A stretch of 64,000 nt of DNA from Staphylospora marina (GTDB lineage Bacteria; Bacillota; Bacilli; Thermoactinomycetales; Thermoactinomycetaceae): positions 538,001 through 602,000 of the forward strand of contig NZ_CP034118.1 in NCBI RefSeq assembly GCF_003856495.1, written 5' to 3'. Made by a program: the position numbers and the translations under genes. The notes beneath the pieces are model-generated. The model saw only the letters and a list, made by a program, of their open reading frames with translations. It was not told the origin of the DNA and made no database searches. Below, piece by piece: positions 1-64,000 of the stretch (the stretch's first letter is position 1; every line of letters starts with the position of its first letter).

Positions 1-2341
1 GGACCGTCACGGGCTCCGCATTTTCTGGGATTCCGTCAGTCACACGCCTTATGTCCGTTACAACAAGAACGGAGAGGAACATGTCATCTGGTTCTTGGAC
101 GGAGCCACTTTCCACAACCAGATGACGGCGGCCGTTCAGGCCGGAGTCAGCGGTGTGGCCTTGTGGCGGGTCGGATCGGAGGATCTGTCCGTGTGGAACG
201 TCTTCGGGAAAAACGGCAAGCCGGGGAACGTCGATTCCTTGCAAACGTTCGGAGGAGAGATCCCCCTGTATCAGGGTGACGGGGAAATTTTGCGCATCGT
301 TCCCCCGTCCGGTCACGGAGAGCGAACGTTCCAAAAAAACGTGAACGGCTGGATCGTGGATGTGACGTACAAAAAAGCATACACGCCGCTCACGGTGGAA
401 CAGATGGGAATCCCCGCTTCCGAAAAGACCGTGGTGTTGTCGTTCGACGACGGGCCGGATCCCGATTACACCGAAGATATCCTGGATATTCTCAAGGAAC
501 ACAATGTGAAGGCTTCCTTCTTCGTCACCGGGCTCAATACGCTTCGAAACCCGGAGCTGGTCAAGCGGATGGTGGAAGAGGGACATGACGTCGGCAATCA
601 CAGCTTCACCCACGCGGATCTGGGTCGGGTGTCGGAAACCGTCGCCCGCCTGGAAATGATCGCCACTCAACGCCTGTTCCAAGGCTTGACCGGCCGCACG
701 ATGACGATGGTTCGACCGCCTTATCAGGCAGGAGTGGTTCCGGTCAGCGAGTGGGACTGGACGGTTCTCAAAAGAACGCAACAGGGCGGATCCGTGATCG
801 TCGGGGAGCGTGTGGACGCCAAGGATTGGTACTTCAGCAAGCCGGAAGAGATTCAGCGGCAGTTGGTGAAAGAGCTTCCGAACGGACACATCGTCCTTCT
901 GCATGACGCCGGCGGAGACAGGAGCGGCACCGTCAAGGCCTTGCCGGAAATCATCCGGACCCTGAAGCAGCAAGGCTTCGTCTTCGCACCCCCCAGGGAA
1001 TTGCTGGGCAAATCGGTGGATCAAGTGATGCCTCGCGTTCAACCGGAGGAAAAAGTGTACGCGGAAGTATCCGCAACGGTGTTTGCCTCGTTGGGGATCT
1101 TTCGGCAGGCGTTCTCCCTGTTCCTGGGGGCGGCTCTGGTCATGGGATTTGTCCGCGTGGCTCTGCTGATCTATTTTGCGTTCAGACAACGGAAAAACCT
1201 GTGGCAGCGCAGACGGGCGCAGACCTTTACCGTGGTCCGCAGCAATTTCAACCCGCTGGTCAGCGTGGTGATCGCGGCCTACAACGAAGAAAAAGTGATC
1301 AACAAAACGATTCGCTCCGTTCTTGCCAGCGATTACCGTCCGCTTGAAGTCATCATCGTGAACGACGGTTCCACCGACCGGACGGCGGAGGTGATTCGGG
1401 AAGAGTTTGCGGGAACGCCGGGCATTCGCGTCATCACCAAGCCGAACAGCGGCAAAACGGATTCCATCAATGTCGGATACAAGTACGCCAAAGGGGAAAT
1501 CATCGTTTCCATCGACGCCGACACCATCATCGCGCCGGATGCCATCACCCTGATGGTCCGCCATTTCGTCGACGAAAAGGTGGCGGCTGTTTCCGGAAAC
1601 GTCAAGGTTGGCAACATCCGCAATCTGCTCACACTGTGGCAGCATGTGGAATACATCACCGGATTCAACCTGGAGCGCAGGGCTTTTGACGAACTGAACG
1701 CCATTCCGGTGGTACCCGGAGCGATCGGGGCCTGGAGAAAAAGCGCGGTGGAGGAAGCGGGTTATTATCAGCATGACACGTTGGCGGAAGACACCGACAT
1801 CACGCTGACGCTCCTGCGGCTCGGTTACAAGGTGCAATATGAGGACCGGGCCTACGCCTGGACGGAAGCTCCCGAGGATGTCCGGAGCTTCCTCAAGCAG
1901 CGTACCCGCTGGATTTACGGGACCCTGCAGTGTCTCTGGAAACATCGCGGAGCGTTGTTCTCCGGAAAGCAAAAAACGCTGGGCTACATCACCCTGCCCA
2001 ACATGTGGTTGTTCCAGTACGGGGTGCAGGTGTTGTCCCCGTTTGTGGACCTGTTGTCCATTGTCGGCTTTTTCACGTCCAGTGCCCAGAGGGCCATGCT
2101 CTTCTACGTGGTGTTTCTCGTGTTTGACCTGTTGACGGCCTTTTTCGCGTTCAGTCTGGAAAAGGAGAGCCCGAAACCGCTGATCTGGCTGTTCTTGCAG
2201 CGGTTCGTGTACAGGCAATTCATGACGTACATCGTGTTCAAATCGCTGTACCTGTCGCTGAAGGGTGTACTTGTCGGTTGGAACAAGCTGGTGCGAAAAG
2301 GAAATGTGCCGGTGGAAGCGGAAATCAAGACGGCAGGGTGA
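1..2341 (+). CDS. GH18 remnant + polysaccharide deacetylase + family 2 glycosyltransferase (5' partial)
   Basis: The gene is cut by the left window edge; the frame is open from base 2. The visible part begins in what looks like the C-terminal half of a GH18-type glycosidase domain (VIWFLDG, then GVALWRVG). A NodB deacetylase domain follows from about base 430, with SFDDGPD, the metal-binding NHSFTH, RPPYQ and LLHDAGG. A membrane helix lies near 1090-1180. Next is a GT2 domain with VVIAAYNEE, NDGSTDR, DADT and QRTRW, and C-terminal membrane helices. Proteins with this order are predicted to polymerise and modify an extracellular amino-sugar polysaccharide at the membrane. The product is inferred from domains; the substrate is unknown. 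Confidence 0.85.
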   Translation, partial: DRHGLRIFWDSVSHTPYVRYNKNGEEHVIWFLDGATFHNQMTAAVQAGVSGVALWRVGSEDLSVWNVFGKNGKPGNVDSLQTFGGEIPLYQGDGEILRIVPPSGHGERTFQKNVNGWIVDVTYKKAYTPLTVEQMGIPASEKTVVLSFDDGPDPDYTEDILDILKEHNVKASFFVTGLNTLRNPELVKRMVEEGHDVGNHSFTHADLGRVSETVARLEMIATQRLFQGLTGRTMTMVRPPYQAGVVPVSEWDWTVLKRTQQGGSVIVGERVDAKDWYFSKPEEIQRQLVKELPNGHIVLLHDAGGDRSGTVKALPEIIRTLKQQGFVFAPPRELLGKSVDQVMPRVQPEEKVYAEVSATVFASLGIFRQAFSLFLGAALVMGFVRVALLIYFAFRQRKNLWQRRRAQTFTVVRSNFNPLVSVVIAAYNEEKVINKTIRSVLASDYRPLEVIIVNDGSTDRTAEVIREEFAGTPGIRVITKPNSGKTDSINVGYKYAKGEIIVSIDADTIIAPDAITLMVRHFVDEKVAAVSGNVKVGNIRNLLTLWQHVEYITGFNLERRAFDELNAIPVVPGAIGAWRKSAVEEAGYYQHDTLAEDTDITLTLLRLGYKVQYEDRAYAWTEAPEDVRSFLKQRTRWIYGTLQCLWKHRGALFSGKQKTLGYITLPNMWLFQYGVQVLSPFVDLLSIVGFFTSSAQRAMLFYVVFLVFDLLTAFFAFSLEKESPKPLIWLFLQRFVYRQFMTYIVFKSLYLSLKGVLVGWNKLVRKGNVPVEAEIKTAG

Positions 2342-2388
2342 TTCTTTCGACATAAAATCGCCCAATCCTGAAGCAAGGAGTGGGGAGC

Positions 2389-3792
2389 ATGTGTCCATCT
2401 CCGGTTTTTTCCGGACGGGAATTGGGCGGTCTGTTTGCGATCACCGTCACGGGGATCCTGGTGGCCGCGTACACGGGAGTTCCGTTGTTGGTCGGATTGC
2501 TTCCCGGATTGATTCTTCTGTGGGGCATGTGTCTTCGCAAAGGAGTCAGCGGGAGGGAGCTGTTCGGGATGAGCCGCGGCGGAGCGATGAGAACCCGGGA
2601 GGTGCTCATCATTCTGCTGTTGGTCTCCATCCTGCTCCCCCTGTGGGATTCGAGCGGGACGGTGGACCAGTTGGTGGGGTTGTTTCTCGGATGGCTGTCG
2701 AAGGATTGGTTTCTGACCTGTTCATTTGTGTTCATGATGATGCTGTCCATGCTTCTCGGCACGTCGGTCGGTTCGCTCAGCGCGCTCGGCATTCCGCTTT
2801 TGAGTGTGGCTGCCGCGTGGAAGCTGCCTCCGGAACTGGTCGCGGGAGCACTTGTGTCGGGAGCGTTTGTCGGTGACCGGACTTCTCCGTTTTCGGGAAC
2901 TCACCAGTTGTTGGCGGACATGGTTGAGGTGCCGGTTCGCAAACTGTTTCGCATCATGCTTCCGACGACTGCATTGGCGGTTTTCATCAGTCTGATGTTT
3001 TTCCTCTGGCAGGATTGGACGCTGAGCCGGGTGGCCCCCGGGGAGGCAGCCGCGGGTCCCGTCGAACTTTCGTGGCTGCACGGGTTGCCGCCGGCGTTGT
3101 TGCTCTTGCCCGTGTTGTTCCGGAAACCGGTGAAATACGGGTTTGTTCTGAGTGCGGCGGCGGCTCTGTGGATGTCGCTGGACCGGGGAGTGCCTCCCGG
3201 GGAGTTGTTGATGCAATTGTGGGAGGGCAGCGAGAAACTGGGGGGCGGAGTCCGATCGATGCTGCCGCTTCTTTTGTTCATCTTCATGACCGGAGCCTTC
3301 AACGGTGTATTGGAAGGCTTGAATATGGTCAGGCCGTTCCTGCAACGCTGGCTGCGGAACAAGAGGTCTCCGTTTTCCTTGGCGTGGCGGACGGTCGTCG
3401 CTTCCGGGCTGATCGCCGCCACGGTCTGCAACCAGACGATGCCGATCATCCTGACCGGACGGTCCTTCCTGGATCATTGGAAAACGACGCGATCCCGGGA
3501 AGAGCTGGCGCGGGTGATGGGGGATTCCGCCATTTTGTTTCCGGGAATGATCCCCTGGAACCTTCTGGCCATCCTGTTTGTCGCGGTCATCGGCATCCCT
3601 GCTCTCTCCTGGCTTCCGTACGCCGTCTTCATATGGAGCTTGCCCCTGATCACGCTGGCGGTCTCCGCGGGAATGTCCGTCAAACGGGCAAGCAGGGATG
3701 ATCAGCCGGCCTCAGGCGATGGTGGCCGACATCAGCCAAACATACCGGTTCATCCGACGAAATTGGACGAGAAATCCGGCCTTCCGGAATGA
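2389..3792 (+). CDS. NhaC-family Na+/H+ (or malate/lactate-type) antiporter
   Basis: The product is a 467-residue polytopic membrane protein. The motif GAFVGDRTSPFSGTH resembles the GD(K/R)xSPxS signature of NhaC-family antiporters, and long hydrophobic stretches fill the chain. The ATG at 2389 is preferred over an in-frame GTG nine bases upstream because GGAG lies 8 bases before it. The gene follows the glycosyltransferase by 47 bp and may be cotranscribed. Its last 27 codons, a polar tail, overlap the 3' end of the convergent methyltransferase gene. The transported ion pair cannot be read from sequence. Confidence 0.75.
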   Translation: MCPSPVFSGRELGGLFAITVTGILVAAYTGVPLLVGLLPGLILLWGMCLRKGVSGRELFGMSRGGAMRTREVLIILLLVSILLPLWDSSGTVDQLVGLFLGWLSKDWFLTCSFVFMMMLSMLLGTSVGSLSALGIPLLSVAAAWKLPPELVAGALVSGAFVGDRTSPFSGTHQLLADMVEVPVRKLFRIMLPTTALAVFISLMFFLWQDWTLSRVAPGEAAAGPVELSWLHGLPPALLLLPVLFRKPVKYGFVLSAAAALWMSLDRGVPPGELLMQLWEGSEKLGGGVRSMLPLLLFIFMTGAFNGVLEGLNMVRPFLQRWLRNKRSPFSLAWRTVVASGLIAATVCNQTMPIILTGRSFLDHWKTTRSREELARVMGDSAILFPGMIPWNLLAILFVAVIGIPALSWLPYAVFIWSLPLITLAVSAGMSVKRASRDDQPASGDGGRHQPNIPVHPTKLDEKSGLPE

Positions 3793-4368
3793 TTCTTCCA
3801 ACCGGCCGATCACCGGATAAAATTCGCGTCTCAGGTCTTCGGCCAGCTCAAGGAATCCCCGGTCTTCCGCTTCTTTTTGAAACGCTTCGCGCGCCTGTTC
3901 ATCAACAAAAACCGTATCGGCAAACACGATTTTTCCACCCGGGCGAAGAAGGCGGGTCATGTCCGCCAACGCCCGGTCTTTTTCTTCATCCGTCAAATGG
4001 TGAAACGCCCAGGTGCTGACGATTCCGTCGACCGTCGGCACGGAATCCGGCACCGACAGGAAATGCCCTTCCACCAGCTCCAGTTCCGGCACTTTGGCGG
4101 CGGCTTGCGCACGCATGGCAGCGGACGGTTCGACACCGATCACCCGGTATCCGGCCGCCACGAGAAGTCTGGACAAATTGCCGGTCCCCGGACCGAACTC
4201 CAGGATCGTGCTGCCCGGAGGGAGCGCCAATTCATTCACAACCGTCTTCAGGATCTCCGCATATCCCTCAAACACTTCCCGATATTCCGGATGACCACCG
4301 GAAACGGCCGAATCGTATTCTTCTGCCCAACGTTCAAACAGCTCGTTGAACCTTGCTCCGAGGGCCAT
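3712..4368 (-). CDS. yrrT: class I SAM-dependent methyltransferase, YrrT-like
   Basis: This 218-residue protein carries the SAM-binding motif LEFGPGTGN, the acidic ribose contact in GVEPS, and STWAFHHLTDEEK and LLRPGGKIVFAD. The whole chain reads like Bacillus YrrT, a methyltransferase of unknown substrate often found with methionine or cysteine recycling genes; no such genes are adjacent here. The start at 4368 is chosen because AAGGAG sits 9 bases upstream; an in-frame ATG six codons earlier (4386) would place that same AAGGAG inside the gene. It overlaps the convergent antiporter gene by 81 bp at the 3' ends. Confidence 0.75.
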   Translation of the reverse strand: MALGARFNELFERWAEEYDSAVSGGHPEYREVFEGYAEILKTVVNELALPPGSTILEFGPGTGNLSRLLVAAGYRVIGVEPSAAMRAQAAAKVPELELVEGHFLSVPDSVPTVDGIVSTWAFHHLTDEEKDRALADMTRLLRPGGKIVFADTVFVDEQAREAFQKEAEDRGFLELAEDLRREFYPVIGRLEESFRKAGFLVQFRRMNRYVWLMSATIA

Positions 4369-4470
4369 TGTTCCTTGCTCCTTCATTCCGTATTTTTATA
4401 AAATCCCATTGGATTAGTCGGTTTTAATTTGATTGTATCCCTTTCTTCGGGTTTCGGCAACGGGGAAGAG

Positions 4471-4501
4471 AAAAACAAAAAATCGTCCCCGGAAGGACGA
4501 T
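4471..4501 (-). terminator. intrinsic terminator of the proline-rich membrane protein gene
   Basis: ATCGTCC (4482-4488) pairs with GGACGAT (4495-4501) around a 6-base loop. Read on the minus strand it is followed by a U-rich run. Confidence 0.75.
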
Positions 4502-4571
4502 CTTCACTCCCGGCCGACCCACAACCGGATCGACCGGAGGGAAACATCCGCATATTCGTTTCTGGAACGGT

Positions 4572-5288
4572 TCAATCCCTGCACATGAACAAGTTCCAAA
4601 TGGACGGTTTGCATTTCGGCTTTTCCGGTTCCTTTGGCTGATCATCGGTCGGGGGCGGAGGATTGTCAGGATCTTGCGGTTTTGGATCTTCCGAAGAAGG
4701 ATTGGACGGTTGCGATTGGGACGGCGGTGAAGAGGAGCCTTTGTCATCGGCCGGTTTGGAGACGGTGGAAGATTCGTTGGAAGAATGATTGGGCGATTCC
4801 TTGGGCGTTTCCTTGGGAGTTTCCGAGGGTTTTGTTTCCGTGGTGGGTCGTTCTTCCTTGGTTTCCGTCACCGGGACGGGTTCCGGTTCTTCCACCGTTT
4901 CTTCTTCCGGAAGCTCCGAGAAATCCGATTCCGGCACTTCTTCCGTGTGTTCCGCCTCCGTCATCGCGGTATCGGCTTGGACCTTGCTGTCCGCCCGTTG
5001 TCCGCCTGCTTGTTGTGTGGGGCTGAAGACAAACCAGATGGGAATGATCAGCAACAACATGAGCGGGATTGTCAAAAGAGACCATTTTTTGTAAGAATTC
5101 GGCTTTTTCTCATTTCTTTGGCGCAGGCGGGTGGGAGTCGGCTCCCATGCATGACCGATTGGTGCAGGGTGTGAGCGTTCATCGGTGGAGGGACCGTTCT
5201 CTGTGTAAAAATTCTCCAACAGGTTATGTTTGATGGGCTTTGGTGCAGAAAGCAGCATCTGTCGTTGCTTTCTCGAACGATTCTCCAT
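4572..5288 (-). CDS. single-pass membrane protein with Pro/Glu/Ser-rich extracellular tail, unknown function
   Basis: I do not recognise the family. The 238-residue product has a basic N-terminal half, one membrane helix (WSLLTIPLMLLLIIPIWFVF, encoded near 5030-5090) and a long low-complexity C-terminal part rich in Glu, Pro, Ser and Thr. It ends with a short hydrophobic stretch containing two Cys (CKPSIWNLFMC). The ATG at 5288 has AGAAGGGAA about 9 bases upstream and is preferred over the more upstream in-frame start at 5384. The layout (cytoplasmic N-terminus, flexible acidic exterior) suits a cell-wall-spanning protein, but that is inference. Confidence 0.6.
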   Translation of the reverse strand: MENRSRKQRQMLLSAPKPIKHNLLENFYTENGPSTDERSHPAPIGHAWEPTPTRLRQRNEKKPNSYKKWSLLTIPLMLLLIIPIWFVFSPTQQAGGQRADSKVQADTAMTEAEHTEEVPESDFSELPEEETVEEPEPVPVTETKEERPTTETKPSETPKETPKESPNHSSNESSTVSKPADDKGSSSPPSQSQPSNPSSEDPKPQDPDNPPPPTDDQPKEPEKPKCKPSIWNLFMCRD

Positions 5289-5611
5289 ATCAACAGTTCC
5301 CTTCTGATCTGATGGTCTTTGCACCAACATCCATGGTAACACGAACAATTCATGTTTCCAATGAGTCGGTGGTACGTGTAACAAGATTGTTATCTGTAAT
5401 TGGTTTCATGTATTGTTCGCATATTCCTTTCAATCCGGCAAGAACCATATTTGTACATGTTAGAATATTGGGGAAGCGGGAGCTTCCGGTGGCGAAGGCG
5501 TTCAAAGACACTGGGAAAATGGATTCCATGCGACTTGGAAAATTTCCTCTTTTTGGATGGATTTTGTTGCTCCATGATGTTCCAAAAAACCGGTCCGGTG
5601 GTGATCGATGA
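5289..5611. other. intergenic region between divergent genes
   Basis: About 320 bp of lower-G+C sequence that must hold the promoters of the minus-strand membrane protein and the plus-strand phosphopantetheinyl transferase. I see no convincing -35/-10 pair, operator or RNA gene. Confidence 0.5.
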
Positions 5612-6298
5612 ATGCGGGAAAGGCCGGAAAGCGGCGAGATTCATGTGTGGGTTTCCTCGTTTCGGGCGAATGGACGGCGCCGGGACGTTTGGCGCAAACT
5701 GCTTTCTCCGGATGAAGCGGAGCGGGCGGATCGATTCCGGTTCGAACGTGATCGTGACCGATATGTGACGTCTCGCGGAATGTTGCGGTTGTTGTTGGCG
5801 GAGTATACAGGAATTCTCCCGGAACGCCTTCGGTTTCGGTACGGGACGAACGGAAAGCCGGCCCTCGTCTCCTCAACCGGCGGGAATCTCATCCGGTTCA
5901 ATCTCTCCCACGCCGGTGACTGGTTTGTCCTGGCCGTGTCGTCCGACCGGGAAGTGGGGGTGGACGTGGAACCGGTCCGGGAGTTTCCGGACGCCGATTC
6001 CGTGGTTGAACGGTTTTTCACGCCGGCTGAAACCGGTCGCTATCTCCGGCTGAAAGAGGAAAAGGGATGGGCGGCGTTTTTCATCTGTTGGACGCGGAGA
6101 GAAGCGTATTTGAAGGCGACGGGGGAAGGGCTCACCGGAGAGATGGATGAATCCCGCGTATGGATCGCGGGGGAGGAGGAAGAACCGGACAAGACAAAAC
6201 CGTGGACCGTCGTCGACCTGGTGCTGGGGGAGGAAGTGGCTGCCGCATTGTGCGCGGAAGGACGGGGATGGGTTCCGGTGATCCGGCGGTTTCCTTGA
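5612..6298 (+). CDS. 4'-phosphopantetheinyl transferase, Sfp type
   Basis: The enzyme moves 4'-phosphopantetheine from CoA to a conserved Ser of carrier proteins (acyl, peptidyl or aryl carriers). The 228-residue length and the motif series GKPAL, NLSHAGDW, VGVDVEPV, FFTPAE and WTRREAYLKATGEG are those of the Sfp/Gsp family; Asp and Glu in VGVDVE and Glu in RREAYLK supply the Mg ligands. No NRPS or PKS genes are in the window, so the carrier protein served is unknown. The ribosome-binding site before the ATG is weak, so the start is less certain than the family. Confidence 0.88.
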   Translation: MRERPESGEIHVWVSSFRANGRRRDVWRKLLSPDEAERADRFRFERDRDRYVTSRGMLRLLLAEYTGILPERLRFRYGTNGKPALVSSTGGNLIRFNLSHAGDWFVLAVSSDREVGVDVEPVREFPDADSVVERFFTPAETGRYLRLKEEKGWAAFFICWTRREAYLKATGEGLTGEMDESRVWIAGEEEEPDKTKPWTVVDLVLGEEVAAALCAEGRGWVPVIRRFP

Positions 6299-6334
6299 CG
6301 GGAATTTCTTGGTGCGCATGCATGGCCGGAACAG

Positions 6335-6363
6335 TTGCCAATCGTTTGGGAAAAATGTATAAT
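6335..6363 (+). promoter_or_regulatory. sigma-A promoter of the leader-peptide/ABC-F transcript
   Basis: TTGCCA (6335-6340) and a perfect TATAAT (6358-6363) are separated by 17 bp. Transcription would begin near 6370, about 44 bases before the leader ORF. Confidence 0.85.
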
Positions 6364-6413
6364 GTTAAACTGGAACACTCCAAATCAACGAAAGAACGGA
6401 GGTGAAGGGACTC

Positions 6414-6530
6414 ATGCGTACCGGTCAAATGGCTTGGTTTGTGGCGGAAATTTCCAATATTACCTATGCATTTGTCGTCAACGGGATTCGTATGCCCTTT
6501 TTTGGCCATTTGAACAAGACCGGACCATGA
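6414..6530 (+). CDS. 38-codon regulatory leader peptide upstream of the ABC-F gene
   Basis: A short ORF starts at ATG 6414 behind a near-perfect GGAGGTGA site (6399-6406) and ends with TGA at 6530. It encodes MRTGQMAWFVAEISN and 23 further residues. It lies between a strong promoter and an intrinsic terminator that precedes the ABC-F gene. Leader ORFs in this position let ribosome-stalling antibiotics induce vmlR- and lmo0919-type ABC-F genes by terminator read-through. The peptide itself probably has no function beyond being translated. The assignment rests on layout and signals, not on similarity to a known leader. Confidence 0.72.
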   Translation: MRTGQMAWFVAEISNITYAFVVNGIRMPFFGHLNKTGP

Positions 6531-6582
6531 GCAAGTTCCCTTCATCTCTTTTTGCGAGATATTCATGATTACGTTGACGACA
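6473..6582 (+). promoter_or_regulatory. long-range complementary pair in the ABC-F leader
   Basis: TGTCGTCAACG (6473-6483), inside the leader ORF, is perfectly complementary over 11 bp to CGTTGACGACA (6572-6582), which ends four bases before the terminator stem. A ribosome stalled on or clearing the leader would decide whether this helix forms, so it is the likely switch element of the attenuator. Confidence 0.6.
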
Positions 6583-6586
6583 TTCC

Positions 6587-6624
6587 ATCCGCAGGTGAGG
6601 GTTGCTTGCCTGCGGATTTTTTTT
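6587..6624 (+). terminator. attenuator terminator between leader peptide and ABC-F gene
   Basis: ATCCGCAGG (6587-6595) pairs with CCTGCGGAT (6609-6617) around a 13-base loop, followed directly by eight T (6617-6624). It ends 22 bases before the ABC-F start codon, so transcription must read through it for expression. Confidence 0.88.
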
Positions 6625-6646
6625 GTCTTCGGAGGAGGAATGAAAG

Positions 6647-7294
6647 ATGATGATCACCGCCGCAAACCGGATGGGAAAAATGCTTGGAGGAAATTGGGTG
6701 CTGACGGATGTCAGCTTTGAGATCAAACAAAGAGACCGGGTCGGAATCGTGGGACCCAACGGATCCGGCAAAACCACGTTGCTCCGCCTGCTCGCGGGGG
6801 TGGAATCCCCGGATCGCGGCGAGCTGTTTCTCGCCAAAGGCGCCCGGGTCGGATATCTTCTCTCCCAGCACGGCTGGGAAGGCGATCCGAACATGACGGT
6901 GCTGGAGGCGTTCCGGGAGGAAGTGCCGGTGGAGGAAGGGGAAGCACGCCATCTTCTGGCCCGGTTCCTGTTTTACGGATACTCGGTGTTCCGCAAGGTC
7001 CGTGACCTCAGCGGCGGGGAACGCATGCGGCTCCGACTCGCCCAGCTGATGCACCAGGACATCAACGCCCTCATTCTCGACGAACCCACCAACCACCTGG
7101 ACATTGATTCCCGCGAAGCGTTGGAAGACGCGCTTCGCCGTTTCAAAGGCACCGTGCTGGCGGTATCCCATGACCGCTATTTCCTCAACAAACTGTTTGC
7201 TCCGGTGTATTGGCTGGAAAACGGAACCCTCACCCGGTATGAGGGCAACTATGACGAAGCAAGAGCAAAGCGAATCGAACAAACCGGGAAATAA
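6647..7294 (+). CDS. half-size ABC-F ATPase (single cassette, internally deleted)
   Basis: The 215-residue product has one Walker A (GPNGSGKTT), one signature (LSGGERMRL), one Walker B (ALILDEPTNHLD) and the H-loop (AVSHDRYF). Full ABC-F proteins have two cassettes joined by a helical linker and are about 500-630 residues. The first third reads like the start of cassette 1 (LTDVSFEIKQRD, VGYLLSQ) and the rest like the second half of cassette 2 (FRKVRDLSGGER, LTRYEGNYDEA). An in-frame internal deletion is therefore the simplest origin. GGAGGAGG lies 8 bases before ATG 6647. Without the linker, which reaches the peptidyl-transferase centre, ribosome protection is doubtful, although homodimers remain possible. 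Confidence 0.8.
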   Translation: MMITAANRMGKMLGGNWVLTDVSFEIKQRDRVGIVGPNGSGKTTLLRLLAGVESPDRGELFLAKGARVGYLLSQHGWEGDPNMTVLEAFREEVPVEEGEARHLLARFLFYGYSVFRKVRDLSGGERMRLRLAQLMHQDINALILDEPTNHLDIDSREALEDALRRFKGTVLAVSHDRYFLNKLFAPVYWLENGTLTRYEGNYDEARAKRIEQTGK

Positions 7295-7321
7295 TGTCCG
7301 AAAGTGATGGTGAACATGAAA

Positions 7322-7348
7322 CAGGCCGCGGAAAAGATCCGCGGCCTG
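7322..7348. terminator. hairpin between convergent ABC-F and DUF975 genes
   Basis: CAGGCCGCGGA (7322-7332) pairs with TCCGCGGCCTG (7338-7348), an 11-bp stem. There is no strong T run on either side, so termination is inferred mainly from its convergent position. Confidence 0.55.
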
Positions 7349-7394
7349 ACTTGTTGAACTGTCACAGGACGGGCTTGGTACCGCCCCCGGCAAA

Positions 7395-8036
7395 TCAACC
7401 GTTCAGTTCGCCGTTCAGTTTGCGGTAGAATTGGGTCATCGTGGCGTGGTAGTACGGAATCACGTAAAAGAAGGCCAATCCGCTCGTCAAAAATCCGAGC
7501 AGGAACCAACCGATAAAGGAGAGCTGGAGCACAAACAGTTTCCATTTGTACCCGTCCATCATTTTGCGGCTCCGGGTGATGGCTTCGTTCACCGAGATTT
7601 CCGGATGATCGATCAAAATCCAGTGGGAGAGGGCGTATGAATAACTTTTGATGATCCCGGGGATGACCAGCAGGAGACTCCAAAGGAAGAGATAAATGGA
7701 TTGGAGCCAAAGCCAGCCCATGCTGCGCAACAGCCGTCTTCCGTTGGTGAAAAAGTGGAACACTTGTCCGATGCGGGCGGTTTCCTGCCGGGAGATGTTC
7801 AGGAAAATCAGGGAAATCCCCAGGTTCAAGCCGCCGGCGACGAAGACGATCCAGACCAAAGTCGTCAATCCCGCGGCTGCGTTCTGGGTTTCAGTGGGAG
7901 ATTCGGCAATCATAACCGCCACCAATGCGATCAGAACAAAAGTCAACACGGAAGGCAACAAATAACCGAGGATCGCCGTTCCCCAATTTCCCTTGAGCGA
8001 TTGCTTCGCCAGTTGTTTCAATTCTTTGTTGCTCAT
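7395..8036 (-). CDS. DUF975 family integral membrane protein
   Basis: This 213-residue polytopic protein has the DUF975 pattern: an N-terminal KELKQLAKQSLKGNWG, helices, then IPGIIKSYSYALSHWILIDHPEIS, NEAITRSRKMMDGYKWKLF and a C-terminal YYHATMTQFYR. Family members are small multi-pass membrane proteins of unknown biochemical role in Firmicutes. AGGAGAG precedes ATG 8036 by about 9 bases. It lies 55 bp upstream of, and on the same strand as, the glycerophosphodiesterase-like gene, but the order (this gene downstream) leaves cotranscription possible. Confidence 0.75.
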   Translation of the reverse strand: MSNKELKQLAKQSLKGNWGTAILGYLLPSVLTFVLIALVAVMIAESPTETQNAAAGLTTLVWIVFVAGGLNLGISLIFLNISRQETARIGQVFHFFTNGRRLLRSMGWLWLQSIYLFLWSLLLVIPGIIKSYSYALSHWILIDHPEISVNEAITRSRKMMDGYKWKLFVLQLSFIGWFLLGFLTSGLAFFYVIPYYHATMTQFYRKLNGELNG

Positions 8037-8090
8037 CTGGATGCACTCTCCTGATGTCTATTGATGGTGATGATGAAGGCAAAAAAGCGT

Positions 8091-9068
8091 TCACTGTTTC
8101 AGCTCCGGCCCGATGCGGTCAATCCGGTTGGTCCAGATCCAGCCGGAAAATTCAGCCGGGATCCGTTCCAGATCTTCCACCCGGTCAAAGCCTTCCGAAA
8201 ATCCGCCGCCACCCGCCACCAGGATCACCCTTGTGTCACGCTCTTCCATGCGCTGGAGAAAGCGATTGGGCCATCCCCACAACCACGGGGCGATTTTTTC
8301 CGGGAGATGCAGCTGCGTGTGCGCGCAGGAATCGGGAACATATCCCGTCCAGCCAATGGCGATGTAGGGAATCAGGCATTCTTTCATCGTCTGTTTGGAC
8401 ATGACCCTGAGCTCCGGCATTTCCCGTTTCAAAGCTTCGATCGGCTGGTCTCCGCCGTATACCGCCAGATTCTCCAGGCGGGATTCGGGGAGCTTGGACA
8501 GGAATTCGGCCAGCATCTTCCCTTCGGCCGGGTCTTCGCTTTTCACGTGGATGAGAAGCGGCTGATCCGGAAATTCCCGGAACACTTCATCCAGTGACGG
8601 CATCATCCCGATTCCCTTGCCGCGGAAGGGAAAGGTCTTTCCGCCGTCCGCCGTGTACCCGTATCCGATGTCCAGCTTTTTCAGCTCCGCCATGGAATGC
8701 TCGCGGGTCACTCCCTTTCCGTTGGTGCGGCACTCCAGGACCCAGTCGTGAAACACCGCGAACGTTCCGTCCGTCGTGGGCTGCACGTCCAATTCCACCA
8801 GATCTGCCCCCGCTTCAAAAGCGGCTTTCATGGACGGAATGGTGTTTTCCAGATACGAATGTTCCGGAGGATGGATTCGCTCCGCCGTACAGGTGTCATT
8901 CTGCAGTCCTTCAAACGGGAACGTCTGGTGAACTCCCCGGTGCGCCAAAAGCCGCGGTTGGCCGGACGGCGCTTCCGTCAGCAGAGAGCTGTTGTTCACA
9001 TACACAATCGCCAGCAATGCAAGAGGGATCCACACCCGTTTTCGGTTCCAACGAAAATGTTTGAGCAA
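8091..9068 (-). CDS. membrane-anchored glycerophosphodiester phosphodiesterase family protein
   Basis: A GDPD domain is shown by LLAHRGVH, ENTIPSMKAAFEAGADLVELDVQ, TTDGTFAVFHDW, IHVKSED and the C-terminal WTNRIDRIG; the catalytic His of HRG, Glu/Asp of ELDV and His of FHDW are present. The family hydrolyses glycerophosphodiesters to sn-glycerol 3-phosphate and an alcohol. A TTG start at 9068 is chosen because GGAGG lies 8 bases upstream, giving a 325-residue protein that begins with a basic stretch and one membrane helix (IPLALLAIVYV), so the domain probably sits outside the membrane. Longer in-frame starts at 9203 and 9122 lack a binding site. Confidence 0.8.
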   Translation of the reverse strand: MLKHFRWNRKRVWIPLALLAIVYVNNSSLLTEAPSGQPRLLAHRGVHQTFPFEGLQNDTCTAERIHPPEHSYLENTIPSMKAAFEAGADLVELDVQPTTDGTFAVFHDWVLECRTNGKGVTREHSMAELKKLDIGYGYTADGGKTFPFRGKGIGMMPSLDEVFREFPDQPLLIHVKSEDPAEGKMLAEFLSKLPESRLENLAVYGGDQPIEALKREMPELRVMSKQTMKECLIPYIAIGWTGYVPDSCAHTQLHLPEKIAPWLWGWPNRFLQRMEERDTRVILVAGGGGFSEGFDRVEDLERIPAEFSGWIWTNRIDRIGPELKQ

Positions 9069-9237
9069 CCAGACCCCCTCCAAAATTTTTTTCAGCAATG
9101 AAACACTCTTCAAAGATATCATGATTTCGGACGGGGTGGAATGGGGAAGGCGAATTTTTGTTCGGTGTATCCCGATGAGTCCGGAGACGAGGGACTCCAT
9201 CAAGCGGGGTTTTCAAGTGACGGGAACCGGATCATGA

Positions 9238-9285
9238 ATATCCCCCTTCTTGCGGCAATCCTACACGCCGCGGGAAGGGGGATTT
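9238..9285. terminator. hairpin between GDPD and lipoprotein genes
   Basis: ATCCCCCTTC near 9239-9249 pairs with GAAGGGGGAT near 9275-9284, with an inner GCGGC/GCCGC extension. It lies just past the stop of the minus-strand lipoprotein gene; the T run is better on the plus strand. Confidence 0.5.
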
Positions 9286-9287
9286 TA

Positions 9288-9644
9288 TCATGGCTGGGTG
9301 ACCACAAACGTGATGGTTGTCGGCTTGGCCGGAGCGGTGATTTCCCGGACGCTGTTTCCGAATGTCACCTTGTATGCTTCCCCGGGAATCAAATTGGTGG
9401 TGACCGTGCCGTCTTTGGTGACTTGGATCATCGCTGGTACCACCTCTGCTTTCTTGTTGCGAACATTGTAAGAAAGTTCCCGTTGAATCGGGTTTCCTGC
9501 GGAATCAACGGCCACGAACGTGACTTGCACCGTTTGGGGTGAGGGCTCTGAGGATTTGGGTGCTGGCTCTGCGGACGGATGATTCATTCCACACGCTGTC
9601 AGGAAAAACGTACAGACAAAAACAAACATCTTCCGAATCCACAC
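9288..9644 (-). CDS. small lipoprotein with Ig-like/carboxypeptidase-regulatory-like C-terminal domain, unknown function
   Basis: The 118-residue product has a type II signal peptide (KMFVFVCTFFLTAC, lipobox LTAC) followed by a Ser/Pro/Ala-rich linker and a beta-rich domain (VQVTFVAVDSAGNPI, VTTNLIPGEAYKVTFG, TTITFVV). Such short domains resemble bacterial Ig-like folds. The start is a GTG at 9644 with AAAGGAG 9 bases upstream, which puts the signal peptide at the N-terminus; longer in-frame starts do not. Function is unknown; extracellular membrane attachment is well supported. Confidence 0.65.
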   Translation of the reverse strand: MWIRKMFVFVCTFFLTACGMNHPSAEPAPKSSEPSPQTVQVTFVAVDSAGNPIQRELSYNVRNKKAEVVPAMIQVTKDGTVTTNLIPGEAYKVTFGNSVREITAPAKPTTITFVVTQP

Positions 9645-9714
9645 AGTGTACAACTCCTTTGTGTTTGTCGACAAGAACATGGAGTCAAACAACACAAATT
9701 CACCGAGGAAGACA

Positions 9715-9842
9715 TGGAAAAGATCCGAAACATGGGCCCTTACACTTCCGTGGGCAGCGATGGTTCCATCGTTTCAATCGAAGAACAGCAGGAATTTATC
9801 GAGAAACACTCCCTGCAACTGAAAGGAAGCGGGGATGAATGA
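9715..9842 (+). CDS. possible small acidic protein
   Basis: A 42-residue ORF (MEKIRNMGPYTSVGSDG, then a helical acidic tail) starts at ATG 9715 with CGAGGAAG just upstream and is followed by a good hairpin at 9896. Its codon use and charge pattern look protein-like, and the frame stays open upstream. I recognise no family. It may be chance. Confidence 0.35.
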
Positions 9843-9895
9843 TTTGGTGTCCTGCACCCCGGCCAGTGATTGTACGGATTGCCGGTTTCAGTGAA

Positions 9896-9928
9896 ACAGG
9901 CTGTTGATCGAACGGACCAACAGCCTGT
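9896..9928. terminator. hairpin between the small ORF and the methyltransferase gene
   Basis: ACAGGCTGTTG (9896-9906) pairs with CAACAGCCTGT (9918-9928), an 11-bp perfect stem, with CTTGTTG after it. It lies between a plus-strand and a minus-strand 3' end. Confidence 0.65.
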
Positions 9929-9965
9929 CTTGTTGCAAGGGTCCAACAGAGAAGATGGATTCGTT

Positions 9966-10760
9966 TCAACGTTTCCGAAGCACCACGGTGGAGCAGATGT
10001 GAGGCAAATCCAGTGCCTGGCCGGCGTAATTCTGCTCCAGAAGTTTTTTCAGCTCCTCATCCACCCGGTTTCGCCCCTCCGGTGACATCGCGGCAAGATT
10101 GGACATGGACTGCACCTTGCCCCTCCATCCTTCATGGCTGAACGGAACCGTGTAAGCCGTTTCCCACGCATCGCTCATCCTGAATCCCGCTCTTTCCCAA
10201 TCATCAAACCATTCCGCAGGAAAACCGTGTTTTCGGGCTTTGGAGGTCGACAGGCTGCCGGGGCTTTTGAACTCCCCGTCCGGCGAATGCTTTGCGATGA
10301 TCTCCATGGTTTGTTTCAGCAAAGGGTGTTTGTCTGCCGCAAAGACGGAGTTGGAGACGACCAGCCAACCGCCCCGTTTCAGCAGGCGGTTCGCTTCTTG
10401 GGTGGCTCTCGTCCGGTCAAACCAGTGCCATGCCCGGAACGCGGTCACCGCGTCACAGGACGCATCCGGCAAACCGGTCTCTTCGGCGCATGCGTGAATG
10501 TACCGGATCTGCAAGCCGAAGGCAGCGTCGAGCTTCCTGGCTTCTTCCAGCATTTCTGCAGACGGATCCACCCCGGTCACCAGGCATCCCAGCATGGCCA
10601 TGTCCCGGCTGGAAAGCCCGGTTCCGCATCCCAGATCCACCACTTGGACTTTTTCGTCAAGGACACCGGTTCCCAACAAGCGATCAAACACCGATTCGGG
10701 AATGCCGTCTCGCCATTTGGCGTACACTTCGGCCACTTTGCCGAAATCGACACGTTTCAT
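9966..10760 (-). CDS. class I SAM-dependent methyltransferase
   Basis: The 264-residue protein contains VVDLGCGTGLSSRDMA (motif I), GVDPSAEML (motif II) and LLKRGGWLVV, the arrangement of type-11 methyltransferases. The AFRAWHWFD segment is common in the branch annotated as trans-aconitate-like or generic small-molecule methyltransferases. ATG 10760 is chosen because AAGGAGG is 6 bases upstream; 13 further in-frame codons upstream lack a site. It is divergent from the ankyrin gene array. The substrate is unknown. Confidence 0.75.
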   Translation of the reverse strand: MKRVDFGKVAEVYAKWRDGIPESVFDRLLGTGVLDEKVQVVDLGCGTGLSSRDMAMLGCLVTGVDPSAEMLEEARKLDAAFGLQIRYIHACAEETGLPDASCDAVTAFRAWHWFDRTRATQEANRLLKRGGWLVVSNSVFAADKHPLLKQTMEIIAKHSPDGEFKSPGSLSTSKARKHGFPAEWFDDWERAGFRMSDAWETAYTVPFSHEGWRGKVQSMSNLAAMSPEGRNRVDEELKKLLEQNYAGQALDLPHICSTVVLRKR

Positions 10761-10931
10761 GGAAAGCCTCCTTCTCACGATGATCGAAGGCCGGAACAAC
10801 AGGAGGGGATTCTTTTATATTCATTTTACATGAAGAATTGTTTATGTTCTGTCTTTTGGTGATCAAAGATTTTTATCAAGATGCCGGTGAATACGGAGGT
10901 CTTTGGAAGTTGGTTGGTTTTTGGTCGTATA

Positions 10932-10950
10932 TGGTTCATTTTATGAACCA
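10932..10950. promoter_or_regulatory. perfect inverted repeat upstream of the ankyrin gene array
   Basis: TGGTTCAT (10932-10939) and ATGAACCA (10943-10950) form an 8-bp perfect dyad with a 3-base spacer in the A+T-rich stretch before the first array gene. It could be an operator; no clear -35/-10 pair accompanies it. Confidence 0.35.
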
Positions 10951-11010
10951 AATCGTTTTCTTCTTCCGAATAAATAGGTACAACCAGTCATTCGGAGGGG
11001 ATCCAACAAC

Positions 11011-11610
11011 GTGGACGAAGAGTACGTTGCTTTTGAGGCTTGTCGGAACGGTGATTTGGAAACATTGAAGCAATTGTTGCGTGAACATCCCGAGTGGATT
11101 CACGCAAAGAACATTTCATCGAGCGGGAAAGAGAGGTTTGCCATCACGGCCCCGCATATCAAAGGAGTCGAGATCCGAAACATTGACGGTTTGTCTGTGA
11201 AAAGGCTCCTGACGGATGAGCGGATGAAAGGATATCACTCGCTGTTTTTTTCCCGGATGGCAGGCACTTGTGGGTCAACAGTTTCAGCGATATTACAAGA
11301 CCTGTCGTTGTGATGAACATCTGATCAGCTGTTTCCTCGAGGGATGTTGTGGGACGTCCGTATTCCCTTGGAAAAAAAGATCAACCGGAATAACTGTCCC
11401 AGGACCACGCGGATTTTGATGAACGGGAAGGAAACGGTTTGCCTGACTCTCGACGGCAGGTTGCTTTTTTATCAGGCTGACACGGGATCTTTGCTTCGGG
11501 AACTCCGGATGGACGGGGAAACGATTTTGGCCATCGGCCTTCATCCGGATGGGGACAAGCTGCGGGTGGCCACGGACCGGCAGATGCATCTGGTGGAGTG
11601 GAAGCAATGA
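11011..11610 (+). pseudogene. array copy A: remnant of an ankyrin/beta-propeller gene
   Basis: The GTG at 11011 (GGAGGGG upstream) begins a typical first ankyrin repeat (EACRNGDLETLKQLL, HPEWIHA). The sequence then jumps directly into propeller sequence homologous to the middle of the intact copies (FAITAPHIKGVEIRNIDGLS), so roughly 350 codons are missing. After a stop at 11313 and at least one frame change, the C-terminal blade resumes at about 11344 (LLRELRMDGET, AIGLHPDGDKLRVATD) and ends at 11610. It is most likely non-functional and marks the old end of the array. Confidence 0.8.
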
Positions 11611-11621
11611 ACGTAGCGATG

Positions 11622-11643
11622 CCTTCCGGCTTCGGCCGGGAGG
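11622..11643 (+). terminator. terminator-like spacer hairpin after array copy A
   Basis: CCTTCCGGC (11622-11630) pairs with GCCGGGAGG (11635-11643) around a TTCG tetraloop. It is homologous to the real terminator after the last copy but lacks the T run, so it may no longer terminate. Confidence 0.5.
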
Positions 11644-11675
11644 TGGTTTAATCTTGGATGGAGAGGAGATCATCC

Positions 11676-13536
11676 GTGACCATGGAGGAATTGTTTCAAG
11701 CCTGTGAGCTGGGAGACTTCAAGACTTTGAAGAGACTGTTGGAGAAAAATCCCGAGTGGCTTCACGCAACCCGAGGCAACGAAACGCTGCTTCATGTGGC
11801 ACCGACTCCGGAAATCGCTTCGTATCTTCTGGAACAAGGGATTCCGGTGGATGTGAGCGTCGATCCAAACAGCAGGTGGACGCCGGTAATGGGGGCGGTT
11901 CGGCGCTCAAACTGGGACACGGTACGTTTCCTGATCCAGAAAGGGGCGGATGTGTTCGTCCGGGATTCGCGAAAAATGGGGCTGTTGGAAGCAGCGATTG
12001 ACGATGGTCAATTCGATTTGGCCGAAGAACTGCTGGAGCGGGGAGTTCCGGTGGAAGTGGAAAGAGGGGCCGTGCCGGCTTTGAAATTGTCCGTTCAGAA
12101 GGGCCCGTTGACACTTACGCACCGGATACTGGAAAAAGTGACTGACAAGACCTTGATCGGTGAATCCTCCCTGAGAACAGCGATCAGGCGGGGGGGACTT
12201 GGAGGCGGTGCGATTGCTGCTGGAGGCGGGAGCGGACCGGAAATACGCGTTTTTCGAGGTAAGAGACTTATTACATTTATTGCCGTTTCCTGTCGCGAAA
12301 GAAATGTTTTTCTTGTTGCTCCGATCCGGTGCGCACATCATCGGTGAGAATCATCACAATATCCTGCACATCATGTCGTTTGCATCCGAAGATTGGATTC
12401 CGGTGATGAAAGAGATTCCCGGCTTTCAAGAGCTGGTCCGGATGAGAGATGACAACGGGAGATTGCCGCAGCACTTTGCCTCTTCCAAGAAGATGTATGA
12501 TTTTTTGGCAACGTCCGCCGGGTTCAAGGAAGATCGTCCGTTAGATGGTCCCGGAGAGTTGGGAGATATAGAGTCAGTCCGGCAGGTACTTCTTCATCCC
12601 AAGCGTGACGAGCTGATCATGGTCCACCCCGGAGACGGGCTCAGCCGTTGGTGTTACACTCCCCGTTTGGAGTGGGTGGGAGGAGTCATGACGAGTCACC
12701 ATGACATCCGATTGTCCCTCGCTCCGGACGGAAATGAATTCGTCATGTTGTCAAAGACGTTGTGGGGAGCGGAGTTGCGGCGGTTTGATGATTTGAAGGT
12801 TTCCCGTCGTTTGGAGGGGGATGGCTCTTGGTATTTTTTGAACGGAAACTGGGCGCCTGGCCAAGAGATGTTGATGATGACGACGAAATATGAGGACAGG
12901 TCGGAAAGAGGAGTGACCGGTGTTCGGTTGGATTCGGAGCAATTCAGCCACTTTACGATGGAAGAGCTGAAGATCAAGAGCAACGAGTGGGACGGGAACG
13001 CGATATCTCCTGAAGGGAAGAAGTGGGCGTTTGTAATCATCAGGGATGATTATTATTGCCTCAATGTCAGTCTGAATGTGGTCCCGTTTCCGTTCCGGGA
13101 AGGAGAGCGGACACGGTCCTGTTGTTTTCCGGTGGATGTCGAATCGATTCAAGAGGTACTTGGAATCGTGTTTCATCCGGATTCAGACCGCGTGTTTTTT
13201 TATTTCAATGCGGAAAACCGCTCCTTTGAGGAAGACCGCTTGATTGCCTGTTCCGTGTCAGAAAACCGGATTCTCTGGGATGTAACGATTCAATCGGGAG
13301 TCGACAGATTTTTGATCCCTTCCATTCGGTCATCCTGGCTTGTCGTCAAGGAGGAGGAGATCGTCTGTGCCACTCCGGAAGGAAAACTTCTTTTCCTGGA
13401 TGTGGAAACGGGTGATCTGTTGCGGGAAGTTCCGGTGGATGGGAAGCTTCTGGCCATCGGCCTTCATCCGGATGGGGACAAGCTCAGGGTGGCCACGGAT
13501 CGGCAGATGCATCTGGTGGAGTGGAATGGAGAATGA
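11676..13536 (+). pseudogene. array copy B: ankyrin/propeller gene frameshifted at a G7 tract
   Basis: Aligned with its sisters the gene starts at GTG 11676 (GGAGAGGAG upstream) and runs in frame through about five ankyrin repeats. At 12190-12196 a run of seven G shifts the frame; with six G the reading would continue as RRGDLEAVRLLLEAGADRK, as in the other copies. The second part is open from 12199 to the stop at 13536 and includes the propeller and the conserved C-terminus (AIGLHPDGDKLRVATD, then MHLVEW). As written the first frame stops at 12347. A single-base change in a homopolymer can be a true inactivation, phase variation or a sequencing error. About 619 residues if repaired. Confidence 0.8.
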
Positions 13537-13596
13537 ACGGATTCCTTCCGTGTTTCGGCCGGGAGGCGGTTCGTTCAGTTGGAGAGGAGTTCAACC

Positions 13597-15468
13597 ATGA
13601 CCGTAAAGGAATTGTTTCAAGTCTGTGAGCAGGGAGACCTCGTGATCCTGAAGACCCTGCTTGATAAGAATCCTGAGTGGATTCACGCAACTCGAAAAAG
13701 CTGGGATCAAGAAGAGACCTTGCTCCATGCAGCGCCGACTCCGGAAATCGCTTCGTATCTGCTGGACCAAGGGATTCCGGTGGATGTGAACATCAATCCA
13801 AACAACAGGTGGACACCGGTGCTGGGGGCAGCCTGGCGGCACAATTGGGACACGGTCCGCTTCCTGATCCAGAAAGGGGCGGATGTGTTCGTCCGGGATC
13901 ACAATAACAATGGGCTGTTGGAATTGTCGATATTCGACCGTCAATTCGACTTGGTCGAAGAATTGCTGAACCGGGGCGTTCCGGTGGATGTGAAAGGAGC
14001 TTTGAAATGGGCCGTTCAGAGAGGTCCGCTTAAGCTGATTCGCCGCATGCTGGAACAAGTGGCTGACGTGAATGCCGAAACCGCACTTGGTGCGTATCCC
14101 CTGAAATATGCGATCGAGCGGGGAGACGTGGAGATCGTGCGCTGTCTGCTGGAAGCGGGAGCAGATCCGAAACATGGTTTGTTTCAGGTGGGGGACTCTC
14201 AGAAGTATGGTGGAGTACCGTTTCCTGTTGCGAAAGAGCTCTTCTTCTTGTTGCTTCAATTCGGCGCACCCACCATCATCGAAACTCGCAACATTTTGCA
14301 CAACTTGGCGGGGGCATCCGAAGAATGGATCCCGGTAATGAAACAGATTCCCGGCTTTCATGAACTGGTTCGCATGAAGAGTCGTCATGGACGATTGCCG
14401 CAACATTGCGCTTCCAGCAAAAAGATGTTTGAGTTTCTGGCGGAGTCTTCAAGGGTCTTTGGCGATCGGCCGATCCATGCCCATCCAAAGCCGGATCCGG
14501 ATGAGCCGCCCGGGCAAATCATTCTTCTGCACCCCCGGCGGGATGAATTGGTGATCGCCCAACAGAGAGGTGTGCTCAGCCGCTGGCGGTACACTCCCCG
14601 ATTGGAGTGGGTGTGCGGGATTCAGACTGACCAGCACGACATCGAGGATCTGCTTCTCTCCCCGGATGGCGAATGGTTTGCCATGACTGCGCGGAAGGTG
14701 TTCGGAGTGGAATTGAGGCAGTTCGACGATTTGTCGGTCATTCGCACATTGAAAGGGGAAAAATCTTGCGCGTACGAAAAAGGCATGATCACCCCGGATG
14801 GCAGCACGCTGATTGTGGAATGGGGTGACGCCTGGAACTTCTCCTGGTTTCAGTGGAAATCGGGGAGAACCGGGTTTGCTTCGATGGAGGATTTGGGAAT
14901 CCGTGAAGGATTCAGAGGAGGAGACGTCCTTTCTCCCGACGGTGAAAAGTGGGCTTTTGTCGTAATGTCAGAGGATGAAGACGATTATGAAATGAGTCTG
15001 AATGTGATCCCGATGCCGTTTGATCAGAAGGGATGGAAAAAATCCTGTAAATTTGATTTGTATCCGGGATGGATTTATGCCGTACTGGGAACGGCGTTTC
15101 ATCCGGATTCGGATCGCGTGTTTTTTTATGTGAATGTGTCCGACTGGGTAGACGGACGAAGTGTGGTGGAAGACCGCCTGATCGCCTGTTCGGTGTCGGA
15201 GAACCGGATGTTGTGGAGCGTGACGCTTACTACCGGGATCGAAAGGGACGACGAAAAGCTCCCTGATACCTCTCGTCTGGTGGTCAAAGGGGACAAAATC
15301 GCCTGTGCCACCCCGGAAAGCAAGTTGTTTTTCCTGGATGTTCAAACGGGATCGGTGTTGCGGGAAGTTCCGGTGAACGGAAAGATTTTGGCCATCGGGC
15401 TTCATCCGGACGGGGACAAGCTGCGGGTGGCGACGGATGTCGAGATGCAGTTGGTGGATTGGGAGTAA
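13597..15468 (+). CDS. array copy C: ankyrin-repeat protein with C-terminal beta-propeller-like domain
   Basis: This intact copy has 623 residues, no signal peptide and no membrane helix, so it is predicted to be cytoplasmic. Residues 1-200 hold about six ankyrin-type repeats (for example DTVRFLIQKGADVFVRD and DVEIVRCLLEAGADPK); further helical repeats follow to about 300. From about 320 the chain shows blade-like beta repeats (LLLSPDGEWFAMTA, GTAFHPDSDRVFFY, AIGLHPDGDKLRVATD) like WD40 or YVTN propellers. ATG 13597 follows GGAGAGGAG. Ankyrin and propeller domains usually bind proteins. No enzymatic motif is visible and the role is unknown. Confidence 0.85.
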   Translation: MTVKELFQVCEQGDLVILKTLLDKNPEWIHATRKSWDQEETLLHAAPTPEIASYLLDQGIPVDVNINPNNRWTPVLGAAWRHNWDTVRFLIQKGADVFVRDHNNNGLLELSIFDRQFDLVEELLNRGVPVDVKGALKWAVQRGPLKLIRRMLEQVADVNAETALGAYPLKYAIERGDVEIVRCLLEAGADPKHGLFQVGDSQKYGGVPFPVAKELFFLLLQFGAPTIIETRNILHNLAGASEEWIPVMKQIPGFHELVRMKSRHGRLPQHCASSKKMFEFLAESSRVFGDRPIHAHPKPDPDEPPGQIILLHPRRDELVIAQQRGVLSRWRYTPRLEWVCGIQTDQHDIEDLLLSPDGEWFAMTARKVFGVELRQFDDLSVIRTLKGEKSCAYEKGMITPDGSTLIVEWGDAWNFSWFQWKSGRTGFASMEDLGIREGFRGGDVLSPDGEKWAFVVMSEDEDDYEMSLNVIPMPFDQKGWKKSCKFDLYPGWIYAVLGTAFHPDSDRVFFYVNVSDWVDGRSVVEDRLIACSVSENRMLWSVTLTTGIERDDEKLPDTSRLVVKGDKIACATPESKLFFLDVQTGSVLREVPVNGKILAIGLHPDGDKLRVATDVEMQLVDWE

Positions 15469-15481
15469 GGCGCGGACCCAT

Positions 15482-15505
15482 GCCTTCCGGTTTCGGCCGG
15501 GAGGC
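15482..15505 (+). terminator. terminator-like spacer hairpin between array copies C and D
   Basis: GCCTTCCGGT (15482-15491) pairs with GCCGGGAGGC (15496-15505), TTCG loop, followed by GGTTCTTTC rather than a clean T run. A more degenerate version sits between copies B and C near 13544-13567. Confidence 0.5.
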
Positions 15506-15534
15506 GGTTCTTTCAGTTGGAGAGGAGCTTAGCC

Positions 15535-17439
15535 ATGACCGTGAAAGAATTGTTCCAAGCCTGTGAACAAGGAGACTTCCAGACTCTGAAGATTTTGTTG
15601 GAGAAAAATCCGGAGTGGATTCATGCAACCTCCAAAAAAGAAATATGGGGAATGGAAACCCTGCTCCATGCAGCGCCGACTCCGGAAATCGCTTCGTATC
15701 TGCTGGACCTGGGGATTCCGGTGGATGTGAGCGTTGATCCGAACATCAGGTGGACACCGGTACTGGCAGCGGCCCGGCGGCAAAATTGGGACACGGTACG
15801 TTTCCTGATCCAAAGAGGGGCGGATGTGTTCGTCCGGGATTCGCGAAAAATGGGGCTGTTGGAAGCAGCGATTGACGATGGTCAATTCGATTTGGCCGAA
15901 GAACTGCTGGACCGGCTCGTTCCGGTGGAAGTGAAAGGAGTGCCGATGCCGGCGTTGGAATTGGCCTATCAAAAGGGACCGCTGCAGCTGATCCGCCGAA
16001 TGCTGGGAAGAATGGCTGACGTGAATGCCGATATCGCACTTGGTGAGTTTGCCCTGAAATATGCGATCGATCGGGGAGACGTGGAGATTGTGCGTTGTCT
16101 GCTGGAAGCGGGGACGGACCGGAAACGTGGTTTGTTTCATGTACGTGATCCTTATGACCGGGGAGAAATATCGTTTCATGTTGCAAAAGAGCTCTTTTTC
16201 TTGTTGCTCCAATCCGGTGCACCCACCATTATCGAAACTCGCAACATTTTGCATAACTTGGCGGGTGCATCCGAAGAATGGATCCCGGTGATGAAACAGA
16301 TTCCTGGCTTCCATGAACTGGTCCGGATGAGGGATCATCACGGGCGATTGCCGCAACACTACGCCTCCAGCAAAAAAATGTTTGAATTTCTGGCGAAGTC
16401 TTCGGGGATTTTTGGCGATCGGCCGATCCATGATCATTCCAAGCCGGATCCGGATGAGCCGCCCGGGCAAATCATCCTTCTTCACCCCTGGCGGGATGAA
16501 CTGGTGATCGCAGTGCAGGGAGGTGTGCTCAGTCATTGGCGATACACTCCCCGGCTGGAGTGGGTATGCGGAGTACAAACTGACCAGCACGACATTCATG
16601 ATTTGCTGCTTTCCCCGGATGGCGAATGGTTTGCCATGACCGCACGGAAGTTGTACGAAGTGCAGTTGAGGAGGTTCGACGATTTGTCGGTCATCCGCTC
16701 ATTGGAAGGGGAAGAACCTTGGACTTACAACAAAGGCATGATCACCCCGGATGGCGGGATGTTGATTGTGGAATGTAAAAATGGGGGGAATCTCGGTTAT
16801 ACCTGGTTTCAGTGGGAATCGGGGAAATCCGGTTATGCTTTGATGAATGAACTGGGAATACATGATGGATCCAGAGGAGGGGATCTCCTTTCTTCCGACG
16901 GGGAAAAGTGGGCTTTTGTCGTGATGGAGGAGGATGAAGACGAATATGAAATGAGCCTCAACGTGGTACCGACGCCGTTTGATCAGAAGGGATGGAAGAA
17001 ATCCTGTAGTTTCGATCTGTATCCTGCATGGATTATTGCCGTACTGGGAACGGCGTTTCATCCGGATTCAGACCGTGTATTTTTTTATTTGAATGTGTCC
17101 GATTGGAAAGACGGAAAAAGTATGTTGGAAGACCGCCTGATCGCCTGTTCGGTGTCGGAGAACCGGATGTTGTGGAGCGTGACGCTTACTACCGGGATCG
17201 CAAGGGACGACGAAAAGCTCCCCGACACCCCTCGTCTGGTGGTCAAAGGGGACAAAATCGCCTGTGCCACCCCGGAAAGCAAGTTGTTTTTCCTGGATGT
17301 TCAAACGGGATCGGTGTTGCGGGAAGTTCCGGTGAACGGAAAGATTTTGGCCATCGGGCTTCATCCGGACGGGGACAAGCTGCGGGTGGCGACGGATCGG
17401 AAGATGCATCTGGTGGAGTGGAAACCGGCCGGAGCCTGA
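15535..17439 (+). CDS. array copy D: ankyrin-repeat protein with C-terminal beta-propeller-like domain
   Basis: The intact 634-residue paralogue has the same architecture as copy C. Its third and fourth ankyrin repeats (GADVFVRDSRKMGLLEAAIDD) match copy B rather than its neighbours C and E. Its propeller middle (FDQKGWKKSC) matches copy C, and its last blade is nearly identical in DNA to copy C. The C-terminal five residues (after EWK) are read from a damaged spacer hairpin, so the usual stop has been lost. ATG 15535 follows GGAGAGGAG. It is predicted to be a cytoplasmic binding protein of unknown partner. Confidence 0.85.
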   Translation: MTVKELFQACEQGDFQTLKILLEKNPEWIHATSKKEIWGMETLLHAAPTPEIASYLLDLGIPVDVSVDPNIRWTPVLAAARRQNWDTVRFLIQRGADVFVRDSRKMGLLEAAIDDGQFDLAEELLDRLVPVEVKGVPMPALELAYQKGPLQLIRRMLGRMADVNADIALGEFALKYAIDRGDVEIVRCLLEAGTDRKRGLFHVRDPYDRGEISFHVAKELFFLLLQSGAPTIIETRNILHNLAGASEEWIPVMKQIPGFHELVRMRDHHGRLPQHYASSKKMFEFLAKSSGIFGDRPIHDHSKPDPDEPPGQIILLHPWRDELVIAVQGGVLSHWRYTPRLEWVCGVQTDQHDIHDLLLSPDGEWFAMTARKLYEVQLRRFDDLSVIRSLEGEEPWTYNKGMITPDGGMLIVECKNGGNLGYTWFQWESGKSGYALMNELGIHDGSRGGDLLSSDGEKWAFVVMEEDEDEYEMSLNVVPTPFDQKGWKKSCSFDLYPAWIIAVLGTAFHPDSDRVFFYLNVSDWKDGKSMLEDRLIACSVSENRMLWSVTLTTGIARDDEKLPDTPRLVVKGDKIACATPESKLFFLDVQTGSVLREVPVNGKILAIGLHPDGDKLRVATDRKMHLVEWKPAGA

Positions 17440-17459
17440 TGCTGGAGAGGAGATCAACC

Positions 17460-19349
17460 ATGACCGTGAAAGAATTGTTCCAAGCCTGTGAACAAGGAGA
17501 CTTCCAGACTCTGAGATCTCTGTTGGAGAAAAATCCGGAGTGGATTCACGCAACCTCCAAAAAAGAAATATGGGGAATGGAAACACTGCTCCATGCAGCG
17601 CCAACTCCGGAAATCGCTTCGTACCTTCTGGACCAAGGGATTCCGGTGGATGTGAACATCGATCCAATCATCAGGTGGACGCCGGTGCTGGGGGGTGCTC
17701 GGCGGCACAACTGGGACACAGTTCGCTTTCTGATCCAAAGTGGGGCGGATGTGTACGTCCGGGATCACAATAACAATGGGCTGTTGGAGATGGCGATATA
17801 CAATCGGCAATTCGACTTGGCTGAAGAACTGCTGGATCGTGGGGTTCCGGTGGATGTGAAAGGAGTTTTGAAATGGGCCGTTCAGGAGGGTCCGCTTAAG
17901 CTGATCCGCCGCATGCTGGAAAAAGTGGCTGACGTGAATGCCAATACCGCACATGGTGAGTTCCCTCTGGAATATGCGATCCAGCGGGGAGATGTGGAGA
18001 TCGTGCGCTGCCTGCTGGAAGCGGGGGCAGATATGAAACACGGTTTGTTTCAGGTGCGTGATTCTCAGAAATATGGTAAAGTACCGTTTCCAGTTGCGAA
18101 AGAGCTCTTTTTCTTGTTGCTCCAATCCGGCGCACCCACCATCATTGAGACTCACAACATCTTGCACAACTTGGCGGGTGCATCCGAAGAATGGATCCCG
18201 GTGATGAAACAGATTCCCGGCTTTCATGAATTGGTTCGGATGAGGGATATCCACGGGCGATTGCCGCAACATTACGCCTCGAGCAGAAAGATGTTCAAGT
18301 TTCTGGCGGAGTCTGCGGGTTTCACGGGCGATCAGCCGATTGAGAACTATTCCAAACCGGATCCAGATAAGCAATCCGGGCAAATCATCCTTCTTCACCC
18401 CTGGCGGGATGAACTGGTGATCGCCGAACAGGGAGGTGTGCTTAGCCGCTGGAGGTACACGCCCCGACTGGAGTGGGTGTGCGGAATTCAGACCGACCAG
18501 CACGACATCCATGATTTGCTACTCTCCCCGGATGGCAAGTGGTTTGCCATGATCGCCCGGAGGGTGTTCGGGGTGGAGTTGAGGCGGTTCGACGATTTGT
18601 CGGTCATCCGCACATTGAAAGGGGAAAAATCCTGGACTTACAACAAAGGCTTCACCTCGGATGGCGGGATGTTGATTGTGGAATGTGAAGACGATTGGGA
18701 TGTAGGTTATGCCTGGTTTCAGTGGAAATCGGGGAAATCCGGGTTTGCTTCGATGGAAGATCTGGGAATACATGATGGATTTAGAGGAGGAGACCTCCTT
18801 TCTCCTGACGAAGAAAAATGGGCCTTTGTCGTGAAGCATCCATATGAAGACGATTATGAAATGAGTCTGAATATCGTGCCGTTCCCGTTCCGGGGAGGAG
18901 AGCGGACATGGTTCTGTTGTTTTCCGTTGAAACGGGATCGGAGTTGGGAGAGGATTGATGCCGTACTGGGAACGGCGTTTCATCCGGATTCGGATCGCGT
19001 GTTTTTTTATGTGAATGTGTACGACTGGGTATACGGACGAAGTGTGGTGGAAGACCGCCTGATCGCCTGTTCGGTGTCAGAGAACCGGATGTTGTGGAGC
19101 GTGACGCTTACTTCCGGGATCGAAAGGGACGACAAAAAGCTCCCTGATACCTCTCGTCTGGTGGTCAAAGGGGACAAAATCGCCTGTGCCACCCCGGAAA
19201 GCAAATTGTTATTCCTGGATGTTCAAACGGGGTCTGTGTTGCGGGAAGTTCAGGTAGAAGGAAAGATTCTGGCCATCGGGCTGCATCCGGACGGGGACAA
19301 GCTGCGGGTGGCGACGGACGTCGAAATGCAGTTGGTGGATTGGGAATAA
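17460..19349 (+). CDS. array copy E: ankyrin-repeat protein with C-terminal beta-propeller-like domain
   Basis: The intact 629-residue paralogue starts at ATG 17460 with GGAGAGGAG upstream, only 20 bp after copy D. The frame is open far upstream, inside copy D, but all sister genes start at this MTVKELFQ. Its first half resembles copy C (DVYVRDHNNNGLLEMAI), while the propeller segment VPFPFRGGERT resembles copy B, and the C-terminus (EMQLVDWE) matches copy C. The close spacing and shared signals suggest that C, D and E are cotranscribed. Function is unknown. Confidence 0.85.
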   Translation: MTVKELFQACEQGDFQTLRSLLEKNPEWIHATSKKEIWGMETLLHAAPTPEIASYLLDQGIPVDVNIDPIIRWTPVLGGARRHNWDTVRFLIQSGADVYVRDHNNNGLLEMAIYNRQFDLAEELLDRGVPVDVKGVLKWAVQEGPLKLIRRMLEKVADVNANTAHGEFPLEYAIQRGDVEIVRCLLEAGADMKHGLFQVRDSQKYGKVPFPVAKELFFLLLQSGAPTIIETHNILHNLAGASEEWIPVMKQIPGFHELVRMRDIHGRLPQHYASSRKMFKFLAESAGFTGDQPIENYSKPDPDKQSGQIILLHPWRDELVIAEQGGVLSRWRYTPRLEWVCGIQTDQHDIHDLLLSPDGKWFAMIARRVFGVELRRFDDLSVIRTLKGEKSWTYNKGFTSDGGMLIVECEDDWDVGYAWFQWKSGKSGFASMEDLGIHDGFRGGDLLSPDEEKWAFVVKHPYEDDYEMSLNIVPFPFRGGERTWFCCFPLKRDRSWERIDAVLGTAFHPDSDRVFFYVNVYDWVYGRSVVEDRLIACSVSENRMLWSVTLTSGIERDDKKLPDTSRLVVKGDKIACATPESKLLFLDVQTGSVLREVQVEGKILAIGLHPDGDKLRVATDVEMQLVDWE

Positions 19350-19362
19350 GGCGCGGACTCAT

Positions 19363-19395
19363 GCCTTCCGGTTTCAACCGGGAGGCGATTTTTTT
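19363..19395 (+). terminator. intrinsic terminator at the end of the ankyrin array
   Basis: GCCTTCCGGT (19363-19372) pairs with ACCGGGAGGC (19377-19386), TTCA loop, followed by GA and seven T. It is the only copy of the spacer hairpin that kept its T run. Confidence 0.85.
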
Positions 19396-19440
19396 GCATC
19401 TCTCTCCCTGATGCGGTATGTCCCGTGCCGGAGTGTGGTG

Positions 19441-19546
19441 AGATCATGGACCAATTTTCTGTTTTTCCATGATCTTGACTTCGGAGAAGAGGGAATAGAT
19501 TGAAGAAATGAGTGGATGAGATCCACTGTATCCGGACACGGTCCGG
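19441..19546 (+). promoter_or_regulatory. structured leader region of rph
   Basis: Three dyads lie between the array terminator and rph: AGATCATGG (19441-19449) with CCATGATCT (19467-19475); AGTGGAT (19511-19517) with ATCCACT (19521-19527); and TCCGGAC (19531-19537) with GTCCGGGA (19541-19548). A possible -35 TTGACT starts at 19475 with TAGATT 15 bp further on, a poor spacing. The first dyad encloses an 8-codon ORF (ATG 19446 to TGA). Regulation is likely but its mechanism is unclear. Confidence 0.4.
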
Positions 19547-19583
19547 GACGAACCAGAAAAGTGGTCAAAGGAGAGATCCGTGC

Positions 19584-22208
19584 ATGTCATCCCTCGTTCT
19601 TGGATTCAGGGAAATGGATCGGGAGTCGTTGGAGTTGGTCGGGGGAAAAGCCTTCCATCTGGGGGAGCTGGCCCGGGTGGATGGCCTTCGGATTCCGGAG
19701 GGATTCTGCGTCACGACGGAAGCGTTTGAGCGGGAGATCGGCAGAGATGCGGAGTTTCTGTCCATGGTGGAGCGATTGTCCGAGCTGAAAGTCACCGACA
19801 CCGGGCGCATCCGGGATCTATCCGCTGAAATCCGGGCGTTCATCGAAGGGACGGAGCTCGGCGCAGACATCCGGGAAGCCATTGCCGCGAGGCTTTCTGA
19901 GTGGGGAGAGAATGCCGGTTTCGCCGTGAGATCCAGCGCCACCGCCGAGGATCTGCCCGATGCGTCGTTTGCCGGTCAGCATGACACGTGGCTCAATGTC
20001 AAAGGCACGGAAGCCGTGACGGAGCATGTCAAAAAGTGCTGGGCTTCGTTGTTCACGGAGCGGGCGGTGCTGTACCGGATGAAAAACGGCTTTGACCATC
20101 GCAAGGTGCGCCTGGCCGTGATCATCCAGCGCATGATCTACCCGGAGGCGTCCGGCATTCTGTTCACCGCCGATCCCACGACCGGCAACCGGAACGTGCT
20201 TGTGATTGACGCCGGCTTCGGAATCGGGGAAGCTCTCGTCTCCGGTCTGGTAACGGCCGACCAGTACAAGGTGCGCGACGGGAACATCATCGGAAAGACG
20301 GTGGCGGACAAGAAAAAGGGCGTTTTCTCCGTAAAGGACGGCGGAACGGAAGTGAAAGAGCTGGATCCGAAGATGTCCGGCAAGCAGACGCTTTCGGATG
20401 AACAAATCCTGGAACTGGAACGGATCGGCAGGCGGATCGAGGCTCATTTCCGAAAACCGCAGGACATCGAGTGGTGCTTGGCTAGCGGGGAGATCCACAT
20501 TCTGCAAAGCCGGCCCATCACCACCCTGTTCCCGGTTCCGGAGGCGCCGGATGACAGCCATCGGGTCTATTTGTCTTTCGGTCACCAACAAATGATGACG
20601 GATCCCATCAAGCCGCTGGGCATGTCCATCCTGAAATGGATGTCCGCCCGTGTGCCGACGGTGGAGGCGGGAGGAAGGCTGTTCATGGACATTTCCCATG
20701 ATCTGGCGTCTCCCGTTTCCCGGAAACTGCTGATCAGTGCCATGGGCAACAATGATCCGTTGCTCCAAAACGCGATCCTGGAGGTTCTCCGGCGCGAAGA
20801 GTTTGCCCGGTCATTCCCGCGAGGGAAGCCGGTGATGAGCTTCGGGAAAGGGCGTTTTTCCTGGAGGATTTTTTCGGAAGCGTACCGGATTTACCGGAAA
20901 AACGACATTTCCATCGTCCGGGAACTCATCGCCGCGGGGGAGGAATCCAACGAACAACTCCGGCGGCAAATCGAAGGGGTTTCGGGAGAAGAGCTGTTCC
21001 GGCTGATTGAGAAAGATTGCCGCCAACTGGAGCGGGTCATCATCCGTCCCGGGAGTTACGCCGCCATCCTCACGGGGGTGTTTGCGGGCAGGTGGCTCTC
21101 CCGCAAGCTGGAAAAATGGCTGGGGGAACCGGGGACGGCGGATGTGTTGAGCCAGTCCGTCCCGTACAATGTCACTTCCGAAATGGGGCTGGCATTGTTG
21201 GACGTGGCCGATGCGATCCGGCCGTATCCGGACGTGATCGATTACCTCGAGCGCGCAAGCAATGACACGTTTTTCGAGGATCTGTCCCGATTGCCGGGCG
21301 GTCCTGAAGCGGCCGATGCCATCCGGGCCTTCCTGGACAAATACGGGGCGCGTTGCACCGGGGAGATTGACATCACCCGGCCGAGATGGCAGGAACAACC
21401 CGCCACGCTGGCAACGGTCATTTTGAGCAACATCCGCAATTTCGCACCGGGAGCCAGCCGGGCAAAATGGGAACAGGGCCTGAGCGAGGCACAAAACAAG
21501 GAGCGCGAAATCCTGAAACGGCTGGAATCCCTGCCGGGCGGGAAACGGAAGGCTGAAAAAGCGCGGAAGTGGATCAGTGTTCTGCGCAATTTCACCGGGT
21601 ACCGGGAATATCCCAAATTCGCCATGGTCAAGCGGCTGTTTCTCTACAAGCAGGCCTTGCTCAAAGAGGCGGACCGGTTGGTGGAAGAAGGGCTGATCGC
21701 AGAGAGGGAAGATATTTTTTATCTGTACATGGAGGAACTGAAGGAAGCGGTTCTCTCGCGGAACCTGGATCCGGATCTCATCCGCAGGCGAAAAGAGGAA
21801 TACCGGTTGTATGAAAAATTGCAACCGCCCCGGCTTCTGACGTCGGAAGGGGAATGCATCTCCGGGGAAATTCGGGATGACCGGATTCCGGAAGGAGCCA
21901 TTCCGGGCATTCCCGTTTCTTCCGGGATCATCGAAGGACGGGCGCGGGTCGTGCTGCGGGTGGAAGACGCCGACATCGCGGAGGGGGACATCCTGGTCAC
22001 TCCGTTCACCGACCCGAGTTGGACGCCGGTGTTCGTCTCCATCAAGGGGCTGGTCACCGAAGTGGGCGGCCTGATGACGCACGGTTCGGTCATTGCCCGG
22101 GAATACGGCATTCCCGCCGTTGTCGGCGTCGAAAACGCGACCCGACGGATCAAGGACGGCCAGCGAATCCGCCTAAACGGAACGGCGGGATATATCGAGT
22201 TGCTGTGA
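19584..22208 (+). CDS. rph: rifampin phosphotransferase
   Basis: RPH inactivates rifamycins by transferring the beta-phosphate of ATP to the C21 hydroxyl. The 874-residue length fits the family (about 865). An N-terminal ATP-grasp part is shown by VGGKAFHLGELA, VRSSATAEDLPDASFAGQHDT and QDIEWCLASGEIHILQSRPI. The rifamycin-binding middle follows, then the C-terminal swivelling His domain with GGLMTHGSVIAREYGIPAVVG, whose His is the phosphate carrier. PEP synthase shares the fold but has a C-terminal PEP-binding barrel, absent here. ATG 19584 has AAAGGAGAG about 10 bases upstream. It is a stand-alone gene, without a visible actinomycete-type rifamycin-associated element. Confidence 0.88.
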   Translation: MSSLVLGFREMDRESLELVGGKAFHLGELARVDGLRIPEGFCVTTEAFEREIGRDAEFLSMVERLSELKVTDTGRIRDLSAEIRAFIEGTELGADIREAIAARLSEWGENAGFAVRSSATAEDLPDASFAGQHDTWLNVKGTEAVTEHVKKCWASLFTERAVLYRMKNGFDHRKVRLAVIIQRMIYPEASGILFTADPTTGNRNVLVIDAGFGIGEALVSGLVTADQYKVRDGNIIGKTVADKKKGVFSVKDGGTEVKELDPKMSGKQTLSDEQILELERIGRRIEAHFRKPQDIEWCLASGEIHILQSRPITTLFPVPEAPDDSHRVYLSFGHQQMMTDPIKPLGMSILKWMSARVPTVEAGGRLFMDISHDLASPVSRKLLISAMGNNDPLLQNAILEVLRREEFARSFPRGKPVMSFGKGRFSWRIFSEAYRIYRKNDISIVRELIAAGEESNEQLRRQIEGVSGEELFRLIEKDCRQLERVIIRPGSYAAILTGVFAGRWLSRKLEKWLGEPGTADVLSQSVPYNVTSEMGLALLDVADAIRPYPDVIDYLERASNDTFFEDLSRLPGGPEAADAIRAFLDKYGARCTGEIDITRPRWQEQPATLATVILSNIRNFAPGASRAKWEQGLSEAQNKEREILKRLESLPGGKRKAEKARKWISVLRNFTGYREYPKFAMVKRLFLYKQALLKEADRLVEEGLIAEREDIFYLYMEELKEAVLSRNLDPDLIRRRKEEYRLYEKLQPPRLLTSEGECISGEIRDDRIPEGAIPGIPVSSGIIEGRARVVLRVEDADIAEGDILVTPFTDPSWTPVFVSIKGLVTEVGGLMTHGSVIAREYGIPAVVGVENATRRIKDGQRIRLNGTAGYIELL

Positions 22209-22218
22209 AAACAGAGCA

Positions 22219-22255
22219 AAGTCGTCGGCCGGCATGGTTCGGCAGGCGACTTTTC
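22219..22255 (+). terminator. intrinsic terminator of rph
   Basis: AAAGTCG (22219-22225) pairs with CGACTTT (22248-22254), with a G+C-rich inner stem (GGCCG/CGG), then TTTCG. Confidence 0.6.
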
Positions 22256-22289
22256 GTTTGTGATGGCAAAGCAACGTTTCCATAAACCC

Positions 22290-22652
22290 TCAAATTCGCA
22301 TCCATCGGGCGGAATCCATGAGGTCATACAAATCCATGGCTTGATCCACATCATACAGTCCGTTTTTCTCCTGAACGACAAACGGGAAACATCCCTTGAT
22401 TCCGTACAGGACCTGGATCATGCCGATGAACTTCAGAATCTCTCCCTTCGCCGGTACGCCGACAACCGAGAATTTTCCTTCCACTTGGGCTTGTTTCAGC
22501 TCTTCGAGCAGGGCGTGACCGATCGCAGGCAGATCGTTCTCATTTTGGGCGGACTCCAGCATTTGTGCCGCTTTCACGCGCCGAACTTTCACACATTGAA
22601 GGGAATTCAGTTTCACGGGAACGTCTCCCGGTGAGAAATCGATCAACAGCAT
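22290..22652 (-). CDS. small cytoplasmic protein of unknown function
   Basis: I do not recognise this 120-residue product (MLLIDFSPGDVPVKL start, DVDQAMDLYDLMDSARWMRI end). It is mixed alpha/beta in character, without signal peptide, membrane helix or metal motif. ATG 22652 is chosen because AGGAGA lies 9 bases upstream; a GTG three codons earlier has the site directly adjacent and is less likely. It sits alone between rph and a lipoprotein gene, on the opposite strand to both. Confidence 0.6.
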   Translation of the reverse strand: MLLIDFSPGDVPVKLNSLQCVKVRRVKAAQMLESAQNENDLPAIGHALLEELKQAQVEGKFSVVGVPAKGEILKFIGMIQVLYGIKGCFPFVVQEKNGLYDVDQAMDLYDLMDSARWMRI

Positions 22653-23058
22653 GTCTCTCACTCTCCTGGATCAGGTTTTCAATGTTGACAGGATGAATAC
22701 ACAGAAGGGATGAATACACAGTGAGGGAGGTGCGGCATTTCCGATGAGTGAAGGATGCGTGCCGATGGATGCATGATTTGGTGAGTTGCAGAGGAAACGA
22801 CGGTCGGGGGTCAGGTTTCAAGAGAGGAAGAGAGAATGGTTGAGGAGGAGACAGAAAAGAACATACCCGCCGGAGGGCGGTATGGAAACATTTTTTTGAT
22901 GACCCAGGTTGGCGGATGGGCTCCTCATGTGGATGAAGTTGGAACAAAAGAATGAAAAGATGCGTCAGAGATGTGACCGATCAGGCCAAATTTCCGATTG
23001 TTGAAGATGGTTGGGAGTCGGTTGACTTATCGAAATTCAAACGTTTTGGGAGGTCGCG
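22653..23058. other. gene-free region between divergent genes
   Basis: About 400 bp with no convincing ORF. It contains a short direct repeat of GGATGAATACACAG (about 22691-22722) and must carry promoters for both flanking genes; none is clear enough to call. Confidence 0.45.
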
Positions 23059-24072
23059 ATGAAAAAATTTGCGTCGATCCTGTTCGGCATGCTCATCGCT
23101 TTGGCTGCAGGCTGCGGATTTCCGTCAAACATCGACTTGTCCGACGGTCATGTTGGGGTGATTTACACGGACGCGACCAAAAAAGACAGCGAGTTTGTGG
23201 TATTGGACAAAAACGGGAAAGTGACCGACTCCCATCGCATCAGGAAAATGGGAATTTTTCAGATTGAGCGTGGTCCCCGGAACGAATGGCTGTTGCCGGT
23301 TCGATTTGACGGCTACATGGCGATCATCCGGCCGGACGGCTCCTTGTCGGAAACAACCGTGTTGGACTTTCCATTGGACATTGCTGTGCATGGGGACACA
23401 ACGGTTACCGGTTTCAATACGGCCTTCCATTATGGCACCGTTGAACTGAAAGACGGAAAAACATCGAAAAAAAGAGAGTTGCCCGGCATGTTGATGGCGG
23501 TCTCAGTGGATGAAGAGTATGTCTACGTGTTCGGAGATATCAATGAAACTCATGGAAAATTGTATGTATTGGAGAAAGATCGATTGGAAATCCACAAAGA
23601 AATCACGCTTCAACAGGTTGTCCCGGATGACATCCTGCCCATAGACGGAAAGATCCTGTTGACATCGAGATCGGACCAATCGGATTTTCTCACGCTCGTA
23701 TCAAAAGAAGATTGGAGCATCAGACAAATCAACCTGCCGTACCATGGTCCGCAATATTTGTTGGCGGGTGATGAGGAGATTTTTGTCACTTACGCTCTGG
23801 GGAACCACATCAGTGTCCTGGATCGAAACACGCTGCAAATCAAAAGAAACATCCGGACATCAGATCAAGCGGTATTGAATGTGGACATGGATTCACGGCA
23901 TCTCTATGTCTTGTCCCAAGACCAAAATGATCCCAATCCCACGGGAAACATTGTCGGCAGGGTGGGGGTCTACGACAAGCAAACGGGCAAAAGGGTTCAA
24001 GTGTTTGAACTCCCGAACAAGAGAAACATGTTGGTGCAGGATTTGATCGTGATCCACCCCGATGTTCAATAA
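23059..24072 (+). CDS. lipoprotein with YncE/YVTN-like beta-propeller
   Basis: The 337-residue product begins with a lipoprotein signal (MKKFASILFGMLIALAAGC, lipobox LAAGC) and continues as repeated four-stranded segments (EFVVLDKNGKVTD, VYVFGDINETHGKLYVLEK, ISVLDRNTLQIKRNI, VGVYDKQTGKRVQVFEL) typical of extracellular propellers. It should be anchored outside the membrane. GGGAGG precedes ATG 23059. It shares only the general fold with the ankyrin-array propellers. The ligand is unknown. Confidence 0.75.
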   Translation: MKKFASILFGMLIALAAGCGFPSNIDLSDGHVGVIYTDATKKDSEFVVLDKNGKVTDSHRIRKMGIFQIERGPRNEWLLPVRFDGYMAIIRPDGSLSETTVLDFPLDIAVHGDTTVTGFNTAFHYGTVELKDGKTSKKRELPGMLMAVSVDEEYVYVFGDINETHGKLYVLEKDRLEIHKEITLQQVVPDDILPIDGKILLTSRSDQSDFLTLVSKEDWSIRQINLPYHGPQYLLAGDEEIFVTYALGNHISVLDRNTLQIKRNIRTSDQAVLNVDMDSRHLYVLSQDQNDPNPTGNIVGRVGVYDKQTGKRVQVFELPNKRNMLVQDLIVIHPDVQ

Positions 24073-24132
24073 CCCCGAGGAAGACGGTTCTTCGATTTGC
24101 GGGTCACGGAACGGTATGCTGTCATTTCCAGC

Positions 24133-24151
24133 CCCCTCCTTATCGGAGGGG
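24133..24151 (+). terminator. intrinsic terminator of the propeller lipoprotein gene
   Basis: CCCCTCC (24133-24139) pairs with GGAGGGG (24145-24151), followed by TTATGCATTTTTT. Confidence 0.6.
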
Positions 24152-24285
24152 TTATGCATTTTTTGCCCCCGGTTGTCGAAGAACTGGTGTGCGCACATCG
24201 GACTGGACCGGTTCATGGGATTTGGCCTGAAGTACCCGACGGACTTCAAGGATACGCATCTTCATCGGGTGACGTAACAGATGCA

Positions 24286-24320
24286 GCCCCCGTCACGTTC
24301 ACCGTGCGGGGGCTTGATTT
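24286..24320. terminator. hairpin before the DinB gene 3' end
   Basis: GCCCCCG (24286-24292) pairs with CGGGGGC (24307-24313), with CACG/CGTG inside, then TTGATTTTC. It is placed to stop plus-strand transcripts and possibly those of the DinB gene. Confidence 0.55.
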
Positions 24321-24326
24321 TCTTCG

Positions 24327-24848
24327 TCATGCTTTCAGGATGCTCAGATACTCGATCCACGGACCCACGTCTTCCCGGTATCGCTTGGCCATCACCCGGA
24401 GGATCTGCGACAGGTGGGTCAGATCGTGGACCATCCATGTGGCCAGCAGTTCCCGAAGTCTCACCGTTCCGAATGCCGGATGGGTGCCTGTCCGTTCCTC
24501 GTCGGCTTGGGACCGGACCAGGTTGCGGATGTTTTGGATGTTTTCCTGTCGAAGTTGCCTGAACTCCGCGAGCATGTCTTCCAGTGTCCGTTTCTCCCGC
24601 TTCAGATGGGCGAACCGGTCAAAGTCGGGAAAGGGACGGTTTTCACCTTCCCGGAGAATCATTTCCAGTCGAGGGATCCAGTTGGTTTTCTCCCCTTCGA
24701 TGAGATGTTCCACCACTTCGGCCGGGTTCCAGGTTTCTTCCCCCTCACGGGCTTCAAGCCAACCGTCCGAAAGGCCGGTGAGCAGTGCTTCCAAAACCCG
24801 GGGCGTCCGCTCCAGGATCTCGATCGTTTCGTTCAGATTGAAGTTCAT
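24327..24848 (-). CDS. DinB/YfiT-like putative metal-dependent hydrolase-fold protein
   Basis: The 173-residue four-helix protein has the DinB pattern: [18 protein letters not shown] near the middle and [20 protein letters not shown] near the end, supplying the three-His metal site. Members of the superfamily in Firmicutes include thiol transferases (BstA-type) and stress-induced proteins; which this is cannot be decided. ATG 24848 is chosen for its AAAGGAG site 9 bases upstream; the much longer open frame upstream lacks protein-like sequence. It is divergent from the rRNA methyltransferase gene, with 97 bp between them. Confidence 0.78.
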
Positions 24849-24945
24849 GGTTTCGCTCCTTTCCTGATTACAAGGTATCATGAATGAAGGGCGTTTGGAA
24901 AATCGGTGGAGCGATGTTGCACGGGATGAAGGAGGAGATGCAGCC

Positions 24946-25836
24946 GTGTCTTTGATCAGCAGAAAGGAAATGGCCGCCGATCTGGCGGAGGTCCATGAAC
25001 GGATGTTCAAGTGCCCGCATTGCGGCTCTTCCATGAAAGTGACCGACAGAAAAAGCCTGGTGTGCACCCGCCGTCACACCTTTGATTTTGCCAGGCAGGG
25101 GTATGTCCATCTGGCCGGAACCTCGGTCAAAACCCAGTACGGCAAAGAGCTGTTCGAGGCGAGGAGAAAGCTTCTGGCCGAAACAGGATGGTTCCGCCGG
25201 TTGGATGAGACCGTGGCGGCGTTCGTGGCAGAACAAACCCCCGAGCGGGACGGGCTGCGCATCCTGGACGCGGGATGCGGGGAAGGAACTCATCTGGCGG
25301 AAATCTGCGGGCAGCTTGTCCGTCGCGGGAGGAACGCGACGGGATTCGGCGTTGATCTGGCCAAGGAAGGAATCATGACGGCCGCCAGGAGTTACCGCGA
25401 GCAGATCTGGGTGGTGGGGGACCTGGCCCGCACGCCGTTCGCGGACGGTTCGTTCGACGTGATCCTGAACATTCTTTCGCCGTCCAATTACGGGGAATTC
25501 CGCAGGTTGTTGAAGCCCGGCGGTTTGTTGGTCAAAGTGGTTCCCGGTCCCGATTACCTGCTGGAGCTGCGGAAATCGTTCTTCGATGATCCCGGGAAGC
25601 AGGCGTATTCCAACGAAGCCGTCGTCGACCGGTTCCGTGAGCGCTTCCGGATGCTGGATCGGATGCGATTGCGTCATGCGGTGCCCCTGAACCGGGAAGA
25701 CGCGGAGGCGCTGGTGCTCATGACTCCGCTGGGTTGGAACGTCCCGGAGGAGAAAGTGCGGGCGTTTCTGGAAAGGCGGCCGCGGGAGATCACGCTGGAT
25801 CTGGAAATCATCGCCGGCCAGACGGCAGAAGGCTGA
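24946..25836 (+). CDS. 23S rRNA (guanine-N1)-methyltransferase, RlmA/TlrB family
   Basis: RlmA-type enzymes methylate N1 of G745 or G748 in the loop of helix 35; the G748 enzymes (TlrB, MyrA) protect against tylosin-type macrolides. This 296-residue protein has the family's N-terminal zinc site ([10 protein letters not shown], then [18 protein letters not shown]) and a SAM site ([15 protein letters not shown]), plus [19 protein letters not shown]. The start is a GTG at 24946 with GGAGGAG 8 bases upstream, giving the usual length; more upstream in-frame starts lack a site. Whether it targets G745 or G748 cannot be told; Gram-positive members are usually G748-type. Confidence 0.85.
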
Positions 25837-25868
25837 ATTCCGTTCCGCAAAAAAGGGCGGAACGGAAT
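25837..25868. terminator. hairpin between convergent genes
   Basis: ATTCCGTTCCGC (25837-25848) pairs with GCGGAACGGAAT (25857-25868), a 12-bp perfect stem with an A-rich loop. No T run follows. Confidence 0.55.
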
Positions 25869-25879
25869 CCGACCCCTGC

Positions 25880-26605
25880 TCAGAATTGGATGATCCTTCG
25901 GTACATGTTGGGATCGAGCCTTCGAAACGCTCCGAATCCGGGTTCCGGATTGGCCTCGATCATCCAGACGTGACCGTTGGTGTCCACCCCCAGGTCAAAC
26001 CCGATCACCGGTTGGCGCGGTTCCCATTTCCCCAGGATTTGGGCGGCTTGCATGGTCAGATTCCGCAAATCCTTCAGCACCGATTCACTTGGCCGGCGTA
26101 CATTGGATTGCGAGAGTGCCTGCTCCACATAATGGACACCGCCCCCCGAACGGGAATTGGTGATGAAATGGCCGGGACCCGCCGTTTTGGCCACCCAACC
26201 GGTCAAGACCCAGGGACGGCCGGGTTTTCTTTGCGTGATGGTGCGAATCGTGAAGAGCTTTCCGCCAAGGCGGGCGAGCGGAATGCATTGCTGGATCAGG
26301 TACCGGGTCTCCGATCGTTTGTTGATCGCATCCGCCCATGCCGTCAAGGAGGGGGTGTCCCGAAACACCCGCACTTCTTTGTGGATTTGGGCGATCCGGC
26401 TTCCGTCCTCCCGACCGGTGATGAGGATCACCCCGACCCCTTGGCTCCCTCCGGAAGGCTTCAGGATCAGGGACTTGTGACGAGCGAGCATCTGTCTGAA
26501 CGTTTCGGGCGAATACAAGACCGTTCGCGGCAGTGAAGCTCTCAGCACCGGGTCTTTCATCAACCGCAAATGAACCCACCATTTGTATCCGATCCTGTTC
26601 ATCAT
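25880..26605 (-). CDS. YheC/YheD-like ATP-grasp protein (endospore coat-associated family)
   Basis: The 241-residue product carries ATP-grasp features of the YheC/YheD family: LILKPSGGSQGVGVILI (phosphate-binding loop), YLIQQCIPLARLGGKLFTIR, VIGFDLGVDTNG and a Mg-binding WMIEANPEPGFG. Proteins of this family are associated with spore coats in Bacillus; their substrate is not established. GGGAGGAG lies immediately upstream, giving two adjacent possible ATG starts (26605 and 26602). It is divergent from the CapA gene; the shorter length relative to full YheC/D proteins suggests a minimal catalytic version. Confidence 0.78.
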   Translation of the reverse strand: MMNRIGYKWWVHLRLMKDPVLRASLPRTVLYSPETFRQMLARHKSLILKPSGGSQGVGVILITGREDGSRIAQIHKEVRVFRDTPSLTAWADAINKRSETRYLIQQCIPLARLGGKLFTIRTITQRKPGRPWVLTGWVAKTAGPGHFITNSRSGGGVHYVEQALSQSNVRRPSESVLKDLRNLTMQAAQILGKWEPRQPVIGFDLGVDTNGHVWMIEANPEPGFGAFRRLDPNMYRRIIQF

Positions 26606-26772
26606 CCGGCTCCTCCCTGTTATTCCGGCAAAAACATCATCGGTACGGCAGTCTCAGCATATTCACCACTTGCAAATGTGCACCGGTCATACACACGGTT
26701 CGCGCAAAAGAAGCGAATGTCCCGAACACCCGGGTCGAAGAACCGTTGTGTTGCCGGAACGGGAGGGTTGAA

Positions 26773-27801
26773 ATGGGAACGGAAATCACCGTCTCCGCCG
26801 TCGGGGATCTGCTGATGCGGCCGGAGATCATTGCCACGGCGAGAGTTTCGGGAGGCCATGATTTTGACCCGTTGTTCAAGCCGGTGGCTCCGTATCTCGC
26901 GGCGGACTTTTCCATCGGCAATCTGGAAACCACGTTGTCCGGGCCCCAGGCCAAGTTTGTCCCCAAGTCGGGAGGGCCCAAGTTCAATTGTCCCGATTCG
27001 TTGGCCGGCACGCTCAAGCGCCTCGGATTCGACGTCCTGACCACCGCCAACAACCATTGCCTCGATTGCGGCATCCAAGGGCTGAGGCGAACGCTGGATG
27101 TCCTGGACCGACACGGGCTGGCTCACACGGGCACCGCCCGCTCCTTCGCCGAATCACGAAACCTGCTCATCAGGAACGTCAAGGGAATCCGGATCGGCAC
27201 GCTTGCCTACACCTACGGCACAAACGGCGTTCGCCCGCCGCGTGATCAGGGGTGGGCGGTCAATTGGCTGAACACGGGCAGAATCATCAACGACATCCGG
27301 CGGATGAAAGCACAGGGGACGGACCTTGTCGTGGTTTGCCTGCATTTCGGGTATGAGTACCACCTGTATCCGAGCCGATTCCAGAAGAATCTGGTGTCCA
27401 CCCTGTTCAGGCACGGGGCGGACGTGATCCTCGGAGCTCACCCGCATGTCATCCAGCCGGCCGTGTTCCGGGAGGTCAAAGACATTCACGGAGTGACCAA
27501 AAAACGCTTTGCCATCTATTCGCTGGGCAACTTCATCTCTTCCAGGCTGTACAAAAACGATCACACGCTGACGGGGGTCATCGTCCGCCTCAAAGTGGGG
27601 AAAACGCCTGGCGGATCCACCACGATCCGGCAGGTCCGGTTTGTGCCGACCTGGGTCCATGCCACCTGGTCCGGAAAACGGAGAATTTGCCGGGTGGTGC
27701 CGCTTGAAAACGCGTTGAAAACCCAACCCCCGGGGCCGTACAAGGACCGGATGCTGCGGATGTATCGCCACTTTCAGAGCCACATTTGGAAACCGGTGTA
27801 A
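26773..27801 (+). CDS. CapA/PgsA-like metallophosphatase-fold protein
   Basis: The 342-residue protein has the CapA signature: SAVGDLLMRPEI, SIGNLETTLSG, DVLTTANNHCLDCG, VVCLHFGYEY, VILGAHPHVIQP and FAIYSLGNFISS, supplying Asp, Asn and His metal ligands. Family members act in poly-gamma-glutamate synthesis or related capsule handling, but many are solitary and uncharacterised. No signal peptide or anchor is visible from ATG 26773 (GGGAGGG 6 bases upstream), so unlike membrane-bound PgsA this copy may be cytoplasmic. No pgsB/C genes are nearby. Confidence 0.82.
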   Translation: MGTEITVSAVGDLLMRPEIIATARVSGGHDFDPLFKPVAPYLAADFSIGNLETTLSGPQAKFVPKSGGPKFNCPDSLAGTLKRLGFDVLTTANNHCLDCGIQGLRRTLDVLDRHGLAHTGTARSFAESRNLLIRNVKGIRIGTLAYTYGTNGVRPPRDQGWAVNWLNTGRIINDIRRMKAQGTDLVVVCLHFGYEYHLYPSRFQKNLVSTLFRHGADVILGAHPHVIQPAVFREVKDIHGVTKKRFAIYSLGNFISSRLYKNDHTLTGVIVRLKVGKTPGGSTTIRQVRFVPTWVHATWSGKRRICRVVPLENALKTQPPGPYKDRMLRMYRHFQSHIWKPV

Positions 27802-27820
27802 AGCCTGTTGACAGATGAAA

Positions 27821-27857
27821 ATCACCCTCCGTCCTTGCAGGCAAGGAGGAGGGTGAT
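27821..27857. terminator. hairpin between convergent capA-like and NlpC/P60 genes
   Basis: ATCACCCTCC (27821-27830) pairs with GGAGGGTGAT (27848-27857); on the minus strand a TTTTC follows. Confidence 0.65.
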
Positions 27858-27868
27858 CCCGAAACGCT

Positions 27869-28543
27869 TCAGTAAAGAACCCGGCGGGCCACCATGAAGC
27901 GTTTTTTGTATTCGCTGTTCAGCGTGGAAATCACGACGTTGTTCTTGTATCCGAAGTTGTGAATGATTTTGTTGTCTCCGATGTAGATTCCGACGTGACC
28001 CACATCACCTGGCTTGTCAATCCAGAAGAACAGCAGGTCGCCTTTTTCAAACTGACCCCAAGCCACTTTTTGTCCGACTTTGGCCTGAGCGTCGTCATCC
28101 CGGTTGACCAGGGTCACGCCCACGTTGGCCAGCTTGTACACCAGGTAGGTGTAGCCGGAGCAGTCGGTTTTGATGATCGGGCCGGTTTCATCCCGTTGGG
28201 ACCAATGGGCATACTTCACTCTGTCTTTCAGGGAAATGGCGGTTTGCACCACTTTTTCCCGTTTGGCTTGCAGCGTGGACGGAGTGGAAGTTTGACCGGT
28301 TGCCGGTTGGGTGGTCGTCACGGGTTGAGCCGGCTTCGTCGGAGTTTGAGTGGAACCGGTGGCGTTTTCGACCGGGGTGGAACGGACGGTGGTGACTTTC
28401 TTCGGAACTTTCAGTCCAACTCGGTCGAAAATGTCCCCGACAGAAATGGCATGCGCTGTACCGGAGAGGGGGAGAGCGGTACCAACGAAAACGGCAGCCA
28501 TGGCAGTCACAGCCAGCTTCTTGAAGAAGTTCTGATTGCGCAT
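27869..28543 (-). CDS. secreted NlpC/P60 D,L-endopeptidase
   Basis: The product (224 residues) cleaves peptidoglycan stem peptides outside the cell. A Sec signal peptide ends with LSGTAHA near residue 32. A Thr/Pro/Gln-rich linker follows, then the NlpC/P60 domain with catalytic Cys in KTDCSGYT, His in DVGHVGIYIGD and the third polar residue in KIIHNFG. GGGAGGA precedes ATG 28543. An upstream sequence matching the WalR consensus suggests control by the essential WalRK two-component system, as for cwlO and lytE in Bacillus. Confidence 0.88.
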   Translation of the reverse strand: MRNQNFFKKLAVTAMAAVFVGTALPLSGTAHAISVGDIFDRVGLKVPKKVTTVRSTPVENATGSTQTPTKPAQPVTTTQPATGQTSTPSTLQAKREKVVQTAISLKDRVKYAHWSQRDETGPIIKTDCSGYTYLVYKLANVGVTLVNRDDDAQAKVGQKVAWGQFEKGDLLFFWIDKPGDVGHVGIYIGDNKIIHNFGYKNNVVISTLNSEYKKRFMVARRVLY

Positions 28544-28579
28544 CAAATCCTCCCTTTCGTTCTGGAATCGTTTTTCATT

Positions 28580-28596
28580 GTAACATACTATTTACA
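28580..28596 (-). promoter_or_regulatory. WalR-like box upstream of the endopeptidase gene
   Basis: On the minus strand TGTAAA-TAGTA-TGTTAC fits the WalR (YycF) consensus TGTWAH-N5-TGTWAH at every position. The second half overlaps a candidate -10 (TACAAT, 28577-28582), about 35 bases before the start codon. Confidence 0.6.
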
Positions 28597-28699
28597 GTAA
28601 TTTACTTCCAATATTTTCAATAAGATAGAAAAGTTGTTTTTGTATGTAAGAAATAAGTAGGTTCAAATCGTTTTTTGTGGTCGATTGCAAGTCGGTCCC

Positions 28700-29135
28700 T
28701 GTGAGTGCCAAAAGGAGCATAGCCGGGTGTGTTCCCTGTTTTGCCACTGCAATGAAGCGGAGCAGGGATCACACCCGGCAGTTTCGGTGAGACTCACCTG
28801 ATGAGCATCAACCAAACCAAAAGGAAGCCTGGCTGATCCCTGCGGAGTGCCTTTGCCACTGCAACGAAACGGAGCAGGGATCAGCCAGGCAGTTTCTGTG
28901 TGATTCACCTGATGAGCACTACCCAAACCAAAAGGAAGCTTGGGATGGTCTCTGCGAGTGCCTTTGCCACTGCAATGAAGCGGAGCAGGGATCAGCCAGG
29001 CAATTTCTGTGTGATTCACCGATGAGCTTCAACCAAACCAAAAGGAAGCTTGCTGATCCCTGCGGAGTGCCTTTGCCATCGCAATGAAACGAAGCAGGGA
29101 TCAGCCAGGCAGTTTCTGTGTGATTCATCAACCAA
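28700..29135. repeat. four-unit array of ~110-bp hairpin-forming repeats
   Basis: Four units spaced 112, 111 and 109 bp share a segment around TTGCCACTGCAATGAA. Each unit is bounded by inverted arms. In unit 2, GCCTGGCTGATCCCTGC (28827-28843) pairs perfectly over 17 bp with 28874-28890. In unit 1 the arms differ (GCCGGGTGTG at 28722 with CACACCCGGC at 28770) but still pair. Unit 4 keeps 12 bp and unit 3 has a degraded left arm. The period is not a multiple of three, so it is non-coding. The linker ACCAAACCAAAAGGAAGC is also conserved. The nature is unknown. Confidence 0.8.
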
Positions 29136-29164
29136 ATCCATCTGCGAGGAAAGACCCCCTGAAC

Positions 29165-29202
29165 GTCAAAGAGCGAGGCTTCAGACGACCTCGCTCTTTG
29201 AC
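29165..29202. terminator. long perfect hairpin downstream of the VOC gene
   Basis: GTCAAAGAGCGAGG (29165-29178) pairs with CCTCGCTCTTTGAC (29189-29202), 14 bp. It follows the 3' end of the minus-strand VOC gene but lacks a strong T run. Confidence 0.5.
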
Positions 29203-29271
29203 ATCCATGGAACCGGATGCATGCTCGTTTGTGTGTCGCTGGCTCCGGGAGCGTTCTTGAACAGTTTTCGA

Positions 29272-29694
29272 TCAGGAGCCGGATTCCTCGCTGTCCAGGT
29301 TGAGCTGCCAATGGATTCCGAATTTGTCCGTGACACTTCCGTAGAGCTTGCTCCAAAACGTTTCCTGCAACTCCAGATGGACCGTTCCGCCTTCTTTCAA
29401 CTTGGCGAACCAGTTTTTGAGATCCTCTGCGGACTTGCTCAGGAGCGCGATGGAGATGTTGTTGCCCACGGTGAACGGATGGTCCGGCCAGACATCGGAA
29501 AGCATCAGGGGGCTGCCGTTTACCGTCATCCTGGCGTGCAGGATCCAGTTTTTGATTCCCTCCGGGACGGGATGGTCTCCGGGAGCTTCACCGTAAGTCA
29601 TGATTTGCGGATTGGGGTCGCCGAACACATCCGCATAAAACTCGATCGCCTCGCGACATTTCCCTTGAAAGTTCAGATAAACGTTCAGCGGCAT
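29272..29694 (-). CDS. PhnB-like VOC (glyoxalase/bleomycin-resistance fold) protein
   Basis: This 140-residue protein has the PhnB-type pattern: MPLNVYLNFQGKCREAIEFY at the start, a central HARMTVNGSPLMLSDVWPD, and the C-terminal YGSVTDKFGIHWQLNLD. The superfamily uses paired beta-alpha-beta-beta-beta units to bind metals or ligands; PhnB-like members have no established reaction. ATG 29694 has AAAGGA 8 bases upstream and matches family starts; a longer open frame upstream is not protein-like. Confidence 0.82.
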   Translation of the reverse strand: MPLNVYLNFQGKCREAIEFYADVFGDPNPQIMTYGEAPGDHPVPEGIKNWILHARMTVNGSPLMLSDVWPDHPFTVGNNISIALLSKSAEDLKNWFAKLKEGGTVHLELQETFWSKLYGSVTDKFGIHWQLNLDSEESGS

Positions 29695-29865
29695 GGGGTT
29701 CATCCTTTCTGAAGGGATCAACTTCCCGTTGAGCGTTTCAGACGGGGCAGACATGGATCCGCGTCTTCCATAGGATTTGCTTTCATCCGTCTGATGATAC
29801 ACCCGCTTGCCGGAAAGTCGTGCGAACATATATTCTCATCGGCTCCCGAAATTCCCTTTTCGGGG

Positions 29866-29908
29866 TGTGACTTTTTTCATAGAAAAAAACCGAAAGACCG
29901 AGTACCCT
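29866..29908 (+). promoter_or_regulatory. Crp/Fnr-type promoter of ywiC
   Basis: TGTGA-CTTTTT-TCATA (29866-29881) is a one-mismatch Fnr-type box, and TACCCT (29903-29908) a -10 candidate 21 bp downstream. This puts the box centre at -41.5 if transcription starts at 29915. Confidence 0.6.
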
Positions 29909-29930
29909 TTGAAGAGAAGGGGGGACTGGC

Positions 29931-30647
29931 ATGAAACCGGTGATTCCTCATGAGCACGGAGGATGGGCCATGCTGACGGTGCCGTTTCTGTTGGGAACCT
30001 TTGCGGGAGATCCCGGCTGGGGCCATTTGTTGCTGTTCCTGGCATGGCTGATGTTTTACCTGTTCACATACTCGTTCAAGGAATGGATCAAGAGGCAACG
30101 GAGGGAAAGCCGATTTGTTCGCTGGGCCGTCATATACTCCGTGTTGGGACTGTGTTTTCTGATCATCCCGTTGAAAAATGAACCGTCTCTGGTGTGGTTG
30201 GCTCCGCTGTTGTGCATTTCGTTCGTGATGCATCTGTGGCACGTCAAGAGAAAGAACGAGCGGGCGATGACCAACAACGTGGGGGCCGTCCACGCGTTTT
30301 CCGTGGGAGCCGTGGCCGCCTGCGTGTTCGGCACCGGAAAGTGGGATGTATCGGCACTGTTTGTCTATGTGCACAGTGCCGTATATTATCTGGGATCGGT
30401 CTTTTTCGTCAAATCGATTCTCAGGGAGAAGAACAATCCGCGATGGATGGGCTACGCCAAAACGTATCATTGGTTGATGCTTCCGATCCCCGCTTTGTTC
30501 GGCCAACCCTTGTTGTTCATCCCTTTCCTGTTTTCGCTGGTGAGATTGTACCGGTGGGGCGGAAAACCTCTCCAACCGATTCGCATCGGGATGATCGAGT
30601 TTGCCAATTCGGCGCAGTTTCTCATTCTTTCCGTATGGTTGCTGTGA
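29931..30647 (+). CDS. ywiC: YwiC-like integral membrane protein
   Basis: The 238-residue, roughly seven-helix protein starts with PVIPHEHGGWAMLTVPFL, the family hallmark of YwiC-like proteins (PF14256), and keeps the GAVHAFSVGA and FANSAQFLILS segments. In Bacillus subtilis ywiC lies beside fnr and the nitrate genes, and its function is unknown. The Fnr-type promoter here agrees with an anaerobic role. GAAGGGGGG precedes ATG 29931. Confidence 0.82.
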   Translation: MKPVIPHEHGGWAMLTVPFLLGTFAGDPGWGHLLLFLAWLMFYLFTYSFKEWIKRQRRESRFVRWAVIYSVLGLCFLIIPLKNEPSLVWLAPLLCISFVMHLWHVKRKNERAMTNNVGAVHAFSVGAVAACVFGTGKWDVSALFVYVHSAVYYLGSVFFVKSILREKNNPRWMGYAKTYHWLMLPIPALFGQPLLFIPFLFSLVRLYRWGGKPLQPIRIGMIEFANSAQFLILSVWLL

Positions 30648-30678
30648 AACCGACAACTTGATCCGACAAAACGAAGAA

Positions 30679-30704
30679 CCCCCGGCAACTGCCGGGGGGT
30701 TTTG
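30679..30704. terminator. bidirectional terminator between ywiC and hemQ
   Basis: CCCCCGGC (30679-30686) pairs with GCCGGGGG (30691-30698), followed by GTTTTG; the other side is also A-rich, so it can serve both convergent genes. Confidence 0.75.
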
Positions 30705-30722
30705 TCATGTCCGGAATGATCC

Positions 30723-31481
30723 TTATCCTTGGATGTGTTCTTCGAGCAGGTTGCGAAGAGCTTCGGGAGTCAGCCTGGAGCCGACGTAGAAGGAACCGAA
30801 ATCGCCGAAGCGCGCGCTGACTTCGTCGAATCTCATTTCGTACACCAGCTTTTTGAAGGAGAGCGGATCATCGGAAAAGAGGGACACGCCCCATTCCCAG
30901 TCGTCCAGACCGACCGAGCCCGTGATGATCTGGCGCACTCTTCCGGCGTAGGAACGTCCGATCATGCCGTGGCTTCTCATCATGGAACGGCGTTCTTCGC
31001 TCGACAGCATGTACCAGTTGTCATTGCCGGAGCGGCGTTTGTTCATCGGATAGAAACAGGTGTATTGTGTCTTCGGCAGGATGGGTTCCAGCCGCGCCCG
31101 GAATTGCGGATCGCTCATCGGATCCGTGCCCGGAGGAATGGTGTAGGCACTCAGTTCCACGACGGAAGTATAGGAATAGGGAGTGGTGGTCACTTCCGCA
31201 AAACCGGTTTTGTCAAAACGGAATTTCACTTCATTCAGTTCGTCCATGGTGGGGCGGAGGTGGATGAACAAGAGATCGGCTTTGTGACCGAGAATGGCGT
31301 ATTGGCCGAAGCTGCCCCGGCGATGTTCTTCCACTTCCGCAAACTGATGGACGGTGTCCAACAACTCCTCCACCCGTTGGCGACGGTCTTCGGCGCTGAG
31401 GGATTTCCATTTCGTCCAGTCAATCTTGCGAAAATCGTGATAGGCATACCAGCCTTCGTAGGTTGTTACTGCTTGACTCAT
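30723..31481 (-). CDS. hemQ: coproheme decarboxylase HemQ/ChdC, first copy
   Basis: HemQ converts coproheme to heme b by oxidative decarboxylation, the last step of the Gram-positive heme route. The 252-residue protein has the family's [17 protein letters not shown], whose Tyr is the radical site, and [12 protein letters not shown] with the proximal heme-ligand His. ATG 31481 has GGAAGG about 8 bases upstream. It stands alone here, away from hemEHY, with TATGAT as a weak -10 upstream. A second, highly similar copy lies at 52578-53336, also 252 residues. Confidence 0.9.
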   Translation of the reverse strand: MSQAVTTYEGWYAYHDFRKIDWTKWKSLSAEDRRQRVEELLDTVHQFAEVEEHRRGSFGQYAILGHKADLLFIHLRPTMDELNEVKFRFDKTGFAEVTTTPYSYTSVVELSAYTIPPGTDPMSDPQFRARLEPILPKTQYTCFYPMNKRRSGNDNWYMLSSEERRSMMRSHGMIGRSYAGRVRQIITGSVGLDDWEWGVSLFSDDPLSFKKLVYEMRFDEVSARFGDFGSFYVGSRLTPEALRNLLEEHIQG

Positions 31482-31911
31482 GCGTTCACTTCCTTCCACC
31501 CGTCTTGATGACTGCGGCCTGTCGCCTTTTTTTCATTTCAACTTCTATCATACTCTTTTTTTTGTTTTTGGGCAGGTCCATCCCCGGATTTGCAAGGCCG
31601 GAGTTGCCGGGATCGGGAGGAAATCGGACGATATGGAAGGATTTCTGAGGATCCCTGAAGCGATCTCTACTCAGGCGGAAATATACCGGTATATCCAAAA
31701 ATATTTGATATAATGCGATTTGTTCATGAAATTGTTGTTTTATATAATTTTGATGTCCCGAAAAAATCATTGCCATTCACCGCCGGAAAGAACAAATCGG
31801 ATTGATGGTGATATTTCGGTGATGATTCCCGGGTTTGTCGGTTGCGGAAATTCACATATAGATATAAATCTCTATTTTTTTATTTGTAAATTTTTAACTG
31901 GAGTGAAGCGG
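31482..31911 (+). promoter_or_regulatory. A+T-rich leader with promoter and palindrome of the osmoprotectant operon
   Basis: The palindrome ATATACCGGTATAT (31681-31694) covers the -35 region of an extended -10, TGATATAAT (31706-31714). A second TATAAT occurs at 31743-31748. The 160-200 base leader down to the first gene is very A+T-rich. The palindrome may bind a MarR/GbsR-like regulator; none is encoded nearby. Confidence 0.5.
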
Positions 31912-32661
31912 ATGATCAAGTTCGAAAACGTCACGAAAACGTACGCGGACGGAACGGTCGCCCTGAAAGAAATCAATCTTCATATCCGGAAAGGAGAACT
32001 GCTCACCCTGATCGGCCCCAGCGGTTGCGGCAAAACGACCCTGATGAAAATGATCAACCGGCTGGTGGAGCCCTCCTCCGGGAAGGTGTTCATCAACGGG
32101 GAAGACATCTCCGGGATCGATCCGGTGGAGCTTCGGAGAAACATCGGATATGTGATTCAGCAGATCGGCCTGTTCCCGCACATGAAAATCAAGGATAACG
32201 TGGCACTGGTGCCGAGGTTGAAGAACATGGACCCTGAAAAGGTCGAAAAACGGGTGGATGAATTGCTCGAGTTGGTCGGGCTGGATCCGCATGTCTACCG
32301 TGACCGTTATCCGGCCGAACTCAGCGGCGGGCAACAACAACGGGTCGGCGTCATCCGGGCGCTTGCCGCGGAACCGTCCATCATTCTCATGGACGAGCCG
32401 TTCAGCGCGCTGGATCCCATCACCCGTGAACAACTGCAGGAAGAACTGGTGCGATTGCAGGCGGAGATCAAAAAAACCATCGTGTTCGTGACCCATGACA
32501 TGGATGAGGCACTGCAAATCGCGGATCGCATCGTGCTGATGAAAGAGGGGCAAATCGTTCAGGTGGACACGCCCGAGCGGATGCTCCAACAACCCGCAAA
32601 CGACTTCGTTCGCGGATTCATCGGCGTGAAGCGGTTGAGCCGGTTCAAGAAGATCCAGTGA
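31912..32661 (+). CDS. opuCA: osmoprotectant (betaine/carnitine/choline) ABC transporter ATPase
   Basis: The 249-residue ATPase has Walker A GPSGCGKTT, Q-loop YVIQQIGLFPHM, signature LSGGQQQRV, Walker B SIILMDEPF and VFVTHDMDEA. The IGLFPHMKIKDNVALVP and ALDPITREQLQEEL segments are typical of OpuCA/ProV. It lacks the C-terminal CBS pair of Bacillus OpuCA (about 380 residues), so ionic-strength sensing through CBS domains is not expected. ATG 31912 has GGAG 8 bases upstream. It forms an operon with the permease and binding protein that follow. Confidence 0.85.
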   Translation: MIKFENVTKTYADGTVALKEINLHIRKGELLTLIGPSGCGKTTLMKMINRLVEPSSGKVFINGEDISGIDPVELRRNIGYVIQQIGLFPHMKIKDNVALVPRLKNMDPEKVEKRVDELLELVGLDPHVYRDRYPAELSGGQQQRVGVIRALAAEPSIILMDEPFSALDPITREQLQEELVRLQAEIKKTIVFVTHDMDEALQIADRIVLMKEGQIVQVDTPERMLQQPANDFVRGFIGVKRLSRFKKIQ

Positions 32662-32676
32662 AAGGGGGGAGCGGGA

Positions 32677-33321
32677 ATGACTTTGTTGGACGTGATTGCC
32701 GAGCGGCAAGAAGAAATCATTCAGGCCACCTTGCAACACCTCGAACTCTCCTTCGCCGCCGTTCTCTTTTCCATATTGGTCGCGGTTCCCGCGGGAATTT
32801 TCCTGACGCGTCATCAGAAGCTTGCCGGCCCGATCATCGGTTTGGCTTCCGTTTTCCAGACCATTCCCAGCCTCGCGCTTCTGGGCTTCATGATTCCTCT
32901 TCTGGGAATCGGCTGGACGCCGGCGATCGTGGCCCTCACCATCTACGGGTTGTTGCCGATTCTGCGCAACACGTACACCGGGATCATGAACGTCGACAAG
33001 TTCATGATCGAGGCGGGCAAAGGGATGGGCATGACCGATTTTCAGGTGTTGTTCAAGGTGCAGATTCCTCTCGCTTTGTCCGTGATCATGGCCGGGATCC
33101 GGACGGCCACCGTGATGATCATCGGGGTGGCGACGCTCGCCGCCTTGATCGGTGCGGGAGGTTTGGGGGATCTGATTTTCCGCGGCATCTCCATGGTTTC
33201 CACGGAACTGATCCTGGCCGGGGCGATCCCGGCGGCCCTGCTGGCACTGGTTTTCGATGCCCTGCTGGAATGGCTGGAAAAAACGGTGACGCCCAAAGGA
33301 ATCAAGCAAAGTCAGAACTGA
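32677..33321 (+). CDS. osmoprotectant ABC transporter permease
   Basis: The 214-residue protein has about five membrane helices and the OpuCB/OpuCD pattern: SLALLGFMIPLLGIG, LPILRNTYTGIMNVD, and an EAA loop with EAGKGMGMTDFQVLFKVQIP that contacts the ATPase. It starts 15 bp after the ATPase gene with a clear AAGGGGGGAG site. Listeria and Bacillus systems carry two permease genes; only one is present here, so a homodimeric channel is expected. Confidence 0.85.
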   Translation: MTLLDVIAERQEEIIQATLQHLELSFAAVLFSILVAVPAGIFLTRHQKLAGPIIGLASVFQTIPSLALLGFMIPLLGIGWTPAIVALTIYGLLPILRNTYTGIMNVDKFMIEAGKGMGMTDFQVLFKVQIPLALSVIMAGIRTATVMIIGVATLAALIGAGGLGDLIFRGISMVSTELILAGAIPAALLALVFDALLEWLEKTVTPKGIKQSQN

Positions 33322-33349
33322 GGAGAGCCATGACGGAAAGGAGCGGATC

Positions 33350-34243
33350 ATGAAGGCAAAAAAAGCGATTCTTCTGATGTTGGCATTGGTTCTGGCGGTT
33401 CCGCTGGTCGCATGCGGATCTGCCGATGACGACAAGATTGTGGTGGCCGGAAAAAACTTCACCGAACAGGACATTTTGGCCCACATGATGGCTTCCCTGA
33501 TCGAAGCCAAAACGGATTTGAAGGTGGAACGCAAAACGTTTCTCGGCGGAACGCAAGTGGTCCACAACGCCTTGATCAACGGAAGCGTGGATCTGTATCC
33601 GGAATACACGGGAACGGGGTGGACCGCCACCCTGAAACAGAAGACGATCACCGATCCGCAGGAAATGTATGAGAAAGTGAAGAAGGCGTATGAGGAAAAA
33701 TTCAGTGTGGTTTGGCTGGAGCCGTTCGGCTTCAACAACACCTACACGTTGACGATGAGAACGGATCACGCCGAAAAGTTGGGGGTGGAAACGTTCTCCG
33801 ATCTCCTCAAGCACGCCCCGAACCTCGTGCTGGGTTCCACCCAGGAGTTTCTGGAGCGTCCTGACGGATACAAAGGATTGCAGGAAACCTACGGGTTCCG
33901 TTTCAAATCGGCCAAAGGCATGGATGCGGGACTCACCTACGGCGCCGTCAAGGAAGGTGCGGTGGATGTGATTGACGGTTTTTCCACGGACGGCCGCATT
34001 CCCGCATTCAACCTGAAAATCCTCAAGGATGACAAACAGTTTTTCCCGCCTTACCACGCGGCTCCGATCATCCGGCAGGACACGCTGAAGGCCCATCCGG
34101 AGCTGGAGCAAGTGCTGAATCTCCTCGCCGGAAAACTGGATGAAAAGACCATGGCAATGTTGAATGCCCAGGTTGATCTCGAAGGAAAGAAAGCCCGCGA
34201 TGTGGCGGAAAACTGGCTGAGAGAGCAAGGCCTGATTCAATAA
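33350..34243 (+). CDS. osmoprotectant-binding lipoprotein
   Basis: The 297-residue product has a lipoprotein signal (LVLAVPLVACG) and the OpuAC/OpuCC-type domain: VVAGKNFTEQDILAHMMA, DLYPEYTGTGWTA, WLEPFGFNNTYTL, VIDGFSTDGRI and FFPPYHAAPI. Tyr and other aromatic residues in these segments form the cage for quaternary amines. It starts 28 bp after the permease and closes the operon; two consecutive copies of TAATGACATTTCT follow the last codons. Confidence 0.85.
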   Translation: MKAKKAILLMLALVLAVPLVACGSADDDKIVVAGKNFTEQDILAHMMASLIEAKTDLKVERKTFLGGTQVVHNALINGSVDLYPEYTGTGWTATLKQKTITDPQEMYEKVKKAYEEKFSVVWLEPFGFNNTYTLTMRTDHAEKLGVETFSDLLKHAPNLVLGSTQEFLERPDGYKGLQETYGFRFKSAKGMDAGLTYGAVKEGAVDVIDGFSTDGRIPAFNLKILKDDKQFFPPYHAAPIIRQDTLKAHPELEQVLNLLAGKLDEKTMAMLNAQVDLEGKKARDVAENWLREQGLIQ

Positions 34244-34267
34244 TGACATTTCTTAATGACATTTCTT

Positions 34268-34292
34268 GCGACACGGCAACGTGTCGTTTTTT
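34268..34292 (+). terminator. intrinsic terminator of the osmoprotectant operon
   Basis: GCGACACG (34268-34275) and CGTGTCG (34280-34286) with a GCAA loop, then six T. Confidence 0.85.
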
Positions 34293-34324
34293 CTTCATGA
34301 TCAAGGTGATCCGTCCAAGCTTCT

Positions 34325-34332
34325 GATATACT
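34325..34332 (+). promoter_or_regulatory. extended -10 promoter of the PCYCGC lipoprotein gene
   Basis: TGATATACT, an extended -10 with TATACT at 34327-34332, lies about 58 bases before the start codon; no good -35 is seen. Confidence 0.5.
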
Positions 34333-34389
34333 GGTGATGAACCGAAAGAGGTGCCACAGACTCTTTGGAGGAGAAGAGGCGAAGGATTC

Positions 34390-34899
34390 ATGAAAAAACG
34401 GAAAGCGACAAAATGGCTGTTGCTCTTGGGCGGCATGCTGATGACCGTGCATCTCACCGGTTGCGCGGCCGAACCGGATTCCGGTCATACATCGGAACAT
34501 CATTCATCCACCGAACACGTTGCCGGTGATCTGCGGGAAGAAACGGGAAGCGTTCGTGAATTGCCGTCTTTCCTCAGCGGTGCGGATCCGTGGGTCGTTC
34601 AGGTGTATCAAACGGCGGCGGAGAACGCCTCCTTGCTGGACCATATCCCGTGCTACTGCGGCTGCGGACAAAGCGTGGGGCACAGGAGCAATCGCGACTG
34701 CTTCGTTCATGAAATCAAATCCGACGGAAACATCGTCTGGGATTCCCACGGAACCAAGTGCGGCACCTGTCTGGAAATCGCCGAAGAAGCCGCCGCTTTG
34801 AAGAAACAGGGCAAATCGGTCAAGGAAATCCGTGAATATATCGATCAGAAGTACAAAGAAGGATACGCACCGCCCACGCCGACTCCGATGCCTTCCTGA
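34390..34899 (+). CDS. PCYCGC-motif lipoprotein
   Basis: The 169-residue lipoprotein (signal ending HLTGCAA) has the PCYCGC domain: HIPCYCGCGQSVGH, RDCFVHEI and GTKCGTCLEIAEEA. The Cys/His spacing suggests metal binding, but the family's function is not established. A His-rich linker (HTSEHHSSTEH) follows the lipid anchor and the C-terminus is Pro/Thr-rich. ATG 34390 begins the signal peptide, with GAAGGA upstream. It is a single-gene unit with its own promoter and terminator. Confidence 0.82.
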   Translation: MKKRKATKWLLLLGGMLMTVHLTGCAAEPDSGHTSEHHSSTEHVAGDLREETGSVRELPSFLSGADPWVVQVYQTAAENASLLDHIPCYCGCGQSVGHRSNRDCFVHEIKSDGNIVWDSHGTKCGTCLEIAEEAAALKKQGKSVKEIREYIDQKYKEGYAPPTPTPMPS

Positions 34900-34931
34900 T
34901 CATCGGATCCGGGAAAGGGTGGATGTGCACT

Positions 34932-34961
34932 GCCGGCGGATGAGATGTCCGTCGGCTTTTT
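34932..34961 (+). terminator. intrinsic terminator of the PCYCGC lipoprotein gene
   Basis: GCCGGCGGA (34932-34940) pairs with TCCGTCGGC (34948-34956), then TTTTT. Confidence 0.8.
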
Positions 34962-35029
34962 GGTGGGTGACGGTTGCGCAAAAAAAAAGAGGGCGGGGAT
35001 GCCCTCTGCGATTGAGCACGAAGCCCTGT

Positions 35030-35455
35030 TCATTTTTCGGTTCTTGCGGAAATTTTCCCGACTGCATAAGAGTCTGTCCACGGATCGCGGATATCAATAT
35101 AGTACTTGGCAGGAAGCATATTGGTAAAGGTAATCGTACGTGAAGAGCCAAAGGTTTTGAATGATGTACAGTTCCCCGAAGAGGCGCTGCAAAGACGGGC
35201 GGTCAGAGAGGCCGGAGACCATGGCTTCGGAATGTCGGTTGCCTTGTAAATCCTCATCAAATTTTGGTCAATGGTCAAACGAACCGTTCTATATGTGGAG
35301 TCCACCGTGATATTTCCATCCCATTTGCCATCTTCCGTAGTAAAGGAGGCAGGTCCATAAAAATCTTGAGCCGCATACGACTTTTCCGCCGGAGCCACCA
35401 ACATTCCCGCCAGCGCCACGACCAGACCCGTCATGAGCACAAGAACACGCTTCAT
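35030..35455 (-). CDS. secreted protein of unknown function
   Basis: The 141-residue product has a Sec signal peptide (MKRVLVLMTGLVVALAG, cleavage expected after SYAA) and a beta-rich mature part with two Cys (RLCSASSGNC) that could form a disulfide. I recognise no family. ATG 35455 has an ideal AAGGAGGT site 6 bases upstream. A possible promoter, TTGCAT with TATTTT 17 bp on, lies in the A+T-rich upstream region. Confidence 0.65.
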   Translation of the reverse strand: MKRVLVLMTGLVVALAGMLVAPAEKSYAAQDFYGPASFTTEDGKWDGNITVDSTYRTVRLTIDQNLMRIYKATDIPKPWSPASLTARLCSASSGNCTSFKTFGSSRTITFTNMLPAKYYIDIRDPWTDSYAVGKISARTEK

Positions 35456-35571
35456 GAGGTGACCTCCTTCATCCATGCTAATTCATTGGTTTCCATATAT
35501 TAAAATAACTCAATATTATCTGAAATGCAACCATTATTTTGAATATGAGTCAATTTCCGTTCGAGAAGACG

Positions 35572-35606
35572 AAAAAGCGGGTTCCGGTTGACGAAACCCG
35601 CTTTTT
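35572..35606 (-). terminator. terminator of the mannitol operon
   Basis: GCGGGTT (35577-35583) pairs with AACCCGC (35595-35601); extended by A and T runs on both sides, so minus-strand transcripts end in U. Confidence 0.75.
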
Positions 35607-35647
35607 GCGCACGGATTTTGAAGAGGTCTGATGAAAGGCAGGTTCAA

Positions 35648-36805
35648 TCACCGTTTTTTCATGGATTCCAGCTTTTCCACGTTTTCGATGATCCGGGCAA
35701 ACAGCGGAGAATCCGGCTGCACTCCGGTCACTTGGCGGATGGTTTTGTACAGCCCTTTTTCCGCCCGGAGGGTGCGGATTCGCATCGCTTCTTCGTCTTC
35801 CTCATGGTCGAACAGAAGGGCGGCGGCGATCCCGACGGACAGATGCTCGGGCACCATTCCGTGTTCAAGCAGCTGGACGGCGGGGCCCATCAAACGGTCC
35901 CCGGGACCGAGCTTTCGGATGGGAGAACGGCCGATTCGCGTCACTTCGTCCGACAGGTGGGGATTGGCGAACCGGGACATGATTTTTTCCGTATACCGCC
36001 GGTGATCTTCGGGATCGATCGCATGTTTGAGAACCAGCAGCCGTCCGGTCTCTTCCAGGGCTTTTTGAGTGGTTTCCCGGACAAACGGGTTCCGGAGCGC
36101 CTCATCCATGGTGCGGAACCCGAACAGGTATCCCAGATAGGCGGCCGTGGCGTGCCCGGTGTTGACGGTGTACAATTTTCGCTCGATGTAGGGCGTCAGG
36201 TCGGAAACCCAGGTGATCCCCTTGATCTCCGGAATTTCCCCCCGGATGCCGGACCTGTCCACCACCCACTCATAAAACGGTTCCACAATGACTTTCAACC
36301 GGTCTTCGTTGGATTGCAGGGGCACGATGCGGTCCACGGCCGAATCCGGGAAGCCGATACACTTTTTCGCCTTGGCGTGGATCTCCTCATCGAGGTGTTG
36401 GAAAATGTACGATTTCAGCATCGTGCTGGCCCCGACGGCATTTTCGCAGGCGATGATGTTGAGCGGACGATCATGCGTGCGAAGCCGTTCCGTCAAAGCT
36501 TTGGCCAGGACGGGAGCGATCCGCTCCAGGACGGCCGGCCCGACGGCGGTGGTCACCAGATCGGCATCGATGATTTCCCTGGAGACCGCTTCCGGATCCA
36601 GCCCCGATACCGCCCGGACGCCGCGAACGATGAACGTCTCCCGGTGTTCCGCGGCCGTTTCCACGACATATTCCCGTCGGCGGTTGATCTCGTCCACCAG
36701 TTCCTGAACCACGTCGATGAAACAGACTTCGCAGCCGGATTGGTTCAGCAACGCTCCGATGAATCCCCGACCGATGTTTCCGGCTCCGAAGTGAACGGCT
36801 TTCAT
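35648..36805 (-). CDS. mtlD: mannitol-1-phosphate 5-dehydrogenase
   Basis: MtlD oxidises mannitol 1-phosphate to fructose 6-phosphate with NAD+. The 385-residue length and the N-terminal MKAVHFGAGNIGRGFIG dinucleotide loop are typical, as are the IIACENAVGAST, DSAVDRIVP and LYTVNTGHATAAYLGY segments, the last two near the catalytic Lys/His region of polyol-specific long-chain dehydrogenases. Its ATG overlaps the mtlF stop (ATGA), indicating translational coupling as the last gene of mtlA-mtlR-mtlF-mtlD. Confidence 0.93.
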   Translation of the reverse strand: MKAVHFGAGNIGRGFIGALLNQSGCEVCFIDVVQELVDEINRRREYVVETAAEHRETFIVRGVRAVSGLDPEAVSREIIDADLVTTAVGPAVLERIAPVLAKALTERLRTHDRPLNIIACENAVGASTMLKSYIFQHLDEEIHAKAKKCIGFPDSAVDRIVPLQSNEDRLKVIVEPFYEWVVDRSGIRGEIPEIKGITWVSDLTPYIERKLYTVNTGHATAAYLGYLFGFRTMDEALRNPFVRETTQKALEETGRLLVLKHAIDPEDHRRYTEKIMSRFANPHLSDEVTRIGRSPIRKLGPGDRLMGPAVQLLEHGMVPEHLSVGIAAALLFDHEEDEEAMRIRTLRAEKGLYKTIRQVTGVQPDSPLFARIIENVEKLESMKKR

Positions 36806-37236
36806 GCTTCATCCCCTCCGATGAAGGAGATCAATGCATCGGCGTTGTTGAAGGCCACCATTTTTTTCACGGACTCCTCGTCCGAGCAGAGCAGGGCAAG
36901 CCGGGCGAGAATGTTCAGATGATCGTCTCCCTTGGCGGCGATGCCGAACAGCAGGTATGCGGTGTTGCCGTTTCCGAAATCGACCCCGTCCGGAATTTGC
37001 ACCACGGAAATGCCGGTGGAATGAATGTATGCTTTGGAATCGGCGGTCCCGTGAGGAATGGCCACTCCGTTGCCGATCCAGGTGGACAGTTCTTCCTCGC
37101 GCTCGTGCATCTTGGCGACGTATTCTGCGGACACGTGGTCGCTTTTGACCAGCAGTTGGCCGGCCAGTTCGATCGCTTCCCGTTTGTCTTTGACTTTTGC
37201 GTTCAGCAGCACTTTCTCTGCGGACAGCATGGTCAT
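36802..37236 (-). CDS. mtlF: mannitol-specific PTS enzyme IIA
   Basis: The 144-residue EIIA domain passes phosphate from HPr to the EIIB of MtlA. The active His lies in NGVAIPHGTAD; GVDFGNGNTAYLLFGIAAKGDDHLNIL is the second conserved block. Its ATG overlaps the stop of mtlR (ATGA) and its stop overlaps the mtlD start, so the genes are translated in a coupled chain. GGAGAG precedes the start. Confidence 0.92.
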   Translation of the reverse strand: MTMLSAEKVLLNAKVKDKREAIELAGQLLVKSDHVSAEYVAKMHEREEELSTWIGNGVAIPHGTADSKAYIHSTGISVVQIPDGVDFGNGNTAYLLFGIAAKGDDHLNILARLALLCSDEESVKKMVAFNNADALISFIGGDEA

Positions 37237-39338
37237 GATGATCTCTCCTCTCCGGTGTGGATGTCGGATGTGCAGAATTGATACAGGCGGTTGGCGAAAT
37301 GTTTCCGAATGCCCGATTCATCCTCCGATTCCAGCACATGGACGGTGTCCGGTTCGATGAGCAGCGAACTGATGTGACTCAACAGTTCGACGACCTCACG
37401 GGGGCCGGAAGCCGGGCACACCATCAGGACGATCTTGTCAATGTCCACCCGGCCGTCATCCATGGATCTGACGGAAACGCGATCGTTGAGCCGATGGACG
37501 GAGAACGAAGGGTGGAGAACATGATCACTGCGACAGTGGAACAGGCCGAGACGGGCATCGGGAATGCCGAGTCCTCCGAGTTTCTCCCGTTCAAGCAATC
37601 GCGTCACCACCGGTTTGCCACTGTCGAGGATGTTCTTCTGTTCCAGCAGGAGACAGGCCTGGCGGAGAATTTCTTCCAGATTTCCGCTTCGGACCGATGA
37701 TTCCGTCACGAAGAAGCGGTCCATCAAATCCAGCGCATGGCCGAGCAGGGAATGAACCCGTTGCAATTCGTCCAACTCCCGGACGATGCGCGGGCTTTTG
37801 TCGATCCGGCAGGGAATCTTGAATGAGCGTTCCTTGGCAATCCGCCGGATCTTTTCCAGATCCTCATCCGTCGGCAACGGGTTCATCAGCAACACTTCAT
37901 CCGGTTTTCTCGAAGGAATGGGAACGGTGGACACGATGAGGTCGTATTCCCCGGGGTCCATGTCATCGATTTCGAAGACCGATACGTTCCGGAGCACTTC
38001 CGCCTCAGGGACGGAGCTTTGAATCCGGCTCGCCAGCAGTTTGGACGACCCCAAGCCGCCGGAACAGACGATCAGGATTCGCAGACGCCGGTTCTTTTTG
38101 GCCACTCTTTCCAATGCCGATCCGAAGTGCATGACCAGATACCCGATTTCTTCATCGGGCACGTCCAAATGCGGGAAGACGGAGCGGGCCGCTTCGCGGA
38201 CCACCCGGAACAGGTTCGGGTAATCTTTTTGGATTCGGGGAAGCAGGGGATTGCGGATTTTCATGTTGCGCTTCATCCGGTGGATCGCCGGTTCCAGGTG
38301 GACGACCAGCCCTTCGAGCAGGGAACGGTCGTCCGACAGATCCGCGTCGAGTTTCTTTTCGCAGAGAGTGATCAGTTTCCCGGCGGTCGCCGTCAGTTCC
38401 GCCCGGGAGTCTTCCATCGGTTCATACCGGGAGTGTCCAAGCTTGGCTCCCTTCAGGTGCATCGCCACATGGCCGATTTCCTCGGGGGGAACGGGGTGGC
38501 CGAAGCGGCCTTCCAACCGCCTGGCCATTTCCCGGGCCAGCCGATACTCCGGGGTACCGGCCAGCTTTTCCAAGTCCTCCGGATCCATTTCGACGGTTTC
38601 GCCCTTGGCGATCCGTTCCATGGCCAGGGCCAGGTGAATGACCATACCGATCCGTGCACTGTCGGCGAGTGGTGTGGGGAAAATCCCGTCTGCCGCGCGG
38701 AGTTCTTCATCGACCTTGATCAGGGTCTCCCGGGGGATCATCCGGAGCAATCGTTCGGAAGCGGCATCCGGAAGCGGATCCGGAACATCCGGACGGGTGT
38801 TTTTCAGGATCGGGATCCAGTGAGATTCGTCCAGATGTTCCGAAATCAGGGAACGGATGGCTTTTCGTTTGGATGACTCCGGTCCGGCGATCTCCACGCC
38901 GTAGCCGCGGCGGCGGATCAGAGAAAGGCCCCAAGACCTCAGCCAATCGGTCAATGCGTCCAAATCATGGCTGACGGTGGCCGGCGTCACTTTCAATTCG
39001 TGCGCGAGGGCCAATGTTTTGATCGGCTCCGTGGCTTCCAACAGCGTGCACAGAATCCGGATTTTCCGTTCTTCCGCCGTGTACTCGACGGGCTTCAGTT
39101 TCGCGAGGGTTTGTTTCAATCGGGTCCGTTGCTCCGACGTTCCGTGAAGAAACAGGCCGGAACCCGCTTTTTTCTCCAGTTTCAGGCCGAACGGTTCCAA
39201 CCGTTTCTCCAGCCAGGTGAGTTCCCGATGAATCGTGCGGGGGCTGACATGAGTTTCCGCCGCAATGTCCCGGACGGTGACTTCTCGCTTCCGAAGCAGA
39301 ATTTCGAGGATCTGACGTTGCCTGGAAGAGATGATCAC
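37233..39338 (-). CDS. mtlR: mannitol operon activator MtlR
   Basis: The 701-residue PTS-controlled transcription activator has an N-terminal HTH (EVTVRDIAAETHVSPRTIHREL), a second HTH-like part, two PRD domains (conserved His in HLALAMERI, HVAMHLKGA, HLEPAIHRM and LVMHFGSALERV), an EIIB-Gat-like domain (ILIVCSGGLGSSKLLASRI) and a C-terminal EIIA-Mtl-like domain (LFHCRSDHV). HPr and the EII proteins set its activity by phosphorylation. The start is a GTG at 39338. It lies 57 bp after mtlA in the same operon. Confidence 0.9.
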   Translation of the reverse strand: MIISSRQRQILEILLRKREVTVRDIAAETHVSPRTIHRELTWLEKRLEPFGLKLEKKAGSGLFLHGTSEQRTRLKQTLAKLKPVEYTAEERKIRILCTLLEATEPIKTLALAHELKVTPATVSHDLDALTDWLRSWGLSLIRRRGYGVEIAGPESSKRKAIRSLISEHLDESHWIPILKNTRPDVPDPLPDAASERLLRMIPRETLIKVDEELRAADGIFPTPLADSARIGMVIHLALAMERIAKGETVEMDPEDLEKLAGTPEYRLAREMARRLEGRFGHPVPPEEIGHVAMHLKGAKLGHSRYEPMEDSRAELTATAGKLITLCEKKLDADLSDDRSLLEGLVVHLEPAIHRMKRNMKIRNPLLPRIQKDYPNLFRVVREAARSVFPHLDVPDEEIGYLVMHFGSALERVAKKNRRLRILIVCSGGLGSSKLLASRIQSSVPEAEVLRNVSVFEIDDMDPGEYDLIVSTVPIPSRKPDEVLLMNPLPTDEDLEKIRRIAKERSFKIPCRIDKSPRIVRELDELQRVHSLLGHALDLMDRFFVTESSVRSGNLEEILRQACLLLEQKNILDSGKPVVTRLLEREKLGGLGIPDARLGLFHCRSDHVLHPSFSVHRLNDRVSVRSMDDGRVDIDKIVLMVCPASGPREVVELLSHISSLLIEPDTVHVLESEDESGIRKHFANRLYQFCTSDIHTGEERSS

Positions 39339-39395
39339 GTCTGTTTCCCCCCATTCCGGGGAATCCGGCGAAAACGTTCACCGGATTCGCGCGAA

Positions 39396-40817
39396 TTACT
39401 TGCCGAGACGTCGGACCAGTTCGTCGTACACGGGGCTGTTCAGGAAGTTGTCGACCGACACGTGTTCCGCCCGGGGAGCTTTCGCTTTGGCCCGGTCCGT
39501 GAGGGTTTTCTGGGTGATGACCAGATCTGCGTCCTGCGGAATGTCATTGATCGCCGAGTTTGTCACTTCCACGTCGATGCCGGCGTCCTTGAACTTTTTC
39601 CACAAGATGGACGCGCCCATCGCGCTGGAGCCCATGCCCGCGTCGCAGGCAAACACCACTTTTTTCACGTCGCGGGCTTCTTCTCGGCTCATCATCTGGT
39701 TCACGACGTCACTTCTGTTCCCTTTCAGTTTTTCCATTTGTTCGGCCGCCCGAGACAGGTCGCCTTCTTCGGGATCCCTGCTCATTTTGAGGAATGCCGC
39801 CGAAACGAGGAAGGAAATCGCCAAGCTGACCGTCACGCCGGCCAATACGGGAAGGAGTCCTCCTTTGGGGGCCATGGCGGCAACGGCAAAGATGCTGCCG
39901 GGGGAGGGCACGGCCACGAGTCCCGCCTGAAGCGTCCGGAAGGTGAACACACCGCTCATGCCGCCGGCCATCACGGCCAGAATCAGGCGGGGTTTCATGA
40001 GGATGTACGGGAAATAGATTTCATGAATGCCACCCAAGAAGTGAATGATTGCTGCACCGGGTGCGGACTGTTTGGCCGATCCTTTTCCGAACAGCCAGAA
40101 GGCCAGCAGCACGCCCAGCCCCGGACCGGGGTTGGCTTCGAGCAGGAAGAAGACGGATTTTCCGGTCTCCGCCGCTTCTTTCAAACCGAGCGGGCTCAGC
40201 ACACCGTGGTTGATCGCATTGTTGAGGAACAACACTTTCCCCGGCTCGATGAGCAGACTGGCAAGCGGAAGCAGTCCGGCTTTCACGATCGCCTCCACGC
40301 CGGCGGAGAGTGTGTGGGTGAGCGTCGCCACCACCGGGCCGATGGCCACGTATCCGCAGAGAGTGAGAACCGCTCCCACAATGCCTGCCGAGAAGTTGTT
40401 CACGAGCATTTCAAATCCGGCGGGAATCTTTCCTCTGAACGGGTCGTCCACCCGTTTCAGCACCCAGCCGGACAGGGGACCCATGATCATGGCTCCCAGA
40501 AACATGGGGATATCCGTGCCGACGATGATCCCCATCGTGCCCAGTGCACCGATGACACCGCCACGCACGTCGTAAATCATCTTGCCGCCCGTGTACCCGA
40601 TCAGAAGAGGCAACAGGTACTGGATGGTCGGTCCGACCAGCTGCGCAAGATGCTCATTGGGAATCCAGCCGGTGGGAATGAACAGGGCGGTGATGAGACC
40701 CCATGCAATGAACGCTCCGATGTTGGGCATCACCATCGCGCTCAGGAACCGGCCGAATTTTTGAACGCCTACCTGGAGACGGTTGTTCCGGTCAATGGCC
40801 TGGTTGGCTTGACTCAT
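39396..40817 (-). CDS. mtlA: mannitol-specific PTS enzyme IICB
   Basis: The 473-residue transporter has an N-terminal EIIC channel (FLSAMVMPNIGAFIAWG, IGYTGGKMIYDVRGGVIG, NNAINHGVLSPLG, and GGIHEIYFPYIL) and a C-terminal EIIB domain with the phosphorylated Cys in VVFACDAGMGSSAMGAS. The IIA domain is absent and supplied by mtlF. AAGGAG precedes ATG 40817. It is the first gene of the operon, behind a cre-like site. Confidence 0.93.
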   Translation of the reverse strand: MSQANQAIDRNNRLQVGVQKFGRFLSAMVMPNIGAFIAWGLITALFIPTGWIPNEHLAQLVGPTIQYLLPLLIGYTGGKMIYDVRGGVIGALGTMGIIVGTDIPMFLGAMIMGPLSGWVLKRVDDPFRGKIPAGFEMLVNNFSAGIVGAVLTLCGYVAIGPVVATLTHTLSAGVEAIVKAGLLPLASLLIEPGKVLFLNNAINHGVLSPLGLKEAAETGKSVFFLLEANPGPGLGVLLAFWLFGKGSAKQSAPGAAIIHFLGGIHEIYFPYILMKPRLILAVMAGGMSGVFTFRTLQAGLVAVPSPGSIFAVAAMAPKGGLLPVLAGVTVSLAISFLVSAAFLKMSRDPEEGDLSRAAEQMEKLKGNRSDVVNQMMSREEARDVKKVVFACDAGMGSSAMGASILWKKFKDAGIDVEVTNSAINDIPQDADLVITQKTLTDRAKAKAPRAEHVSVDNFLNSPVYDELVRRLGK

Positions 40818-40866
40818 GATGATCTCCTTTCCAAGGGATGAAATGGATCCCGGTGTTGGCTTTATC

Positions 40867-40933
40867 GTAAAACGCTTTCAACAAATGGTTCAACAAAATG
40901 AAAACACAGATTCGTCAAGATGCCTGTTGACAA
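40867..40933 (-). promoter_or_regulatory. control region of the mannitol operon: cre-like site and dyad
   Basis: TTGAAAGCGTTTTAC (minus strand, 40867-40881) fits the CcpA cre consensus except at the next-to-last C. Further upstream TTGTCAA (40927-40933) and TTGACGA (40912-40918) form an imperfect dyad that may be the MtlR site. No convincing -10 was identified. Confidence 0.5.
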
Positions 40934-40983
40934 AATTAAAATGGAATGATTTGATGAGTGGATTTCTCTTTTCGGGAAAACCA

Positions 40984-41018
40984 AAAGATCCGCCGGCCAA
41001 AACACCAGGCGGATCTTT
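40984..41018 (-). terminator. terminator of the metal efflux gene
   Basis: AAAGATCCGCC (40984-40994) pairs with GGCGGATCTTT (41008-41018); a T-rich tail follows on the minus strand, and TTTTT on the plus strand. Confidence 0.8.
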
Positions 41019-41025
41019 TTCGGTT

Positions 41026-41958
41026 TCAGTGAACATGCTGCCGGGAGTGGTGGAAATCGGCGGTTTCGATCTGGATCGTGGTGTGATGGATCGAGAAATG
41101 TTCTTCGATCTGACGGATCGCCGTTTTCAGGATGTCCTGGTGGGGAGCGTCCTCTCTCACCAACAGATGGCAGGTGAGGGAATCCAGCCCGGAGGTGATC
41201 GTCCAGATGTGCAGATCATGCACGTTGATCACGCCGGGGATGGCGGTCAACACTTCTTCCACCTTGTGTTTGTCCACGGTGATCGGCGTTCCTTCCATCA
41301 GGATGTGCAGGGAATGGGAGAGAACTCCCCAGGCGCTTCTCAAAATGAGGATGGCCACGATCACGCTGATCACGGGATCGGCCAAATACCAGGAAAAGGC
41401 TGACATCAGCAATCCGGCCAGGATGGCTCCGATCGAGCCCAATGCGTCCGACAGGACGTGCAGATAAGCGCTTCGCAGGTTGACGTTGTTTTTGACGTCC
41501 CCTTTGCGCATGAGCACCCAGGCGCTGGCCAGATTGGCGAACAAGCCGATCGCGGCGATCAGCATCATGGTTTGACCGTTGATCGCGGGAGGGCTCCAAA
41601 AACGCTCCCACGCCTCCAAAACGATCCATCCCGCGGCCACGAAGAGCGTCAGACCGTTGAACAAAGCAGCGAGGATTTCAAACCGGTAGTATCCGAACGT
41701 TTTTCGCGGTGACGGAGGACGCTTTGCCAGCCACATCGCGACGAGACTGAGCGCAAGTGAAGCCGCGTCCCCCAGCATGTGACCGGCATCCGACAACAGG
41801 GCCAGGCTGTTGGTCAGCAGCCCCCCGACAAATTCCAAAAGCAAAATGGTGACCGTGATGGCCAGGGCGATGGTAAGGCCTGTTCGATTGTCGTGATGAT
41901 GGTCGTGGCCGTGATGATGATGGTCATGGTGATGACCGTGATGGTGATGATGATGCAC
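41026..41958 (-). CDS. czcD: cation diffusion facilitator (Zn/Co/Cd efflux), CzcD type
   Basis: The 310-residue protein exports divalent metal in exchange for protons. Seventeen of residues 2-22 are His, a metal-buffering tail. Helices follow with SLALLSDAGHMLGDAASLAL (site A HxxxD) and HVLSDALGSIGAILAG, then a C-terminal cytoplasmic domain ending in DLHIWTITSGLDSLTCHLL and HHTTIQIE. The start is a GTG with AAGGAGAA 7 bases upstream. It is cotranscribed with the ArsR-type gene 20 bp upstream. The exact metal is not determined; the repressor type favours Zn/Co. Confidence 0.9.
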   Translation of the reverse strand: MHHHHHHGHHHDHHHHGHDHHHDNRTGLTIALAITVTILLLEFVGGLLTNSLALLSDAGHMLGDAASLALSLVAMWLAKRPPSPRKTFGYYRFEILAALFNGLTLFVAAGWIVLEAWERFWSPPAINGQTMMLIAAIGLFANLASAWVLMRKGDVKNNVNLRSAYLHVLSDALGSIGAILAGLLMSAFSWYLADPVISVIVAILILRSAWGVLSHSLHILMEGTPITVDKHKVEEVLTAIPGVINVHDLHIWTITSGLDSLTCHLLVREDAPHQDILKTAIRQIEEHFSIHHTTIQIETADFHHSRQHVH

Positions 41959-41977
41959 GGGACATTCTCCTTCCGTC

Positions 41978-42286
41978 TCAGTCGTGTTGGACGTGGCGGA
42001 TGGTTTGGTGGAGCATCCGGATCACGTGCTCGTCATCGCAGGAATAGAGAACGGTCCTGCCTTCGCGGCGTGACTTCACCAGTCTCAGGGAGCGCAACAG
42101 AGCCAATTGATGGGAAACGGCGGACTGGGACAGGTCAAGCAGTTCGGCGATATGTCCGACGGAGCATTCCTCTTCGGCGAGGAGATACAAAATCCGAATG
42201 CGGGTGGGATCGGACAGGGCCCGGAAGATCAGGACGGTTTGATTCACCGCTTCATCCGTGAGAAAGTCGTGTTCATGCTTGTTCAT
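41978..42286 (-). CDS. czrA: ArsR/SmtB-family metal-responsive repressor, CzrA-like
   Basis: The 102-residue winged-helix repressor has LLDLSQSAVSHQLALLRSLRLV as recognition region. The alpha-5 metal site of CzrA (Asp, His, then His at +11 and +14) is conserved in DDEHVIRMLHQTIRHVQH. The alpha-3N cadmium site (CVC) is not evident. It should release DNA on Zn or Co binding and derepress the efflux gene. The start at 42286 is preferred; a GTG four codons earlier is possible and no strong site separates them. Confidence 0.88.
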   Translation of the reverse strand: MNKHEHDFLTDEAVNQTVLIFRALSDPTRIRILYLLAEEECSVGHIAELLDLSQSAVSHQLALLRSLRLVKSRREGRTVLYSCDDEHVIRMLHQTIRHVQHD

Positions 42287-42310
42287 CAGACTCACCACTT
42301 ATTTATGTTC

Positions 42311-42362
42311 ATATGAGCATTTGTTCATATATAGAATAGATGAACGTGTATGTTTTGATCAA
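42311..42362 (-). promoter_or_regulatory. promoter and CzrA-like operator of the efflux operon
   Basis: TTGATC (42357-42362) and TATTCT (42333-42338), 18 bp apart, are followed by the imperfect palindrome ATATGA-N8-TCATAT (42311-42330), the typical 12-2-12-like ArsR-family operator. It overlaps the expected start of transcription, as needed for repression. Confidence 0.65.
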
Positions 42363-42382
42363 GGGACATCCGTGATTTTGGG

Positions 42383-42408
42383 AAAAGAAAAAACCCGCCT
42401 TGGCGGGT
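42383..42408 (-). terminator. terminator of the amino-acid permease gene
   Basis: ACCCGCC (42393-42399) pairs with GGCGGGT (42402-42408), with a long T-rich tail on the minus strand. Confidence 0.8.
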
Positions 42409-42428
42409 AAAGGAAGTGGTCCTTTTGA

Positions 42429-43847
42429 TCAAACGCGGCCGGTCGACGGCTCGCCGGAGACGGCGTTCTCCTTTTTCTCTTCGGCAGCGCTTCGTTTTTT
42501 GCTGTACAGATAACCGACCGTCAGCAACGCGAACCAGAACGGAGCCACATAGATGGCGATTCGCGTGTCTTTGTCCATGCCGAGCATGACGAAAATCAGC
42601 GCCAGGAACAGCAGGACCAGCCAGTTGGTGAACGGAGCTCCGGGCATCTTGTAGGAGACTTCCGGCAGGTTTTTCTCTTTGACGGCTTTCCGGTATTTCA
42701 TGTGGGCGACGACGATCATCCCCCAGGTCCACAAGCTTCCGACCAAAGCCACGCTGGTCACGTACACGAAAGCCTTCTCCGGCACGAAATAATTCAGCAC
42801 CACGCCGATCAGGAGAGTCAGGGCCGAGACGGTCAGACCCACGGCCGGAATCTGGCGGCTGTTCAGCTTGGAAAACGCCTTGGGCGCTTGCTTGGACAGA
42901 GACAGGGAGTACAGCATGCGGGCGGTGCTGAACACCCCGCTGTTGCAGGAGGACAATGCCGCCGTGGCGACCACGAAGTTGATGATGTCAGCCGCAAACG
43001 GAATGCCGATTTTCTCAAACGTGGCCACGAACGGGCTTTGCGTCGGATCCAGTTGGTTCCACGGATAGATCGACATGATGATGAACAGGGAACCCACATA
43101 GAAAATCATGATTCGCCAAAGCACCTTGTTGATGGCGGACGGGATCGACTTTTGGGGATTTTGGGCTTCGCCGGCCGTGACTCCCACCAGCTCCACGCCC
43201 TGGAAGGCGAATGCCACCATCTGCAGTGAGAGCAGCATGCCGACAAAGCCTTTCGGGAACAACCCGTCATGACTCCAGAGGTTGGACACGCCGGTGGCGG
43301 GGATGTTGCCCAGTCCCACGGAGATGATCACCAGTCCGATGGCGATCAAGGCGATGATCGTGACGACCTTGATCAGGGCGAACCAGAACTCGAACTCGCC
43401 GAAAAATTTGACGGCCACCAGGTTGATCAGATAGACAAACACGAGTGACATCAGAGCCGGAATCCATTGCGGCAAGTTGGGAAACCATTTGGTCATGTAA
43501 TGTCCGACGGCGATGATCTCGGCCATGCCGGTCACGATCCACATGAACCAATAGCTCCATCCGGTGAAGAACCCGGCCCAGGGGCCCACGAATTCATGCG
43601 CGTAGGAACTGAAAGAACCGGCAACCGGCTTGTACAAAATCAGTTCACCCAGAGCACGCATGATGAAAAAGATGATGATGCCTGCCAGGGCATAGGAAAA
43701 CATCAGGGACGGTCCGGCAACCTGAATGCTTTTGGCCGACCCCAGAAACAACCCGACCCCGATGGCACCGCCGATCGCGATCAGCTGGATGTGCCTGTCG
43801 GTCAAACCTCTGGTCAGTTCCGTTTTCTGTTGATCTGTTGGTTTCAC
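42429..43847 (-). CDS. APC-superfamily amino-acid permease (AAT family)
   Basis: The 472-residue, 12-helix permease begins with LTRGLTDRHIQLIAIGGAIG and LFLGSAKSIQVAGP, the AAT-family signature, and contains AFQGVELVGVTAGEAQNP and ATAALSSCNSGVFSTARMLY. It resembles GABA, proline and other neutral amino-acid permeases; substrate specificity cannot be read. The start is a GTG at 43847 with GGGGAGG about 9 bases upstream. Upstream lie two direct repeats of TTGTTATAG. Confidence 0.85.
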   Translation of the reverse strand: MKPTDQQKTELTRGLTDRHIQLIAIGGAIGVGLFLGSAKSIQVAGPSLMFSYALAGIIIFFIMRALGELILYKPVAGSFSSYAHEFVGPWAGFFTGWSYWFMWIVTGMAEIIAVGHYMTKWFPNLPQWIPALMSLVFVYLINLVAVKFFGEFEFWFALIKVVTIIALIAIGLVIISVGLGNIPATGVSNLWSHDGLFPKGFVGMLLSLQMVAFAFQGVELVGVTAGEAQNPQKSIPSAINKVLWRIMIFYVGSLFIIMSIYPWNQLDPTQSPFVATFEKIGIPFAADIINFVVATAALSSCNSGVFSTARMLYSLSLSKQAPKAFSKLNSRQIPAVGLTVSALTLLIGVVLNYFVPEKAFVYVTSVALVGSLWTWGMIVVAHMKYRKAVKEKNLPEVSYKMPGAPFTNWLVLLFLALIFVMLGMDKDTRIAIYVAPFWFALLTVGYLYSKKRSAAEEKKENAVSGEPSTGRV

Positions 43848-43883
43848 GGAACCCTGCCTCCCCTCTCCATTTCGATTTCTATA

Positions 43884-43913
43884 CTATAACAATATGAGAC
43901 AATTCTATAACAA
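43884..43913 (-). promoter_or_regulatory. direct repeats upstream of the permease gene
   Basis: CTATAACAA occurs at 43884-43892 and 43905-43913, 21 bp apart (two helical turns), in the A+T-rich promoter region. It may be a regulator site; promoter elements overlap it on the minus strand but cannot be fixed. Confidence 0.35.
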
Positions 43914-44003
43914 CATAAACAGCTGTTACAACCCCAAGAAGGAATGTTGTTTTATTTCCATCATTTCAATCATTCGCCGTATTGCGGCAAGAGGCGGAAG
44001 CAT

Positions 44004-44060
44004 GCGCAAAAAAACGCCCGCTTCGCGCGGCCCGGGAGTCGGGCCGCAAAGCGGGCGTTT
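44004..44060 (-). terminator. terminator of the phosphoesterase gene
   Basis: AAACGCCCGCTT (44012-44023) pairs with AAGCGGGCGTTT (44049-44060), with GCGGCCCG/CGGGCCGC inside, and a T run on the minus strand. Confidence 0.85.
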
Positions 44061-44068
44061 CATGATTT

Positions 44069-45217
44069 TTATTTGAATTTCATCGTGATTTGAACCACTT
44101 CCGGTCTGTTTCCGATGCGGAGCGGAGGCCCCCAGGTCCCGAACCCGCACGAAACGATCAGGTGGTGGGATCCTTTTTTGAGCAGACCCCAGTCCGTTTC
44201 ATAGATCATCCCGGTGATCAGTCCGGCGGGGAAGATCTGGCCTTTGTGGGTGTGTCCGGACAGTTGCAGGTCGATGCCGTGAGCTCTGGATTCTTCCAGA
44301 TCGATCGGCTGATGATCGAGAAGGATGAGAGGTTTGGACGGGTCGATTCCGTTCATCAGATCCTTCAGCGGCATCCTTGCCGGCACGCTGCGGCGGTTGG
44401 GATCGTCCCGCCCGATGAGAGTAAAGCCGCCTTTCACATTGACATGGCGATCTTTCAGGACCTGAATTCCCGCTTCATTCAATTTTTGCATCAGTTCGCT
44501 GTCATGGTCGCGCAAATCCCGATCATGGTTTCCGGGAACGGCATAAACCCCGTAAGGGACGTTGATGCGCCCCAACGCTTCTGCCAACTTCCCGGCTTCT
44601 CCCGGCGGAAGGCTCCCGTCCGTGATGTCACCCGCCAGCAGCACGATGTCGGGCTTGATTCCCCGGATGATTTCATGCAAGCGTTCCAGCCTCCGGACTT
44701 GGATGATGGGACCGAAATGAATGTCCGAGACCATGGCGACTTTGAGTTCCCGGAAGGGACCCGCGTCTTTGTTCACGGTCACCTCGTATTTGGTCACCAC
44801 GGGATTGCGGGCGTTCAAGCCCCCGTAAACAACGGTGCCCACGACAACGGCGAACAGGACGATCGCGGCAATCAGCGGCGCCTTTTGATGTTCTTTGACG
44901 GCCGCGGGCAAAAAGCCGGCTTTCCTGTCAATGAGCCGGAGAACATCGAGCACCAGCAACAGCAAACATCCGTACAACACCGCCACCATGGTATACCCGC
45001 CCAGAATGGTCAACCAGGGGACGACGGCGGGAGGCAGCACATCTTCCCCGATTTCCGCCAGCGGGAAGGGCAAGACCAGCAGACAGAATCCCGTGACAAA
45101 CAGAATCCGGGTTCCGCGGGAAGCTGTTTTGACGAACGTGTTCCATCCCCTGCGGCCGATGTAGTAACACATCAACGAATACAGCAGCATGAAAACGGTG
45201 ATGATCAAACCCCACAT
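44069..45217 (-). CDS. membrane-bound calcineurin-like metallophosphoesterase, YkuE-like
   Basis: The 382-residue protein has about four N-terminal membrane helices, then a phosphoesterase domain with all metal-binding blocks: VAMVSDIHFG, VLLAGDITDG, AVPGNHDRD, DHQPIDL and LQLSGHTHKGQ. Its domain lies outside or at the membrane by analogy to YkuE-type enzymes. ATG 45217 has GGAGGAG 10 bases upstream. It is divergent from the DUF326-cupin gene. The substrate is unknown. Confidence 0.85.
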   Translation of the reverse strand: MWGLIITVFMLLYSLMCYYIGRRGWNTFVKTASRGTRILFVTGFCLLVLPFPLAEIGEDVLPPAVVPWLTILGGYTMVAVLYGCLLLLVLDVLRLIDRKAGFLPAAVKEHQKAPLIAAIVLFAVVVGTVVYGGLNARNPVVTKYEVTVNKDAGPFRELKVAMVSDIHFGPIIQVRRLERLHEIIRGIKPDIVLLAGDITDGSLPPGEAGKLAEALGRINVPYGVYAVPGNHDRDLRDHDSELMQKLNEAGIQVLKDRHVNVKGGFTLIGRDDPNRRSVPARMPLKDLMNGIDPSKPLILLDHQPIDLEESRAHGIDLQLSGHTHKGQIFPAGLITGMIYETDWGLLKKGSHHLIVSCGFGTWGPPLRIGNRPEVVQITMKFK

Positions 45218-45343
45218 ATCGGTGGATCTCCTCCGTGAAGGTGTACATGTTGATTGCCCTTGTTCCCTGGTCATTTCCCGGGAGAATTCTTTTCTTCTTG
45301 CCGGCATATGTGTTTACAGATCATGTTTCCGGGAGGAACTGAC

Positions 45344-46135
45344 ATGTCCTTGTTGCATTTCATCCAACATTGCCAGTCCGTTTGCGACCGGATGCTGACC
45401 ATGGCGGCTTCCACGTCCGGGGCATCCGACCGAAACAAACAAGCCCGTCTTCTCCGTGATTGCGCCGATATCTGCGGCCTTACCGCCCAAATGCTGGCCC
45501 GATCCAGTCATGCCACCGGGCAGATGCTGCTCCTCTGTGCAAGGATCAGTGAGCGATGCGCGGAAGAATGCTTGAAACACCCTGATCCGGACTCTCATTA
45601 CTGTGCCCGGGTTTGTTTGCAAAACGCTTCGGCTTGCCGGACGTATGCTTTGGAAGGCATGATGTACCGCCGTCCGGAGCGAACCGTGAAATGGAGAGAC
45701 CATGGGAAAAAACCGTTTGTGATCAACATTCGTCACGCGGCGAAGAAAAACCGCACGTTTCGCACGGCTTTGTGGACGGGCACCCATTTGCAGGTCGTCG
45801 TGATGAGCATCGATGTCGGGGAGGACATCGGACTGGAAGTGCACCCGGATGTGGATCAATTCCTGCGCATTGAGCAAGGCAGAGGGCTGGTCCAAATGGG
45901 CGCGCGAAAAGATCAATTGGATTTCGTGACGGAAGTCGGCAAGGGGGATGCCATCATGGTGCCCGCGGGAACCTGGCACAACCTGACCAATACGGGGAAA
46001 AGGCCGCTGAAACTTTACACGATTTATGCCCCGCCCGAGCATCCGTTCGGCACCGTTCACAAGACAAAACGGGATGCCATGGAAGCGGAAGGAGTATCGC
46101 CCGCGGAAGTCCAGCGGACGGAAAGTCGGGAATGA
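45344..46135 (+). CDS. fusion of a Cys-rich four-helix (DUF326-like) domain and a cupin
   Basis: From ATG 45344 (GGGAGGA upstream) the 263-residue protein has two parts. Residues 1-105 form a Cys-rich helical domain of the DUF326/copper-storage type (HCQSVCDRML, RDCADICGLTAQML, ERCAEECLKHPD, CARVCLQNASAC). From about 120 a single cupin follows (INIRHAAKKNRTFRTALWTG, EDIGLEVHPDVDQF, IMVPAGTWHNL, APPEHPFGTVHKTK) with His and Glu metal ligands. These are normally separate proteins in related bacteria. The frame runs through the junction without interruption. A role in metal or thiol stress is a guess. Confidence 0.82.
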   Translation: MSLLHFIQHCQSVCDRMLTMAASTSGASDRNKQARLLRDCADICGLTAQMLARSSHATGQMLLLCARISERCAEECLKHPDPDSHYCARVCLQNASACRTYALEGMMYRRPERTVKWRDHGKKPFVINIRHAAKKNRTFRTALWTGTHLQVVVMSIDVGEDIGLEVHPDVDQFLRIEQGRGLVQMGARKDQLDFVTEVGKGDAIMVPAGTWHNLTNTGKRPLKLYTIYAPPEHPFGTVHKTKRDAMEAEGVSPAEVQRTESRE

Positions 46136-46167
46136 ACGTCACCGATGTCCGTTCGGACCAGGCAAAA

Positions 46168-46198
46168 AAGCTTGGGGGTATCCCCAAGCTTCTTTTTT
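46168..46198. terminator. bidirectional terminator between the cupin fusion and spo0M
   Basis: AAGCTTGGGG (46168-46177) pairs with CCCCAAGCTT (46182-46191); T runs follow on both strands. Confidence 0.85.
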
Positions 46199-46200
46199 CA

Positions 46201-47127
46201 TCAATCCTCCTCATCACCGCCGAAGAAGTTCCCGAAGAGGTCTCCTCCTTCTTCGTCATCGTCATCATCATTATCGAAGATCTCTTCAATGGCATCTTCC
46301 AGCGCATCTTCCAGCAGCTCGACCGTGATCAGTCCGATGGCGAACGCGCCGATCGCTCCCGCGGCTGAGGAGAATTTGCTGGAAAACTGTTTTTTGTCGT
46401 AAGCCGGAAACACGTGGGGTTGTTGAACGGTTTCGGCGATCACCTGCCGGAGATGTTCGGCCAGTTGATCCGGGTTGTCGAGCAGGCTGTTTTCCAACCA
46501 AAGCTCCCGCTTGATTTCTTTTTCACCGGCAAACGTGAGCACATCCGTTTCGAGGAGCAGGGCGATCCCGTCATCTTGGATAACGGCACAAAACTCGATT
46601 TCCTCCACCTCTCCCTTGAACAGATCGGTGGGTTGCATTTCAAACTCTTGCAAATGGCCATCGAAGCTGCGCGATCCGTATTTTTCTTGGAATCCGAGCG
46701 ATTGAAACGCTTCCAGGACGCGCTGGAGCCTCGTCGGGGGCAGCACCGTGACGGGATCCCGGTCCGAAGAATCCACGCCGCCCGCGATGTCGAGGTGGGT
46801 GATAAAGGCATACGAGACGGAGTATCCGGAAACCAACAGATTTTCCGGAAGCGTGTATTGGAAGGGAAACGACTTCACTTCAGAAGGACCGATCGTGAAT
46901 TTTTCAGGGAAGGAAAACCGGTTGACCAGCGCGGATTGCTCCAGCTTTTCCCCGCGGACGTACACCATGAGATCAATGTCAATCTTGTTGATGTCCTGTT
47001 CAACGGTGCCGCCCTGAATCACCAATTCTCCGCGAATTTCTTCCCCGAGTCTGTATGCATCTTTCTCCAGCACGAGGTCCACGCGGGCAGAACCTTTCCC
47101 CAATCTGGCCAGGAATTTTTTGAACAT
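46201..47127 (-). CDS. spo0M: sporulation-control protein Spo0M
   Basis: The 308-residue arrestin-like protein has the Spo0M pattern: KGSARVDLVLEKDAYRLGEE, QGGTVEQDINKIDIDLMVY, VKSFPFQYTLPEN, VLPPTRLQRVLEAFQSLGF, and a very acidic tail with a run of five Asp. In Bacillus Spo0M influences sporulation and cell division. ATG 47127 has GGGAGGGG 10 bases upstream; a TTG two codons earlier is possible. A good -10 (TATAAT, minus strand 47166-47171) lies upstream. Confidence 0.88.
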   Translation of the reverse strand: MFKKFLARLGKGSARVDLVLEKDAYRLGEEIRGELVIQGGTVEQDINKIDIDLMVYVRGEKLEQSALVNRFSFPEKFTIGPSEVKSFPFQYTLPENLLVSGYSVSYAFITHLDIAGGVDSSDRDPVTVLPPTRLQRVLEAFQSLGFQEKYGSRSFDGHLQEFEMQPTDLFKGEVEEIEFCAVIQDDGIALLLETDVLTFAGEKEIKRELWLENSLLDNPDQLAEHLRQVIAETVQQPHVFPAYDKKQFSSKFSSAAGAIGAFAIGLITVELLEDALEDAIEEIFDNDDDDDEEGGDLFGNFFGGDEED

Positions 47128-47165
47128 GCTCAAAAGTCCCCTCCCATGAAATAACGTCCGGTGAC

Positions 47166-47171
47166 ATTATA
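47166..47171 (-). promoter_or_regulatory. -10 element of spo0M
   Basis: TATAAT on the minus strand, 39 bases before the start codon. The -35 (TGCAAC at 17 bp) is weak; no clear sigma-H pattern is seen. Confidence 0.5.
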
Positions 47172-47224
47172 CTATTTTTTTTGATGTGGTTGCACACGCC
47201 GGAAGGAAACGTCTTCCATTCGTC

Positions 47225-47584
47225 TTATTTGTTCTTTTGATCGTCATTTCCTGTTTGGTCGGGCAGGTGGTTGATTCCGACCGTACGATCCACTTCGAGG
47301 ACGAATGCAATGCCTCTCCCCGGTTTGTTCAGTTGGACGCTTTGCGTGATCGCCTCCAACACTTGATCGGTTTTCCGGCGATCGATCAAGGTGAGGATGA
47401 TTTCTTTTTCCGGCTCGATGACCATGTTGAACAGTTTGGCTTTCTCGTGGATTCCGGTTCCCCGGCCGAACAGGATGGTGCCTCCCTCCGCGCCGGCTTT
47501 TTTGGATGCTTCCACCACTTTCTCCGAGTACCCTTTGTTGACGATCGTGACGATCAGGTCGTATTTGATGTTCGGGTTGGCCAT
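47225..47584 (-). CDS. PII-like regulatory protein (second of pair)
   Basis: The 119-residue protein has the PII-like ferredoxin fold pattern: YDLIVTIVNKGYSEKVVEASKKAGA, then GGTILFGRGTGIHE, EPEKEIILTLIDRRKTDQVLEAI and GRGIAFVLEVDRTVGI. Compared with GlnB/GlnK it lacks the T-loop Tyr and the usual nitrogen-sensing motifs, so it belongs to a divergent PII-like branch. It ends a four-gene operon with another PII-like gene and two DUF1538 membrane genes. The ligand is unknown. Confidence 0.82.
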   Translation of the reverse strand: MANPNIKYDLIVTIVNKGYSEKVVEASKKAGAEGGTILFGRGTGIHEKAKLFNMVIEPEKEIILTLIDRRKTDQVLEAITQSVQLNKPGRGIAFVLEVDRTVGINHLPDQTGNDDQKNK

Positions 47585-47599
47585 GAACGGGTCCTCCCT

Positions 47600-47935
47600 T
47601 CAGGAATACGGTTGCAGCAGATGGCAAATTCCCGCGATTTTCTTCGTGTCCAGCACGAAGCTGATCCCGTAGCCCGGACGATCCAGATCACCGGCTTTCA
47701 CAATGGCGGACAGAATGGGATCCAGCTTGTCGGCGGGCACCAATGTCAAAATCAGTTCTTTTTCCGGCTCGATGGGAATGCCCAGGAACGAAGCGGCTTC
47801 ATGAATTCCCGTTCCTTTGGCAAACAACACCGTTCCGCCTTCCGCACCGGCTTTTTTCGAAGCCGGGACCACTTTTCGCGCCAGTCCCTTTTTCACAACG
47901 GTCACAATCAATTTATGACTCGATGCTGCGTTCAT
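47600..47935 (-). CDS. PII-like regulatory protein (first of pair)
   Basis: The 111-residue paralogue of the next gene has LIVTVVKKGLARKVVPASKKAGA, GGTVLFAKGTGIHE, EPEKELILTLVPADKLDPI and GYGISFVLDTKKIAGICHL. ATG 47935 has AAGGAG 7 bases upstream and overlaps the 3' end of the DUF1538 gene by 23 bp, a sign of translational coupling. It probably binds the membrane protein encoded just before it; that is inference from operon structure. Confidence 0.82.
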   Translation of the reverse strand: MNAASSHKLIVTVVKKGLARKVVPASKKAGAEGGTVLFAKGTGIHEAASFLGIPIEPEKELILTLVPADKLDPILSAIVKAGDLDRPGYGISFVLDTKKIAGICHLLQPYS

Positions 47936-48653
47936 TTTCTTTCTCCTTCCTGCCATACAGGATTCCCAAAGTCAGCACGGAAAGGATCGGGGCCAGGGCG
48001 ACCAGGGAAATCATGCCGAATCCTTCCAGAAGAGGGTTGCGATCCTCCAGGACCGTGGCCACTCCCACCACCATGGACAGAATGAATGTCACCGTCATCG
48101 GTCCCGTCGCCACGCCTCCGGAATCAAAGGCAATCGCCGTAAAGCTGTCTTTGGTGTACCGGGTGAGTACAAAGGCCAACAAATAACCCGGAATGATGAA
48201 GTACCAGAGCGGAATGCCCGCAATGACCCGCAGCATCGAGAGTGCCACCGACACGGCCACGCCGATCGACACGGTGTACAACATGACTTTCTCCGGGATG
48301 GAACCGCTCGAGACTTTGTCCACCTGTTGATTCAAAATTCTCACGGCAGGTTCCGCAAAGGTGGCGACAAATCCCAGCACAAGGCCGACGGGAATCAGAA
48401 TCCAGTTGTGGGACAGATCTCCCAGGATCATCCCCATTTGTTCACCCGTGGGCAAGAATCCGATGTGCACGCCGTGCAGAAAAAACGCCAGCCCGAAAAA
48501 GGTCAGGACAAACCCCTTCAGGATGTTCATTACTTTTTTCCACGGCAATTTCAGCCGGATGAATTGAAACAGCAAAAAGACCACAAACAGCGGGGCCAAA
48601 GCCAGAGCGACTTCCAACATGGTGTCCCCGAAACCGTGGAACGGATGGGTCAT
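47913..48653 (-). CDS. DUF1538 integral membrane protein (second of pair)
   Basis: The 246-residue protein has about seven helices and the DUF1538 segments GFVATFAEPAVRIL, VALSMLRVIAGIP, FDSGGVATGPMTVTFILSM and GFGMISLVALAPILSV. DUF1538 proteins are putative transporters of unknown substrate. Its ATG overlaps the stop of the preceding DUF1538 gene (4-bp overlap). Conserved acidic residues inside helices (AEPA, FDSGG) suggest ion or substrate handling. Confidence 0.82.
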   Translation of the reverse strand: MTHPFHGFGDTMLEVALALAPLFVVFLLFQFIRLKLPWKKVMNILKGFVLTFFGLAFFLHGVHIGFLPTGEQMGMILGDLSHNWILIPVGLVLGFVATFAEPAVRILNQQVDKVSSGSIPEKVMLYTVSIGVAVSVALSMLRVIAGIPLWYFIIPGYLLAFVLTRYTKDSFTAIAFDSGGVATGPMTVTFILSMVVGVATVLEDRNPLLEGFGMISLVALAPILSVLTLGILYGRKEKENERSIES

Positions 48654-49342
48654 GAGTAGAACACCCCCAACAGCAAGGCTGAAAGGACGGGACCGATCGA
48701 TGCGAGGGCGACCAGGCCGAAGCCGTCCGTGGAAGCGGTTTTGCCGCCGAGCACCGATGCAATGCCCATTCCGAGAGACATGATGAACGGAACGGTCATC
48801 GGACCGGTGGTCACGCCGCCCGAGTCAAGGGCAACGGGAACAAATTCGATGGGAGCGAACAGGGACAACACGAAAACCAGAGCGTATCCCGCGAGCAAGA
48901 GATACGTGATGGGAATGTTGAGGATGATCCGCAACACACCGAGTCCCACGGTGAGTCCCACTCCGAGGGCAACGGTGCCGATCAAAATCATTTTGGGAAT
49001 GCTGCCGCCCGTCACCATGTCCACTTGAGACGCCAACACGATGACATCCGGTTCGGCGACGGTCGCCGCAAAGCCGAGGATGATGCTGCACAGAATAATC
49101 AGTCCCAATTTCCCGAGTCTGGACAAGGAGGACCCGACCATCTCACCGATGGGGAGCAGCCCGATGTCCACCCCCACCAAGAACAGGAACAACCCCAATC
49201 CGACCATGACCAGGCCCGTGATGAATTGCAGAAAGATCTCGGCGGGCAACCAGATGACCGTAAATTGCAGGAGAAAAATGACCGCGGTCATGGGAAGAAC
49301 GGCGAACATGACTTCTTTTCCGATGTTTTTGATATGGTCCAT
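48650..49342 (-). CDS. DUF1538 integral membrane protein (first of pair)
   Basis: The 230-residue paralogue has GFAATVAEPDVIVLASQVD, GLGVLRIILNIPITYLLLAGY, LDSGGVTTGPMTVPFIMSLG and GFGLVALASIGPVLSA. Together with the next gene it likely forms a two-half transporter. ATG 49342 has GAGAGGAG upstream; a longer in-frame start at 49393 is not protein-like. It is the first gene of the DUF1538-DUF1538-PII-PII operon. Confidence 0.82.
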   Translation of the reverse strand: MDHIKNIGKEVMFAVLPMTAVIFLLQFTVIWLPAEIFLQFITGLVMVGLGLFLFLVGVDIGLLPIGEMVGSSLSRLGKLGLIILCSIILGFAATVAEPDVIVLASQVDMVTGGSIPKMILIGTVALGVGLTVGLGVLRIILNIPITYLLLAGYALVFVLSLFAPIEFVPVALDSGGVTTGPMTVPFIMSLGMGIASVLGGKTASTDGFGLVALASIGPVLSALLLGVFYS

Positions 49343-49409
49343 CCGGATTCTCCTCTCCGTGTAAAGATGGGATCCGGGTCGGCACCGGATCATTCATTCC
49401 TCCATTCTT

Positions 49410-49976
49410 TCAAAGGTCGACGTCGATTTCCGTACGGATCTTCTCGTCTTTGGAGATGCCGATGTATCTGAGGGTTTCCGAAGGAGTGGCATGATTGAAA
49501 TACTTCTGCAGCAAAGAGATGGCAATCCCTCTTTTGTAGGCATGAAACCCGAAGGTTTTGCGCAGCGAATTGGTTCCGATTTTCCCTTCGATGCCCACGG
49601 CCTTGGCGGCCTGTTGGAGAATTCGATACGCTTGTTGTCGCGTGATCGGTTTTTTCGTTTTGGGGGATTGAAACAGATAATCGTCGGGGTGCAGTTGATT
49701 CATTCGGACAAACCGGAGAATGGTTGCCCTGACCCGGGGATTGAGGAAAATCTCCTTGTCGGATCCGGGAATCTGCAGGAATTCCTTGGGGATCTCATCC
49801 GTTGACATCACGTCATGCACCTTCACGTGAAGCAGTTCCGTGATTTTCAGACCGGTGTTGATCCCAAGCACAAAGAGCAAATGATCCCTTTCGGAGTGCT
49901 CTTTCAGATAGTTTTTCATGGCATCGATTTTTTCCCGATCCCTGATGGCTTCCACTGTTTCCAAAACAGGCATCAC
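49410..49976 (-). CDS. solitary tyrosine recombinase/integrase-family protein
   Basis: The 188-residue protein has only a catalytic-type domain. Segment one reads GINTGLKITELL, with Lys where most family members have the first catalytic Arg. Later blocks are NSLRKTFGFHAYKRG (second Arg present, the box II His replaced by Asn), LLQKYFNHATPSETLRYIGI (His and nucleophile Tyr present). The start (ATG or GTG near 49976) is not certain. Similar short solitary recombinase-like proteins occur in Bacillus (YoeC type). Without the first Arg, activity is doubtful. No phage or island genes surround it. Confidence 0.75.
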   Translation of the reverse strand: MMPVLETVEAIRDREKIDAMKNYLKEHSERDHLLFVLGINTGLKITELLHVKVHDVMSTDEIPKEFLQIPGSDKEIFLNPRVRATILRFVRMNQLHPDDYLFQSPKTKKPITRQQAYRILQQAAKAVGIEGKIGTNSLRKTFGFHAYKRGIAISLLQKYFNHATPSETLRYIGISKDEKIRTEIDVDL

Positions 49977-49999
49977 CTCGGTTTGTGTTACTCAATCAT

Positions 50000-50037
50000 A
50001 TTATAGGATAGGATTAAGTAACATTCAATCGTTGAAT
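50000..50037 (-). promoter_or_regulatory. promoter with overlapping palindrome before the recombinase gene
   Basis: On the minus strand TTGAAT (50023-50028) and TATAAT (50000-50005) are 17 bp apart. The -35 lies within the palindrome ATTCAA-TCG-TTGAAT (50023-50037), a likely operator. Confidence 0.65.
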
Positions 50038-50262
50038 CGGAAAAAATTTATGCCCATTCGGCAATGTTGAGGGGATCAAAGGAAATCGGGCCATTCCCGA
50101 AGCGAGCCGGCATGTCCGGAAAGAGGGAAAAACGTGGATCCGGCGCTGTCATGGACGGAGACGGCCATTTTCCAATAGAGCGGACTTGGATGCTTCTGAA
50201 GGAATTTTAAAATAAAGCAAAAATTATTATTATGAATCATTTTATCGGGGGGACAAATCCGC

Positions 50263-50964
50263 ATGACGCTGAGGTTGTATGTGGAAGATCCGTATTTGCG
50301 GGAGTGCACGGCAACGGTGACGGAGATCAAGGAAAACACGGTGTTTCTGGATCGGACGGTGTTTTATCCCGAAGGCGGAGGTCAATTGGGGGACACGGGA
50401 TGGATCGAAAACCTCCGGGTGGTGGATGCTCAAAAATCGGGGGGACGGCTCTTCACCCATCCGGATTTTCCTTCGATCAAAGTCGGATCTCAAGTGGCAC
50501 ACATTCTGGAAAAGGCACCGGAACAACTGGAAGTGGGGCAGGAAGTGCGCCTTCACATTGATTGGCAAAGACGGTACACTTTGATGAGAATGCATTCGGC
50601 CGCCCACATCGTGTATCATTTCATGTTTGAGGTATTCGGAAAAATGCCGGTCAAAGGTTGCCGAATCGCCGAGGATTCATCCAGGTTTGACTTTTTCACC
50701 GAGCAACGCTTCGACCGGGATCGTTTGGATCAGGTGGAGCGGCTGGCGAATGATTTCATTGACAAGGATGTGGAAATCCGGATGCTGAATCCGGTCAATG
50801 AACCGGAGGCCCGGATCTGGGAGTGCGAAGGCATCCAAATCCCCTGTGGGGGGACGCACGTGAAGAGAACCGGTGAAATCGGTCACGTCACCTTGAAAAG
50901 GAGGGGAAAATCTCCCACGGTGGAACGCGTGTACATCTCATTGGCAGGAGGGGCTAACGTTTGA
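50263..50964 (+). CDS. alaX: alanyl-tRNA editing protein AlaX-M type
   Basis: AlaX hydrolyses Ser (or Gly) mischarged on tRNA-Ala. The 233-residue protein has the N-terminal YPEGGGQLGDTGWIEN segment seen in AlaX-M, the zinc-binding HSAAHIVYHFMFEVFG (first two His) and CGGTHVKRTGEIGHV (Cys and third His). It is a stand-alone version of the AlaRS editing domain. The ATG has GGGGGG 8 bases upstream. The next gene overlaps its stop, so the two are cotranscribed. Confidence 0.88.
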   Translation: MTLRLYVEDPYLRECTATVTEIKENTVFLDRTVFYPEGGGQLGDTGWIENLRVVDAQKSGGRLFTHPDFPSIKVGSQVAHILEKAPEQLEVGQEVRLHIDWQRRYTLMRMHSAAHIVYHFMFEVFGKMPVKGCRIAEDSSRFDFFTEQRFDRDRLDQVERLANDFIDKDVEIRMLNPVNEPEARIWECEGIQIPCGGTHVKRTGEIGHVTLKRRGKSPTVERVYISLAGGANV

Positions 50965-51899
50965 GATTCTTCACCCGTAACATGTTGAATGCGCTCGGCC
51001 CTTTGCAAGTGGCGTCTGCGGCCGTCATCTGGGGCTCGATCGGTCTGTTCGTCAACCGGATTCCCTTGCCGGCGATGACCATCACGTTTTTCAGAGTGTT
51101 TGTTGCCGCCGTTTCCATCTTCATGATTTTGCTTTTGACCGCTTCTCTGAAAAGCTTGGTTCTCAAAGACAGGAAAACCGTCTGGCTGGTCTTTCTGATG
51201 TCGTTGTTCTACACCTTCAACTGGGTGTTGTTCATCCAGGCCCTCAAACTGACCACGATCACCAATGCAGTTCTTTCTTATTACACGGCTCCCGCGTTCA
51301 TGGCCGTTCTCGGATGGATCTTTTTGAAGGAACGGCTGGACCTGAAGGGATTGTTTTTCATCGCGCTTTCCTTTTTTGGGTTGTACCTGGTCTTCATCCC
51401 GGAAACCTCGGGGGGAACATCACACATGACCGGACTAATGTACGGAGTAGCCGCCGGTTTCGTGTATGCCCTGGCCGTCGTGACGTCCAAAGCGATCAAA
51501 GAAAGTTTGGACTCGTGGACCATGGCCTTCTTTCAGACCGGAATCGGCACGTTGGTGCTGCTTCCGTTCGTGATTTTTGAAATCGGAAATCCGCTGACGA
51601 TTCAGTTGGATGTCACCGGTTGGATGTTTCTGGTCATCATCGGTTTGGTGCACACCACGGTTGCGCTTGCCCTGTTTTTTTCGGGAATCCGGTCGATTTC
51701 GGCCAAACAGGTGGGGCTGATCATGTACCTGGATCCGCTCAGCGCCGTGTTTTTTTCCAAGGTCGTCTTGAATGAAAGGATCGATGTGTACACCATCGCC
51801 GGGGGAATCTTGATTTTGGTCTCTGGCATTTTGTCCGTTCTCGCCGAAGAGCGGAACAAGAAAAACGAAGGGGGCTCGCCCGTCACCCTGAACGAGTGA
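50961..51899 (+). CDS. EamA/DMT-family exporter
   Basis: The 312-residue protein has ten predicted helices in two EamA halves: ASAAVIWGSIGLFVNR, YYTAPAFMAVLGWIFLKERL, and VHTTVALALFFSGIRSIS, YLDPLSAVFFSKVVLNERI in the second. Such proteins export amino acids or other small metabolites; the substrate is unknown. It starts at TTG 50961, overlapping the alaX stop by 4 bp, with GGAGGGG 6 bases upstream. Confidence 0.85.
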   Translation: MRFFTRNMLNALGPLQVASAAVIWGSIGLFVNRIPLPAMTITFFRVFVAAVSIFMILLLTASLKSLVLKDRKTVWLVFLMSLFYTFNWVLFIQALKLTTITNAVLSYYTAPAFMAVLGWIFLKERLDLKGLFFIALSFFGLYLVFIPETSGGTSHMTGLMYGVAAGFVYALAVVTSKAIKESLDSWTMAFFQTGIGTLVLLPFVIFEIGNPLTIQLDVTGWMFLVIIGLVHTTVALALFFSGIRSISAKQVGLIMYLDPLSAVFFSKVVLNERIDVYTIAGGILILVSGILSVLAEERNKKNEGGSPVTLNE

Positions 51900-51961
51900 A
51901 CGTCGATGTTTTCTGATGCCATGAAGCGGGCGGCAATTGCGGAGAAACGGAGAGAAACCGG

Positions 51962-52522
51962 ATGAGAGATTTGTGGAACCGATTGGAGCGCTGGATGGAA
52001 GTGAACGTCCCGGAATGGCTCGAACACCTGCAGCCGGGGGCAACGGAAGAGGAAATTGCCGAGGCGGAGCGGGTGTTGGGAGTGCGGTTTCCCGAGGATT
52101 TTCGTGAATCCCTGAAAATCCGCAACGGGGAAGACATCCGACGATCATGCGGCATCTACAAGGGGATGTCGATCCTCTTGCCCCTTGAAGACATCTTGCG
52201 TGAATGGAAAGAGTTGGTGGATTGGGGCGAATGGCGTGAAGGAGACAGGTTTGAATCAGTCGGACCCGTCAAGGAATGTGTGTACCATGAGAGGTGGATC
52301 CCGTTTCTGGTACGGAATTGGGAATCGTATCACGCGCTGGACCTGGATCCCGACGAGGGCGGCACAATGGGACAGGTGATCACCCATGATACACATGAAG
52401 ATGTTCATTACGTGAAGGCCCGCAGTTTTCGCGAGTGGCTGGAGCAGTACGTGACGGATCTCGAAAACGGAAAGTATCAGGTAAAGCGGTCCGTCTACGG
52501 CATATTCCTGGAGGAAAGGTGA
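51962..52522 (+). CDS. SMI1/KNR4 (SUKH-1) family protein
   Basis: The 186-residue cytoplasmic protein has the SUKH-1 pattern: LQPGATEEEIAEAERVLG, FPEDFRESLKIRNGED, the central WIPFLVRNWESYHALDLDP and VITHDTHEDVHYVKARSF. In bacteria many SUKH proteins are immunity proteins to nuclease toxins in polymorphic toxin systems; others have unrelated roles. No toxin gene is nearby. GGAGAG precedes ATG 51962. Confidence 0.82.
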   Translation: MRDLWNRLERWMEVNVPEWLEHLQPGATEEEIAEAERVLGVRFPEDFRESLKIRNGEDIRRSCGIYKGMSILLPLEDILREWKELVDWGEWREGDRFESVGPVKECVYHERWIPFLVRNWESYHALDLDPDEGGTMGQVITHDTHEDVHYVKARSFREWLEQYVTDLENGKYQVKRSVYGIFLEER

Positions 52523-52533
52523 TCCAAATCATC

Positions 52534-52568
52534 AAACCCCCGGCTTTCCCAGGCCGAGGGTTTGTCTC
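52534..52568. terminator. terminator between the SUKH gene and hemQ copy 2
   Basis: AAACCC with inner CGGC (from 52534) pairs with GCCG and GGGTTT (ending near 52563), followed by GTCTCTTTTC. Confidence 0.7.
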
Positions 52569-52577
52569 TTTTCATCC

Positions 52578-53336
52578 TCATCTTTGCATGTTTTCACTGA
52601 GGAAAGAGGTGAACCCCTCCATGGTCAATCTGCAACCGACATAAAAGGGGCCAAATTCTCCAAATCGCGCGCTGACTTCATCAAACCTCATTTCATATAC
52701 CAGCTTTTTGAAGTTCAAGGGGTCATCCGAGAACAGGGAAACCCCCCATTCCCAATCATCAAAGCCGACCGAACCGGTAATGATCTGCCGAACCTTTCCG
52801 GCGTAGGAACGACCGATCATTCCGTGGCTTCTCATCATTTCTCTGCGTTCTTCCGATGAGAGCATGTACCAGTTATCGTTTCCGGAACGCCGTTTGTTCA
52901 TCGGATAGAAACACACATACCCGGTTTTCGGCAGGATCGGTTCAAGACGCGCCCGGAATGCGGGATCGCTCATCGGATCCGTGTTCGGAGGAATGGTGTA
53001 TGCACTCAGTTCAACAACGGAGACATAAGAGTAGGGAGTGGTGGTGACGCCGGCAAAACCCGTTTTGTCAAACTGATGTTTCACTTCATTCAATTCCTCG
53101 AGGGTGGGCCGCAGGTGAATGAACAGCAGATCCGCCTTATGCCCGAGGATCGCGTACTGGCCGTAACTGCCCTTTCGGTTCTCCTCCACCGACGCAAATT
53201 GCCGGATGGTATCCATGAGCTCCCGGGTCATCTGGTCACGGTCCGAAGGGCTGAGCGATTTCCATCTGTTCCAGTCCATCTTGCGAAAATCGTGGTATGC
53301 ATACCATCCTTCGTAGGTTTTCACCGCTTCGCTCAT
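52578..53336 (-). CDS. hemQ: coproheme decarboxylase HemQ/ChdC, second copy
   Basis: A 252-residue paralogue of the protein at 30723-31481, about 80% identical by eye. It keeps the radical Tyr in [17 protein letters not shown] and the heme-ligand His in [12 protein letters not shown], so it should be active. ATG 53336 has GGAAG about 8 bases upstream. It lies 100 bp after the cytochrome c gene on the same strand, so it may be read with the cytochrome oxidase operon; a separate TACAAT -10 is also possible in the gap. Confidence 0.9.
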
Positions 53337-53436
53337 GCATTCACTTCCTCTTCCGGATCGGAGGATCCGCGATTCTTCGTCCACTTCTTATTGTAACCTT
53401 GTGCGATGGGGCTGAATCGGGAAAGACATCCGAGCC

Positions 53437-53784
53437 TTATTTTTTTTCGGCAAGCCAGGCGGCCAACTTTTTGGCTTCATCGTCGGAGACCAATCGGCTC
53501 GGCATTTGACCGCGGCCCTTGGTGATCACTTCCAGGATTTGTTCTTCATTCAGTTTGCTTCCGACCTTTTCCAGGCTGGGGCCGATCCCGCCTTCCAGAC
53601 TCAGTCCGTGACAGGAAGCGCAAGATTGCTGATAAACTTCTTCGACACCGGCTTCTGCGACTTGGCCCGATGAAGACGGGGGCGTGTTTTTGCCGCTGTT
53701 CGTTTCCGGTTGGGAACCGCAGCCGGCCGCAAGGGCCAAAACCAACAGACCGCTGAGCATGACGTTTTTTTTCCTTTGGTTCAT
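53437..53784 (-). CDS. cytochrome c-551-type lipoprotein
   Basis: The 115-residue product has a lipoprotein signal (LLVLALAAGCG), a Ser/Pro-rich linker and one class I cytochrome c domain with heme motif CASCH and axial Met in KGRGQMPSRL. Bound to the outer face of the membrane it would pass electrons to the adjacent oxidase. It is related to Bacillus CccB. GGAGGAA precedes the ATG. It lies 30 bp after the oxidase subunit I gene. Confidence 0.88.
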   Translation of the reverse strand: MNQRKKNVMLSGLLVLALAAGCGSQPETNSGKNTPPSSSGQVAEAGVEEVYQQSCASCHGLSLEGGIGPSLEKVGSKLNEEQILEVITKGRGQMPSRLVSDDEAKKLAAWLAEKK

Positions 53785-53814
53785 GGGAATTCCTCCATTC
53801 TGTTTGTGAAATGA

Positions 53815-55485
53815 TCAATAAGGTTGAAATGGCGGGGAGCCGGGAGGCGCGTGTTGGATCATGTGCATGATCGGTCCGGTGTATGCGATCAGGATCAGGG
53901 CGAACGCAACGGTGATCCACACCGGCCAGCGTTCCAAAATCCTTGGCGTCGGTTCGGCACCTTCCGCCACCTCGCCGACCGGGTAGTCGACGCCCCCTTC
54001 GGCGCGCGGTGCGAAGAAAGCCAGCCGGAGAACAATCCACAGCATGAGCAGGACACCGACAAACAGAAGCGCCCCTCCGATCGCCATCGCCTGCTGGTAG
54101 GAAAGCCAACCGAGTGCCGTTTCGTGACCTCCGTATACGGTGAAAGCGGTTCGTCTCGGTGCGCCCAAGAGTCCCGCGGCATGCATCGAACCGGACATCA
54201 CCAGCATCCCTGCGGACCAGATGGCCGTCTGGATCAGCCCCAACCGGTTGATGCCCGGTGTCAGTCTGCGGCCGGTCAATGCGGGAATCAGCCAGTAGCT
54301 GACGCCGAAGAAGGTCAGCAGCACCGTCGTTGCCACCGTCAGATGAAAGTGTCCGGTGACCCACAAGGTGTTGTGAACCACCTGGTTGAGTTGGTGGCTG
54401 GCGTTGACGATTCCGCCCGCTCCGGCGGGAATGAACAACACCATGCCGACAAACGGGGCGACAAAGCGGACATCTCCCCAAGGGAGTTTGCGAATCCATC
54501 CAAAGAGGCCCGTTCCGCCGCGGGCCCGGCCCGCGTTTTCAAACGTGGCCAGGATGGAGAAGGCGGTCATCAGTGACGGGACCACCACGGCGAAGGTCAA
54601 AATCACCTGGAAAAATTTCCACTCCGGCGAGATGCCCGGTTCCATCAATTGATGGTGGAAGCCGACCGGCGTGGACAGGAGGAGAAAGAGGACGAAAGCG
54701 AGTCGGGCCAGCGCGTCACTGAATATTTTTCCCCCGATGATCCCGGGGATATTGACGTACCACACCATATAGGCCGGAAGCAGCCAAAAGTAAACGAGCG
54801 GGTGGCCGAAATACCAGAACAGCGTTCGGCTCAGCGCGATGTTGATTTTTTCGACCCAACCGAAGGACCAGGGGATCAGCTGGAACAACACCTCGACGGC
54901 CACACCCAGCGTGGCGATCAGCCACAGCCCCATGATCGTCACGGCCATAAAGGCCATCAGCGGTGACAGTTTGCCGGAATGCTCCTTTTTCCACCGGCGA
55001 TATTGAGTGAACATGGCCCAGGCACCGATCCAACTTCCGACGACCACCAGGGTGAGTCCGAGATAAAAGAATGGAGAGGCTTTCAGCGGAGCGTAAAAGC
55101 TGTACAGCACGGTTGCCTCATTGGCGAGAATGAGGGCAGTCGCCACAACGGTCCCCGCCGTCATCAACCAAAATCCGATCCAGCCCAACCGACGAGCGAA
55201 GTCGGACAGAAGGCCGCCGCAAGTGCGGGCGAGGCCCGAGTACAAAAAGCCGATGATGAAAAAAGTGGTAAACACCAGAGCCATCAAAACGCCGTGAGCG
55301 GTCAGGAGCTGGTAGTAAGTCACCGGCAACAGATCGACCACGCCGCCCCGGACCAACCCTTGCAATAACCCGGCAATCGCACCGAGAAAAAGGGCCAGAA
55401 ACGCGACGACCATGTGTGCGAGAATCAATCGGGCATCGTTCGGTTGAAACCGGAAGCCCGATCTTTCACGCTGTCTCCTTACCAT
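53815..55485 (-). CDS. cbaA: cytochrome oxidase subunit I, ba3 type
   Basis: The 556-residue, 13-helix protein is the catalytic subunit of a B-type heme-copper oxidase. Heme-b ligand His is in YQLLTAHGVLMALVF. CuB ligands and the cross-linked Tyr are in WYFGHPLVYFWLLPAY and STPVGFHHQLMEPG, and both heme ligands in VTGHFHLTVA. The spacing matches Thermus and Geobacillus ba3 enzymes. ATG 55485 has GGAG 10 bases upstream; another ATG ten codons earlier has none. Oxidises cytochrome c and pumps protons at low oxygen. Confidence 0.9.
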   Translation of the reverse strand: MVRRQRERSGFRFQPNDARLILAHMVVAFLALFLGAIAGLLQGLVRGGVVDLLPVTYYQLLTAHGVLMALVFTTFFIIGFLYSGLARTCGGLLSDFARRLGWIGFWLMTAGTVVATALILANEATVLYSFYAPLKASPFFYLGLTLVVVGSWIGAWAMFTQYRRWKKEHSGKLSPLMAFMAVTIMGLWLIATLGVAVEVLFQLIPWSFGWVEKINIALSRTLFWYFGHPLVYFWLLPAYMVWYVNIPGIIGGKIFSDALARLAFVLFLLLSTPVGFHHQLMEPGISPEWKFFQVILTFAVVVPSLMTAFSILATFENAGRARGGTGLFGWIRKLPWGDVRFVAPFVGMVLFIPAGAGGIVNASHQLNQVVHNTLWVTGHFHLTVATTVLLTFFGVSYWLIPALTGRRLTPGINRLGLIQTAIWSAGMLVMSGSMHAAGLLGAPRRTAFTVYGGHETALGWLSYQQAMAIGGALLFVGVLLMLWIVLRLAFFAPRAEGGVDYPVGEVAEGAEPTPRILERWPVWITVAFALILIAYTGPIMHMIQHAPPGSPPFQPY

Positions 55486-55521
55486 GCGGATCACACTCCA
55501 TCCGGTTTCCGTCATCTGCGG

Positions 55522-55989
55522 TCACTTGACGACAATTCGTGTGCCCATCGCCTGGTGTCCCGCTCCGCAGTATTCATTGCAGAGCAGGAGGTATTCCCCG
55601 GGCCGGTTGAAGGTATGGGACGCCCGGTTCACGTGTCCCGGAATCACCATCATGTTGACGTTGGTTCCCGCGATTTGCATCCCATGCACCACATCGGGAC
55701 TGGTGACTTCAAAATGGACGGTGGAACCCGCCGGAATCTCCAGCCGGTGGGGTTGAAAGGAGAACATCCGGGCCACCATGACCGCCTTGTATTCCTTCGG
55801 TCCCACTTGTGTCAGGGTGGGTTGGTCAAAGGGCGCCTCCCGGGTAACCTTCTCCGGATCCACCGTGTCCATGCCGCCCGGGGGATGCCCTCCCATGGCG
55901 AATGCTTGCACGCCGATGACGGTGAGGAACAAGAGGAGGGTCCCTCCTCCGATCCACAGCCAAATACGTTCATAGCGGTGAAGGTGCAT
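55522..55989 (-). CDS. cbaB: cytochrome oxidase subunit II, ba3 type (CuA)
   Basis: The 155-residue subunit has one N-terminal membrane helix and a cupredoxin domain with all CuA ligands: His in PDVVHGMQIAG and the Cys-Cys-His-Met set in CNEYCGAGHQAM. The short length and single helix are those of ba3-type subunit II. ATG 55989 has AAGGAGGG 9 bases upstream. It sits between the 2A gene and the subunit I gene. Confidence 0.9.
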   Translation of the reverse strand: MHLHRYERIWLWIGGGTLLLFLTVIGVQAFAMGGHPPGGMDTVDPEKVTREAPFDQPTLTQVGPKEYKAVMVARMFSFQPHRLEIPAGSTVHFEVTSPDVVHGMQIAGTNVNMMVIPGHVNRASHTFNRPGEYLLLCNEYCGAGHQAMGTRIVVK

Positions 55990-56010
55990 CTTCAAGCCCT
56001 CCTTTTCGCC

Positions 56011-56172
56011 TTACTGCATTCGACTGAGAAACAGGAAAAAGACGGACAACCAGGTTGCGGCGATGACACCACCGACGAACAATACCCCGACCAACGTGCC
56101 TTTGAGGGAGGACGCGTTTTTTCCCGGAACGTGGCTGGCCGGTTTGCTTCTGGCAGGTGCCAAGGCTCCCAT
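56011..56172 (-). CDS. cytochrome oxidase subunit 2A
   Basis: A 53-residue protein with one C-terminal membrane helix (GTLVGVLFVGGVIAATWLS) preceded by a basic stretch. In ba3 oxidases a one-helix 2A subunit, encoded just before subunit II, replaces the second helix missing from subunit II. ATG 56172 with GGAG 5 bases upstream is chosen because the inferred transcription start (about 56193) lies downstream of the longer GTG start at 56211. Confidence 0.75.
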   Translation of the reverse strand: MGALAPARSKPASHVPGKNASSLKGTLVGVLFVGGVIAATWLSVFFLFLSRMQ

Positions 56173-56199
56173 CTCCTCTCCGATGCTTTCTTCGCTCTC

Positions 56200-56242
56200 A
56201 AGATACAACACTTTGCGTTCGGTTTTTGTGATTTATTTCATA
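56200..56242 (-). promoter_or_regulatory. Crp/Fnr-type promoter of the ba3 oxidase operon
   Basis: TGTGA-TTTATT-TCATA (56227-56242) is followed on the minus strand, after 21 bp, by TATCTT (56200-56205). The box centre is then at -41.5 relative to a start at 56193. The predicted leader is about 21 bases. Confidence 0.7.
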
Positions 56243-56346
56243 TAAACACCTGTATTCACGGAAATGTCAAAACAAACGGGAAGTACATTCCCATGGACAA
56301 AACCGATATGCTCTCTTCATCAGAGCAAGACAAACCGAGGAGATAA

Positions 56347-56362
56347 TGTGATGAATATCACA
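56347..56362. promoter_or_regulatory. second, perfect Crp/Fnr-type box upstream of the oxidase operon
   Basis: TGTGA-TGAATA-TCACA is a perfect dyad 120 bp upstream of the first box. Both boxes are followed on the plus strand, 28 bp from the first base, by TTCACGGAAAT (56255 and 56375), so a module of about 40 bp was duplicated. No -10 stands at 21 bp on either strand. Confidence 0.65.
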
Positions 56363-56470
56363 AAAGAGGGTGTGTTCACGGAAATTCAATCATTCGGTGA
56401 TGGTTTTGTTTCTTGTCTTCTCAAGGAGATGTCATGGGTTCCAAACGCCGGTTGCGGAGGCGAATCCGTG

Positions 56471-57151
56471 TCATATCCCGAAAAACGAGGGATCGGTGAT
56501 GGTGATGATTTTTGATCGAATGGCCAACTTGCCGGAAGCTTTGTACTCCTGCAGAACATGACTGACAGTCTCCCGGCTGGTTCCGGCCATTTTGGCCAGG
56601 TCGGTGGTGGTGAGCGGACAGGGAATGCGGAAGGCGGAGGCATGGATTTTCTCCCCGATGTCACGGACGAGAAGACTGATCAGTTGCCGCACCCGGTCGG
56701 TGGCATGCACCCGGGTCAATTTTTGGATCCGTACCTCAAGTTCATGCATCTTGTCGCCCATGACGCGGATCACATTGACCAGAACTTCGGGGTCGTTTCG
56801 GATCAATCGTTCAAATTTGGCCATCGGGAGATAGAGCAGTTCCACATCGGTGGCGGCTTCTCCGGAAAAACGGTAATACTCGTCCCGGAACAGTCCGATA
56901 TAGGGGAAAACGCTGCCGGGCCTGAGATACAGGAACAATTGTCCGGAACCATCGTCGTTCATGCTGACCAGCCTGATATATCCGCTCTGCAAAAAATAGA
57001 TCCGATCCCGCGGATCTCCCGCCATGAACAAGATCTGACCTTTTTGATACTTCCGGAAAAATGCATGTTCCATGATCTCTTGAATGCGCTGCTCACAAAG
57101 TTTGTGCAACACGGGGAACTTGGAAAGGCAATGTTCCTTCGGATTTCGCAT
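56471..57151 (-). CDS. Crp/Fnr-family transcription regulator 1
   Basis: The 226-residue protein has a cyclic-nucleotide-binding-type sensor domain (GQILFMAGDPRDRIYFLQSG, then GSVFPYIGLF) and a CRP-type HTH (LTTTDLAKMAGTSRETVSHVLQEY). In the recognition helix the CRP Arg/Glu are kept and the second Arg is His. Cys occur at residues 8, 19 and in RIPCPLT, but not in a known iron-sulfur pattern. ATG 57151 has GGAGGT 8 bases upstream. It lies just before the oxidase operon on the same strand and has a box in its own upstream region. Confidence 0.85.
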   Translation of the reverse strand: MRNPKEHCLSKFPVLHKLCEQRIQEIMEHAFFRKYQKGQILFMAGDPRDRIYFLQSGYIRLVSMNDDGSGQLFLYLRPGSVFPYIGLFRDEYYRFSGEAATDVELLYLPMAKFERLIRNDPEVLVNVIRVMGDKMHELEVRIQKLTRVHATDRVRQLISLLVRDIGEKIHASAFRIPCPLTTTDLAKMAGTSRETVSHVLQEYKASGKLAIRSKIITITDPSFFGI

Positions 57152-57259
57152 GGCATCGACCTCCTCAGGGGTGCATCTACTGTTTAGTGTAGATGTATGT
57201 GAAATAAAATACAATCTGCTTGTCGCCAACTTCTGAAACCAACGATATCTCCGGTATTG

Positions 57260-57299
57260 ATTCTATGCATGCGGGCCGTTTTTTGTGAAATTGATCACG
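57260..57299 (-). promoter_or_regulatory. Crp/Fnr-type box upstream of regulator 1
   Basis: TGTGA-AATTGA-TCACG (57284-57299) lies 18 bp from a -10 candidate TAGAAT (minus strand, 57260-57265). The spacing differs by 3 bp from that of the other promoters, so the effect may be weaker or repressive. Confidence 0.5.
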
Positions 57300-57324
57300 T
57301 TCATTTGCCCTGACAAAAGAAAAG

Positions 57325-57350
57325 ACCCTCGACACGCTCATCCCGAGGGT
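57325..57350 (-). terminator. terminator of regulator 2
   Basis: ACCCTCG (57325-57331) pairs with CGAGGGT (57344-57350); a T-rich tail follows on the minus strand. Confidence 0.7.
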
Positions 57351-57411
57351 TGATGTTTCTCCTTCCACGTCCCCGTCGTTTTTCGCATTCGGTGAGGTGA
57401 CATCATGTGTG

Positions 57412-58098
57412 TCACTTGTGGCATCGCCGTTTGAGTGCATCGTAGTCGTGAATGATCAGCTTGTTGCGCTTCATTTCCACAAGTCCTTCCTTTCGCAGTC
57501 GATTCAACAAGCGATTGACCGTTTCACGCGTGGTGCCGATGACACTGGCAAACTCCTGGTGAGTCATGGGAATGTTGATGTGAACGGAGCCGTTCAAAGT
57601 TTCTCCGTAATTTTCGGCCAACTTCAACAGGAAGAACAAGCCGCGATGTTGCGCATCATGCCCGGTAAGCTCCTGAAGCTTGGTTTGCAGTTCCCATATT
57701 TTTTCGCTCATGGCCCGCATGACTTTGATCGCAATGGCCGGAGTGGAAATCACGAGTTCCTCAAACTCATGGACGGGAATCGCGATCAAACGCGTATCGG
57801 TGATCGTCTCCGCGGTTGCCGGATAGGGGGAGGAATGGAAGAAACCCGTATGAGGAAACAAATCGCCCGACTGAAGCAGACTGACGATATGTTCGTGTCC
57901 GTTTTCGTCGGTTTTGTAGGTTTTCACGATTCCATCCTGGATCAAATAGATGGCCGTTTTTTTATCGCCTTCGACAAAGATGATGTTTTTTTTGTTGTAG
58001 CGGCGATGGGAGGCAATCTCCCGAATCCTCTCCAATTCCTCATCGGAAAGTTCCTGGAATAAAGAGACCGAGCGCAGAAGATCAAGATTTTCAGTCAT
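57412..58098 (-). CDS. Crp/Fnr-family transcription regulator 2
   Basis: The 228-residue protein has an effector domain (NIIFVEGDKKTAIYLIQDG, GDLFPHTGFFHSSPYPAT) and an HTH with MTHQEFASVIGTTRETVNRLLNRL. The recognition helix has Arg-Glu-x-x-x-Arg as in E. coli CRP (R180, E181, R185), the residues that read TGTGA, so it is the best candidate for binding the boxes of this region. It has no four-Cys cluster and thus no obvious iron-sulfur sensor. ATG 58098 has AGGAGG 8 bases upstream. It is divergent from the RIC gene. Confidence 0.85.
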   Translation of the reverse strand: MTENLDLLRSVSLFQELSDEELERIREIASHRRYNKKNIIFVEGDKKTAIYLIQDGIVKTYKTDENGHEHIVSLLQSGDLFPHTGFFHSSPYPATAETITDTRLIAIPVHEFEELVISTPAIAIKVMRAMSEKIWELQTKLQELTGHDAQHRGLFFLLKLAENYGETLNGSVHINIPMTHQEFASVIGTTRETVNRLLNRLRKEGLVEMKRNKLIIHDYDALKRRCHK

Positions 58099-58185
58099 GG
58101 GAAAACCTCCTGAATTCATTTTACCCTTTTTCCGGGGATGGCCGGCAAGGGGTTCTCCGATGGCCGGCTGTTTGGAAACGGGAAA

Positions 58186-58228
58186 CGTGATACGGTTCAC
58201 AGAGCCATGGAAATGGTCATCGTATAAT
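58186..58228 (+). promoter_or_regulatory. Crp/Fnr-type promoter of the RIC gene
   Basis: CGTGA-TACGGT-TCACA (58186-58201) is followed after 21 bp by a perfect TATAAT (58223-58228), box centre at -41.5 for a start at 58235. It lies between the divergent regulator 2 and RIC genes. Confidence 0.8.
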
Positions 58229-58253
58229 CAGACTTGAAAGGGAGGGAATGAAC

Positions 58254-58961
58254 ATGACCCGAAAATTTAACGGAGAAGAAAAAATCGGTGAGATTGTGAC
58301 CATCTTTCCAAGTGCAAGCAACTTGTTTATGGAATATCGTATTGATTTTTGCTGTGGAGGCAATCGAATCCTGAAAACAGCGCTCAGCCGGCAGAAGATC
58401 GATGAAGAAGAGTTCCTTGCAAAGCTGAACGAGGCTTACTTGAAGGAACAAAAGCGGAGCGACCAAGCGATCGATTGGCGCAAGAAATCTTTTTCCGCAT
58501 TGATCGACCATATCGTCCGCACACATCATGAGTATTTGAACAACGAACTCCCCGTACTGAGCGCGTTTGTCACCAAAGTCTTTGACAGGCATGGCATGGA
58601 TCATCCGGAGCTTGCCGAACTGCACCGGCTGTTTCACGAGTTGAAGGAAGAGCTGGAACAACATTTGCCCAAAGAGGAGCAAGAAATTTTCCCCTTTTTG
58701 AAAGAATATGAAAAGACGGGTTCGAAAGAGGCCTTGGAGAAAGCCGCACAGGCGATTGAGCAGTTGGAGGCCGAGCACAACAAAGCCGGCGAACTCCTTC
58801 GCAACATGAGAAAGGTGACCAATCATTATCAGTTGCCGAAAGGAGCATGCCGGACGTATGCCCTGTCTTACATCAAATTGGAGCAGTTGGAATCCGACTT
58901 GTTCCAACACATTCATCTGGAAAACAATGTGATGTTCCCGCGCGTGATGGCAGGCAAGTGA
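58254..58961 (+). CDS. scdA: iron-sulfur cluster repair di-iron protein (RIC/ScdA/YtfE)
   Basis: RIC proteins repair Fe-S clusters damaged by NO or oxidants. The 235-residue protein has the N-terminal ScdA domain with FPSASNLFMEYRIDFCCGG and a hemerythrin-like four-helix part with metal ligands in DHIVRTHHEYL, HPELAELHRLFHEL, LPKEEQEIFP, LEAEHNKAGE and HIHLENNVMFP. ATG 58254 is chosen over 58248, as GGGAGGG is 7 bases before it. It lies upstream of the hemerythrin-like gene and behind a perfect Crp/Fnr-type promoter. Confidence 0.9.
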   Translation: MTRKFNGEEKIGEIVTIFPSASNLFMEYRIDFCCGGNRILKTALSRQKIDEEEFLAKLNEAYLKEQKRSDQAIDWRKKSFSALIDHIVRTHHEYLNNELPVLSAFVTKVFDRHGMDHPELAELHRLFHELKEELEQHLPKEEQEIFPFLKEYEKTGSKEALEKAAQAIEQLEAEHNKAGELLRNMRKVTNHYQLPKGACRTYALSYIKLEQLESDLFQHIHLENNVMFPRVMAGK

Positions 58962-59044
58962 ACCAAGGTTCATTTCAGGGACAGATCATGGATTTTTCAG
59001 GACGGTGAACGGGTGGAATCCACATGAAAACAGGAGGGACAAAA

Positions 59045-59587
59045 ATGAACGATATGCCTTTTCATTGCAGTCACATGATGGGAGGAAACGTTTCTTTGTG
59101 TCCGGCTTTGAAGCAACTGAAGCAAGAACATACTCCTTTGAGGGAGCAACTGGAACAATTGTATCGAGCGGCCCGGGAAATCGGGGAAGAATCCCGGATT
59201 GAAGACTGGCGGGATGCATTGGTCGAACTGAAAGAAAAAGCGATTCTCTTTGAACAGGATTTGGAGCCTCACTCTGAAAGGGAAGAAGGGGTCCTGTTTC
59301 CGATGATGGCTCAATACATCGGAAGAGAGTCCGGACCGATCGCAGTGATGGAAGATGAACATGAACAAGGAAAGAAATATCTGCAATCCTTTATCGCAAA
59401 GATTGACCAGGCGACCGCGCCGGTGACTTCCGAGAAGGCAAAGGAAATCGGCTCTTTCATGATGGAAGCTTACCGGATCTTGTTCCATCACTTCATCAAA
59501 GAGGAAAACGTATTGTTCCCCATGGCGGAACGCTTGCTTTCACCCGAAGAAAAAGAACTATTGGCGAAACAACTTCAGGCCGATTAA
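59045..59587 (+). CDS. hemerythrin-like (HHE) domain protein
   Basis: The 180-residue protein has the HHE pattern: ALKQLKQEHTPLREQLEQL, LEPHSEREEGVLFPMMAQYI, IAVMEDEHEQGKKYL and LFHHFIKEENVLFPMAERLL, supplying His and Glu for a di-iron site. An N-terminal HCSHMMGG segment adds possible metal ligands. Such proteins bind oxygen or NO, or act in Fe-S repair with RIC. ATG 59045 has AGGAGGG 7 bases upstream. It follows the RIC gene by 83 bp and is probably cotranscribed. Confidence 0.82.
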   Translation: MNDMPFHCSHMMGGNVSLCPALKQLKQEHTPLREQLEQLYRAAREIGEESRIEDWRDALVELKEKAILFEQDLEPHSEREEGVLFPMMAQYIGRESGPIAVMEDEHEQGKKYLQSFIAKIDQATAPVTSEKAKEIGSFMMEAYRILFHHFIKEENVLFPMAERLLSPEEKELLAKQLQAD

Positions 59588-59600
59588 TCAAAACATAAAA

Positions 59601-59643
59601 CGCGGGCAAAGGATTGCACAGTCTTTGCCCGCGCTGTTTTCAT
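59601..59643. terminator. bidirectional terminator between the hemerythrin-like gene and hemY
   Basis: CGCGGGCAAAG (59601-59611) pairs with CTTTGCCCGCG (59633-59643), followed by CTGTTTTC. Confidence 0.8.
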
Positions 59644-59683
59644 TCACCGGTGAGCGACCGGCCGGTTTGGAGAACACATCTTT

Positions 59684-61096
59684 TCAAGCGCCGTTGGAAA
59701 GATAACTCAGCACATCCCGGACCGCTTTTTTGCCTTGATTGATGCAATCCGGAATACCGGATCCCGCATACGAGGAGCCAACCAAAAAGACGCCGGGATA
59801 ACGGCTTTCCATCTCTTCGTACAGTTGTTTCAACCATGCCTGATGCCCGACGGCGAACTGGGTCATGGCGTTTTTCCAGCGGGTGACACAAGTAAACTCC
59901 GGATCGCCGGTGACGGGGAAAACGCGTTTCATGTCCCGGAGAACCACATCCACGATTTCATCATCCGGCTTGTCAACGATCTCTTCATCTCCGGCGCGCC
60001 CCACGTAACAGCGGAGCAACGCTTTTCCGGGCGGAGTGGTGTGCGGCCATTTTTTATGTGTCCAAGTGCAAGCGGTGATGGTATAAGGTTCCGTTCTGGG
60101 GATCACAAAGCCCGTTCCTTCTTTGGACAGATGAACCGCATCTTCCGGAAACGCCAGAATGACGGTTGCCACGGAGACGGGGTGGTCATGCAGAGGTTCC
60201 AAAAAGTCGGCGTTTCCAAGGACTTGGCGTGTCACCCGATGCGGAACGGCCATAATGATGGCATCCGCTTGCAACGGCTCACCGCCGTTCAACCGGATCA
60301 GATACCCCTGATCGGTTTTTTCCACCCGTTTCAGCGGCTGCCCCTTGATCACGTGGACTTGCGTCAGTTGCTCCTCGATCGCTTCCACCATGGAATGAAG
60401 CCCTTTTTTGAGGGTGAGGAACACCCCTTTCGGTTTCGACGCCGTTGATTGGGGAGGACGCATGGTTTTCGTTGCCAGAATCAAACTGCGGTATTTCTTC
60501 TCCATCTCGGCAAATTGAGGGAGTGTGGACATCAAGCTCAACGTGTCGATGTCTCCGGCGTAGATCCCCGACAACAAAGGCTCGATGATCCGATCGACCA
60601 CTTCATCTCCCAAACGGCGGCGGAAGAAGGAGCCAATGGATTGATCTTCACCTTCCGGTTGTTTCGAACGGGGCAAAAACAAGTCCGCCAGCGCCCGAAC
60701 TTTGCCGGCGGGAGAAACCAGGGAAGTGAAAGCAAACGGTTTCAGTTTGGTCGGTACACCCATCACCGCGCCCTCCGGAATGGGCATGAGCTGATCGCGA
60801 TGCAGAATGTAGGCTTGTCCCGTCCGATTATGGACCAGTTCGTCCGCAAGACCCAAATCTTTTGCAAGCTCAGCGGCGCTTTTTTTCCGTTCCAAAAAGG
60901 AATCGGGGCCTTGTTCCATGACGAAACCGTCACGAACCAGGGTTTGGATCTTTCCGCCCAGGCGGTTGGAAGATTCCAATAACGTAACCTGCCAATCAAG
61001 CGCCTTTTTCTTCAGTTCTTTTTGCAGGTAAAAGGCGGCGGATAACCCGGTAATCCCTCCGCCGACAATGACGACACGGGGTTTTTGGGTTGTCAT
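59684..61096 (-). CDS. hemY: coproporphyrinogen III oxidase CgoX (HemY)
   Basis: HemY oxidises coproporphyrinogen III to coproporphyrin III in the Gram-positive heme route. The 470-residue flavoprotein has the N-terminal FAD loop [30 protein letters not shown], and a C-terminal [20 protein letters not shown]. Its ATG overlaps the hemH stop (ATGA), so translation is coupled. It is the last gene of hemE-hemH-hemY. Confidence 0.92.
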
Positions 61097-62046
61097 GATT
61101 CAATCCTCTCCAAAGCGGCCAGGCGTTTTTCCACCACATCGGCGAGACATTGGATGAATTCCGGGGCGGCATTGGGCATCGCCGGTCTGTAATAACGGAC
61201 TCCGAGCTCTTCCGTCACCTGTTTGCATTCGATGTCGTTATCATACAGAACTTCCAGATGATCGGCGACAAAACCAACCGGACAGTACACAAAGGAACGG
61301 TATCCTTTCTCCTCATGCAACTGTCTCGTCAGATCCTGCACATCAGGACCCAGCCATGGCACGGGAGTGTTTCCTGCGCTTTGCCAACCGATGGCGTAAT
61401 GTTGGATTTGTGCCCGTTCGGCAATGAGCCGGGCCGTTTCTTCCAGCTGTTTCGGATAAGGATCTCCCAATTGCAGGATTTTTTCCGGCAAACTGTGCGC
61501 CGAGAAGATCACAACGGTTTTTTCCTGTTCTTCCGCCGGAATGGTGGAAAACGTCTGTTTCAACCGCTTGGCCCAAAGGTCGATGAATTTGGGTTCGTCG
61601 TACCAGCTGTCCACCGTGTGGATCCGAGGGCCGCCCAGTTTTTCCGCTTCATTATTGGCGCGTTCATTGTAGGATTTCACGCTTAAGGTGGAATAGTGCG
61701 GGGCCAGCACGATGCTGACCGCTTCTTCGATTCCATCCTCGTGCATTTGCTGTACGGCATCCTCAATGAACGGAGAGATATGCTTCAAACCGACATACGC
61801 CTGAAAGGTACGTCCGTTAGAGCGGGAATTCAATTCTTTCTCCAATGCGGCGGTTTGATCTTCGGTGATCTTAGCCAAAGGCGAAACACCGCCGATCATC
61901 TCATACCTTCTCTTCAGGTCCTCCAAAAGCTCGGTTGGAGGTTTGTTGCCACGGCGAATATGTGTATAGTAAGGTTCAATTTCTTCGGGGCTTCTCGGCG
62001 TGCCATAAGCCATCACCAACAAACCTGTTTTTTTTGCCACGGCCAT
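61093..62046 (-). CDS. hemH: coproporphyrin ferrochelatase CpfC (HemH)
   Basis: HemH inserts Fe2+ into coproporphyrin III. The 317-residue protein has [21 protein letters not shown] at the start, [15 protein letters not shown], the catalytic His in [13 protein letters not shown], and the Glu-bearing [15 protein letters not shown]. The ATG at 62046 shares TGATG with the hemE stop; a GTG one codon upstream is possible. It is the middle gene of the operon. Confidence 0.92.
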
Positions 62047-63077
62047 CACCTCGATGTATATTCATGGACAAAGGAAGTCAGTTTTTGCAACGTTTCCACC
62101 TTGACATCCGGAAAGATGCCATGCCCGAGGTTGAAAATATAACCGGGCTGTTCCATGCCTTGATCCAGAATTTCCTTGGCTCTTTGTTCGATCAGCTCCC
62201 AAGAACCCAAAAGAAGGGAAGGATCCAGGTTTCCTTGCAAGGCCTTGTCCACTCCCCGGCTTCGTGCGGAGTGGATGGACGTGCGCCAATCCAGTCCGAT
62301 CACATCCACGGGCAACCGGTTCCATTCTTCCAGAAGATGTCCTGCCCCGATGCCAAAATAGATGACGGGAACGCCCGTTGTTCGCAGCTCATTGAAGATA
62401 TACCGCATGATCGGAGCCACATACGTCCGGTAGTCCTGTTCGTTCAAAGCGCCGACCCAAGAGTCAAATACTTGCACGGCGTGGGCTCCGGCGGCAATTT
62501 GCGCTTTCAGATACACAACGGTCATGTCACCCAGCTTTTGCATGAGCGCATGCCAGGCAGACGGGGCCGCATACATCAATCCCTTTGTCTTATGGTAGTT
62601 TTTTGAAGGACCGCCTTCAATCATGTAGCTGGCGAGTGTAAACGGAGCGCCGGCAAAGCCGATCAACGGCACCGACAATTGTTGGTTCAGGATTTTGACG
62701 GCTTCCAAAATCGTCGGCACATGCGCTTCAGGATCGAGCTCTCCCAGGCGGCTGACATCCTGCTCCGTACGGATCGGGTTGGCGATGACGGGACCGATGC
62801 CCGATTTGATTTCCACATCCACGCCAATGTGCTTGAGCGGGGTCATGATATCGGCAAACAGAATGGCGGCATCCACACCCAATTGTTCCACGGGAAGGCG
62901 GGTCACTTCCGCGCATACCTCAGGAATTTCGCTCATTTCGAAAAAGGAATATTTCTGCCGAATGGCCCGGTATTCCGGCTGATATCTGCCGGCCTGGCGC
63001 ATATACCAAACGGGAACATACGGTGTTTTCTCTTTTCGACATGCTTTCAGGAATACGTCATTAAATGGTTTGCTCAT
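62046..63077 (-). CDS. hemE: uroporphyrinogen decarboxylase
   Basis: HemE turns uroporphyrinogen III into coproporphyrinogen III. The 343-residue protein has [16 protein letters not shown] (Arg-rich substrate site), [36 protein letters not shown] and [13 protein letters not shown] 63077 has AAAGAGG 9 bases upstream and matches family starts. It is the first gene of hemE-hemH-hemY, behind a Crp/Fnr-type promoter with a leader of about 210 bases. Confidence 0.93.
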
Positions 63078-63294
63078 TGTGATCGACCTCTTTAATGGTT
63101 TTCGGCGGCTTTTTTGGGACAATCGTGTTGCGCATCGAGAGCAAATGGAAAAGTGCTCCAAGACAGTTTAACAGGAATGAAGGCCAAAGTCCGCTTGCTT
63201 ACAAAAACTTGTTTGGAACGTTGTTTTTCGTGGTGGAACCTTCTTGTATTCAGAGTTGTTCCCACCCGGCTTCAAGCACATACTTATAGTTTAT
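63078..63294 (-). other. 5' leader of the hemEHY transcript
   Basis: About 210 bases between the inferred transcription start (63288) and hemE. I see no clear riboswitch, T-box or short ORF with a binding site. Confidence 0.45.
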
Positions 63295-63337
63295 ATTATA
63301 GAACGTGTTTATCAGAGGCAATGTGAATATAATCACA
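63295..63337 (-). promoter_or_regulatory. Crp/Fnr-type promoter of hemEHY
   Basis: A perfect dyad TGTGA-ATATAA-TCACA (63322-63337) is followed on the minus strand, after 21 bp, by a perfect TATAAT (63295-63300), box centre at -41.5 for a start at 63288. Confidence 0.82.
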
Positions 63338-63674
63338 AATTCTTTGAATGATTTTCGGAAATGGGTCGGCACCCGCAATGCTGAAACCGTATGATCGATT
63401 GACAGAATTGGATATGTTTCCAATGATGGTGCAGATGCCCGTTTGCTTCGGGGTTCATGAAGTTCTATCTACGCAAACAGACACATATGGTAAACCATCG
63501 ACAGCCGATGCAATTGTGGGAGTTGTCGCAATTCCGAACATGTACGGTGTCATCATCATCCGTTCATTCTCATTCAACCCGGGGAAAGATTCGGCTCCTC
63601 TCCATCTCGTTTCGACTCTTCATTCTGCGCTGAACAATCGGCGGTCTCTTCAAATGAAAGCGAGGGGAATTTAT
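63338..63674 (+). other. A+T-rich region before the DUF2935 gene
   Basis: It holds a possible promoter (TTGACA at 63400-63405, with AATGAT about 17 bp on). The reading frame of the DUF2935 gene stays open upstream to an ATG at 63378, but without a ribosome-binding site there and without recognisable protein sequence. Confidence 0.4.
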
Positions 63675-64000
63675 ATGTCAGATGGTTTTGTAGCCCGATC
63701 TTTGGATGAAATTCGATTTTGGTCCCGTATTATGAAGGAACACGCCTTCTTTCTCAGATTAGGATTCCGATGTGAAGATACTCAATTAATTCAAGAAGCC
63801 AATTATTTTTATGATCTGTTCCAACATATAGAAGACAGATCTCATTCCTTTTCAACAGATGCGGATCCGGAGACAATAGCAAGCTTCAATACAGAGGTTT
63901 ACAACGCTGCTTCAGGTATCTGGGCCTTTAAGAGAAAGGTTTTGGGGCTGGTATTACGTTGTCAGCTTCCAGGACAAAACAATTTTCCTTTGTTAATTGA
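63675..64000 (+). CDS. DUF2935 family protein (3' partial)
   Basis: The frame from ATG 63675 (GAGGGG 7 bases upstream) is open to the window edge, about 108 residues. It has the DUF2935 hallmarks EIRFWSRIMKEHAFFLRLGF and LIQEANYFYDLFQHI, helices of a ferritin-like bundle with conserved Glu and His. Members are found in spore-forming Firmicutes and have no known function. The gene is more A+T-rich than its neighbours. Confidence 0.75.
   Translation, partial: MSDGFVARSLDEIRFWSRIMKEHAFFLRLGFRCEDTQLIQEANYFYDLFQHIEDRSHSFSTDADPETIASFNTEVYNAASGIWAFKRKVLGLVLRCQLPGQNNFPLLI

Follow-up and report, generated by a model that had tools for sequence, protein, structure and literature searches.

The window analysed here is a stretch of 64,000 nt from the genome of Staphylospora marina (G000), in which positions 28722–29110 hold four hairpin units in tandem, with start-to-start spacings of 112, 111 and 109 (Table 1). 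The array sits roughly midway between the 5' end of a gene for an NlpC/P60 family protein and the 3' end of a gene for a glyoxalase-fold protein, and is antisense to both of these neighbours, which lie on the minus strand; no called gene covers it. The initial annotation of this DNA had reported four hairpin repeats of about 110 bp in which both arms change together between units 1 and 2 with loop and linker constant, and had offered a structured RNA, a protein-binding array or a mobile palindromic element as explanations. The four units (spacing 109–112), the arms quoted for units 1 and 2 and the joint change of both arms were all recovered, whereas the loop proved to vary by one or two bases. 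The separate hairpin between the array and the glyoxalase-like gene gave no match to the covariance model R1, falls outside the repeat family of the array, and is possibly an end-of-gene hairpin.

Table 1. The hairpin array and its surroundings, in coordinates of the window.
Feature	Position	Strand	Remarks
Flanking gene, NlpC/P60 family	27869..28546	-	PF00877, E 3.5e-17; 5' end towards array
Hairpin unit 1	28722..28779	+	Arms 28722-28738 / 28763-28779; R1 match 28717-28784, 32.1 bits
Linker, units 1-2	28780..28826	.	Repeated with changes between the remaining units
Hairpin unit 2	28827..28890	+	Perfect 17-bp stem, 28827-28843 / 28874-28890; R1 64.6 bits
Hairpin unit 3	28938..29001	+	Left arm partly decayed; R1 48.7 bits
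Hairpin unit 4	29048..29110	+	Shortened left arm; R1 61.5 bits
Separate hairpin	29157..29210	.	22-nt arms, 86% complementary; between array and glyoxalase-like gene
Flanking gene, glyoxalase-fold protein	29272..29829	-	PF06983 and PF00903; 3' end towards array, 162 bp distant

Relative to unit 2, unit 1 has 8 bases fewer on the left side of the tip, and unit 2 carries GGA/GGA next to its stem in place of GA/GA. Plus-strand RNA folding with short flanks included gave energies of -47.9, -46.8, -33.7 and -37.7 kcal/mol for units 1–4; the plus-strand folding z values were -6.4, -6.7, -2.7 and -4.1 (200 shuffles each), with 0, 0, 2 and 0 of the 200 shuffles folding equally well. The left arm of unit 3 contains mismatches and wobbles; its plus-strand fold uses wobble pairs, and its minus strand has no folding advantage over shuffles (z 0.38). 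The linkers are themselves repeats, 63–86% alike, where a CRISPR has unrelated spacers, and the initial annotation was right to set a CRISPR aside. In the outer arms, unit 1 differs from units 2–4 on both sides together. Given that this is the one clean arm change within the array, the broad evidence for coupled arms rests on copies outside the window.

The genome-wide search proposed in the initial annotation revealed a large family. A DNA search of the S. marina genome gave 45 matches, and R1 at E<=0.1 gave 110 raw matches, which include places matched on both strands. On the retrieved stretches of this genome, 122 R1 matches were reduced to 83 non-overlapping places with 75 unique sequences, and a cross-genus covariance model (R2) found 74 matches at E<=0.001. 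The consensus of the S. marina copies consists of a stem, GAGTGCC TTTGC-CATC-GCAA CGAAACGA, and the other arm. Copies are arranged singly, in tandem or in alternating orientation; at one locus (L031), eight plus-strand hairpins about 176 bp apart alternate with minus-strand hairpins, six of which were matched as places of their own, between two convergent genes. Ten copies lie among CRISPR-like arrays at 2.406–2.412 Mb (L033), with further copies beside similar CRISPR-like repeats in L034 and L037, the arrays and repeats being judged by eye. Twin copies with shared flanks (L039 and L099) indicate segmental duplication, and local together with segmental duplication looks like the recent mode of copy increase in this genome.

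Two of these loci have a layout of their own. In L033 (G000:C1:2403000-2415000) and L034, the CRISPR-like arrays are split into several segments, each with a leader-like repeat, and one family hairpin stands between each array end and the next leader, an arrangement suggesting that leader and hairpin were repeatedly duplicated together. L099 (G000:C1:2627000-2635500) has a pair of hairpins, 1716 bp apart and with the same near flanks, each just 3' of a gene and 5' of a terminator-like hairpin; the pair is probably a duplicated gene end.

To describe the pairing of the stems, three alignments were used. After eight chance hits had been struck by eye, alignment A1 was formed from 52 of 54 non-redundant S. 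marina hits, one chance hit and one truncated copy being left out; A2 comprises 31 rows of A1 picked as gap-free; and A3 comprises 32 rows, from 19 of 27 loci in relatives and 13 S. marina copies, with poor fits and near-duplicates left out. The stems of relatives are unrelated in sequence, as in GATGGGGGTGTACCGCT, GAGGATCTTGATC, GGAATTTGTTTTCCG and GGGTTGGGTTTTCCGC, each followed by its own complement. Despite this, 83.1% of cells in A3 (32 rows chosen for fit) are paired, and 19 of the 23 pairs have changed on both sides. The covariance analysis with homologues, likewise proposed initially, gave 184 double-change cells in these 32 chosen rows against 68.9 when shuffled (0 of 500 shuffles reached 184) and at most 113 at the best slide.

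Because the rows of A2 and A3 were selected for fit, pairing was re-tested with a pattern for the tip alone, with no stem required. In the S. marina stretches this pattern found 51 hits, which yielded 42 unique arm pairs. These were mispaired at 15.5% over 12 ungapped positions compared to 29.3% with arms shuffled between copies, and the lowest mispairing among 1000 such shuffles was 24.2%. Distinct S. marina copies differ from one another at 39–41% of arm sites, and two copies in L037 that share the same 5' flank have hairpins that differ only in one pair, A-T in one and G-C in the other, a compensated change. The cross-genus alignment and the tip-only test therefore support maintained pairing far beyond the window. 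Other copies exist and their arms are not decaying freely, the opposite of what the initial annotation had named as evidence against its proposal, although units 3 and 4 of the array are themselves partly decayed. Among stem wobbles, G.U outnumbers A.C by 79 to 58 in S. marina copies and by 73 to 30 in relatives, 26 of the 73 G.U cells in relatives falling in one column; this excess is a weak hint that the strand described here is the folding one.

Each unit consists of a stem of free sequence, about 13–17 bp long, closed by a conserved tip of 28 bases that reads GAGYGMC, a small hairpin, and GNRARCGR. Next to the stem the tip has GA opposite GA, followed by two standard pairs, another two odd pairs and a single C-G; most copies then have a small TTGC/GCAA hairpin. 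From established nucleic-acid chemistry, tandem sheared G.A pairs are expected at the GA-against-GA step beside the stem. A non-canonical pair of the tip joins the M of GAGYGMC to the first R of CGRARCGA, and its two bases switch together from C.A to A.G. Of 181 copies, 33 did not parse; in the 148 that did, C.A was found in 85, A.G in 51, A.A in 2 and C.G in none. The remaining 10, T.A in 8 and G.A in 2, all come from one relative, G037, and are probably misparses in which the pattern caught another GA, both G037 rows in A3 reading C.A. The C.A and A.G states occur together within each of G000, G039 and G011, and the tip pairs adjoining the odd pair also covary (G-C/A-T and T-A/C-G). The stand-alone structured RNA offered by the initial annotation found no counterpart in Rfam 15, which had no match in the window at the gathering score; at 28400-29500 its models gave weak microRNA-model matches only (E 0.16 or more), and in 10 further loci only tmRNA and tRNA were matched, both in L033.

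The family extends over the order of the host. R1 matched 14 of 41 genomes, and R2 at E<=0.001 matched 19 of 42 genomes in 13 of 27 genera, none of the genomes searched in the order being of the same genus as the host. R2 matches numbered 114 in G039, 74 in G000, 69 in G037, 62 in G041, 38 in G001, 17 each in G024 and G031, 14 in G038, 12 in G011 and at most 8 in the others; G039 searched alone gave 147. The distribution across genera is patchy, and the copies adjoin many different genes. Sampling of the class gave matches at E<=1e-4 in 19 of 398 genomes, with 12 candidates scored per genome, and 15 of the 19 belong to the order. The other four are G200, with four matches of which the one examined has a similar tip, G141 and G242, with related tips, and G096. 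The hairpins of G141 (L143) and G242 (L142) occur in other families of the class and combine very long stems with related tips; they may represent the same module in carriers more distantly related. A phage or plasmid origin was rejected, given that the array had no blastn match in viral or genome contig collections, from which near relatives are perhaps absent, and that the tip pattern had none in the viral contigs, a collection that may leave out near relatives. The single match of the tip pattern in the genome contigs was attributed to chance, as no matching stem flanks it.

In several relatives the hairpin is carried by larger elements. In G041 it occupies the centre of elements some 137 bp long, whose inverted ends are TAGAAGCGTTGTGA and its complement (type A), and this end motif was found 53/55 times in G039, 24/29 in G041 and 13/19 in G038, with 0 for the reversed motif. 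A second end type, TAGGGCGTGTCTGG (type B), occurs in G037 and in some G039 copies, and a third (type C) was seen by eye in G024. The hairpin is common to carriers with the unrelated end types A and B. Among 106 copies in G039, recognisable terminal inverted repeats were present on both sides of 55 and on at least one side of 95: 40 with type A on both sides, 5 with type B on both, 10 with one of each, 40 with one end and 11 with none (2–3 mismatches allowed; reversed-motif control 7 left, 0 right). Copies with both ends measure 131–212 bp, and the terminal inverted repeats of the G039 elements begin with TA. Some of the ten mixed-end copies are neighbouring elements, but two (2498434 and 2323159) resemble chimeras in which the hairpin is the joint.

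To look for an empty site, nine relatives were searched for the counterpart of a 951-bp stretch of G039 that includes the copy at 485739, and junctions were examined in G038, G036 and G032. In G038, with flanks 88% identical, query positions 1–387 and 552–951 match places 6 bases apart. The G039 copy corresponds to about 157 inserted bp flanked on either side by TA, at a point where G038 reads an uninterrupted TTTGAAGG with TG where TA was expected. No hairpin was present at the equivalent site in G036 and G032. The empty site in G038 indicates that the G039 element moved after the two congeners parted. Within the S. marina genome, all 83 places were free of the three end motifs to a distance of 120 bp, and a 12-nt inverted repeat begun by TA occurred at 0 of them (mean 0.55 with flanks shuffled), compared to 18 of 106 copies in G039 by the same generic test. 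Mobility is therefore demonstrated in G039 and not in the host genome. Of the three explanations first offered, the mobile palindromic element is the best, on the evidence of the G039 ends and the empty site, with mobility placed in a relative rather than in S. marina.

Other repeats accompany the hairpins in two of these genomes. G001 contains repeats of about 500–650 bp with more than one hairpin, and its loci L196–L205 show a dispersed repeat of this size, about 78–86% identical between copies, with two family hairpins about 145 bp apart. In G039 (L235, L236, L172 and L180), a second tandem repeat of about 50–60 bp (GGTCTCGCTATGCACTCACCAGCACAAGTCTCGCC...), variable in number, lies beside or inside hairpin elements.

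Comparison with known repeat classes was made against sources available in part, among them a 2025 survey of REPs (PMC12306157). REPs, in the available portion of their description, are dispersed extragenic palindromes of 20–40 bp with stems of 6–13 bp and a GTAG or CGTC tag, found as singles, opposite-orientation pairs and clusters (PMC3733652). The present hairpins resemble this picture of REPs and BIMEs in being dispersed extragenic palindromes with compensated stem changes, many of them downstream of genes, and in occurring as singles, pairs and clusters, opposite orientation included (PMC3733652). They differ in that the window units measure 58–64 bp against the 20–40 bp given for REPs in that portion (PMC3733652), that the family has a conserved, oddly paired tip, and that several copy-rich genomes have no Y1 gene. 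No GTAG or CGTC tag was seen by eye at the palindrome end in the alignments, the stem feet of relatives reading, for example, CGGAG or GGGA..GACC. On tag, size and RAYT alike, the hairpins depart from the definition of REPs. Lack of coding capacity and small size, by which MITEs are recognised, hold for the G039 carriers and for the gene-free window array; despite the MITE-like ends and size of those carriers and one empty site, the window array was not filed as a MITE because no terminal inverted repeats were seen around it.

The present family also resembles bcr1–bcr3 of Bacillus cereus (PMC3446304) and pneumococcal BOX, RUP and SPRITE (PMC3049150), short and strongly folding repeats between genes that frequently lie within untranslated regions; as described in the available parts of these sources, those families differ from it in lacking one tip shared over unrelated ends, unrelated stems and many genera. 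It likewise resembles the stem-loop containing sequence families, repeated stem-loops of bacterial genomes including Firmicutes, for which the portion available describes no tip shared across genera (PMC2267715). Correia, ERIC and Nezha are further small repeats, which can alter transcripts or be moved by host IS (PMC3049150, in part, and partly from general knowledge). Literature searches, with partial coverage of subscription journals, yielded no published family recognised as the present one.

The array is probably a local tandem cluster of REP/MITE-like extragenic palindromic repeats with a structurally constrained tip. In such a scheme the hairpin would spread inside non-autonomous elements moved in trans and would persist as insertions between genes are tolerated, and selection would preserve the hairpin folded as a single strand, with RNA of untranslated regions as its likeliest form and single-stranded DNA during replication or transposition as the alternative. 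What is new is the conserved non-canonical tip, common to carriers with unrelated ends and unrelated stems.

The position of the copies relative to genes bears on a different explanation, in which the hairpin is a structured RNA element acting in cis in untranslated regions, through stability, processing or protein binding at the tip, its spread being secondary. All 28 loci examined in the S. marina genome lie outside called genes (up to 20 nt of overlap allowed), and 27, the exception being L036, are faced by the 3' end of a called gene on at least one side, a count that includes weak gene calls and distances up to 986 bp. All 106 copies of G039 are intergenic (up to 25 nt of overlap allowed) in a sequence that is 79% coding, and in 80 shorter loci from seven relatives, with the gene model of the host genome, none of 98 copies fell in a gene, 77 being without a called gene on one side. 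Codirectional gaps contain 69 of the G039 copies, divergent gaps 25 and convergent gaps 12. Copies in codirectional gaps are sense in 52 cases and antisense in 17, and those in divergent gaps are sense to the nearer gene in 17 of 25 with only 11 of 25 on the leading strand; by the host gene model, the sense to antisense counts are 4/0 in G041 and 3/1 in G031. Together with the covariation of both stem and tip, the G.U excess in the stems, and several isolated S. marina copies seen by eye between a stop codon and a terminator-like hairpin, these counts favour an RNA acting in cis. However, with the replichore border placed at 1.85 Mb (about 1.77–1.95 Mb by GC skew), the leading strand carries 74 of the 106 copies in G039, a share similar to that of genes (563 of 741); for BOX, RUP and SPRITE, the part of the source available gives 61–63% on the leading strand, mirroring the coding bias (PMC3049150). 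Codirectional genes on the leading strand have 50 sense and 14 antisense copies and those on the lagging strand only 2 and 3, five cases that do not separate transcription from replication, and convergent gaps have 10 of 12 copies on the leading strand and 6 of 12 sense to the nearer gene. Copy orientation tracks genes and replication alike, and informative cases are few. The concentration of G.U cells of relatives in one column, the lack of an Rfam family, the many different adjoining genes and the patchy occurrence over genera also weigh against a cis-acting RNA, which we consider rather unlikely. For the window array, which is opposite in strand to its flanking genes, a role as sense RNA is not supported.

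A family of transcription terminators or insulators, in which the stem and a T-run on the opposite strand end transcription, was suggested by the many S. marina copies with an A-run just 5' of the stem, which is a T-run on the other strand (the 5' flank is A-rich and the 3' flank has no consensus), and by some copies seen by eye at the far end of CRISPR-like arrays. It is very unlikely, given that the window units have no adjacent T-run, the mark of an intrinsic terminator being one directly after the stem-loop, that scanning turned up 2 terminator-like sites where shuffled sequence gave 1.5, the site at 28714-28735 lying in the left flank and arm of unit 1, that the examined copies of G031, G037 and G041 have no adjacent A-run, and that a terminator does not need a conserved, oddly paired tip. 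Long palindromes favour template switching, and units 1 and 2 differ in their arms by a block change, so that arms might be coupled by copying, through template switching that corrects quasi-palindromes, in place of selection on the fold. Such correction would tend to push the tip to full Watson-Crick pairing, whereas its G.A and C.A/A.G pairs are kept across genera, and the L037 twins differ by one compensated pair; coupling by copying is accordingly judged unlikely. Classical REPs moved by a RAYT (Y1 transposase) would share the intergenic arrangement noted above and are the least probable explanation, a most improbable one. Y1_Tnp (PF01797) at E<=0.001 was absent from seven copy-bearing genomes (G000, G015, G027, G031, G034, G038 and G039) and present in five in which R2 found no copies (G003, G005, G008, G010 and G029), eight Y1 loci with up to 1.5 kb on each side had no R2 match at E<=1, and the alignments have no REP tag. 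A RAYT or IS200 mobiliser was rejected, as Y1_Tnp does not track copy number and none of the eight Y1 loci holds the hairpin.

A bolder reading is that the tip is a portable binding module for a putative protein of these bacteria, captured by several unrelated mobile elements that differ in ends and stems, and exchanged by recombination at the hairpin. This is offered tentatively and is on balance improbable; if true, the captured tip would aid the spread of the elements or keep their insertion from harming the host transcript. The usual definition of an extragenic palindrome rests on its ends or on conservation of the entire sequence. In the present family, lineages share neither stem nor ends but a 28-base, oddly paired tip, which gives a handle, as a covariance model or a pull-down bait, on why repeats of REP/MITE type keep their fold. 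It also makes it simple to annotate these repeats, which number up to about 150 in a genome of the group.

The search for a transposase was extended to DDE_3 (IS630), which was present in 6 of 20 genomes (G027, G031, G038, G039, G040 and G041) and absent from G000, G001, G011, G024, G034 and G037. Four DDE_3 loci had no type A or B ends, and 20 retrieved stretches, one of them with its reading frames listed, showed no autonomous element bearing type A ends. The mobiliser may have been lost. Near DDE_3 genes, a type-C-like end (TAGTGCCCC...) occurs at position 2552 of L295 (G039) and position 315 of L296 (G027), with 2 and 3 mismatches respectively, and may point to the transposase responsible for moving some of the carriers.
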